Source: Chloroflexota bacterium (GTDB lineage: Bacteria; Chloroflexota; Anaerolineae; Anaerolineales; Anaerolineaceae). Taken from it: 33,540 nt of DNA. Shown piece by piece: positions 1 to 33,540 of this stretch. The position numbers were made by a program, and so were the translations under genes. The DNA lies in contig WOUT01000026.1 in the NCBI GenBank assembly GCA_009773005.1, positions 1 through 33,540 on the forward strand, given 5' to 3'. The notes below the pieces were generated by a model. It had not been told where the DNA came from. It was given only the letters and a program-made list of their open reading frames with translations, and searched no databases. The number at the start of each line of letters is the position of its first letter. Positions within the stretch are counted from its first letter, which is position 1.

Positions 1-1
1 A

Positions 2-832
2 GTGCGTGGAGCCTTAAACAAGATTCTTTCATTAGAACCTTGGGAAGCGAAAAACGGATTGGTTACTTGCTCAGCAGGTAATCACGGGCAAGGCGTGGCA
101 CTGGCTGCTCAAAAGATCGGCACCACTTGTATCGTTTTTGTCTCATCTCATGCTGTTCCAACAAAGGTCAGCGCGATGCAAGCATTGGGCGCGGATATTC
201 GATTTGTTACAGGCGGCTATGCTGATGCGGAGAAAACTGCAATTCTTTTCGCACTGGATTCAAAAGGGATGTTTATTTCTCCTTATAACGACGTACAGGT
301 TATTGCAGGGCAAGGTACCGTGGGTCTGGAATTGATTGAACAAACACAAGGATTTCGGGAAATAAAAACCCTCCTCGTTCCCATTGGAGGAGGTGGTTTG
401 CTCTCCGGCATCGGAGCCGCTATTTCTGGCTTAACGAACCGGCCAAAATTGATTGGAGTGCAGTCAGAGGCTTCTGCATATTTTAATTCGCTATATAACA
501 AAGGCACCCAGGATGGGGTTATTGAAAAAGAGAGCCTTGCTGATGGCCTGTCTGGTGAAGTGGATCATGGGTCAATAACGATACCTATGGTAAACCATTA
601 CGCTGACGATATCGTGTTGGTTACTGAACAAGCGATTTCTCAGTCTATCGCTTATGCCTGGAGAAAGTACAAAGAGGTTATCGAAGGTTCGGCTGCAGTG
701 ACCTTGGCAGCCATATTGACCAAAAAAATCGCTGAAATGCCAGCCGTTTTGGTGATCAGTGGCGGTAATATTCAGCCTGATTCGCACGAGCAGATATTGG
801 CTCAAACTTCCATAAAGGAACGGGAATTTTAA
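2..832 (+). CDS. Threonine/serine dehydratase, PLP-dependent, 5'-truncated by window edge
   Basis: C-terminal 276 residues of a fold-type II PLP enzyme of the threonine dehydratase/serine racemase family, which deaminates threonine or serine to the 2-oxo acid and ammonia. The readable part begins V-R-G-A-L-N-K. In this family that follows the Ser-Phe-Lys motif whose lysine binds PLP, so the lysine codon should end at base 1 and the first ~45 residues lie outside the window. Visible are the substrate loop SAGNHGQG, the glycine-rich phosphate-binding loop GGGGLLSG and the C-terminal SGGNI motif. The protein ends right after the catalytic domain, with no ACT regulatory domain, so it resembles the short catabolic/TdcB-like type rather than biosynthetic IlvA. 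It is probably co-transcribed with the next gene, which starts one base after this stop. The GTG at base 2 is not the true start. The exact substrate (threonine, serine or racemisation) cannot be decided. Confidence 0.9.
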   Translation: MRGALNKILSLEPWEAKNGLVTCSAGNHGQGVALAAQKIGTTCIVFVSSHAVPTKVSAMQALGADIRFVTGGYADAEKTAILFALDSKGMFISPYNDVQVIAGQGTVGLELIEQTQGFREIKTLLVPIGGGGLLSGIGAAISGLTNRPKLIGVQSEASAYFNSLYNKGTQDGVIEKESLADGLSGEVDHGSITIPMVNHYADDIVLVTEQAISQSIAYAWRKYKEVIEGSAAVTLAAILTKKIAEMPAVLVISGGNIQPDSHEQILAQTSIKEREF

Positions 833-833
833 T

Positions 834-3629
834 GTGGCCAAGGTATTTCGTTTTCTTTTCGTAATCTTCTACATTACCAGCCTTTTCCTGCCTGTGGACA
901 GCTCTACTGCTGCGCCGCTTCTTCAACGAAACACAGCAGAAGAAAAAGCTTCAGCCTTATTAGAGCTTATGTCACCTGAAGAAAAAGTCGGACAATTGTT
1001 TATGGTTACTTTTAAGGGAACCACAACCGACACTGGCAGCAAGATTCGTAGTTTGATCATCGACCAAAATATCGGAGGGGTTGTGCTCCGCTCAGATAAT
1101 GATAATTTCACCGGTCCTGAAGGAACAATTACCAATACTCAAGAAATGATACGATCGCTGCAATTAATTAACTGGGAGACATCACAAGCGAATATTTCAT
1201 CTCCATCAACTGAAGGGGTTGCGACTTATAACTATATTCCGCTGCTTGTTGGCATATCTCAAGAAGGAGATTTGGCGCCTTTTGACCAGATCATTAATGG
1301 GTTGACCCCGCTGCCGAGCGAAATGGCGATCGGAGCAACCTGGAAGCCTTCCAACGCCGAAACGACCGGGACAATTCTTGGTCAAGAGCTTAAAGCCTTA
1401 GGAATCAATCTCTTGTTTGGACCATCGCTTGACGTATTGGATGTGGTAAAAACCGATACAGGCGAAGATCTGGGTGTCAGAACTTTTGGAGGAGATCCAT
1501 ATTGGGTAGCCGAAATGGGAAAGGCATTTATCAAAGGCGTTCACCTTGGAAGCGAGAATCAAATCTCGGTGATTGCCACGCATTTTCCAGGCCGGGGAGG
1601 GTCAGACCGCCAACCTGAAGATGAAGTCGCAACAGTCAGAAAATCTCTTGAACAACTCAAGCAAATTGAACTGGCTCCTTTTTTTGAGGTGACTAAACAA
1701 AGCGGGATCACGGATGAAATGACTGATGGTTTGTTACTTTCACACATTCGTTATCAAGGATTTCAAGGGAATATCCGCGCCACAACCAGACCAGTTTCGT
1801 TTGATTCCGCAGCCTTAGAGCAGCTTATGAGCCTGCCTGATTTCTCAGCATGGAGAGAGAAGGGCGGTATTATTGTCAGCGATGATTTGGGAAGTGCAGC
1901 AGTTCGAAAATTCTTCGACCCATTGAATTTGAGCTTTGATGCCAGACAGATTATAAAGAGCGCCCTGTTAGCTGGAAATGATCTTTTGTATACAGGAAAT
2001 ATTATTGCATCAGGGGATGAAGATACTTATTCGACAATTGTACGAACGCATGGATATTTTGTCCAAAAATATTTGGAAGATTCTGCTTTTCAACAACGGG
2101 TAGATGAAGCAGCTTTACGCGTTTTGACTCTCAAGTTCAAACTTTATCCTAATTTTCAAATCCTAGAAATCCTCCCAACCGCTACCGACCTGGAGACATT
2201 GGGTACTTCACAACAGAAGATATTCGAAATAGCACGGCAATCAATAACATTGGTTAGCCCTGACCTGGTTGATCTTGACTCTGTCTTACAGGAGGAACCT
2301 CAGTTAAGCGAACGAATTGTATTCATCTCCAATAAGGTCTCACAACAGCAATGCAGTTCATGTACTGACCAAACCATTTTTCTTGCAGATAACTTAAGAA
2401 GCGCTGTCGAACGCTTATACGGACCGAAAGCGGGCGAGCAAATCCAGAGTTACAGGTTATCTGCTTATTCATATGGCGAGTTGAAGCTACTTCTCGATCA
2501 TAACAGTGCTCCAGAGAATATGATGAGTAACATCCAATCTGCTGATTGGATCGTTCTCTCATTCACGGAATTTCAAAAGAGTTCTGATGAATCGGTTTTA
2601 TTTCAACGATTTTTTACTGAGCAGCCTGAGCTCACCAGAAATAAGAAAATCATTGGTTTTGCTTTTAACGCTCCATACTATCCTGATGCGACCGATATTT
2701 CTAAATTTACTGCATATTATGCGGTTTACAGTAAAATTCCGGTTTTTGTAGATGTTGCGGCGAGAATTCTTTTTCAGGAGATCATTCCAACAGGAATCCT
2801 TCCTGTTTCCGTGACAAGTGTAGGATACGACCTCCTCACAGCGACTACCCCTGACCCAAGCCAGATCATTCCTTTGATGGTACAAGCGCCGGGTGAAGGT
2901 ACTATTATTTTAGAAACACCGACCTCCTCGATTGATACCAAATTATTGTTTAAGGTTGGTGACAGCTTACCGCTGCAAACCGGGATTATAAATGATCACA
3001 ACGGAAACCCTGTTCCAGATGGCACGGTCGTGCGATTTTTGATCGACACACGCTCCACAAGCGGTTCAATCGAACAAATTGAAACACAGACGGAAAACGG
3101 GATTGCCCGAACAACATACCGCATCTCAAATCTTGGATTGCTAGAGTTGAGGGTCACTTCTGATCCTGCACAGGTCTCACAAATTCTGCGTCTGGATATC
3201 ACAGATTCAGGAGGTCTGCTCACGTCTATAGAACCGACATTCTCGCCAACCGGTGAAACGGGAGCGACCCAATCCCCGGACCTTTTAGCAACGCCTGAAG
3301 CAGAGAATGTTCAGGATCATAAACAAGGTCTTCCTTCCTTTGTTGATTGGATGCTTTCGACAATGATTATATTGGCGTTTTCCTCAGGGCTTTACTGGTG
3401 GGGTTGGCAGCGTAGGATTCATGACTGGAACCCAAGGCTGCCTTTCTTGTCGGGCATGTTAGGCTTTATCGTTTATCTTTATATCGTTGTTGGTCTGCCA
3501 GGGTCTATGACGTTGATTCAAACCGGTGGAACAAGTAAGATCTTACTCTTTGTGTTATTAGGTTGTCTGGCAGGAGGGGGAATAGGGTATTTTTGGCATA
3601 TGGTCGATCAAACCAGAAAGAGACTATAA
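834..3629 (+). CDS. Secreted GH3-family protein with Ig-like domain and C-terminal membrane anchor
   Basis: A 931-residue protein with a GTG start one base after the preceding stop. It has a signal peptide (about residues 5-27), a glycoside hydrolase family 3 TIM barrel (about 40-440), a GH3 C-terminal-like region, a bacterial Ig-like domain (about 715-795) and three hydrophobic helices at the C-terminus (about 838-858, 869-889, 903-922). GH3 marks are EEKVGQLFM, the sequence THFPGRGG at 249-256, and SDDLGS at 349-354, where Asp350 sits at the nucleophile position. The family usually acts as beta-glucosidase or beta-N-acetylhexosaminidase (NagZ), here outside the cell. Compared with the common KHFPGHG...DSH pattern, the Lys is Thr, the second His is Arg and the DSH region reads EDE, so the acid/base machinery of NagZ is not conserved. 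Activity and substrate are therefore uncertain. Confidence 0.85.
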   Translation: MAKVFRFLFVIFYITSLFLPVDSSTAAPLLQRNTAEEKASALLELMSPEEKVGQLFMVTFKGTTTDTGSKIRSLIIDQNIGGVVLRSDNDNFTGPEGTITNTQEMIRSLQLINWETSQANISSPSTEGVATYNYIPLLVGISQEGDLAPFDQIINGLTPLPSEMAIGATWKPSNAETTGTILGQELKALGINLLFGPSLDVLDVVKTDTGEDLGVRTFGGDPYWVAEMGKAFIKGVHLGSENQISVIATHFPGRGGSDRQPEDEVATVRKSLEQLKQIELAPFFEVTKQSGITDEMTDGLLLSHIRYQGFQGNIRATTRPVSFDSAALEQLMSLPDFSAWREKGGIIVSDDLGSAAVRKFFDPLNLSFDARQIIKSALLAGNDLLYTGNIIASGDEDTYSTIVRTHGYFVQKYLEDSAFQQRVDEAALRVLTLKFKLYPNFQILEILPTATDLETLGTSQQKIFEIARQSITLVSPDLVDLDSVLQEEPQLSERIVFISNKVSQQQCSSCTDQTIFLADNLRSAVERLYGPKAGEQIQSYRLSAYSYGELKLLLDHNSAPENMMSNIQSADWIVLSFTEFQKSSDESVLFQRFFTEQPELTRNKKIIGFAFNAPYYPDATDISKFTAYYAVYSKIPVFVDVAARILFQEIIPTGILPVSVTSVGYDLLTATTPDPSQIIPLMVQAPGEGTIILETPTSSIDTKLLFKVGDSLPLQTGIINDHNGNPVPDGTVVRFLIDTRSTSGSIEQIETQTENGIARTTYRISNLGLLELRVTSDPAQVSQILRLDITDSGGLLTSIEPTFSPTGETGATQSPDLLATPEAENVQDHKQGLPSFVDWMLSTMIILAFSSGLYWWGWQRRIHDWNPRLPFLSGMLGFIVYLYIVVGLPGSMTLIQTGGTSKILLFVLLGCLAGGGIGYFWHMVDQTRKRL

Positions 3630-3631
3630 CT

Positions 3632-4615
3632 TTACTTCAGTAAAGTAAGCAAAAGTGTCAGGATACTCATTCCGAGTAAGCTTATAAGTAATGGATATAT
3701 TTCCCTGGCGTGCATTAAACGTAGTTTTGCCTGGTTATGAATGCCTGTCGGGATCGCGATTGGACGACTTCCAATCAAGGCATCTCGAAAATCCTCAACT
3801 GTCTTCGGACGGTCATCAGGGTGCAGACTCATTGCCCATAAAATAGCCTTTTCAGTCCGCGAGGAGATACTTGGATTGTTTGGACGGAGAGGGGATAATA
3901 TTGCCGGATTGATAAAGCGTTGTCGGGCATCGGAGGGTGCTTTTCCTGTTAGCAAATGATAAAGCGTTGAGCCAAATGAATAAATGTCACTACGTGCGTC
4001 TGTATGCCCGATATCTCCTCCATATTGTTCGAGAGGAGTATACAACGCTGTTCCCTGACCTTGCAGAATGGTTATGGTTACTTCGCCAGGCGCCAACAAT
4101 TTCACTAACCCAAAATCAACTAATTTGAGTACTCCGTTAGGAGTGAGTTTCAAATTACTCGGTTTGATATCACGATGGACAATGGGTGGGTTTTGGTGAT
4201 GTAAATAAGTTAAGGCATCTGCCAATTGATTTGACCAATTTAATACATCAGATTCAGGCAAGAAACTTCCTTCTTCTTTTGATTCGATCATCAATGTGCG
4301 CAAATCTTTTCCCGGTATGAAATCCATTACCAAATAATCGCGCTGCCCGATAGAGAAGAAATCTGATACCTTGGGTAAATTTGGATGATCAAGACGAGCC
4401 AGCACTGTTGCTTCCCGCAGGAATTGCTCTCTGGCTTCTTTGATCAAATTCCCGGATAAGGTTCTATCGTGTTCAACTTCTTTTAATGCGCATTGACGTC
4501 CTTCCAACCGGAGGTCATCGGTCAAATAAATAGAACCCATGCCGCCTTGACCAATGATCCTGCGGATGCGGTACCTGCCTCTTAATGTATCTCCCGTTTT
4601 TAAAGGGATTGGCAT
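3632..4615 (-). CDS. Tail-anchored Hanks-type serine/threonine protein kinase
   Basis: A 327-residue eukaryotic-like kinase. It has a glycine loop GQGGMG (22-27), the ATP lysine in CALKE (Lys45), the catalytic loop HRDIKPSN (Asp149), DFG at 167-169, and the P-loop-to-F-helix signature DARSDIYSFG near 206-215. All catalytic residues are present, so an active kinase is expected. The catalytic domain is N-terminal and one hydrophobic helix lies at the extreme C-terminus (about 305-326). There is no extracellular sensor domain such as PASTA, so it is probably a cytoplasmic, tail-anchored kinase. It converges with the GH3 gene (2 bp apart) and diverges from an FHA-winged-helix regulator, which is a plausible substrate because FHA domains bind phosphothreonine. 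Start ATG at 4615. Confidence 0.92.
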   Translation of the reverse strand: MPIPLKTGDTLRGRYRIRRIIGQGGMGSIYLTDDLRLEGRQCALKEVEHDRTLSGNLIKEAREQFLREATVLARLDHPNLPKVSDFFSIGQRDYLVMDFIPGKDLRTLMIESKEEGSFLPESDVLNWSNQLADALTYLHHQNPPIVHRDIKPSNLKLTPNGVLKLVDFGLVKLLAPGEVTITILQGQGTALYTPLEQYGGDIGHTDARSDIYSFGSTLYHLLTGKAPSDARQRFINPAILSPLRPNNPSISSRTEKAILWAMSLHPDDRPKTVEDFRDALIGSRPIAIPTGIHNQAKLRLMHAREIYPLLISLLGMSILTLLLTLLK

Positions 4616-4673
4616 GAGTGTCCTTATTGAAAATATTCAAAGAAAACAGTAGCGCGATTTGTATTTTTGTACT

Positions 4674-4679
4674 ATTATA
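4674..4679 (-). promoter_or_regulatory. Possible -10 of the kinase gene
   Basis: The minus strand reads a perfect TATAAT about 60 bp before the kinase ATG, inside the 88 bp divergent gap. No convincing -35 lies 16-18 bp further out. The FHA gene presumably fires from the same gap, but no clear plus-strand promoter is visible. Confidence 0.35.
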
Positions 4680-4703
4680 CCTGAAGAGGCTTAAGGAAAT
4701 TGT

Positions 4704-5405
4704 ATGGGCGTTTCCAGAGAAAAATCACAAAAGCCAGATTCTGCAAACAACATTCAAACCGGTTTATTTCCCGTGATTGTCGCTATTCAAGGTCCACTTG
4801 GAGGACGGCGATGGGAAGTCAGGGATGCTTTAATCATAGGACGTGAAAGCGATTGCGACATTACGATCGATGATCGGCAGGTTTCGAGACATCATGCAAG
4901 AGTTTTCAAAAACGGCGCTTCAATAGAGTTGGAAGACCTTGCGAGCAAAAATGGAACTTTCCACGCGGGGAAACAACTAACCGAAAAAAAATCGCTTTCC
5001 GATGGTGATGTCATTCAGGTCGCGATGATACAGAAGTTTGCTTACTATAGCTCAGATGCAACCATGCCGATGGAAGACCTGATCCCTGCAACTATCGAGA
5101 TTGAAAACCGACTGTATGTTGATGAAAAATCCAGAAGGGTTTGGATTCGAGGCGAGGAATTAACCCCTCCACTCTCGGCTCCACAGTTCAGACTGCTTGC
5201 CGAATTGGCTTCTCAATCAGGTCGCGTCATTTCTCGAAATGATCTCATCCACGCGATATGGGCGGATGAAGATGTAGAGGGAGTGTCAGAGCAAGCTTTA
5301 GATGCGTTGATTCGACGATTGCGAGACCGTCTGGCAGAAGTGGACCCAAGTCATAACTATATTGTCACTGTCCGGGGTCATGGATTGAGATTGGGAGATA
5401 GATAA
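4704..5405 (+). CDS. FHA domain + winged-helix DNA-binding regulator
   Basis: A 233-residue protein with ATG at 4704 and an AAGGA ribosome site 6 bases upstream. The N-terminal FHA domain (about 23-115) has the expected phosphothreonine-binding residues: GR at 46-47, SRHH at 61-64 and NGT at 83-85. The C-terminal domain (about 130-230) is an OmpR/PhoB-type winged helix, with Q-F-R-L-L-A-E-L, the recognition region EQALDALIRRLRDRL and the wing ending VRGHGLRL. There is no receiver domain, so this is a one-component regulator read out through phosphothreonine. Mycobacterial EmbR combines the same modules in the opposite order and is controlled by a Ser/Thr kinase. The kinase gene directly across the divergent promoter is the obvious partner; this is inferred from position. 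Confidence 0.9.
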   Translation: MGVSREKSQKPDSANNIQTGLFPVIVAIQGPLGGRRWEVRDALIIGRESDCDITIDDRQVSRHHARVFKNGASIELEDLASKNGTFHAGKQLTEKKSLSDGDVIQVAMIQKFAYYSSDATMPMEDLIPATIEIENRLYVDEKSRRVWIRGEELTPPLSAPQFRLLAELASQSGRVISRNDLIHAIWADEDVEGVSEQALDALIRRLRDRLAEVDPSHNYIVTVRGHGLRLGDR

Positions 5406-5446
5406 CCAAAGGGCCGCAAGAGAGCATCCCTTTGGTTTTAATTTTT
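5404..5446 (+). terminator. Intrinsic terminator of the FHA regulator gene
   Basis: Perfect 10-bp inverted repeat AACCAAAGGG (5404-5413) / CCCTTTGGTT (5428-5437) with a 14-base loop, followed by TTAATTTTT. It overlaps the stop codon of the FHA gene. The T-rich side is on the plus strand only, so it mainly stops plus-strand transcription. The CpXC gene on the minus strand ends at its edge. Confidence 0.75.
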
Positions 5447-6790
5447 AAGGTTTTTTTCCATGTTAAATCGTAACGCCTGTTTATAGATTAACCGTAAGGC
5501 TTCAAGCAATTCAGGAGATTGTTTACGAGCTTCACCTTCAGTAATGATCGAATTTATCGCCTGAAGTAATGAATCATTGATCATTGTTGAATGATCCTCA
5601 AGGATTTTTAGCCTGACAGATTCATCTGCGACGTCAAGTAGTTTTTGGATCAACTCAACCTCAGGGGGAGGGGCACTTTCTTTTTCGACGATCGAAATCA
5701 CTTTTTGGATCTTTTCTATCCGTACCATGTCGCCTTTTTGACGGGCGGTTTCAAATTCAGATTGGACTGCCTGAGTAAAGAACTCATCCATTTCTGGTAA
5801 ATGTTTCTTGATGGCTTCCTCCAGATTTGTTTCACTCAATATCGATTCGAGTAGTTTTGCCCCCTCACCCAACCGTTTCTGCAATTCATTGTCAATTTCG
5901 CGGGTTAGATTGAGAAGCTTGTCTCGCAAATCGACTAAATGCTGTTTTTTATCTTCATGTACTTTTTCAATGCGCTCGCTCAGTACCTGGAAGAACTGAT
6001 AATCCATCCCACTTCTAGTGAGGCTGACGATCGTTGCCAAACTGCTGTCGGATTTTAAGTCGGAAATAATGTCCAAAAGCGTCTCACGTGTTAGACCAGT
6101 TTTACTAGCCTCCTGCAGTGTTTTCAATGCAGCTTGTGTTTCTTGACTCTGAGCAAGCAGTTTTTGACCAACTTCGGTTTCCTGTAAAAGTTGCTGTTGG
6201 ATCTCATTGAGAAGTTGGGAGGCTTTTTCATCCCCTTGCATCATGGCGGATTCGATTAGTGTTGACAAAATGGCGAACAGGCTGCCATCAACCAGGGCAA
6301 CTTCTTGGAGGATGATGGTTAGGCGGTCTTCGGGTTTGGGGGTTGTTAGTAACCGCTGGATAAAACCGACTCTCTTTTGTTGGGCTTCGATCATCTCTTT
6401 GGTAATTCCGTCAGCCTGTAAAATTCGGTCAATCAGGGTTTGGTAGGTGAACATGGTTTGGGGTTGGAATAAATAACCTTTACGTCTCTCAGCGGGTAAA
6501 GCATTTACAACCTGGTTAATCAACAGTCCGATCTGTTTTTCTTGTTCATTTACTGGCAACCCTAATTCAGGCGGGAAATATGTGAGGAGTAATTCCTTTT
6601 CCGGGTCGTGAAAAACGATTGGAGTACTCATTAACCCTTCATAACCACATGCCTGACACCTGGCTGTGTTGGTTGAGCGGCTGAGAAGCCGTTGTTTTGC
6701 TGTTGGATCATTGGTTGCGTCGAAAAGCTGTTGAACTTCTGCCAGAATCGGCTGCCGGCAGCGAGGACACGAAGTTTGAATTTTTGGCAT
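5438..6790 (-). CDS. CpXC-domain protein
   Basis: A 450-residue protein with an N-terminal CpXC-type zinc-ribbon-like domain: CPRC at 8-11, a second pair CxxC at 45-48 (CQACGYEG) and the typical continuation VFHDPEKELLLTYFPPE. The rest (about 110-450) is strongly helical and charged, rich in Glu, Gln, Lys and Leu, consistent with coiled coil. There is no signal peptide and no membrane segment. The function of the CpXC family is not established; the cysteines suggest metal binding. It is the third gene of a minus-strand group, 84 bp after the histidine kinase, and has only a weak ribosome site (AAGAG region) before ATG 6790. Confidence 0.82.
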   Translation of the reverse strand: MPKIQTSCPRCRQPILAEVQQLFDATNDPTAKQRLLSRSTNTARCQACGYEGLMSTPIVFHDPEKELLLTYFPPELGLPVNEQEKQIGLLINQVVNALPAERRKGYLFQPQTMFTYQTLIDRILQADGITKEMIEAQQKRVGFIQRLLTTPKPEDRLTIILQEVALVDGSLFAILSTLIESAMMQGDEKASQLLNEIQQQLLQETEVGQKLLAQSQETQAALKTLQEASKTGLTRETLLDIISDLKSDSSLATIVSLTRSGMDYQFFQVLSERIEKVHEDKKQHLVDLRDKLLNLTREIDNELQKRLGEGAKLLESILSETNLEEAIKKHLPEMDEFFTQAVQSEFETARQKGDMVRIEKIQKVISIVEKESAPPPEVELIQKLLDVADESVRLKILEDHSTMINDSLLQAINSIITEGEARKQSPELLEALRLIYKQALRFNMEKNLKN

Positions 6791-6874
6791 GTTTCAGGCT
6801 CTTTTCTTTGAAATTTAATATACTTGCCGATTATACCATTTGGCAATCGGAATTATTTTTGAATTAGATGAAAG

Positions 6875-8434
6875 TTATTCATTTATTGAGATTGGCAGGG
6901 AAAAACAAATACAAGCACCTTTGCCTTTTTCCGGGTCACTCCAAATACGACCGCCGTGCGCCTCAACGATGGCTTTTGCCAAATACAAACCCAAACCTGC
7001 TCCTTTGGTTTGCTTTGTGGCGTCAGGCGACCGATAAAAACGGTCAAACACGAATGGAGCATCATTTGGATCAATGCCCGGACCTTCATCACTCACGCAC
7101 ACAATGATATTGTCTCCATGCTCTTCAGCGCTGATCTCAATCTGACCTTTTGGCGCATATTTGATCGAGTTTGAGATCAAGTTCGAAAGGAGTTGATTGA
7201 TCCGAATTTCATCTGCAAGAATCACTGGAAGCGTCTCAGAAACATTTGTTACGATTTCATGATTTGTAGTTTGGGTTTGTAACCGCTCGCATACCCGTTG
7301 TATTGTCACCGTGAGTTGTACGTCAGTTCGTTTAAGGCCAAAACTGTTCGCTTGCAAGCGTGTTGCGTCGAGAAGGTTCTCGATGTAGATACTCAAACGG
7401 TCAGCTTCTTCTTCGATGACCTGCAAGCTTTCATTAACGATCTTTCGATTCCAGCGTGCATCACCTCTCCGCAGGGTTCCGACATATCCTTTGATCAAAG
7501 CAACTGGAGTTTTTAATTCGTGACTGATCACCGAGATAAAAGTGGTTTTCATTTCGTCTGCCTGGCGGAAGCGGGTGATATCCCTGATGGTTGTGATAAT
7601 GTTTAACAGTGTACCTTCATCTGTGAGTAAAGGCGCATAAGTGATTCCGACTGGCAGGGAAGTGACGGAATTGGACCTGGTGATATCTCCTTCAACGTAC
7701 AAAGTCGCGTGAGGGGTGAGAGGCCATCCTCCGGCCACTGCTTGCATGAGAGTTAGATCGCGTGGTTTTTTAGCCCATACGATGATCTCGTCATGCGTTT
7801 TATCGACGATCTCTTGAATGGACATGCCAATCATGAAGCTGAAAGCCGGATTTGCTCTCTCGATTTTCATGTCACGGGTGAGAATGAGAATTCCGTCTGC
7901 TGCTGAATCCAAAAGGGCGGTAACCCTGCGGCGGTCATATTCAACCTGGGCATATAACTGGGCGTTTTGAACCGCAATCGCAGTCTGGTTTGCAAAACTT
8001 GAAAGCAGTATCTTGTCATTTGCCGAAAACTCAGAGTATTCACGAAAAACGAAGATGACCCCTAGTACACGCTGTCCAGTGATAAGCGGCAGACCGACAC
8101 TGCTCAAACGCCCCAAACTAACGGCTTGAGTAAAAGCATTAAGCATCTGGTTAATAATCAGCAGTTCAGAGTCTTTTGGATCTTCGTATTCCGGGATTTG
8201 AGCAAGCTGTGGTTCAAGGTATTTTAAAAAGGCGGCGGGCAATCCAGTTGAAACGCGAATCTGCCATCCGTGGGTAGGGGAGCGCAGCGCTATGATTCCT
8301 GCCTGACCGGCAAGCATTTCAAGCGAAATATTCAGGATTCGTCTCAGGAGCTTGTCCAAGTCAAGCTCTTGTGTGAGGGCACGTGAAATTTCCAGCAAAT
8401 AATCGCGCTGGCGAACTCGGAAATCAGGAAGCAT
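6875..8434 (-). CDS. GAF-PAS sensor histidine kinase, soluble
   Basis: A 519-residue sensor kinase. The order is GAF (about 20-165), PAS (about 170-295), HisKA with H-box SHELKTP (phospho-accepting His305), then HATPase_c with N-box LLSNLISNSIKY, G1 DEGPGID and G2 GAGLGLYLAKAIV. All boxes needed for autophosphorylation are intact. There is no transmembrane helix or signal peptide, so it should sense an internal signal through GAF or PAS. No cysteine or histidine pattern visible here identifies a cofactor. It starts 6 bp after the aminotransferase gene, so the two are probably co-transcribed. No response regulator lies beside it, making it an orphan within this window. Confidence 0.93.
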   Translation of the reverse strand: MLPDFRVRQRDYLLEISRALTQELDLDKLLRRILNISLEMLAGQAGIIALRSPTHGWQIRVSTGLPAAFLKYLEPQLAQIPEYEDPKDSELLIINQMLNAFTQAVSLGRLSSVGLPLITGQRVLGVIFVFREYSEFSANDKILLSSFANQTAIAVQNAQLYAQVEYDRRRVTALLDSAADGILILTRDMKIERANPAFSFMIGMSIQEIVDKTHDEIIVWAKKPRDLTLMQAVAGGWPLTPHATLYVEGDITRSNSVTSLPVGITYAPLLTDEGTLLNIITTIRDITRFRQADEMKTTFISVISHELKTPVALIKGYVGTLRRGDARWNRKIVNESLQVIEEEADRLSIYIENLLDATRLQANSFGLKRTDVQLTVTIQRVCERLQTQTTNHEIVTNVSETLPVILADEIRINQLLSNLISNSIKYAPKGQIEISAEEHGDNIIVCVSDEGPGIDPNDAPFVFDRFYRSPDATKQTKGAGLGLYLAKAIVEAHGGRIWSDPEKGKGACICFSLPISINE

Positions 8435-8440
8435 TCAGTG

Positions 8441-9802
8441 TTAACCTTTTTCGATGGATACTGCTTCTTTTGATGTGGTCACTTCTTCTTCAGTCTCAGC
8501 TATTGTGATAGCTTCTTCAAAGATTTGAAGACCTTCTTCGGCTTCTTCTTCAGTGATGCATAACGCTGGTGAGATGCGGATTACACTTCGACCGCAGCCG
8601 AGAGTTAGTAAACCACCTTCAAATGCCAGTTGTTCAACCCGGTTACGAAATTCGATGGCAGGCTTCCTCGAGATTGGGTCTGTGACAAACTCAACTCCAA
8701 TCATCAGTCCGATTCCTCTGACCTCACCAATGGAAGGGTGTTTTTCTTTAATTTTTTGCAAGCGATTCAGAATATATTTACCGGTAATTGATGCGTTCTC
8801 AAGAAATTCATTTTCGATGAGATCTAATGTAACCAAGGCTGCAGCACAAGAGAGCGGATTGCCGCCATACGTATTACCGTGAGAACCTTTTGGCCAGCTT
8901 ACAATACTCTTGCGGGCAATCATGGCGCCTAAAGGCATACCCGAGGCTATGCCTTTAGCTGTGGTAACGATATCCGGTTCAACACCAAAATTCTGGATTG
9001 ACCACCACTTTCCAGTGCGGCCGATGCCTGCTTGTATTTCGTCTGCGATAAGCATTATTCCATAGCGGGTGCATACTTCTCGAAGTTGTATGAAAAAATC
9101 CTTAGGCGGAATGATATAACCACCTTCGCCTTGAATGGGTTCAATAATTATTCCCGCTACTTCGTCTGCAGGGATGGTTTTTCCGAAAATTTCTTCTTCG
9201 AGATATCGGATAGTTGCAGTACCAATATCTTCTCCTGGAAGCATATTAAGCACTGGACGATAAGGATCGGGAAAAGGAATATGAGTAACCCCATTCATCA
9301 AGGGGAAAAATCCACGGTGATAGTGTGGTTTACTCGCGGTTAAAGAAACTGCGCCGAGTGTTCTGCCGTGAAAGCCCCCCAAAAAAGCAATGAATTGAGA
9401 CCTGCCCGTATAATGGCGGGCTAGTTTTAAGGCGGCTTCAACACTCTCGGTACCTGAATTTGTCATGAATGAAATCGCATCTTCCTGAAATGGAGCGATG
9501 AGATCTAGATATTCAGCAAGTTCAATCCACTTGGAGTGGTAAAAATCGGAAGAAATGTGAATAAATTTTTCGGCTTGCTCTTGAATTGCTTTTACTACTA
9601 ACGGGTGACTGTGTCCAGTTGAGGTGACAGCAATACCTGCTGCAAAATCAATAAATCTGTTTCCATCAACGTCCCATACTTCGACTCCGCGACCGTGATC
9701 CATGACAAATGGGTAGCCTCGTGGGTAAGAAGGGGAAATAACTGCTTGATCACGTTCAATGAGACGTTTTGCTATAGGCCCTGGTAAGTTTAGCGGTTTC
9801 AC
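8441..9802 (-). CDS. Class III aminotransferase (acetylornithine/GABA aminotransferase-like)
   Basis: A 454-residue fold-type I PLP enzyme. Marks include DVDGNRFIDFAAGIAV, TNSGTESVEAALKLAR, GGFHGRTLGA, EPIQGEGGY, the cofactor region LIADEIQAGIGRTG, and the Schiff-base lysine in TTAKGIASGMPLGAM. The best start is GTG at 9802, because a perfect AGGAGG (9809-9814) lies 6 bases before it; the frame can be extended 23 codons upstream without a ribosome site. The family includes acetylornithine, ornithine and 4-aminobutyrate aminotransferases, and in Thermococcales related proteins act as amino-acid racemases, so the substrate cannot be given. No arginine or GABA gene is adjacent. First gene of the minus-strand group with the histidine kinase. 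Confidence 0.88.
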   Translation of the reverse strand: MKPLNLPGPIAKRLIERDQAVISPSYPRGYPFVMDHGRGVEVWDVDGNRFIDFAAGIAVTSTGHSHPLVVKAIQEQAEKFIHISSDFYHSKWIELAEYLDLIAPFQEDAISFMTNSGTESVEAALKLARHYTGRSQFIAFLGGFHGRTLGAVSLTASKPHYHRGFFPLMNGVTHIPFPDPYRPVLNMLPGEDIGTATIRYLEEEIFGKTIPADEVAGIIIEPIQGEGGYIIPPKDFFIQLREVCTRYGIMLIADEIQAGIGRTGKWWSIQNFGVEPDIVTTAKGIASGMPLGAMIARKSIVSWPKGSHGNTYGGNPLSCAAALVTLDLIENEFLENASITGKYILNRLQKIKEKHPSIGEVRGIGLMIGVEFVTDPISRKPAIEFRNRVEQLAFEGGLLTLGCGRSVIRISPALCITEEEAEEGLQIFEEAITIAETEEEVTTSKEAVSIEKG

Positions 9803-9961
9803 AACACACCTCCTCAAGTGGATAGAATGGTTGGATGCGAAGACTAACTTCAGCAACTTGGCGATATTCACTTGTTAACGGGGTCAAGTTCTTCCATTAT
9901 ACCATGAGGCTTCAAGGGGACGTTTTAAGCCTTAATTGTGGTTAATTCAGCGCTACACACC

Positions 9962-9970
9962 CTTATACCA
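9962..9970 (-). promoter_or_regulatory. Possible extended -10 promoter of the aminotransferase gene
   Basis: The minus strand reads TGGTATAAG, an extended -10 (TGn + TATAAG), about 160 bp before the aminotransferase GTG. No -35 sits at the right distance; perfect TTGACA hexamers on this strand occur only inside the repeats further upstream. Confidence 0.3.
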
Positions 9971-10060
9971 AAGCGTGTTAGCCCAAAGCGTGTCAAGCCA
10001 ATGTAGGCCAAAGCGTGTCAAGCCCAGTAGGCCAAAGCGTGTCAAGCCCAAAGCGTTGAC
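9968..10060. repeat. Five short interspersed repeats in a divergent control region
   Basis: Core CCAAAGCGTGTCAAGCC occurs exactly at 9983-9999, 10008-10024 and 10032-10048. A variant copy lies at 9968-9983 and a diverged partial copy at 10048-10060. Copy starts are 15, 25, 24 and 16 bases apart. On the minus strand each exact copy contains TTGACA (9991-9996, 10016-10021, 10040-10045). The rightmost diverged copy contributes the plus-strand -35 TTGACG of yvcK. There is no spacer diversity, so this is not a CRISPR array. The repeats could be binding sites or replication-slippage copies of promoter DNA. Confidence 0.8.
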
Positions 10061-10084
10061 GCATGGATAAAACACTGCTATGAT
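10056..10084 (+). promoter_or_regulatory. yvcK promoter
   Basis: TTGACG (10056-10061), 17-bp spacer, TATGAT (10079-10084). Transcription would begin near 10091, only about three bases before the yvcK ATG at 10094. No ribosome site precedes that ATG, so a leaderless mRNA is likely. Confidence 0.65.
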
Positions 10085-10093
10085 TAAAATTGT

Positions 10094-11446
10094 ATGCGTC
10101 CAAAACAACTACGTCGTATTCAGCGTTTTCTTCAACCGATTGTTTTAAAACTTCGATGGTTGATCCCCGGAATCGGGATCAAACGTTGGATTCTCTTAAT
10201 TCTTGCCGGAACAACGATGTTGGGGGTAGGATTCGCGGTATTGTTATTAGACGTTTATCGAACGGCCCCTAATACCTGGTGGCTGCCGATCATAAAACTT
10301 GGATCCCTTCAATTCATTATTGACCGAACAATAAGGGCATTAATATTTGGCGTAATTGGGGTGACAATCATAATTCTCGGTATTACCGGATTAAACCGGT
10401 CGCTGCTTAAACCCTTTATAAGGCCGGGCAAACACATCATTGATACCGTAGCAGAATATCGCAGACGCGAAAAAGGTCCGCGCATTGTAGTGATTGGTGG
10501 TGGAACTGGGCTGGCTGCAATCTTGCGAGGACTAAAAGAATATTCTCGTAACATCACAGCAGTCGTGACAGTTGCAGATGATGGAGGTTCTTCTGGTGAG
10601 ATCCGACGCTCAATTGGCATTCTTCCCCCGGGAGATATTCGAAATTGTCTAGCGGCACTTTCCAATGACGAAGAACTACTCACACAACTCTTTCAATACC
10701 GTTTTGCCGCTGGCGCAGGTCTAAATGGGCACTCTTTAGGCAATTTACTAATCACTGCGCTTACCGAGATCACTGGCAGCTTCGAAGAGGCTATCGCTGA
10801 GACAGCTAGAGTATTAGCAGTTCAAGGTCAGGTATTACCTTCAACATTAAGAAATATTACTTTGGTCGCTGATGTCCAATTTCCTGATAAAAAGGTTGAG
10901 ATCGAGATAAAAGGTGAAAGCCAGATCGGGAAGATCGGGGGCAAAATAAGACGGGTCTGGTTAGAGCCAGGAAACCCTGCTGCGTTCCCACCTACTGTGC
11001 AGGCAATCTTAAATGCGGATTTGATCATTATTGGTCCTGGTAGTTTATATACCAGTATCATTGCCAATATGTTGGTACCTGATCTGGCGGATGCAATCAA
11101 GGCAAGCAGGGCGTACAAATTTTATATCTGTAATGTGGCGAGTGAACTTGGCGAGACTGACAACTATTCCTGTGAAGACCACGTTCAAACGATCGAAAAA
11201 CACGCTGGCGGGAGACTTTTTGATCTGATCTTATGCAACCGCCGATTTGAAGGGGTCTTACCGCAGGGTGTAAATTGGGTCAAAGTGAGTGAAGCTGAAA
11301 CCCAACATCCGTTGTATCAGGCTGATTTGATTGATGTGGATAATCCGTGGCGACACGATTCTGTAAAAGTAGCGAAAACCGTAATGGATTTGTTTTTTGA
11401 ACGGACTGGACCGTTAAGTTCAAAAGAAGAGAGTTCTTCACTTTAA
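10094..11446 (+). CDS. yvcK: YvcK-family (CofD-like) protein with N-terminal membrane segments
   Basis: A 450-residue protein. The CofD/YvcK Rossmann domain starts near residue 129 with IVVIGGGTGL, followed by VADDGGSSGEIRR, LPPGDIRNCLAAL, NGHSLGNLLITAL and IIGPGSLYTSI, all typical of YvcK. In Bacillus and Mycobacterium, YvcK/CuvA is needed for growth on gluconeogenic carbon sources and for peptidoglycan synthesis and cell shape, and binds UDP-sugars. The N-terminal ~120 residues carry two transmembrane helices (about 32-53 and 81-100), so the catalytic-like domain is probably held at the membrane. It is directly followed by gap and pgk, which fits a link to central carbon flow. ATG 10094 has no Shine-Dalgarno sequence. 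Confidence 0.92.
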   Translation: MRPKQLRRIQRFLQPIVLKLRWLIPGIGIKRWILLILAGTTMLGVGFAVLLLDVYRTAPNTWWLPIIKLGSLQFIIDRTIRALIFGVIGVTIIILGITGLNRSLLKPFIRPGKHIIDTVAEYRRREKGPRIVVIGGGTGLAAILRGLKEYSRNITAVVTVADDGGSSGEIRRSIGILPPGDIRNCLAALSNDEELLTQLFQYRFAAGAGLNGHSLGNLLITALTEITGSFEEAIAETARVLAVQGQVLPSTLRNITLVADVQFPDKKVEIEIKGESQIGKIGGKIRRVWLEPGNPAAFPPTVQAILNADLIIIGPGSLYTSIIANMLVPDLADAIKASRAYKFYICNVASELGETDNYSCEDHVQTIEKHAGGRLFDLILCNRRFEGVLPQGVNWVKVSEAETQHPLYQADLIDVDNPWRHDSVKVAKTVMDLFFERTGPLSSKEESSSL

Positions 11447-11478
11447 TTGACAACAACCATGTCTAGACATGGTAAAAT
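11447..11478 (+). promoter_or_regulatory. gap promoter
   Basis: TTGACA (11447-11452) directly follows the yvcK stop, and an extended -10, TGGTAAAAT, lies at 11470-11478. The 20-bp spacing is longer than the usual 17, so the extended -10 probably carries most of the promoter strength. An 18-bp palindrome fills the spacer and overlaps the -10. Confidence 0.5.
11456..11473. promoter_or_regulatory. Operator-like perfect palindrome before gap
   Basis: ACCATGTCTAGACATGGT is its own reverse complement over all 18 bases. It lies between the -35 and -10 elements of the gap promoter and covers the first base of the -10. That is the classic placement of a repressor site. The binding protein is unknown. 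Confidence 0.7.
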
Positions 11479-11506
11479 ATCTGAATTACACCAAGGAGGA
11501 TTTATT

Positions 11507-12559
11507 ATGGCAATAAAAGTTGGTATCAACGGTTTTGGCCGCATTGGGCGGCAGGTATTAAAGGCAATCAAAGAGCTTCACGGATCAGAACTGGAGGTAG
11601 TAGCAGTAAATGACCTCTTCGACACAAAAACAAATGCCCACCTTTTTAAATATGATTCAAACTATGGTATTTACCCTGGGACTGTCGAAGCTGGAGAAGG
11701 TGTTTTAATTGTTGACGGCAAATCGATCAAAGTCTTTGCTGAAAAAGAACCCGGTAACCTCCCTTGGAAAGACCTTGGTGTTGATATCGTGATTGAATCA
11801 ACGGGGGTTTTCACAGATGCCACTGGTGATCCAGCCAAAGGAAAATCAGGCGCGAATGTGCATATTCAAAAAGGCGGCGCGAAAAAAGTAATCATCACAG
11901 CACCTGCCAAGAATGAAGATTTGACGGTTGTATTGGGTGTCAATGATGGTATTTATGATCCTTCGAAACATCATGTGGTTTCAAATGCCTCGTGTACAAC
12001 TAACTGTCTAGCCCCTGCAGCCAAAGTTGTGCATGATAAGTTCAATATCATTCATGGTGTGATGACCACCATACACTCATACACTAATGACCAGGTTATT
12101 CTGGATCAGGGCCACAAGAAGGAAATGCGCCGCTCCCGCGCCGCTGGATTGAACATCATCCCAACCTCAACCGGCGCTGCTAAAGCGCTTGCGCTTGTGA
12201 TCCCCGATTTGAAGGGTAAATTTGACGGTTATTCACTGCGCGTTCCAACACCCACAGTATCAATCGTTGATTTTGTTGCAAACATTGAAAAAACTGTAAC
12301 GAAAGACGAATTGAATGCTGCCTTCATAGAAGCTTCAATTAGTTCACTCAAGGGAATTTTGGGAGTGACCACCGGCGAATATGGCGATCCCCTGGTTTCA
12401 ATGGATTTCAAGGGTGATTCACGCTCCTCGATCGTTGACCTGCCGACCAATATGGTGATGGGCGGTAATTTGATTAAAGTAGTCGCCTGGTATGACAATG
12501 AATGGGGTTATTCTTGCCGGACAGCTGATCTGGCCGCCCTGATGGCAAAGAAACTCTAA
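11507..12559 (+). CDS. gap: Glyceraldehyde-3-phosphate dehydrogenase, type I
   Basis: A 350-residue enzyme that oxidises glyceraldehyde 3-phosphate to 1,3-bisphosphoglycerate with NAD(P)+ in glycolysis, and runs in reverse in gluconeogenesis. The Rossmann motif INGFGRIGR is at the N-terminus, the catalytic cysteine is Cys163 in [12 protein letters not shown], and the phosphate-binding segment [20 protein letters not shown] and C-terminal [11 protein letters not shown] are present. The ATG at 11507 has AAGGAGGA 6 bases upstream; the 20 extra upstream codons from a TTG include the operator and are not coding. A short insertion around residues 104-122 lengthens the loop before [12 protein letters not shown] relative to common GAPDHs. 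It stands between yvcK and pgk with its own promoter. Confidence 0.97.
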
Positions 12560-12604
12560 TTGTTAAAGGTTTATGAGTAGAGACTCTAAATTTTGAACTG
12601 TTGG

Positions 12605-12643
12605 TGATGCGCATTCTGCAGTACTCCAAGCGGATGCGCATCA
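12605..12643 (+). repeat. Inverted repeat in the gap-pgk gap
   Basis: TGATGCGCAT (12605-12614) and ATGCGCATCA (12634-12643) are perfect reverse complements, 19 bases apart, and each contains the self-complementary ATGCGCAT. No T-run follows, so it is not a terminator. In the gap-pgk message it would form a 10-bp hairpin 17 bases before the pgk ribosome site. As DNA it could be a paired protein-binding site. Confidence 0.65.
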
Positions 12644-12672
12644 TGTCTAATAAATTCCGGGAGGAGGAAAAG

Positions 12673-13848
12673 ATGTTCAATAAAAAAACAATTCGTGACA
12701 TTGATGCAAAAGGCAAGAAGGTTTTAGTTCGAGTAGATTTTAATATCCCGTTAAAAGACAGTATTGTAGGCGACGATACTAGAATCCAGGCAGCTTTACC
12801 AACTATCAAATATTTATTAGATCAGGGCGCTGCTGTGATCCTGTGTTCGCATTTAGGCCGCCCCAAGGGTGGACCTGAAGAAAAATACTCCATGAAACCT
12901 GTTGCAGAGCATCTTGCGAAGTGTCTGGGTATGAAAGTGGCATTTGCCAGTGACTGTATTGGTCCAGACGCAGAATCTGCCGCGAAGATGCTTAAAAGCG
13001 GAGAGGTTCTTTTATTGGAGAACACTCGTTTTCATGCTGAAGAAGAAAAGAATGACATGGGGATGGCAAAGCAATTGGCTTCCTTAGCTGACTTGTATGT
13101 CAATGATGCATTTGGGACAGCTCACCGCGCGCACGCCTCAACCGAAGGCGTCACTCATTTCCTACCAGGCGTGGCAGGTTTTCTATTGGAAAAAGAAATC
13201 AAATATCTTGGTCAGGCGGTGACTGATCCCAAAAAACCGTTCGTAGCTATCATGGGTGGGGCTAAGATCAGTGACAAAATTGGAGTCATTAAGAACTTGC
13301 TAAGCAAAGCTGATACCATCTTGATCGGAGGCGGGATGGCAAACACCTTTTTCAAGGCGCAAGGCTACCCTGTGGCAGATTCCCTTGTAGAGGATGAAGC
13401 GCTGGAAACTGCGAAAACTTTACTGAAAGAAGCTGGAACAAAATTACGCTTGCCAGTGGATCTCGTCTTAGCGGACAAATTTGATGCAGAAGCCAAATCA
13501 AGAATAACGCCGGCTGGACCGGTTGAGGATGGTTGGCGCATCCTGGATATCGGACCGGAAACAGTAAAAGCTTATGCACAAGTAATTGAAGGCGCAGGAA
13601 CTGTGGTTTGGAATGGACCGATGGGCGTTTTTGAATTCCCGCGATTTGCTGAAGGCACTTACGGAATTGCAAAAGCCGTGGCTGCAAGCAACGCAGTAAG
13701 TATCATAGGCGGCGGCGAATCGGTTGCTGCCATCCAGCAATCAGGGCTGGCCAACAAGATTACCCATATCTCCACTGGTGGGGGCGCATCACTTGAAATG
13801 CTGGAAGGATTGGAGTTGCCTGGTGTGGCGGCGCTGCAGGATAAATAA
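12673..13848 (+). CDS. pgk: Phosphoglycerate kinase
   Basis: A 391-residue enzyme that transfers the acyl phosphate of 1,3-bisphosphoglycerate to ADP. The signature [11 protein letters not shown] at the N-terminus, [47 protein letters not shown], the nucleotide region [12 protein letters not shown] and C-terminal [13 protein letters not shown] are all present. Family members more often read GGGDTVAA where this protein has [11 protein letters not shown] 12673 is supported by GAGGAGG at 12661-12667; an in-frame extension upstream lacks any family similarity. Likely co-transcribed with gap (113 bp gap, no terminator). Confidence 0.97.
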
Positions 13849-13892
13849 TCACATCGCTCGACGTTGGTCAAGCGTGTAAACTCATAGGCGAG

Positions 13893-14324
13893 GTGAAAGA
13901 TGAAAAAATATTGCCTTGGTGGGTGATTGGGTTAATTGCATGGGTTGTCGTACTAGGCTTGAATCCTTGGTACTCAAAGGCAGGACCCATGCCAATTTTC
14001 CAATGGTAAACCAACCGAAATGGGAGATTGGCTTACAACGTATCTGGTCAACCTCGTTGTGTTGACTGCCATAGCAACGAGACTGTTTGGCCACGGTATA
14101 GCAATATTGTGTCAGCATCCTGGTTGATCCAATGCGATGTAGAGGCAGGCCAGAGAAGACTCAATTTTAGCGAATGGCCAACCAATACAGGTATGGAGCA
14201 AGCGTTTTAGCAAGAATCCACAGAAATCATCTGTGAATGTGAATTGCCTTTTATTCAATTCTTATTTACTCATACAGAAGTGAAATTAACCGCTGCTGAG
14301 AAGCAGCAACTGATTCAGGGTTAA
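13893..14324 (+). pseudogene. Haem-binding-domain (CxxCH) protein, disrupted by two in-frame stops
   Basis: One frame from GTG 13893 to TAA 14322-14324 reads a degraded small membrane cytochrome-like protein of the haem-binding-domain family (Pfam Haem_bd type). First comes a membrane helix rich in Trp, Val and Leu, then [15 protein letters not shown] with its CxxCH haem attachment site, then [20 protein letters not shown], and finally KLTAAEKQQLIQG. Two stop codons interrupt it, TAA at 14007-14009 and TAG at 14208-14210, yet the reading frame is the same on all three sides. The linker before CxxCH and the stretch before the final helix look shorter than usual. The rest of 13849-14343 shows nothing else. 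Confidence 0.75.
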
Positions 14325-14343
14325 TTCACCTCCAGGTAAATCT

Positions 14344-14390
14344 TTGATGCAAATCTTTTTTGATGCAAAATCTGGACAGAATTGCATCAA
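14344..14390. repeat. Three TTGATGCAA elements around the rpsT promoter
   Basis: TTGATGCAA occurs at 14344-14352 and 14360-14368 (16 bases apart), and its reverse complement TTGCATCAA at 14382-14390. The first two lie just upstream of the -35 and the third lies in the spacer. This suggests binding sites of a regulator of rpsT. Confidence 0.65.
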
Positions 14391-14401
14391 TAGAGTAGAA
14401 T
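14373..14401 (+). promoter_or_regulatory. rpsT promoter
   Basis: TGGACA (14373-14378), 17-bp spacer, TAGAAT (14396-14401). Predicted transcription start near 14408, giving a leader of about 65 bases with GGAGGA at 14462-14467. Confidence 0.6.
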
Positions 14402-14473
14402 TTATCCGCCACCTGAAACAGTGCTTACCCTCAACCCTCGCACTGACAGATGTTTTTATTTGGAGGAACGAAG

Positions 14474-14737
14474 TTGGCTAATATTAAGTCTGCAATCAAA
14501 CGTAATAAGCAAAATGAAAAAAAGCGCCTTCGCAACCGAGTTTATCGAGGCGTTGCACGCACTTATGTTGCGCGTGCCCGTGTTGCAATTTCAGGTAAAG
14601 ATGGTGAAGATGCTGAAGCCGCAACCCTTGCTGCCATTTCTGCTCTCGACAAGGCTGCTCAGAAGGGTGTGGTGCATAAAAACAATGCTGCCCGCCGCAA
14701 GAGCCGCTTAATGAAATTGCTCGCAGCCAAGAAATAA
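14474..14737 (+). CDS. rpsT: 30S ribosomal protein S20
   Basis: An 87-residue basic, helical protein that binds 16S rRNA early in 30S assembly. The N-terminus M-A-N-I-K-S-A-I-K-R followed by NEKKRLRNR is typical of S20, and the C-terminal half carries AALDKAAQKGVVHKNNAARRKSRL-type helices. Start choice matters: the family begins with (M)ANIKSA, which here is encoded by TTG-GCT at 14474, and GGAGGA lies 6 bases before that TTG. The ATG at 14450, eight codons upstream, would put the ribosome site inside the gene and is unlikely. It has its own promoter and terminator, so it is a single-gene unit. The rare TTG start may lower its translation. Confidence 0.96.
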   Translation: MANIKSAIKRNKQNEKKRLRNRVYRGVARTYVARARVAISGKDGEDAEAATLAAISALDKAAQKGVVHKNNAARRKSRLMKLLAAKK

Positions 14738-14761
14738 ATATTTACAAATTGTTTTGCAATT

Positions 14762-14788
14762 AAGCGGGAGATTTTTACTCCCGCTTTT
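14762..14788 (+). terminator. rpsT intrinsic terminator
   Basis: Perfect 9-bp stem AAGCGGGAG (14762-14770) / CTCCCGCTT (14778-14786) with a 7-base loop and a short T run, 25 bp after the rpsT stop. Confidence 0.85.
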
Positions 14789-14804
14789 GCGTTCCCCGGA
14801 AAAA

Positions 14805-14831
14805 TTGAGAGCAAAACGGGTGTGTTATAAT
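14805..14831 (+). promoter_or_regulatory. argS promoter
   Basis: Extended -10, TGTTATAAT, at 14823-14831 with a perfect TATAAT. TTGAGA lies at 14805-14810, 15 bp upstream, slightly short of ideal. About 38 bp lie between the -10 and the argS ATG. Confidence 0.6.
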
Positions 14832-14868
14832 CCACTTGACTTAAGATTATGGGGAACGGATTTTCGAA

Positions 14869-16632
14869 ATGTTTGAACTTGAACAGGCACTTATCGAAGA
14901 AAAAATCAATCAATACCTCCGCACAACAAATTTGCCAGAAATGGAAATTCGGTGGGCGTGGATTCCGTTTAATGGGCAATGGGGAATATCTACTTCCTTT
15001 TTTCAACTAGCTGCAAAAACATTTGCCGGCGAAAAAGGGAATGTTGCCCAGCGGGCCACCGAGATTGCTCAAGGGATTGCCTCCGCAATTAAAATACCGG
15101 ATGGATTTTCAAAAATCGAAGCCTTAAATGGCTATTTGAATTTATTTTTCTCTCCTTCTATCTATACTCAACGTATTGTGGACGAAGTTTTGGAAAAAGA
15201 GAGTAATTTTGGGAGGAATGAGCGGCTTGGAAAACGGGTCATGTTCGAATTTTCGCATCCAAACACGCACAAGGCTTTTCATGTAGGACATTTGCGGAGC
15301 GCGTTCCTGGGCGATGTGCTTTCAAGAATTTCTGATGCGGCTGGTTATGATGTAATTAGAGCCAATTATCCTGGTGATATTGGAATGCATGTAATCAAGT
15401 GGTTGTGGAATTACCTAAAATTCCATAAAGGCGAACGCCCTGAGAAAGACATCACCCGATGGATGGGCAGTCTTTATGCTGAAGCGGTAAAAAGACTCGA
15501 TGAAAACCCTGATCTTGAAAATGAAGTGAAAGAGACATATATCAAGTGGGATCAGAAGGACCCGGAAGTCGTTGAGTGTTGGAAAGAAACCCGCGAATGG
15601 TCGCTAGAAGGTTTCAAAGAGATGTATGCCAAGCTGGATATCAAGTTTGACAAATATTACTTCAACTCCATGTTTGAAGATCTTGGCAAGGAAATGGTGG
15701 ATGATCTGATCGCCAGAGGTATTGCCCAGGATGAACGCGCTGAAGGTGGCGCGGTCATCGTAAAATTGGATGAGAAACTTGGACTAAAAGACGAAAAATA
15801 TCGCGTCCTGGTTGTACGGCGCTCAGATGGAACAGCGCTTTATGCGACCGAAGACCTGGCGCTGGCGAGGCAAAAATTTCTCGATTATTCTGATCTTGAG
15901 AGATCCTATTATGTGGTAGATGTCAGGCAGTCGCTACATTTTCAACAAGTTTTTAAAACGCTTGAGATTGCTGGTTATGATTGGGCAACCCGCTGCCAAC
16001 ATGTGTCGTATGAATTAGTCAACCTGCCTGGAAATGTCGTGATGGCTTCACGAGAAGGAACGGTGGTTCTGTTGGAAGACCTCCTCCGCGAGGCAACAGC
16101 GCGCGCACTCGAAGTTGTTCGAGAGAAAAATCCGGATCTCAGTGAAGAAAATAAAATAGAGATCGCCGAAGCCGTTGGAATTGGCGCTATAAAGTTCCCA
16201 ATGCTTTCACGTGAAAGCGGAAAAATAGTCACCTTTGATTGGGAATCTGCATTGGATTTCAACGGTCAGGCAGCGCCCTATATTCAATATGCTTATGTTC
16301 GCGCGAACAGCATCCTCAAGAAAATGAACTCTCCGCTGCCCGAATCGGTTAATCCTGGAGAGAAATTGACGCAGAGCGAGATAGCATTGATCGATCTGAT
16401 CAGCAGGATGCCCAGTGAAATTCAAAAAGCTGCTAAAGATCTTAAACCTTTAACCATTTGCAACCTTGCTTATGAACTTGCTCGCGCATTTAACGACTTT
16501 TATACACAATGTCCCGTTTTGTCTGCTGAAGAACCAATCAGAAGTGCAAGACTTCGCCTGGTTGCCGCAGCAAGACAGGCGATTGCAAATAGTTTGGCGT
16601 TACTGGGCATCACAGCCCCACAAGCGATGTGA
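14869..16632 (+). CDS. argS: Arginyl-tRNA synthetase
   Basis: A 587-residue class Ia aminoacyl-tRNA synthetase that charges tRNA-Arg. It has an N-terminal Add1 tRNA-binding domain (about 1-110), a HIGH motif in the form HVGH within FSHPNTHKAFHVGHLRSA, the catalytic core with ANYPGDIGMHV, DALR-type anticodon-binding domain at the C-terminus, and a terminal methionine as is usual for ArgS. The KMSKS motif is not canonical: the expected place, after LPGNVVM, reads ASREGTVV. Loss of KMSK is known in many ArgS proteins, where another lysine compensates. ATG 14869 matches the family N-terminus. It is followed by the cPGS-like GTPase 44 bp downstream. Confidence 0.95.
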   Translation: MFELEQALIEEKINQYLRTTNLPEMEIRWAWIPFNGQWGISTSFFQLAAKTFAGEKGNVAQRATEIAQGIASAIKIPDGFSKIEALNGYLNLFFSPSIYTQRIVDEVLEKESNFGRNERLGKRVMFEFSHPNTHKAFHVGHLRSAFLGDVLSRISDAAGYDVIRANYPGDIGMHVIKWLWNYLKFHKGERPEKDITRWMGSLYAEAVKRLDENPDLENEVKETYIKWDQKDPEVVECWKETREWSLEGFKEMYAKLDIKFDKYYFNSMFEDLGKEMVDDLIARGIAQDERAEGGAVIVKLDEKLGLKDEKYRVLVVRRSDGTALYATEDLALARQKFLDYSDLERSYYVVDVRQSLHFQQVFKTLEIAGYDWATRCQHVSYELVNLPGNVVMASREGTVVLLEDLLREATARALEVVREKNPDLSEENKIEIAEAVGIGAIKFPMLSRESGKIVTFDWESALDFNGQAAPYIQYAYVRANSILKKMNSPLPESVNPGEKLTQSEIALIDLISRMPSEIQKAAKDLKPLTICNLAYELARAFNDFYTQCPVLSAEEPIRSARLRLVAAARQAIANSLALLGITAPQAM

Positions 16633-16676
16633 AAAAAGGCTCGTAAACCAAATTATTTTTAAGGAGATGATCTAAA

Positions 16677-17996
16677 ATGACACGAATACGTACCTTGATC
16701 ATGGGAGCAGCCGGCCGCGATTTTCACAATTTTAATGTGTTTTATCGCGACAACAAGGATTATGAGGTCGTAGCATTTACGGCAACCCAAATCCCGAATA
16801 TTGATGAGAGGAAATATCCTGCTGAACTTGCTGGGTCTCTTTACCCAGCTGGGATCCCCATCCACCCTGAAAGCGAACTGGTTAAGCTCATCAAGGATTT
16901 AAAAGCAGACCAGGTCGTTTTTGCATATAGTGATGTGCCGCACGAAGTTGTGATGCATAAAGCTTCGATAGTTTTGGCTGCCGGCGCTGATTTCCGCATG
17001 ATGGGAACTAACGCAACCCAGGTGAAATCAACAAAGCCAGTTATCTCAATCTGTGCAGTTCGCACTGGTTCTGGAAAAAGCCAGACAACCCGCCGAGTCT
17101 CGCTCATTTTACGGGATATGGGTTTCAAAGTGGCAGCTATTCGTCACCCCATGCCTTATGGCGACTTAGTAAAACAAAAAGTGCAGCGCTTTGCTACATA
17201 CGCTGACCTCGACAAACATGAATGCACTATCGAAGAACGCGAAGAATACGAACCGCATCTCGATAATGGTTTAATCGTCTATGCGGGTGTGGATTACGAA
17301 GCGATCCTGCGCCAGGCAGAGCAAGAAGTAGATATCATCCTGTGGGATGGTGGAAACAATGACTTCCCCTTCTATAAGTCAGATTTGAATATTGTGGTTG
17401 CCGATCCGCATCGCGCCGGGCATGAAAAAGCTTACCATCCTGGTGAGACAAACGTTCGCATGGCTGATGTATTTGTGATCAATAAAGTGGATACTGCTGA
17501 TCCCGATAAAGTGATCGCAGTCCGCAACACACTGCATGAATTGAATCCTAGCGCCGTTATCATTGAAGGCGCTTCACCGCTCTTTGTAGATGACCCCGAC
17601 GCTATCCGCGGCAAACGCGTTTTGGTCATTGAAGATGGTCCGACCTTGACACACGGTGAAATGAAATATGGAGCTGGTTGGGTCGCTGCACGCCGTTTTG
17701 GGGCTGGTGAAATTGTTGACCCTCGACCTTACGCAGTTGGTACCATTCATGACACTTATGTCAAATACCCCGATACCGGGGCGATCTTGCCCGCGATGGG
17801 TTATGGCGACAAGATGGTCAAAGATCTCGAAGACACGATCAACAAAGCGGATGTCGAACTGGTCATCTCAGCCACACCGATCGATTTGAACCGAATAATC
17901 AAGGTTAACAAACCAATGCAGCGTGTCCGTTATGAACTTCAGGAGATCGGTCAACCAACCCTGGTTGAGATCTTGAAAGCTAAGTTCAGCAAGTAA
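16677..17996 (+). CDS. Cyclic 2,3-diphosphoglycerate synthetase-like P-loop GTPase
   Basis: A 439-residue protein resembling archaeal cyclic 2,3-diphosphoglycerate synthetase (cPGS). The N-terminal part has a Rossmann-like start LIMGAAGRDFHNFN. A P-loop lies near residue 127-134, within CAVRTGSGKSQTTRR, followed by LWDGGNNDFPFY and a guanine-specificity-like NKVD within VFVINKVDTAD. Archaeal cPGS makes the osmolyte/thermoprotectant cDPG from 2,3-diphosphoglycerate and ATP. In bacteria members are usually called only GTPase, and the role is unknown. ATG 16677 has AAGGAGATGATCT upstream. No partner gene such as 2-phosphoglycerate kinase is visible here, so cDPG synthesis should not be assumed. 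Confidence 0.8.
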   Translation: MTRIRTLIMGAAGRDFHNFNVFYRDNKDYEVVAFTATQIPNIDERKYPAELAGSLYPAGIPIHPESELVKLIKDLKADQVVFAYSDVPHEVVMHKASIVLAAGADFRMMGTNATQVKSTKPVISICAVRTGSGKSQTTRRVSLILRDMGFKVAAIRHPMPYGDLVKQKVQRFATYADLDKHECTIEEREEYEPHLDNGLIVYAGVDYEAILRQAEQEVDIILWDGGNNDFPFYKSDLNIVVADPHRAGHEKAYHPGETNVRMADVFVINKVDTADPDKVIAVRNTLHELNPSAVIIEGASPLFVDDPDAIRGKRVLVIEDGPTLTHGEMKYGAGWVAARRFGAGEIVDPRPYAVGTIHDTYVKYPDTGAILPAMGYGDKMVKDLEDTINKADVELVISATPIDLNRIIKVNKPMQRVRYELQEIGQPTLVEILKAKFSK

Positions 17997-18012
17997 AAGG
18001 CAGTTAATTGAT

Positions 18013-18065
18013 ATCAGGAATTGGGTGTAAACTAGTCGTGAGAACGGTTATGCCCGATTCCTGAT
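18013..18065 (+). repeat. Long-range stem before obg
   Basis: ATCAGGAATTGGG (18013-18025) and CCCGATTCCTGAT (18053-18065) pair over 13 positions with one G-U in RNA, enclosing 27 bases. A short T run follows (GATTTTTG), and the obg ATG is 20 bp further. It could be a weak terminator of the GTPase gene or a structured obg leader. Confidence 0.5.
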
Positions 18066-18085
18066 GATTTTTGAAAGAAGAAATC

Positions 18086-19345
18086 ATGTTTATTGACGAA
18101 GCTCGAATTTATGTTAGATCTGGCCGGGGTGGAGCAGGGATGATGCACTTCCATCGTGAAAAGTACGTTCCACGCGGTGGACCAGATGGTGGAGATGGCG
18201 GTAAGGGGGGAGATGTCATATTCCTGGTTGTAGCCACTTTAAATACCCTTCAGAGCTTTCGTTATAAACACAAGTTTATTGCTCCCGATGGTGAGAAAGG
18301 TGGTCCAAGCAACATGTCTGGCAAAGGCGCAAAAGACCTGGTTATTCCCGTTCCACCAGGAACAATCGTCTATGATTCCACCACGGATGAATTGTTAGGC
18401 GATCTGGTAAAAGCCGGTGATAAGCTGCGGATTTGTAAAGGCGGACGAGGCGGGTTGGGCAATCAGCATTTTGCCACTTCACGGAATCAGGCGCCACGAA
18501 CGGCTGAAAAAGGGGAACCACCTGAAGAACGGAATCTAAGACTTGAGTTGAAATTGTTAGCAGATATTGGAATTGTGGGAGTGCCCAATGCGGGGAAATC
18601 CAGTTTTTTGGCAGCAGTGACAAATGCCAACCCAAAAATTGCAGATTATCCTTTTACTACGATCGAACCTAACCTGGGGGTTGCAAATATGGATGAAGAA
18701 ACCTCTCTCATCCTCGCGGATATCCCTGGATTGATCGAAGGGGCGCATGACGGCATTGGACTGGGGTATGCTTTTCTAAAGCATATACAACGCACGCGCG
18801 TTTTGATCCATGTTTTGGATGGGATGGCCGAGGATCCTTTGGCTGATTTCACGCAAATCAATGCGGAACTTGCTTTATATGATCCAATGCTCGCAAAGAA
18901 ACCTCAAATCGTTGTGGTAAACAAAAACGACCTGCCTGATGTGCAAGAACGTTGGCCCGCACTTAAGAAAGCGCTGGTAAAAAAAGGATATTCTCCAATC
19001 GCGATTTCTGCGGTCACACATGAAAATTTGCAAACCGTTTTATGGAAAGCGCATGAGCTATTACAGACCACACCAGAAGTGGAAGTTGTAAGCACCATCC
19101 CGCTTTATAAACCAGAAGAAGATCCGCGTGATTTTAAGATCACTCGGGAAAAAGATGGTTGGAGGGTCAGCGGTGCATCAATTGAACGTGCCGCAGAGAT
19201 GACCTATTGGGAGCATGATGGGTCAGTGAGACGTTTTCATCATCTTATGGTTACCCTGGGGGTGGATGCGGCATTACGTAAAGTGGGTATTGAAAACGGC
19301 GATACAGTATTTATTAAGGATTATGAACTGGAATGGCAAGATTGA
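18086..19345 (+). CDS. obg: GTPase Obg/CgtA
   Basis: A 419-residue ribosome-associated GTPase involved in 50S maturation and stress control. The glycine-rich Obg fold is N-terminal (about 1-158; RSGRGGAGMMHFHREK, GGPDGGDGGKGGDV). The G domain has GVPNAGKSS (G1), DIPGLIEGAHDGIGLG (G3) and VVNKNDLPD (G4). The C-terminal OCT domain (about 335-419) ends VFIKDYELEW. The family N-terminus (M-F-I-D-E-A) matches ATG 18086; a TTG five codons upstream is in frame but less likely. The ribosome site is weak (GAAAGAAG). Close to nadD (18 bp), a pairing common in bacteria. Confidence 0.97.
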   Translation: MFIDEARIYVRSGRGGAGMMHFHREKYVPRGGPDGGDGGKGGDVIFLVVATLNTLQSFRYKHKFIAPDGEKGGPSNMSGKGAKDLVIPVPPGTIVYDSTTDELLGDLVKAGDKLRICKGGRGGLGNQHFATSRNQAPRTAEKGEPPEERNLRLELKLLADIGIVGVPNAGKSSFLAAVTNANPKIADYPFTTIEPNLGVANMDEETSLILADIPGLIEGAHDGIGLGYAFLKHIQRTRVLIHVLDGMAEDPLADFTQINAELALYDPMLAKKPQIVVVNKNDLPDVQERWPALKKALVKKGYSPIAISAVTHENLQTVLWKAHELLQTTPEVEVVSTIPLYKPEEDPRDFKITREKDGWRVSGASIERAAEMTYWEHDGSVRRFHHLMVTLGVDAALRKVGIENGDTVFIKDYELEWQD

Positions 19346-19363
19346 AGTTGAGGGCAGATTAAC

Positions 19364-19960
19364 ATGCGCATAGGTATTTTTGGCGGTACATTTGATCCTC
19401 CTCATGTAGGACACTTGATCTTGGCAGAAGAATGCCAGACGCAACTTTCACTGGATCGATTATTATGGGTAGTGACAGACAATCCACCCCATAAATGTTA
19501 TGTCAGTGTTAGTCCGATTGAAGCCAGAGTTGCGTTGGTTGACAAAGCGATTCAAGGCAGTCCCGCATTTCAACTATCGCGGGTTGATATTGATCGCCCT
19601 GGTCCTCATTTCGCGATTGATACAGTGAATATATTGAAAACAGAATACCCTGGAGCTGAAATGTTCTATTTAATGGGCGGCGATTCACTCCACGATTTAC
19701 CGACCTGGAACAAGCCGCTAAATTTCATAAGAATATGTGATGGGATTGGGGTTATGCGACGGCATGCCGATCATGTCGATCTGGAATCACTTGAAAAAGT
19801 ACTCCCAGGAATTTCAATGAAGGTGAGAATCATTGAAGCGCCAATATTGGAAATTTCTTCAAAACAAATTCGGCAAAGGATCGCAGAAGGCATGGGGTAC
19901 CGGTATTACCTCAGAGATGCTGTTTACGAAGCGATTCGTGAGCTTGGAATGTATAGATAG
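19364..19960 (+). CDS. nadD: Nicotinate-nucleotide adenylyltransferase
   Basis: A 198-residue enzyme that joins nicotinate mononucleotide and ATP to deamido-NAD in NAD synthesis. The nucleotidyltransferase signature GGTFDPPHVGHL is at the N-terminus, with the phosphate-binding TDNPPHK-type segment, MGGDSLHDLPTW, and the second signature EISSKQIRQRI near the C-terminus. Length is normal for NadD. It follows obg by 18 bp and probably shares its message. It converges on the C45 hydrolase gene, 19 bp beyond its stop, with no obvious terminator between. Confidence 0.95.
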   Translation: MRIGIFGGTFDPPHVGHLILAEECQTQLSLDRLLWVVTDNPPHKCYVSVSPIEARVALVDKAIQGSPAFQLSRVDIDRPGPHFAIDTVNILKTEYPGAEMFYLMGGDSLHDLPTWNKPLNFIRICDGIGVMRRHADHVDLESLEKVLPGISMKVRIIEAPILEISSKQIRQRIAEGMGYRYYLRDAVYEAIRELGMYR

Positions 19961-19979
19961 CCCTGAAAACAGGACCTTA

Positions 19980-21080
19980 TTATATTTCAATGTTATAAGT
20001 GTGGAATTTATTCGTACAAGGATTTCCCCAGGCTACTTCCATTTTTCGCGCTGTAAGATCCATGATCATGCTGACAATTGTTTTTTCCCGGTCTAAGGGA
20101 TCAATATCAAAAATTGAGTGATTGCAGATTGAATCAGGGTAATTAACATGGTCTTTTAAAATAGCTTCTAATGTTTTCGTTGTATGTTTCCTGGTTTCTT
20201 TGAGAAGATGCAAGGCTCGAAAATAGCGGACTCTGGTGTGAATCAGTTCGTCTGGATTTTCTTCAATCGCTTCCATTTTTGGAGATAGATAGTTGTTCGT
20301 ATGAACAAGGTATCCATCAAGCGCATAAAGAATATCAAAACTGCGTGCGGATACTTCCACATTATACATTTCACCGCTTTCATGTACGAGAAGGTGATTG
20401 TAACCAGCAGCCCTGAGGGGAACGAGCATATGCCGGATGGATTCGCTAATCGTTCTAGCGCCAAGGACTGCCCTGGATACTATCACGCGCGGGATACCGA
20501 TGCGCGTATCGAGAGGATACACAGTATCGCAACACTGAGCGATGCCTGCCTCGTTGAATCCTACATTAGGTAGTAATCCACCGTAAGACATCGCTAGAAA
20601 CACCGGTTCATCATCTGGTTTAGCATGGACGATATAGATATCCGGCTCATCATCTGGCAACCAATCTTCGTTATGAGCAACCAAAACATGCTGGTTGGCT
20701 GTATTTTGCTCATTCACAGAGAGACTTGTGCATTTTGTGAGGTGAAGCGCATCAGTAGTAAGAGCCTCTAGTGCGTTTACCACAGTCAATTCAGTGTAAT
20801 TTACATTCGCGCCTTCAGCCATTCCTGATAATTCCTCAACATATTGTGGAAAGCGTTCCTGGGCGAACGGCATATACTTACGCGCTTGATTTTTTGCCCC
20901 TTCCCATGAAAGCTTTAAATTATCATATGTCGATTCAACCAACAAACGCGCATTATCTATGCTGTGTTGAATTAAAGGGCGTAATGCCTCTCCTAACTGT
21001 TTGCCGATTGAGGAATGAGATCCCTTCACATAAACGATTGGGACCGGTTCAGAGTGTAAAACAGGAGTATTTTCAATCAT
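19980..21080 (-). CDS. C45-family (acyl-CoA:6-APA acyltransferase-like) NTN hydrolase
   Basis: A 366-residue protein of the choloylglycine/penicillin acyltransferase-like NTN superfamily. Family marks are GSHSSIGKQLGEALRP near the N-terminus, the conserved CTSL with Cys117 as the expected nucleophile after autocleavage, VAHNEDW and GFNEAGIAQCCD. No signal peptide is visible, so it is probably cytoplasmic. Relatives hydrolyse or transfer acyl groups on amides and peptides; the substrate here is unknown. I prefer ATG 21080, where family similarity begins. A TTG at 21134 extends the frame but runs into the hairpin at 21119-21163. No strong ribosome site supports either. Confidence 0.82.
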   Translation of the reverse strand: MIENTPVLHSEPVPIVYVKGSHSSIGKQLGEALRPLIQHSIDNARLLVESTYDNLKLSWEGAKNQARKYMPFAQERFPQYVEELSGMAEGANVNYTELTVVNALEALTTDALHLTKCTSLSVNEQNTANQHVLVAHNEDWLPDDEPDIYIVHAKPDDEPVFLAMSYGGLLPNVGFNEAGIAQCCDTVYPLDTRIGIPRVIVSRAVLGARTISESIRHMLVPLRAAGYNHLLVHESGEMYNVEVSARSFDILYALDGYLVHTNNYLSPKMEAIEENPDELIHTRVRYFRALHLLKETRKHTTKTLEAILKDHVNYPDSICNHSIFDIDPLDREKTIVSMIMDLTARKMEVAWGNPCTNKFHTYNIEI

Positions 21081-21118
21081 GTAATAACTATATTCCAAGA
21101 CCCTCGAACAGACAAGGG

Positions 21119-21163
21119 ATAAACTAACCCCCAAAAGATATGATCTTATGGGGGTTGGTTTAT
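21119..21163. terminator. Strong hairpin after the toast_rack gene
   Basis: Arms ATAAACTAACCCCC (21119-21132) and GGGGGTTGGTTTAT (21150-21163) pair at 13 of 14 positions, with a G-U in the plus-strand RNA for the remaining one. The inside can extend the stem with AAGAT/ATCTT. It lies 15 bp after the toast_rack stop on the minus strand and ahead of the C45 gene. The best T-rich tail (TATTTTAATT) is on the plus strand, so the working direction is unclear. Confidence 0.55.
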
Positions 21164-21177
21164 TTTAATTACCTTTT

Positions 21178-22026
21178 CTATTGTTGTTTAAGTTGAAGGT
21201 TGCCTACCGCCATATCAATATTGATGGTGATCATCGGACCTGTAGAACCATATTCATAAGTACTTCCTGAAATCGTCCATGTACCGCTTGCGTTGATGTT
21301 GCTCAATCCACCAGTGATGGTGATCAACGCGCGGGCAGTTGTGGGGATGATGATGGTCAAGTCGCTCATTCCGGAGTTCACCCTAACATTCACGTTATTT
21401 TTCATATCACCTGAAAAATCAAGCGTGTAACTGCCGACGCCACCATCAAAGGTGATTTCGTGGACGTTGGCATTTCCCAAGCCAAGCAATTCGACATTTG
21501 AAGCACCGGTTTTATAGGAGAGATGCTGCATTTCAACCGGATTCGGAGAATCAAACCGCAGACTTGCCTTACTGGCTCCGTCCGAGATTGCCAGGTTTGT
21601 GATAGCAAGCCCACTAAAGTCCATATCGCCTTCATAGGCTCCAGCCGAAAGGCTGAGATCAATGGGTGACGAACCAAGTTTTAGATTCCATTCATTAGTG
21701 ATGTTGCCATCAGGAACACCGACATTTGAGGTGTTTTTTTGGGTAAGGGTGATCCCGTCAGTCTGGCGTGTAATGGTCGGTTTCCAAGGAGCCACATTAT
21801 ATCTAACAGTACCTTCGATTAAATCAGTCGCACCACCGGAAAGCTTGAGCGAACCCGCACCCATTTCGATTGAAATTTTGTTGACCTGGGCGTCAGCGAT
21901 AACTGGTTCTTTAATCTCCAAGGTTTGTGTCACGCCGGTGCGGACGGTTGGGACGTTTACAGTAAAAGAACAAGCCATCAACGCTAAGATTAAAACAACG
22001 ACCGGAATTACTTTTAGAAATTTCAT
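21178..22026 (-). CDS. toast_rack-family lipoprotein
   Basis: A 282-residue lipoprotein: a hydrophobic signal followed by the lipobox LMAC (Cys19). The body is a beta-rich repeat structure with periodic Gly, Asn and Asp and segments such as ISIEMGAGSLKLSGG and VNSGMSDLTIIIPTTA, characteristic of toast_rack/DUF4097-like proteins, related in shape to the LiaF C-terminal fold. Family function is poorly known; the LiaF-like link suggests envelope-stress sensing. ATG 22026 has AGGAG 7 bases upstream. It is the last gene of the sigma/anti-sigma/bactofilin operon, 59 bp after the preceding gene. Confidence 0.8.
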   Translation of the reverse strand: MKFLKVIPVVVLILALMACSFTVNVPTVRTGVTQTLEIKEPVIADAQVNKISIEMGAGSLKLSGGATDLIEGTVRYNVAPWKPTITRQTDGITLTQKNTSNVGVPDGNITNEWNLKLGSSPIDLSLSAGAYEGDMDFSGLAITNLAISDGASKASLRFDSPNPVEMQHLSYKTGASNVELLGLGNANVHEITFDGGVGSYTLDFSGDMKNNVNVRVNSGMSDLTIIIPTTARALITITGGLSNINASGTWTISGSTYEYGSTGPMITINIDMAVGNLQLKQQ

Positions 22027-22085
22027 AATCTACTCCTGTGATAAATCTGGCGGCTTGATAATCAAACCGCCAGGCAAACTTATCG

Positions 22086-23102
22086 TTATTGTGGTTTTGG
22101 AGGCTCTGGCGCAGAGGAAATTACAGCCTGTACCATTTTATCGGCATATTTTGAAGAACCAAATCTCGAAATCACAACAGCGCCCAAGCCAAGGATGCCG
22201 ACAATCGCGCCTATCACCCAACCGATACACGGGACCAAGGTTGCAAAACCGGTGACCAGGCTCAATAGGAGCACACCGATACCTGCCGAGATGGAAGGAT
22301 GCCAAACTGTCTTGAACATTTCAGCCATACGGTCACCGATTTCGTATCCTACAGCAATCCAACCAACCAACATTGCAAGACCGAGAAGCATGGCGCTTAA
22401 GATCATGACCGGAATCAAGATGATCGTGATCGTCAGGAGAACTAACACAATGGGTGTCATTATGATTGTCAAAAGACCAACGCCGCCGGTTACCAGGGGT
22501 TCTGCAGTAAGGGTTGCGGCTACCCGTTTTATCTGCTGCGGGAGCAGTAAACCAAGCATAACAGCCAGGGCCGACATGGCGAGCGCTTGAAGAGAGGCTT
22601 GGAGCATCTTTGTGAGAGGAGATTGTTTTTCAGTAAACGGCAGGTCAATGCCTTTGGGGTTCTCAAAATTAAAATCAAAGAACTTGGGCATTTGTTCCGT
22701 GATATCGCCGTTTATCTTGGCAAGCGGAGATCGCTTGAGGGTGGCGCCGACCAAAACGATATTCCCATTAAGAGTTGCAGTATCATCAATATTTACAGCG
22801 CCGCCGATTGCGATGAGATCGCCGTTAATCAACCCGCTCAAAGAGAGTGTTCCGCCGGTGATAAATACATCACCTGTCATCACAGCGCCTTGTGCGATTG
22901 TTGCAGTTCCGCCCACAACCGCGAGGTTGCCCTGAAGAACATCGCCGGTTTCAAGTCGGAAAGTATTGGCTATCACGATTTGGTCCCCGTTATATGTTTT
23001 ACCTGGCTGCGGGGTGGGTGTTTGAGCCAATACATTGATAGGCGAGACGAGCACAACTGCGAGTATTGAAAATGCGATGAGGATGTTTGCATATTTTTTC
23101 AT
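22086..23102 (-). CDS. Polymer-forming cytoskeletal (bactofilin-like) membrane protein
   Basis: A 338-residue protein. A signal peptide (1-26, cleavage after VLA) is followed by a short right-handed beta-helix-like region (about 40-130) with the repeating V-x-G-G-x-A/x-I pattern of polymer-forming cytoskeletal proteins, e.g. AVVGGTATIAQGAVMTGD and GDLIAIGGAVNIDD. Four or five transmembrane helices follow (about 170-188, 205-228, 229-252, 270-290, 292-312) and a Pro-rich tail. The bactofilin part would lie outside the membrane if the signal is used, unlike classical cytoplasmic bactofilins. Its ATG overlaps the anti-sigma TGA as ATGA, implying translational coupling. Confidence 0.82.
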   Translation of the reverse strand: MKKYANILIAFSILAVVLVSPINVLAQTPTPQPGKTYNGDQIVIANTFRLETGDVLQGNLAVVGGTATIAQGAVMTGDVFITGGTLSLSGLINGDLIAIGGAVNIDDTATLNGNIVLVGATLKRSPLAKINGDITEQMPKFFDFNFENPKGIDLPFTEKQSPLTKMLQASLQALAMSALAVMLGLLLPQQIKRVAATLTAEPLVTGGVGLLTIIMTPIVLVLLTITIILIPVMILSAMLLGLAMLVGWIAVGYEIGDRMAEMFKTVWHPSISAGIGVLLLSLVTGFATLVPCIGWVIGAIVGILGLGAVVISRFGSSKYADKMVQAVISSAPEPPKPQ

Positions 23103-23635
23103 TTTGTTTTAACCTCTTTGATCGTAATCCGCCAAATGGATATCCCCCAGGCAAAAGCTGCCAGACTGATCCATCCAGCCATGAGTAAACCGGTAATTAT
23201 TAATGTGATGGTTGGAGCAGTCTCTACGAGACCGCGAATGACTGACCATAGGCTATCCAGGCTATTGAAGAGTCTTACGACTGTGGTGAGGAACCCTACC
23301 ATTAATGAGATGACCGAAAAATCAGGAAGAAGCAGAGCTGTCAAGGCAATCATAATCGCACCGGCTCCGCTGCCAAGGCTGATGAGCAAAGTTCTAGCCT
23401 GGCGGCGTTCTTGTTCTTTTTGGCGTTTCGCAAATTGAGTCTTCCATCTGGGAACAAAAACCGCAGGAGCTGGTTTGACAGGAGTGGATTCCAGTTGAAC
23501 CTGCACTTTATTCCAGGAGTGATGAAGCTTGTAACACTCCGGGCATGCTTTCATGTGCTTGCTTAAGGCTTCCTGTTCTTCTGGATTAATCTTGAGGCTA
23601 TCCAGGATCCAATTTTCATAGGGCTGGTGATTCAT
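23099..23635 (-). CDS. Zinc-finger anti-sigma factor, membrane-bound
   Basis: A 178-residue anti-sigma factor candidate. The N-terminus holds a zf-HC2-type zinc-binding motif, H-x3-C-x2-C in SKHMKACPECYKL, as in ZAS-family anti-sigma factors. It is followed by a basic linker and two or three transmembrane helices (about 83-105, 108-125, 141-165). It would hold the sigma factor at the membrane and release it on an envelope signal. It overlaps the sigma gene by 20 bases and has a good ribosome site (AGAGGAGG) before ATG 23635. The gene order sigma then anti-sigma is typical. Confidence 0.85.
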   Translation of the reverse strand: MNHQPYENWILDSLKINPEEQEALSKHMKACPECYKLHHSWNKVQVQLESTPVKPAPAVFVPRWKTQFAKRQKEQERRQARTLLISLGSGAGAIMIALTALLLPDFSVISLMVGFLTTVVRLFNSLDSLWSVIRGLVETAPTITLIITGLLMAGWISLAAFAWGISIWRITIKEVKTK

Positions 23636-24209
23636 GCTGCCTCCTCTTGTTCAGGTTTGTAGTTTGACCTGAAGAAATCAATTCAGCAAGCTGCCGTCTA
23701 GATCGATGCAGCCTGCTTTTAACTGCGCTTACCGTTAAAGATAACATTTGACTTATTTCTTCCTCCGAACAATCATGCCAATATTTCAAAATCACTGCCG
23801 CACGGTCTTGCGGGTTGAGCTGGTTGATCAAAGTATGCAAAGCTGCATCCTCTTCATTCAATGTTGCTACTTTTTCAGGCGATGGAACTGAGGGATCACC
23901 AATGTCAAAATCAGGATATTCATCCAGTTCGAAGAGCGGAATGCGGCGTTTGCGCTGTTGATCGATACAAAAATGGGCAGCGATTGAAAGGAGCCATGTG
24001 ATGAATGAACGTTGCGGATCATAACGGGCTAAATTCTGCCATGCTCGCCAGAAAGTTTCTTGTGCAGCATCTTCAGCAGAGCCGCCATCGCCAAGCATCC
24101 GAAAACACAAGTTATACACCGGTGTCTGGTAGGTCTCTACCAATTTGGTGAAAGCATCCTCGTCTCCATGGCGGGCTTTTTCAAGCCATTCCTGTTCCAG
24201 ATTGATCAC
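23616..24209 (-). CDS. ECF RNA polymerase sigma factor
   Basis: A 197-residue group IV (ECF) sigma factor. Region 2 (about 20-90) includes YNLCFRMLGDGGSAEDAAQ followed by ETFWRAW and then FITWLLSIAAHFCIDQQRKRR; region 4 (about 120-178) includes LNPQDRAAVILKYWHDCSEEEI and an HTH ending VKSRLHRSRRQL. Region 3 and region 1.1 are absent, as expected for ECF factors. It starts at GTG 24209 with a poor GGGG ribosome site. It heads a four-gene operon with its anti-sigma factor, a bactofilin-like protein and a toast_rack lipoprotein, so an envelope-stress role is likely. I could not assign an ECF-type promoter in the 154 bp upstream. Confidence 0.93.
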   Translation of the reverse strand: MINLEQEWLEKARHGDEDAFTKLVETYQTPVYNLCFRMLGDGGSAEDAAQETFWRAWQNLARYDPQRSFITWLLSIAAHFCIDQQRKRRIPLFELDEYPDFDIGDPSVPSPEKVATLNEEDAALHTLINQLNPQDRAAVILKYWHDCSEEEISQMLSLTVSAVKSRLHRSRRQLAELISSGQTTNLNKRRQHESPAL

Positions 24210-24363
24210 AAGAACCCCGTATATATTTTGTATCTATGGAAGTATACGCATCCCATGTCAAAAAGTTGCAAAGTATTTATCGTCGGACTTTCTTTAAAAG
24301 AATCCGGTAATCAGAAAATACGATTATCCATTTTTAATATAGGAGAACATCTCAGTCTGTTTA

Positions 24364-24999
24364 TTAAAATGACATCTCTTCTTTGCCAGAAAGTTTTTCT
24401 TGAATTCGTTCAACCACCAGGTCAAGGTGTTTGGTCTTGTGTACAAAATCGAGATCATCGGTTCGCAGGGTGAGCACCGGGCATAGATCGAAATTGTTGA
24501 TCCAGTCGGTGTAGAAAGAATCAAGCAAACCAAGATAATCTTGGCTAATGGTTGATTCGATCTCACGACCGCGTTTGTGAATGCGATTGATCAACACTTC
24601 AACCGGAGCTTTCAAATAGATTAACAAGGAAGGTGAAGGGAGAGTTTTGACAACCAGGTTAAAAACCTGGCGATATGTCTGATAATCCCGTTCGTTGATG
24701 TTCCCCATTGAATGAAGCGCTCTGGCAAAGATATAGGCGTCTTCATAAATGCTGCGGTCAATGATCGCAGAACGGGTATCTCCAAACAGATCCAAATGCT
24801 GTTGGGCGCGATGACCCAGAAAAAATACTTGCAGGTGGAATGACCAATCTTTCATATTGGCATAAAAGTCAGGCAAATATGGATTATCAGATACTGATTC
24901 GTATGCGGTTCGCCAACCAAGGCGTTCTCCGATGCGTTCAGTGAGAGAGGTTTTTCCTGAACCTATATTTCCTGCAACAAGGATCAAACGTTTGGGCAT
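24364..24999 (-). CDS. Deoxynucleoside kinase
   Basis: A 211-residue kinase of the dCK/dGK/TK2-like family, phosphorylating deoxynucleosides for dNTP salvage. The P-loop is GNIGSGKTS (10-18). Other marks are YESVSDNPYLPDFY (substrate glutamate), FFLGHRAQQH, the DRSIYEDAYIFA segment (base-recognition Arg/Asp and ERS-like region) and the LID region RIHKRGREIE. Bacterial relatives include the Bacillus dGK/dCK pair; base preference cannot be told. ATG 24999 follows AGGAG. It has its own promoter and follows the strong terminator of the nucleotidase gene. Confidence 0.92.
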   Translation of the reverse strand: MPKRLILVAGNIGSGKTSLTERIGERLGWRTAYESVSDNPYLPDFYANMKDWSFHLQVFFLGHRAQQHLDLFGDTRSAIIDRSIYEDAYIFARALHSMGNINERDYQTYRQVFNLVVKTLPSPSLLIYLKAPVEVLINRIHKRGREIESTISQDYLGLLDSFYTDWINNFDLCPVLTLRTDDLDFVHKTKHLDLVVERIQEKLSGKEEMSF

Positions 25000-25033
25000 T
25001 GGATTCTCCTGAAGTTTAATAATTGGCTATTAA

Positions 25034-25063
25034 ATTATAAGGTATCTATTGGAACCTTTACAA
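25034..25063 (-). promoter_or_regulatory. Deoxynucleoside kinase promoter
   Basis: On the minus strand: TTGTAA (25058-25063), 18-bp spacer, TATAAT (25034-25039). Transcription would begin about 27 bases before the ATG. Confidence 0.65.
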
Positions 25064-25078
25064 GTTGTGAAATACAAC

Positions 25079-25111
25079 AAAAGAGGGGCGCAAATCTTGC
25101 GCCCCTCTTTT
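25079..25111 (-). terminator. Intrinsic terminator of the 5'-nucleotidase gene
   Basis: Perfect 15-bp stem AAAAGAGGGGCGCAA (25079-25093) / TTGCGCCCCTCTTTT (25097-25111) with a 3-base loop, ending in T runs on both strands. It lies 16 bp after the nucleotidase stop. Confidence 0.92.
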
Positions 25112-25127
25112 GATTAATTGAGCAATA

Positions 25128-26768
25128 TTACGGTAAAACTGTAATTCTATTCGCTAGTCCAGGCGCGACGGGCGAATTCGCCCTGAAATAATCAACCAGC
25201 GCGTCAATATCTACCTGACCTACCAGTCGGTTTGTTCCTTGGGTCAAGACGGTAAAACCATCGCCGCCCGTTGCCAGAAAACTATTGACGGTAATCTGAT
25301 ACGAAAGAGCGGGATCAACGGGTACGTCGTAGAATTTCAAGTCAGTTACTCTGCTTCCAACGGCTGCCGATTTGGTCCAGGTATAGGTAACGCCGTTAGA
25401 TATTTGAAGCGTTAAATTGGTGGTTGCCTGCTGCTCAAGCACGGCTTTAATCTGTGCCCCGGTCAGGGTCATGGTTACTAAATCATTGCCGAAAGGCTGA
25501 ACTGTAAATGCTTCACCATAGGTGATCTCACCTGGCTGCTCACCGGCTGAAATTTGAGCATATGTAAAACTTGCGCGGATTCCACCTGGATTCATAAAGG
25601 CAGCGACTGCTCCTCCTTTTTCAGGAGCAGAAGTTGAAGCCAGTTGAGCATCTGCGATTACATCCCCAAGCGGGGATTCGCGAGTTCTATCGCCGTAACG
25701 AAGGATATCGGCAGTGATGCTGCCAATAACACGGTTTGCCAATGGGGCAGAGAGCGCCTGATATTTATCTACCAGAGCAGTCATTTCTGGATCTTTGGCA
25801 ACGGTCTTTAAAACTGGCACGTTTAACACTGTTTTGCTGACAATATCACCTGAATCCCTATCCAGCACTAGGTCAATCTCGGTTATATACTCCCCATTAG
25901 TGAGAGCTCCAGTAACCAACCGGTCACTGATGTTACAGTTATAAGCGCCGTGAGTGTGACCTGTGATGAATAAATCAATCTCAGGGTCGCTCGCGTTCAC
26001 CACATTAGCGATGCTTCCACTGAAATTAATACACGCATTTGGATCCAGACTTGCTGAGGGTACACCTTGAGATCCGCCATCGTGTATAAGCATGACAATC
26101 GTTTTGATTCCTTTTTCTTTTAGTTCTGCTGCGATTGCATTAACTGCTGTGGTTTCATCTAAAAATTCAACTCCAGCGGTTCCTGCCGCAGTAACAATCG
26201 TGGGCGTTTTATCGTAGGCAATTCCTACAAAGGCAACCTTGGCGCCCGCAAAACTTCGAATTTTATACGAAGAAAACAAAGTTTGACCGTTCTTAAGATT
26301 GATCACGTTACCCGCAAGAAATTTGAAAGACGCTCCCGGGAAATCGCCGGCTAAACAACCATCAACAGGATGACAACCGCCCTCTTGTAAACGCTTAAGC
26401 TCTTGAACACCCTCATCAAACTCATGATTTCCTGTGATCGCATAGTCAAGCCCCATCAAGTTGAATGCCAGGATGGTGGGCTCATCATGGAAGAGCGCTG
26501 ATATTAAAGGACTTGCGCCAACCATATCTCCGGCAGAAACGAAGATCGTATTTTCGTTTTCTGCCCTTTTTTGTTTAACAAGAGTGGCCATGTATTCTAC
26601 ACCACCACGGGCGCCAGAGGTTACCAGGGCGCCATGAAAATCATTTACCGCCAGGATCTGCACTGCAACCGTCTGCTTCGGGGCAGCAAGACCTGTGATA
26701 AACAGGCTGGCAAGCAAAAAAATTGTGGTTAATACTGAAAACATAAATTTAATTCTTGTCCTGCGCAT
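25128..26768 (-). CDS. Secreted 5'-nucleotidase / metallophosphoesterase
   Basis: A 546-residue secreted enzyme of the UshA/5'-nucleotidase family that removes phosphate from nucleotides outside the cell. It has a signal peptide (1-28, ending TGLAAP) and a metallophosphoesterase domain with VNDFHGAL (metal Asp/His), SAGDMVGAS, ITGNHEFDEG and FITGHTHGAY; all dinuclear-metal motifs are intact. A 5'-nucleotidase C-terminal domain (about 345-510) includes MNPGGIRASF and YGEAFTVQPFGNDLV. There is no LPxTG or C-terminal membrane helix, so it is probably released. ATG 26768 has GGAGGG 6 bases upstream. With the neighbouring deoxynucleoside kinase it could serve nucleoside scavenging, although the two are separated by a terminator. 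Confidence 0.93.
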   Translation of the reverse strand: MRRTRIKFMFSVLTTIFLLASLFITGLAAPKQTVAVQILAVNDFHGALVTSGARGGVEYMATLVKQKRAENENTIFVSAGDMVGASPLISALFHDEPTILAFNLMGLDYAITGNHEFDEGVQELKRLQEGGCHPVDGCLAGDFPGASFKFLAGNVINLKNGQTLFSSYKIRSFAGAKVAFVGIAYDKTPTIVTAAGTAGVEFLDETTAVNAIAAELKEKGIKTIVMLIHDGGSQGVPSASLDPNACINFSGSIANVVNASDPEIDLFITGHTHGAYNCNISDRLVTGALTNGEYITEIDLVLDRDSGDIVSKTVLNVPVLKTVAKDPEMTALVDKYQALSAPLANRVIGSITADILRYGDRTRESPLGDVIADAQLASTSAPEKGGAVAAFMNPGGIRASFTYAQISAGEQPGEITYGEAFTVQPFGNDLVTMTLTGAQIKAVLEQQATTNLTLQISNGVTYTWTKSAAVGSRVTDLKFYDVPVDPALSYQITVNSFLATGGDGFTVLTQGTNRLVGQVDIDALVDYFRANSPVAPGLANRITVLP

Positions 26769-26902
26769 AATTATCCCTCCAAGATGATATATTGAGCGTT
26801 GAGCTCGACGGATAATCGGGGTTGCAGCAAAGAATAATGATGTTCAACGATGCGTTAGTGATTGTTGGAATGTTAAAATTCATGCCCCGAAACGACATAC
26901 AT

Positions 26903-26932
26903 ACTATAGCACATCTTTTAATAGATAATCAA
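26903..26932 (-). promoter_or_regulatory. 5'-nucleotidase promoter
   Basis: On the minus strand: TTGATT (26927-26932), 18-bp spacer, TATAGT (26903-26908), giving a leader of about 130 bases. The tandem repeats at 26941-27010 abut its -35. Confidence 0.55.
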
Positions 26933-26940
26933 TACCTATG

Positions 26941-27010
26941 CCTAACATACCTGTAACCAATATGTCCTAACATACCTGTAACCAATATGCCTAACATACC
27001 TGTAACCAAT
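26941..27010. repeat. Three tandem 24-25 bp repeats between divergent promoters
   Basis: Units starting CCTAACATACCTGTAACC lie at 26941-26965 (25 bp), 26966-26989 (24 bp) and 26990-27010 (partial, 21 bp). They are nearly identical and have no spacers. They sit between the nucleotidase promoter and the deaD promoter. Confidence 0.9.
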
Positions 27011-27083
27011 AGCAGCACTTATTGCGAGCTGTTAATTAGTGAGTGGTTTAGGAACGTTACAAAAATAATTACTGTATATTTCA

Positions 27084-27092
27084 TGGTATAAT
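27084..27092 (+). promoter_or_regulatory. deaD promoter (extended -10)
   Basis: TGGTATAAT at 27084-27092 is a consensus extended -10. No good -35 is at 17 bp. Transcription would begin near 27099, giving a leader of about 97 bases. Confidence 0.65.
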
Positions 27093-27097
27093 TTGTA

Positions 27098-27172
27098 GCG
27101 CGGAGGCATTTCCCGCAGGTTTATAATCGCGCGTGGTTAGAATACCCTGCCGGTTCCGGAAGGGTATTTTTT
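27098..27172 (+). promoter_or_regulatory. Structured deaD leader ending in an intrinsic terminator
   Basis: The leader first offers a stem GCGCG (27098-27102) / CGCGC (27128-27132). It then has a terminator-like hairpin, 27141-27152 with 27157-27168 (12 pairs, one mismatch, 4-base loop), followed by a T run to 27172. The terminator ends 23 bases before the deaD ATG and before its AGGAG, so read-through is needed for deaD expression. Either this is an attenuator or the ~75-base transcript is a separate small RNA. No leader peptide was found. Confidence 0.65.
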
Positions 27173-27195
27173 GTGTGTGTTAATAGGAGTAGTAA

Positions 27196-28872
27196 ATGGT
27201 TTCACCTTTTGAAGTATTAGGCCTGCATGCCGAGTTCGTTCAGGCCGTCGAGAAGATGGGTTTTTCAGAACCCACTGCAATTCAGAACTCAGCGATCCCG
27301 TTATTATTAGAGGGGCGGGATGTTATTGGGCAGGCGCAAACAGGCACCGGAAAAACCGCGGCTTTTATGCTGCCTTTACTTCAACGGCTTGAGCCGGCGC
27401 AAGGTTATGTGCAAGCGTTGGTGCTCGCACCCACACGTGAACTTGCAAAACAAGTTGCCGATGCAACAATCCAGCTCGCTCAAAAAACCCGTGTTAAGGT
27501 ACTTGCTGTTTATGGAGGACAATCGTACACGATCCAAACCCGTGCGCTGGATCGGGGGGTGGAAGTGGTTGTAGGAACTCCCGGACGTTTGCTTGACTTA
27601 ATTCGACAGAAGAAACTGGACCTGAACAAGGTACGAACCCTGATCCTTGATGAGGCTGATGAAATGCTGGCAATGGGCTTCATCGATGATGTTGAATTGA
27701 TCTTAAAAGAACTTTCAGCAGAACGTCAAATAGCGCTCTTCAGCGCAACATTACCGCAGGCAATTCAAAAATTGGCGAATCGCTATCTGAAAGACCCAGC
27801 CAGAATTTCGGTTAATCCTGAAAGACTAACTGTCGCTGAAACTGAACAGAAATTCTGCCGCGTGCGTGAAGAAAGCAAATTATCCGCCCTCACACGTCTT
27901 TTGGAGACTGAAGAAGTGTCGAGTGCGCTGATTTTTGCTCGAACAAAAGCACGTACTCAAGAATTGGCGGATGAATTAATACGGATGGGATTTACCGCAG
28001 ATGCTTTGCATGGTGATCTTAATCAAGCGCGCCGTGAACAGGTTCTGAACAAATTTCGTCAGAGCACCATCACCATAATGGTGGCAACTGATGTTGCTGC
28101 CCGAGGCTTGGATATCGCTGATGTTTCGCATGTGTTCAACTACGATGTTCCGGCTGATGCGGAAGATTATGTTCACCGCATTGGACGCACTGGCCGAGCC
28201 GGGAAAAAAGGCATCGCAATTACATTATTGACTCCCAAAGAACGCAGCAGGCAAAACCAAATACAAGCCTATACCCGTCAACCTATCACGGAGTTTTCAT
28301 TACCGTCTGTAGAAGTTGTGAAAGCGAAACGGGATGAACGATTGATCAACCGGATCTCGGAACAGTTGATTGCCGGAGTCACCACCGCCGAAAGAGACCT
28401 CGTTGAACATATGGGGCAATTGGGTATTAACCCTGTGGAAATCGCGGTTGCGTCAATTCGTCTGATCCGTGCGTCGGAAGGTGCGATAGCCACTCAGGAA
28501 ATCAGTGAACCAGCACTCGAACCCAAACACCACCGCCTTGACGAACGCCGCAGCACCAGTGACAAACAGCGTGAAAAATGGAATTCCAAAACGGGGTTTG
28601 ATCAAAAAAAACCTGCGCGCGGTCGCAATGAACCTGGAATGGTGCGGTTGTGGATGAATCTCGGAAATACCAATGGAATTCGGCCGGGGGATGTGGTTGG
28701 CGCAATTGCCAGTGAATCAGGTATCCCGGGTCGGGCAATTGGCGAGATCGATATCCGCAGCGACCATACTTTTGTAGATGTAATGGAGCAGCATGTTAAA
28801 CTGGTGTTGCAGGCTAGCGAAGGAAAGTATCGTCTGCGCGGTAAACCTGTGATGCTGAGACTGGCTGACTAA
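27196..28872 (+). CDS. deaD: DEAD-box ATP-dependent RNA helicase (DeaD/CsdA/DbpA-like)
   Basis: A 558-residue RNA helicase. The Q motif (GFSEPTAIQ), motif I AQTGTGKT, Ia PTRELA, II DEAD, III SAT, IV/V LIFARTK and DVAARGLD, and VI HRIGRTGRAG are all intact. After a charged linker (about 430-480) the C-terminus holds a DbpA-type RNA-binding domain, from MVRLWMNLGNTNGIRPGD to GKPVMLRLAD. Relatives remodel RNA in ribosome assembly, cold shock and mRNA decay. ATG 27196 has AGGAG 6 bases upstream. Expression probably depends on read-through of the leader terminator. A YwbE-like gene follows at 34 bp. Confidence 0.96.
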   Translation: MVSPFEVLGLHAEFVQAVEKMGFSEPTAIQNSAIPLLLEGRDVIGQAQTGTGKTAAFMLPLLQRLEPAQGYVQALVLAPTRELAKQVADATIQLAQKTRVKVLAVYGGQSYTIQTRALDRGVEVVVGTPGRLLDLIRQKKLDLNKVRTLILDEADEMLAMGFIDDVELILKELSAERQIALFSATLPQAIQKLANRYLKDPARISVNPERLTVAETEQKFCRVREESKLSALTRLLETEEVSSALIFARTKARTQELADELIRMGFTADALHGDLNQARREQVLNKFRQSTITIMVATDVAARGLDIADVSHVFNYDVPADAEDYVHRIGRTGRAGKKGIAITLLTPKERSRQNQIQAYTRQPITEFSLPSVEVVKAKRDERLINRISEQLIAGVTTAERDLVEHMGQLGINPVEIAVASIRLIRASEGAIATQEISEPALEPKHHRLDERRSTSDKQREKWNSKTGFDQKKPARGRNEPGMVRLWMNLGNTNGIRPGDVVGAIASESGIPGRAIGEIDIRSDHTFVDVMEQHVKLVLQASEGKYRLRGKPVMLRLAD

Positions 28873-28906
28873 TCTGTCATTGCGTCATCACCATGAAGGA
28901 CCTGAC

Positions 28907-29107
28907 ATGAACGAAAATACACCGAAAAGGTGCGAGATCAGGATTGGCACGCGAGTGCAAATTATTGAAAAACAGAATCAGCCGACTGGCGAGCTAACCG
29001 AGGGTGTTGTCGCGCGTTTGTTGACAAAGAGTCCATCACACCCACATGGTATAAAGGTTGTACTCATGGGCGGTAAAGTAGGCAGAGTTCAGGCTGTTTT
29101 ACAATAG
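28907..29107 (+). CDS. YwbE-family small protein
   Basis: A 66-residue protein. Its body, from RIGTRVQIIEKQNQPTGELT through EGVVARLLTKSPSHPHGIKV to GKVGRVQAVL, matches the YwbE (DUF2196) family, a small beta-rich, KOW-like protein of unknown function. ATG 28907 has AAGGA 6 bases upstream; a longer frame starting at 28880 is unsupported. It follows the helicase by 34 bp and shares its terminator, so a role with RNA is plausible but only inferred from the neighbour. Confidence 0.85.
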   Translation: MNENTPKRCEIRIGTRVQIIEKQNQPTGELTEGVVARLLTKSPSHPHGIKVVLMGGKVGRVQAVLQ

Positions 29108-29123
29108 AAGTTAATATGAACAG

Positions 29124-29156
29124 ACAGTCCGCGTGATTTTCAACGCGGACTGTTTT
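29124..29156 (+). terminator. Terminator of the deaD-ywbE operon
   Basis: Perfect 11-bp stem ACAGTCCGCGT (29124-29134) / ACGCGGACTGT (29143-29153) with an 8-base loop and TTTT. It lies between convergent genes and may also serve degV on the minus strand, where the T-run is weaker. Confidence 0.88.
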
Positions 29157-29173
29157 AAAATTCGAGAGACTTT

Positions 29174-30028
29174 TTATTCTTTGGTTAAAACAACAGCACC
29201 GACCAGTCCTGCTCCAGTATGAACTGACAATCCAGGTCCAAAATCTACAACGAGCACTTCCTCAGGCATCTTAAGTTTATCGCGCAGGTGCTTTTCAAGG
29301 ATTGCAGCATCTTCGAGGTTGAGGACATGCAGGATGCAAACGCGTTCAATCGGTTTTCCATTCACGGCGTTTACAATTAACTCAACCAGCCGATCCATGG
29401 CAGCTTTGCGTGTGCGTACTTTTTCCAGCAGATCAAGCTTTCCATCGCGTATTGTGAGGATCGGGCGGATGTTAAGCATGTTTGCCATGCTTGCCGCCAG
29501 GTTTGTGACGCGCCCGCCAAGGGCGAGGTATTTGAGAGTGGAAAGTGATCCGTAAAGACACATGCGGCTGATGAGGCTTTTTGCCGCAGCCACGGCTTCA
29601 TCATGGGTTGCGCCAGCCGCCAGAGCTTCTGCAGCAGTAATGGCCATGAACCCCTGCCCGAGGCTGAGGAATTCAGAATCGACCACGGTGATCTTTTTAC
29701 CCGGAAATTCATCGACAGCTACCAGGGCCGATTCATGCGTGCGGCTGATCTTGCTGCTAACACAAATACAGATAATTGATTCAGCGCCTTCATCAAAAGC
29801 TGTTTTAAAAGCGCTAGAAAATGCAGCAGGAGATGGTGCGGCGGTGGTAGGGAGTTTGCCAAGCCGGTCAATTTTGTCGAAAAGGACCGGGTTTTGGATG
29901 TCTATATTGTCAGCGTAGGATTCTTCGCCGAACTGGATCGTGATGGGTACCTGGCGGATGTTGTATTTATTGGCCAATTCTGCAGGGAGATTTGAGTCTG
30001 TATCGGTTATCACATGGATTTTTGACAT
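29174..30028 (-). CDS. DegV-family fatty-acid-binding protein
   Basis: A 284-residue protein of the DegV/FakB family. It has VITDTDSNLP at the N-terminus, the fatty-acid headgroup loop in LPTTAAPSPAAF (family TSxPS), CVSSKISRTHESA (the usual position reads SSxLSGT), and the C-terminal GPGLSVHTGAGLVGAV, the typical G-x-H-x-G-P-G region. FakB proteins present a fatty acid to the kinase FakA for phosphorylation and entry into phospholipids; no fakA is visible here, so that partner must lie elsewhere. ATG 30028 has AGAGGAA upstream. Single gene between two control regions. Confidence 0.93.
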   Translation of the reverse strand: MSKIHVITDTDSNLPAELANKYNIRQVPITIQFGEESYADNIDIQNPVLFDKIDRLGKLPTTAAPSPAAFSSAFKTAFDEGAESIICICVSSKISRTHESALVAVDEFPGKKITVVDSEFLSLGQGFMAITAAEALAAGATHDEAVAAAKSLISRMCLYGSLSTLKYLALGGRVTNLAASMANMLNIRPILTIRDGKLDLLEKVRTRKAAMDRLVELIVNAVNGKPIERVCILHVLNLEDAAILEKHLRDKLKMPEEVLVVDFGPGLSVHTGAGLVGAVVLTKE

Positions 30029-30072
30029 AAGTCTGTTCCTCTAGGAAAAAAGCGGAATGATTTCAGGCAATA

Positions 30073-30087
30073 TGTGTATTATACACA
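30073..30087 (-). promoter_or_regulatory. degV -10 inside a palindrome
   Basis: TGTGTAT-T-ATACACA is a perfect 7+1+7 inverted repeat. On the minus strand it contains TATAAT (30078-30083), about 50 bp before the degV ATG. It may be a promoter covered by an operator; no good -35 is visible. Confidence 0.45.
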
Positions 30088-30183
30088 AAACAAATTTATA
30101 TCTATGTGGCTTCAGACCTATATTATTACATTAACTGTAACACCTGAATTGGGAAATCGTATCGAAAATTTATTTAGTTATTT

Positions 30184-30211
30184 CACAGGGTTATTTACAC
30201 AGGGTTATTTA
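30184..30211. repeat. 14-bp exact tandem duplication
   Basis: CACAGGGTTATTTA occurs twice without a gap (30184-30197, 30198-30211), ending 5 bp before the -35 of the TIR gene. The rest of 30088-30183 is A/T-rich with nothing recognisable. Confidence 0.85.
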
Positions 30212-30216
30212 TAGCA

Positions 30217-30245
30217 TTGAAATACTGCTAAACCATATGTATAAT
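30217..30245 (+). promoter_or_regulatory. Promoter of the TIR-lipoprotein operon
   Basis: TTGAAA (30217-30222), 17-bp spacer, TATAAT (30240-30245). This is one of the best sigma-70-type promoters in the window. The leader is about 70 bases, with GGGAGGG at 30310-30315 before the GTG start. Confidence 0.75.
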
Positions 30246-30322
30246 GACTTCAACAAAATTAATGTTCTCCAGTTCAGTCACGATGTTAAAAAAACAGGAA
30301 TATCTACAGGGAGGGATAAGCT

Positions 30323-32350
30323 GTGAATCCAATAAGGAAGATATTTTTCGTAACTTTAATCTTCATATTTGTAGTTTCTTGCTCTCCGGTTGCAAATCAG
30401 ATAGTTCTCGATATACCTACTCCTCAGCCAACACCGGTCTCAATTGTAGCTCCAGGTCCAAATTATTTATATACCTACAACGCATATCAAGACGGTTATG
30501 ATGAACGTGTGGCAAATGGATATTTGTTTCTTAAGTCTGGATACAGCTACACATTTGATTATTACGGCATTCTGGAACAAGTAGAGGTTCGCCAGATGTC
30601 GAATGACAAATTAATTGGTTATGCGTTGTTAATAGCAACCTATGACATTGATGGGGCATTCAAAGGTTTAGAACGACCAATTGCATTAATCGATACCAAT
30701 GGTGATGGGTTAGTGAGTATTCAAGAACTGAATCATGCACTTGCCAAACAGCGCGAAGAAGTTAAGGGAATTATTGAATCCCAACCCACACTTATGACAA
30801 GATTTGAAGCAGAAATTTCAACTGCATCAAATTTGATAGACCGTGGCGAAATTGCTAATGCATACCGAACTATCAAACAACTCGATATTGAGCTTACTTA
30901 TGTAGCAAAAACCCTCAATGATGCACAGATTGCAACCAAAAATCAGAAAACAAGGGTTTTTATCATTAGCGCAATTGTCGTTGTTCTCTTGTCTCTCGTT
31001 GTATTCTTGGTATTACGTCGTAGAAAGAGTGGAGAAACCGCTTCTAGGAGCAAATCCAACAAGAAAGTATTACTATGTTTCGATAAAAGCGATCTTTTTA
31101 GAGCCAGTGTTGTGAGAAAAAGTTTAGAAAAAAAAGGAAAAGAAATTGTTGGTTTCTTCAATATTGCAGATTTTGAAGAACTTGAAGGTAGAAGGGATGA
31201 TTCAATCAGTAATTGGATAGATAAGCAAATCGATGATGTTTCTGTAACCGCTGTTCTCGTTGGCAATGAAACGTGCAGTAATAAATGGATTAAATATACG
31301 ATAGAAAAAAGTATCAAGAATGGGAACGGTTTGTTGGGAATCGATATTAGTAAAATCAAGGATGCTGAAGGGAACAAGACTAATCGATGCGGCAAGATCC
31401 CTGAAGGGTACGCATTCTATCTCTGGTTTAAGGATGAAGGGGAGGAGAACCTTGGTACTTGGATTGAGGAAAGTACTCAAGCGCATCCAAAGAAAGTATC
31501 TTCCAGAGCAATTTCAGATCAAAAAGCGAATATTGAAGCAGAATTTCCGCGGGCGGTGACCAGATTTCCTGAAAGCAGGAATACCCATGAAAATCCCCGT
31601 AAAACGACCTGGGTAAGAACAATCACAGGTATCGGAATATTGGCCGTAGCCGCAATTCTTTTATTCGTTGTTTTAGGGAACAGAAAGAATAATATGGAAC
31701 AGGTTCTTGTTGCCAGTTCAACACCTGATTTAATGCAACTTAACACATCCATCGCTGCGCAGACCGAAGCATCGGTTGTTGACCAACAGGGTGACTCCGT
31801 TCCGGCGGAGGTTCAAGCATTGGCAGACCAAGCATTTGCAAACGGTGCGATGATCTATCTTTACGATCAACAGCCCGCAGTTGTACCTTTATCGGAATTG
31901 AATAGCACAACCTTCTCACTGCGTTATATCCTATCCAGAAATGCAAGTCGAATGACCAACATCTTGCTTCTCTGGAAAGGCAATGCCGAAGGTACACGAG
32001 AGTTCATAATTCCTGAGAACGACTATCTCATGCCCCAGACAATCATGTTTGGAGAATACACATTTGGTGATTGGGCACGTGAAACGGGGACGGTAACCTT
32101 TACAACAAAAAGCCGTATGGCTGATACTTCAAATCAGCAAGGAACTGACCCCAATACAGCGGTATTTACAACCTGGATCATTACTTTTGATGGCACGAAC
32201 CCTCTTTACGCCCGCCCGAACCAGAAGGTGGAAAACCCGGTGTACCTAGATGTTATGCTGGTAGTCCCGGAAAAACAAGGAGAAAATCTATTACTGCCGG
32301 ACGATGCAAGGCAACTCAGCAATACCGTGAGATTCGAAATTACGCCATAA
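30323..32350 (+). CDS. Lipoprotein/EF-hand/transmembrane receptor with internal ThsB-like TIR domain
   Basis: A 675-residue protein starting at GTG 30323 (GGGAGGG 7 bases before). In order: lipoprotein signal with lipobox VVSC (Cys20); Pro/Thr-rich linker; an aromatic-rich region (about 45-115); a complete EF-hand loop DTNGDGLVSIQE (124-135); a helical, coiled-coil-like stretch (138-207); transmembrane helix 213-231 followed by RRRK; a TIR-like domain of the MTH538/ThsB type (about 248-345, with KVLLCFDKSDLFRASVVR, GFFNIADFEE, WIDKQIDDVSVTAVLVG and NGLLGIDISKIKD); a linker; transmembrane helix 433-452; and a beta-rich C-terminal region (about 500-675) I do not recognise. The arginine-rich cap after the first helix puts the TIR domain in the cytoplasm and both ends outside. 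ThsB makes a cyclic ADP-ribose-type signal in Thoeris phage defence. Here the usual Glu of the W-V-x-Y-E motif is Thr326 (KWIKYTIEKS). Whether this is an enzyme, an adaptor or a sensor is open. Confidence 0.85.
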   Translation: MNPIRKIFFVTLIFIFVVSCSPVANQIVLDIPTPQPTPVSIVAPGPNYLYTYNAYQDGYDERVANGYLFLKSGYSYTFDYYGILEQVEVRQMSNDKLIGYALLIATYDIDGAFKGLERPIALIDTNGDGLVSIQELNHALAKQREEVKGIIESQPTLMTRFEAEISTASNLIDRGEIANAYRTIKQLDIELTYVAKTLNDAQIATKNQKTRVFIISAIVVVLLSLVVFLVLRRRKSGETASRSKSNKKVLLCFDKSDLFRASVVRKSLEKKGKEIVGFFNIADFEELEGRRDDSISNWIDKQIDDVSVTAVLVGNETCSNKWIKYTIEKSIKNGNGLLGIDISKIKDAEGNKTNRCGKIPEGYAFYLWFKDEGEENLGTWIEESTQAHPKKVSSRAISDQKANIEAEFPRAVTRFPESRNTHENPRKTTWVRTITGIGILAVAAILLFVVLGNRKNNMEQVLVASSTPDLMQLNTSIAAQTEASVVDQQGDSVPAEVQALADQAFANGAMIYLYDQQPAVVPLSELNSTTFSLRYILSRNASRMTNILLLWKGNAEGTREFIIPENDYLMPQTIMFGEYTFGDWARETGTVTFTTKSRMADTSNQQGTDPNTAVFTTWIITFDGTNPLYARPNQKVENPVYLDVMLVVPEKQGENLLLPDDARQLSNTVRFEITP

Positions 32351-32452
32351 AAGTGATAAGTAAAGAAAACATAATTAAACAGCTAATATGTTATTGAACA
32401 GTGATTACTTCTGTTAATACTCAAAAATATTATTGATCAAAGGAGTGATGCC

Positions 32453-33037
32453 ATGGTAAATGATGTTTTATTCAAGGTTGGACTTTTGCAGGCAATCATT
32501 TTTGTGCCTGCGCTGGTAGGATTGGTCATCGGGATCATCGCTCTGATAAAGATATCGAGGTACCGGAAAAAGCATAAGGAGTCCGTTCAGGCGATTGAGG
32601 TGCAAGTAGATCAGGTTGACACTCTGGCACTTAGCGTCCCCTGGCTAAATAATGGCTTTGTGTCAGGTCTGTTTATGGGAGTCACAATTGGCGGTGGTTT
32701 TTGTGCCCCTTATCTGGTGGTCTATATTATGAGATTTTTATCTTTGGTCAGTGCCAACGCTGGGACAACATTTAATTGCATTAGTTTCATCCTTGGCATT
32801 GGCTTGGCCTTTTTATTTGGCCGCATGACAAAAAAGGCAATCATAAGAATTGGCTTGAATACAATTGGTTTTACTGGTAATGGGGTGGGTCGGATATTGC
32901 TGGCAATTCTTGGTGTGGTCGTCGGATTTATGACCGGTCTAGTTTGTTTGGCAATGGTACTGGTTCCTTTTGTTATCATAAAATTACTGCTAGTGTTTAA
33001 CCCTTATCATCCCCAAATATATTTTCAAAGTGGATGA
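32453..33037 (+). CDS. Four-helix membrane protein of unknown function
   Basis: A 194-residue protein I do not recognise. It has hydrophobic helices at about 11-32, 68-93, 107-123 and 147-180; the last may be two short helices. A basic loop, ISRYRKKHKE, after the first helix implies that this loop is cytoplasmic. Glycines and small residues are frequent in helices 2-4 (GLFMGVTIGGGF, ILAILGVVVGFMTGL), allowing close packing. There is no signal peptide, catalytic motif or named domain. AGGAG lies 7 bases before ATG 32453. It follows the TIR-lipoprotein by 102 bp and precedes another lipoprotein by 24 bp, so it may belong to the same membrane system as a partner or pore; that is inferred from position. 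Confidence 0.75.
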   Translation: MVNDVLFKVGLLQAIIFVPALVGLVIGIIALIKISRYRKKHKESVQAIEVQVDQVDTLALSVPWLNNGFVSGLFMGVTIGGGFCAPYLVVYIMRFLSLVSANAGTTFNCISFILGIGLAFLFGRMTKKAIIRIGLNTIGFTGNGVGRILLAILGVVVGFMTGLVCLAMVLVPFVIIKLLLVFNPYHPQIYFQSG

Positions 33038-33061
33038 TTGAACTCTTGTAAGGAGAAAAAC

Positions 33062-33540
33062 ATGGATCGCAAATACTTATTTTTCATAACACTGGTCGTT
33101 ATGTGCATCGTGATTTCCGGGTGTGGACCTTCGGCGGATCAGACGGCTACTATGACCGCAGCCGTGTGGTCTCCTTCTCCCAAACTAACCCTTGTCCCAC
33201 CCACTGCCACAAACACCTTAATTCCACCGACTGCCACTCCCATCCCCCCAACGCCAACACAGGAGAATTCGGGTACACTCATTTCCCTCGTCAAGATCGT
33301 TAACCATGAAAGTATGCCACCTAACGGCCAACAACTTTGGCTTGAATTCGCTATTAACCCTGGGGATATTTTACCGGGATCGCAGGTCGAGGCATTTCTA
33401 AACAATGGCACTCTGGAATTGGTCCTGCCAGGTGGTGAGAAAAAAACTTTGACACTTGTGCCTCATTCCCCCACCGATGATGAACTTTCAACAGATATTT
33501 GGTTACCAGAAGGTACCGGCATACGATGGTCACGTCCACC
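33062..33540 (+). CDS. Lipoprotein with Pro/Thr-rich linker, cut by window end
   Basis: Open frame of 159 codons running off the window. A signal with lipobox ISGC (Cys21) is followed by a Thr/Pro-rich linker (about 40-66, with PPTAT repeats) and a start of a beta-rich domain (ISLVKIVNHESMPPNGQQLW...). AGGAG at 33051-33055 lies 6 bases before ATG 33062. It starts 24 bp after the membrane-protein gene and is probably co-transcribed. The linker style matches the first lipoprotein in the operon (PTPQPTP), so both are likely displayed on the outer face of the cell membrane. The domain cannot be named from this fragment. Confidence 0.82.
   Translation, partial: MDRKYLFFITLVVMCIVISGCGPSADQTATMTAAVWSPSPKLTLVPPTATNTLIPPTATPIPPTPTQENSGTLISLVKIVNHESMPPNGQQLWLEFAINPGDILPGSQVEAFLNNGTLELVLPGGEKKTLTLVPHSPTDDELSTDIWLPEGTGIRWSRP

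Follow-up and report, generated by a model that had tools for sequence, protein, structure and literature searches.

A ThsB-Type TIR Domain without the Catalytic Glutamate in a Predicted Membrane Protein of Receptor-like Layout

In most of the literature that we consulted, bacterial TIR domains are described as processing NAD+ or assisting one that does. Animal Toll-like receptors and MyD88 carry TIR domains that lack the NADase glutamate and are thought to signal by TIR assembly. Thoeris ThsB (PF08937), represented by structures of the B. cereus protein (6lhy, 9b7d) and of EcThsB (8wcf), is a soluble protein with E85 and Phe6 that pairs with ThsA. E85 is reported to be required for ThsB activity (PMC10022894), and Phe6 is described as lying in its potential active site (PMC7272460). 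PDC-M50B, a PADLOC candidate defense system and partner of PDC-M50A, consists of a separate soluble TIR beside a separate membrane protein. Sau-ThsB1, from Staphylococcus aureus Thoeris, is described as binding a phage capsid protein and recruiting the enzymatic ThsB2, with its own catalytic glutamate being dispensable (PMC12578639). The catalytic glutamate is likewise reported to be dispensable for oligomerization and toxicity of amoebal TirD, and for Dictyostelium TirC, a captured bacterial TIR, the gain of a transmembrane (TM) helix is held responsible for its taming (PMC13142454). No membrane-anchored ThsB-type pseudo-TIR is described in the parts of the papers that our literature search covered.

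The DNA analyzed here, termed the window, is an entire contig (C64) of 33,540 bases. It belongs to a 2.86 Mb assembly of 105 contigs with a completeness of 97.5% and a contamination of 3.1%. The product of the gene at 30323-32350 on the plus strand, termed the window protein, has the TIR fold and sequence family of ThsB in common with Thoeris.

Gene, Domain Order, and Predicted Topology

The gene (30323..32350, plus strand) has 675 codons with a GTG start and encodes 675 aa. A GGGAGGG element read from the sequence (30309..30315, plus strand) is a likely ribosome-binding site 7 bases upstream of the GTG. Codon usage in the frame of the gene beats that in the other five frames in all six segments of 30323-32350. 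The GC content is 37–39% over the first 400 codons (30323-31522) versus 47% over the last 215 (31703-32347); for comparison, the window averages 44.9%, and values near 45% are found for PAR1 and PAR2, two paralogues described below. Upstream of the gene, at 30184-30211, two head-to-tail copies of CACAGGGTTATTTA, visible by eye, form a short tandem duplication. Two further genes lie downstream on the same strand and are possible operon partners. One, 102 bp after the gene, encodes a 194-aa multi-span membrane protein (32453..33037), and the other, truncated where the contig stops, encodes a putative lipoprotein (33038..33538). Neither product has a Pfam match, and neither shows significant similarity to the C-terminal domain of the window protein (E 1.7 or worse).

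The contig is consistent with its genus. Between about 18–20 kb and degV (29174), gene order is mostly kept in all five same-genus stretches compared; the gene at 25128 has a counterpart in none of them and the gene at 28880 in one. A TIR gene beside degV is absent from all five stretches, four of which have other membrane-protein genes at this location. Adjacency of the window to C101, the contig that holds the paralogues, was also considered; no 15-mer of the last 200 window bases recurs in the part of C101 that was compared.

The initial annotation had described a single polypeptide in which a lipoprotein anchor, an EF-hand loop, a TM helix, a TIR domain, a second TM helix, and a second ectodomain follow one another, and each of these elements is present in the sequence in that order, all on the plus strand. 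The lipobox is a motif rule for bacterial lipoprotein signal sequences and ends in Cys. Residues 1–20 (30323..30382) comprise a signal sequence, with hydrophobic residues 7–25, and a lipobox, VVSC, at residues 17–20, in which Cys20 is the putative lipidation site. A region of uncertain fold separates this lipobox from an EF-hand calcium loop, DTNGDGLVSIQE (residues 124–135, 30692..30727). The rule for the 12-residue EF-hand loop is D1, N/D3, D5, G6, a hydrophobic residue at position 8, and E12, and the loops of both the window protein and PAR1 are canonical. Their scores with Pfam EF-hand models are below the cut-offs: 18.4 bits versus 25.4 for EF-hand_1 (PF00036) in the window protein and, at best, 20.7 bits versus 25.9 in PAR1. 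The structure model contains a helical ectodomain at residues 133–211 (30719..30955), and residues 177–235 are predicted to form one continuous helix that leads from it into and through the membrane. Hydropathy places TM helix 1 at residues 212–230 (30956..31012), followed by a basic LRRRK stretch, and TM helix 2 at residues 434–452 (31622..31678). The TIR domain lies between them at residues 247–387 (31061..31483), and a C-terminal domain, for which model confidence is mostly <50, occupies residues 453–675 (31679..32347).

The topology call combines hydropathy with the charge pattern. Hydropathy yields three hydrophobic segments, residues 7–25, 212–230, and 434–452. Within the 25-residue loop ends, Lys and Arg number 15 for the TIR loop versus 4 and 5 for the two other loops, and the TIR is therefore placed inside. 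In 20-residue flanks, these residues number 4 before and 7 after TM helix 1, and 4 before and 2 after TM helix 2. The TIR is thus predicted to be cytoplasmic, as had been proposed, with the head and the C-terminal domain predicted to be outside. The full-length AlphaFold2 model, computed from 39 aligned sequences, is weak overall (mean pLDDT 59.8, pTM 0.39). No relative of the C-terminal domain (residues 453–675) was detected. The sole other match to it in 201 genomes (G047, E 0.003) falls in an open reading frame (ORF) that resembles a solute-binding lipoprotein and was rejected as chance; four weak N-terminal matches in other genomes (E 0.005–0.009) were likewise taken as signal-sequence or chance matches.

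Identity and Active Site of the TIR Domain

The TIR of the window protein is firmly assigned to the ThsB type. The Pfam model ThsB_TIR (PF08937) matches residues 257–344 with 46.4 bits, well above its cut-off of 21.2 (5.6e-12), and structure superposition extends the ThsB fold to about residue 387. The PADLOC profiles for ThsB and PDC-M50B match at 7.7e-35 and 1.2e-29, respectively, and a phmmer search of PDB sequences finds B. cereus ThsB with an E of 1.5e-14. The TIR model superposes on ThsB (6lhy) with a Z of 18.1 and an rmsd of 1.3 Å over 123 residues at 32% identity. The next fold matches are a B. cereus TIR (Z 14.2), followed by other TIRs and nucleotide hydrolases (Z 12.3 and lower), and the best Foldseek match is likewise ThsB. 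These fold-search matches span the TIR region, the other domains being hardly tested by them. Over residues 251–390, 11 of the 14 ten-residue blocks have a mean pLDDT of at least 92; the lower values are 65 and 77 at residues 271–290 and 81 at residues 381–390. A different flavodoxin-like fold for residues 248–345, which had been named as an alternative, is not borne out, with ThsB 6lhy giving the best superposition.

Residue equivalences were taken from the PDB-match alignment to B. cereus ThsB, with the numbering checked. Thr326 (31298..31300) aligns with the catalytic glutamate (E85 in B. cereus ThsB), and Leu250 (31070..31072) aligns with the active-site Phe6. In a 51-row alignment, Glu fills the E85 column in 47 of the 48 relatives, the exception being L060, which is frame-broken and unreadable; the window protein has Thr there, and PAR1 and PAR2 both have Ala. 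A later set of ten relatives includes six that were already aligned; the four new ones all have Glu, which brings the total to 51 of 52 including the unreadable L060. At the Phe6 column, Phe is kept in PAR1 and PAR2 and in 42/42 relatives from the genome-contig scan described below, and Tyr is found in L004 and L006. A glutamate neighboring Thr326, E328, is present in all three genes of this genome and is variable across the family.

The genome was searched for proteins that could work with this TIR. A SIR2-STALD ThsA was not found: PF18185, searched across the genome at E 0.1, has no match, and a scan of seven proteins from the window revealed none either. Of the four models for PDC-M50A, PDLC04686 was searched at the same E and likewise has no match in the genome. 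Besides the three TIRs of the window protein, PAR1, and PAR2, the genome contains no ThsB_TIR (PF08937) or TIR_2 (PF13676) match above the cut-off, and these models reveal no Glu-bearing TIR that could be recruited. A PF08937 match on contig C96, at 14.9 bits far below the cut-off, resembles a nucleoside deoxyribosyltransferase-type protein and was rejected. With the catalytic glutamate and Phe6 both substituted and no STALD ThsA detected, the Thoeris-style NAD+ mechanism that the initial annotation had envisaged is unlikely; both paralogues have also lost the glutamate. From the substitution at this position, we infer that all NAD+ chemistry would be abolished.

Relatives in Other Genomes and Paralogues in the Same Genome

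Genome contigs were scanned with two motifs taken from this genome's own sequences, a procedure that samples the near subfamily; 257 stretches matched, and 42 loci were confirmed, of which alignment A3 took in 36 and alignment A4 took in 26. By hydropathy, none of the 42 ORFs contains a TM segment (L060 being a 74-residue fragment), and ten relatives from a genome search all fall below the same threshold. A profile search finds a PDC-M50A-like small membrane protein in 22 of the 42 loci. Its gene precedes the TIR gene in 21 of them and follows it in the other, and three representatives match PADLOC PDC-M50A. A SIR2-STALD protein is encoded in six loci. One of these proteins is ThsA (PADLOC 6.6e-201, and Pfam), and the other five are 49–66% identical to it. 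Because the relatives lack TM segments and some have PDC-M50A-like or ThsA-type neighbors, the family from which this TIR derives resembles a soluble ThsB/PDC-M50B defense protein. The PDC-M50A-like protein and its soluble TIR (L020, L027, L044, and 19 more, from many phyla) themselves constitute a candidate defense pair. In a separate observation, two TIR_2 proteins, a SLOG cluster-3 (LD_cluster3) protein, and a ThsB-type TIR lie side by side at L026:2554-5435. The larger TIR_2 and SLOG clusters are common to L033, L039, L048, L049, and L055, and together with L026 these loci may represent a multi-TIR Thoeris-like variant.

Searches with the window protein return TIR-only matches in 6 of 150 genomes and in 2 of 395 at class level (E 1e-10), and a search with the TIR alignment returns matches in 2 of 399 phylum-level genomes (E 1e-8); the three genome sets overlap, and the matches lie in open frames of 147–208 aa. 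The combination of ectodomain and TM segment is absent from 395 other class-level genomes, an alignment search of 396 returning only the two copies of this genome. The full architecture was found in one genome only. No relatives were found in phage records or viral contigs. Among plasmids, 52 records matched, and the best 20 of the 52 match over the TIR alone.

The two paralogues lie side by side on contig C101 of the same genome. PAR1 (L002:1624-2541, minus strand; 305 aa) comprises a lipobox, LASC, an EF-hand loop, DSNRDGMITPEE, a TM segment, an RRRR stretch, and a TIR, and then ends. Its ectodomain and TM segment are 33% identical to those of the window protein. The ectodomain alone aligns with that of the window protein at a score of 95, against shuffles with a mean of 28.5 and a maximum of 52 (n = 300, slightly longer piece). 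The shared layout of lipobox, EF-hand, TM, and TIR is thus more than chance, and the receptor-like arrangement claimed at the outset gains support from its recurrence; these four elements occur together in two genes of the assembly, which lie on separate contigs. The PAR1 model (mean pLDDT 81.9, pTM 0.48) has a helix at residues 92–150 that runs from the ectodomain through the membrane, like residues 177–235 of the window protein, and the fold search with its TIR gives a Z of 19.6. PAR2 (L002:292-1425, minus strand; 377 aa) consists of a multi-span domain with weak similarity to DUF898 (21.7 bits versus a cut-off of 28), followed by a ThsB-type TIR without the catalytic glutamate. It represents a second, different membrane architecture carrying the same type of TIR. 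The second TM segment and C-terminal domain occur in the window gene only and are absent from both paralogues. The next ORF of at least 120 aa after PAR2 (L010:7253-7756, also on C101) encodes an aminoglycoside-2''-adenylyltransferase-like nucleotidyltransferase (PF10706, 1.2e-27).

In a phylogenetic tree, from which L060 was left out and in which the bootstrap is not settled, the three TIRs of this genome form one clade (support 100/99), and the relatives around it come from many phyla. A long branch (1.33) leads to the window TIR. Over the TIR, dN/dS is 0.17–0.20 for PAR1 versus PAR2 and 0.20–0.37 for the window protein versus PAR2, each by three methods; for the window protein versus PAR1 it is 0.20, usable by one method of three. 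The single clade, the loss of the glutamate in all three genes, and the low dN/dS together fit a single loss followed by duplication under continued constraint, although the order of these steps is our reconstruction.

Candidate Functions and Comparison with Known Systems

Our preferred reading is that the window protein is a membrane-anchored, receptor-like pseudoenzyme in which the TIR would serve as a scaffold or adaptor without NAD+ cleavage, and we hold it tentatively, at slightly less than an even chance. In the proposed mechanism, a ThsB/PDC-M50B-type TIR would have entered the lineage, lost its catalytic glutamate, and been duplicated onto three membrane carriers, perhaps in that order. 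The window protein would present to the outside a lipid-anchored helical head with a single EF-hand loop, along with its second, C-terminal domain. The modeled continuous helix (residues 177–235) would span the membrane and couple the head to the TIR, such that binding of Ca2+ and/or a ligand outside might move or cluster the helices. The clustered TIRs could then dock other TIRs, foremost those of the two paralogues, or some other partner, and the TIR would act as a scaffold, as in animal TLR/MyD88, with no cleavage of NAD+. Ca2+ binding, ligand sensing, and signaling by the window protein are steps that we infer from its layout. A stronger form of this reading is a transmembrane TIR receptor without NAD+ chemistry that operates by TIR–TIR scaffolding via the three membrane-bound paralogues. 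It would be an independent bacterial arrival at the Toll-like receptor principle, starting from antiphage ThsB; we consider it a real but rather doubtful possibility. Several observations count against the preferred reading: no TIR partner is known, the EF-hand is a single loop below the Pfam cut-off, the architecture occurs in one genome only, and the full-length model is weak. The long branch of the window TIR could also mean relaxed constraint rather than new function.

That last point bears on a different reading, in which the gene carries a decaying or dispensable remnant, namely a dead defense TIR within a membrane protein whose real job lies in its outside domains. Besides the branch length, this reading would fit the restriction to one genome and the several positions, conserved at 90% or more, at which the window protein differs and PAR1 or PAR2 does not. 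However, the 675-codon frame is intact, dN/dS is well below 1, three paralogues are kept, and most of the strongly conserved positions are retained in the window protein, and we regard decay as improbable. The retained fold, with its rmsd of 1.3 Å to ThsB, and the constraint on it are also consistent with signaling in the opposite direction. A dead TIR might bind NAD+ or cyclic ADP-ribose without cleavage and relay this event to the membrane or outside domains, acting as a nucleotide-gated membrane effector. The family habitually pairs a TIR with a membrane protein, 22 of the 42 loci having one of the PDC-M50A-like type, and PAR2 joins its TIR to a multi-span domain. Against such a sensor, the pocket Phe6 is lost as well in the window protein (L250), the genome has no detectable Glu-bearing ThsB-type TIR to make the signal, and no pore-like feature was identified in the window protein. 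An effector of this kind is accordingly unlikely in our estimation.

The remaining two readings are much less probable. A Thoeris sensor proper, in which an outward-facing ThsB makes a cyclic ADP-ribose messenger once activated, conflicts with the replacement of both the catalytic glutamate and Phe6, with the failure to find a STALD ThsA in a genome that is 97.5% complete, and with a window protein predicted not to be soluble. It draws on the family match by Pfam, PADLOC, and the PDB and on the ThsA-type SIR2-STALD gene in the loci of six of the 42 relatives, and we judge it very improbable. The initial annotation had also raised the concern that the two ends of the protein might be separate genes joined by error. 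For the N-terminal two-thirds this concern is allayed, since these parts are joined again in PAR1; the C-terminal third is without a homologue. If the C-terminal TM segment and domain came from another gene through an assembly or annotation error, the composition step at about residue 400 and the end of PAR1 right after its TIR would be expected, and no homologue joins these parts. However, one uninterrupted reading frame spans the gene, codon usage favors that frame in all six segments, and the contig holds the degV-deaD gene block of the genus up to the neighboring gene, leaving only a slim chance of a chimera. If the preferred reading, a receptor-like pseudoenzyme with a scaffolding TIR, is correct, a bacterial defense enzyme can give rise to the scaffold use that TIRs are known to have in animal receptors, and the step from enzyme to receptor becomes testable in a bacterial system.

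Set beside the described systems, the window protein is not classed as a Thoeris ThsB despite its ThsB-family domain, because it is predicted to be membrane-anchored rather than soluble, has T326 in place of E85, and comes from a genome in which no STALD ThsA was found; it also differs in having L250 in place of Phe6. Its TIR also matches the profile of PDC-M50B, whereas here the TIR is fused to its membrane parts and no PDC-M50A was found with PDLC04686. Like the window protein, TirC combines a bacterial-type TIR with a predicted TM helix, which in TirC was gained after capture; as described, however, TirC keeps the catalytic glutamate, is a toxic NADase, and resembles the TIRs of TIR-STING proteins (PMC13142454). 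With animal Toll-like receptors and MyD88, the window protein shares an ectodomain, a TM helix, and a predicted cytoplasmic TIR without the NADase glutamate. Unlike Toll-like receptors, it has no leucine-rich repeats that we could see, no known adaptor or kinase, a TIR of the bacterial ThsB type, and an extra C-terminal TM segment and domain. On the basis of its predicted domains, it is so far TLR-like in layout only. By analogy, the precedent that appears closest in logic is Sau-ThsB1, which, according to its description, still has its glutamate (E318) and works with ThsB2 and ThsA (PMC12578639).
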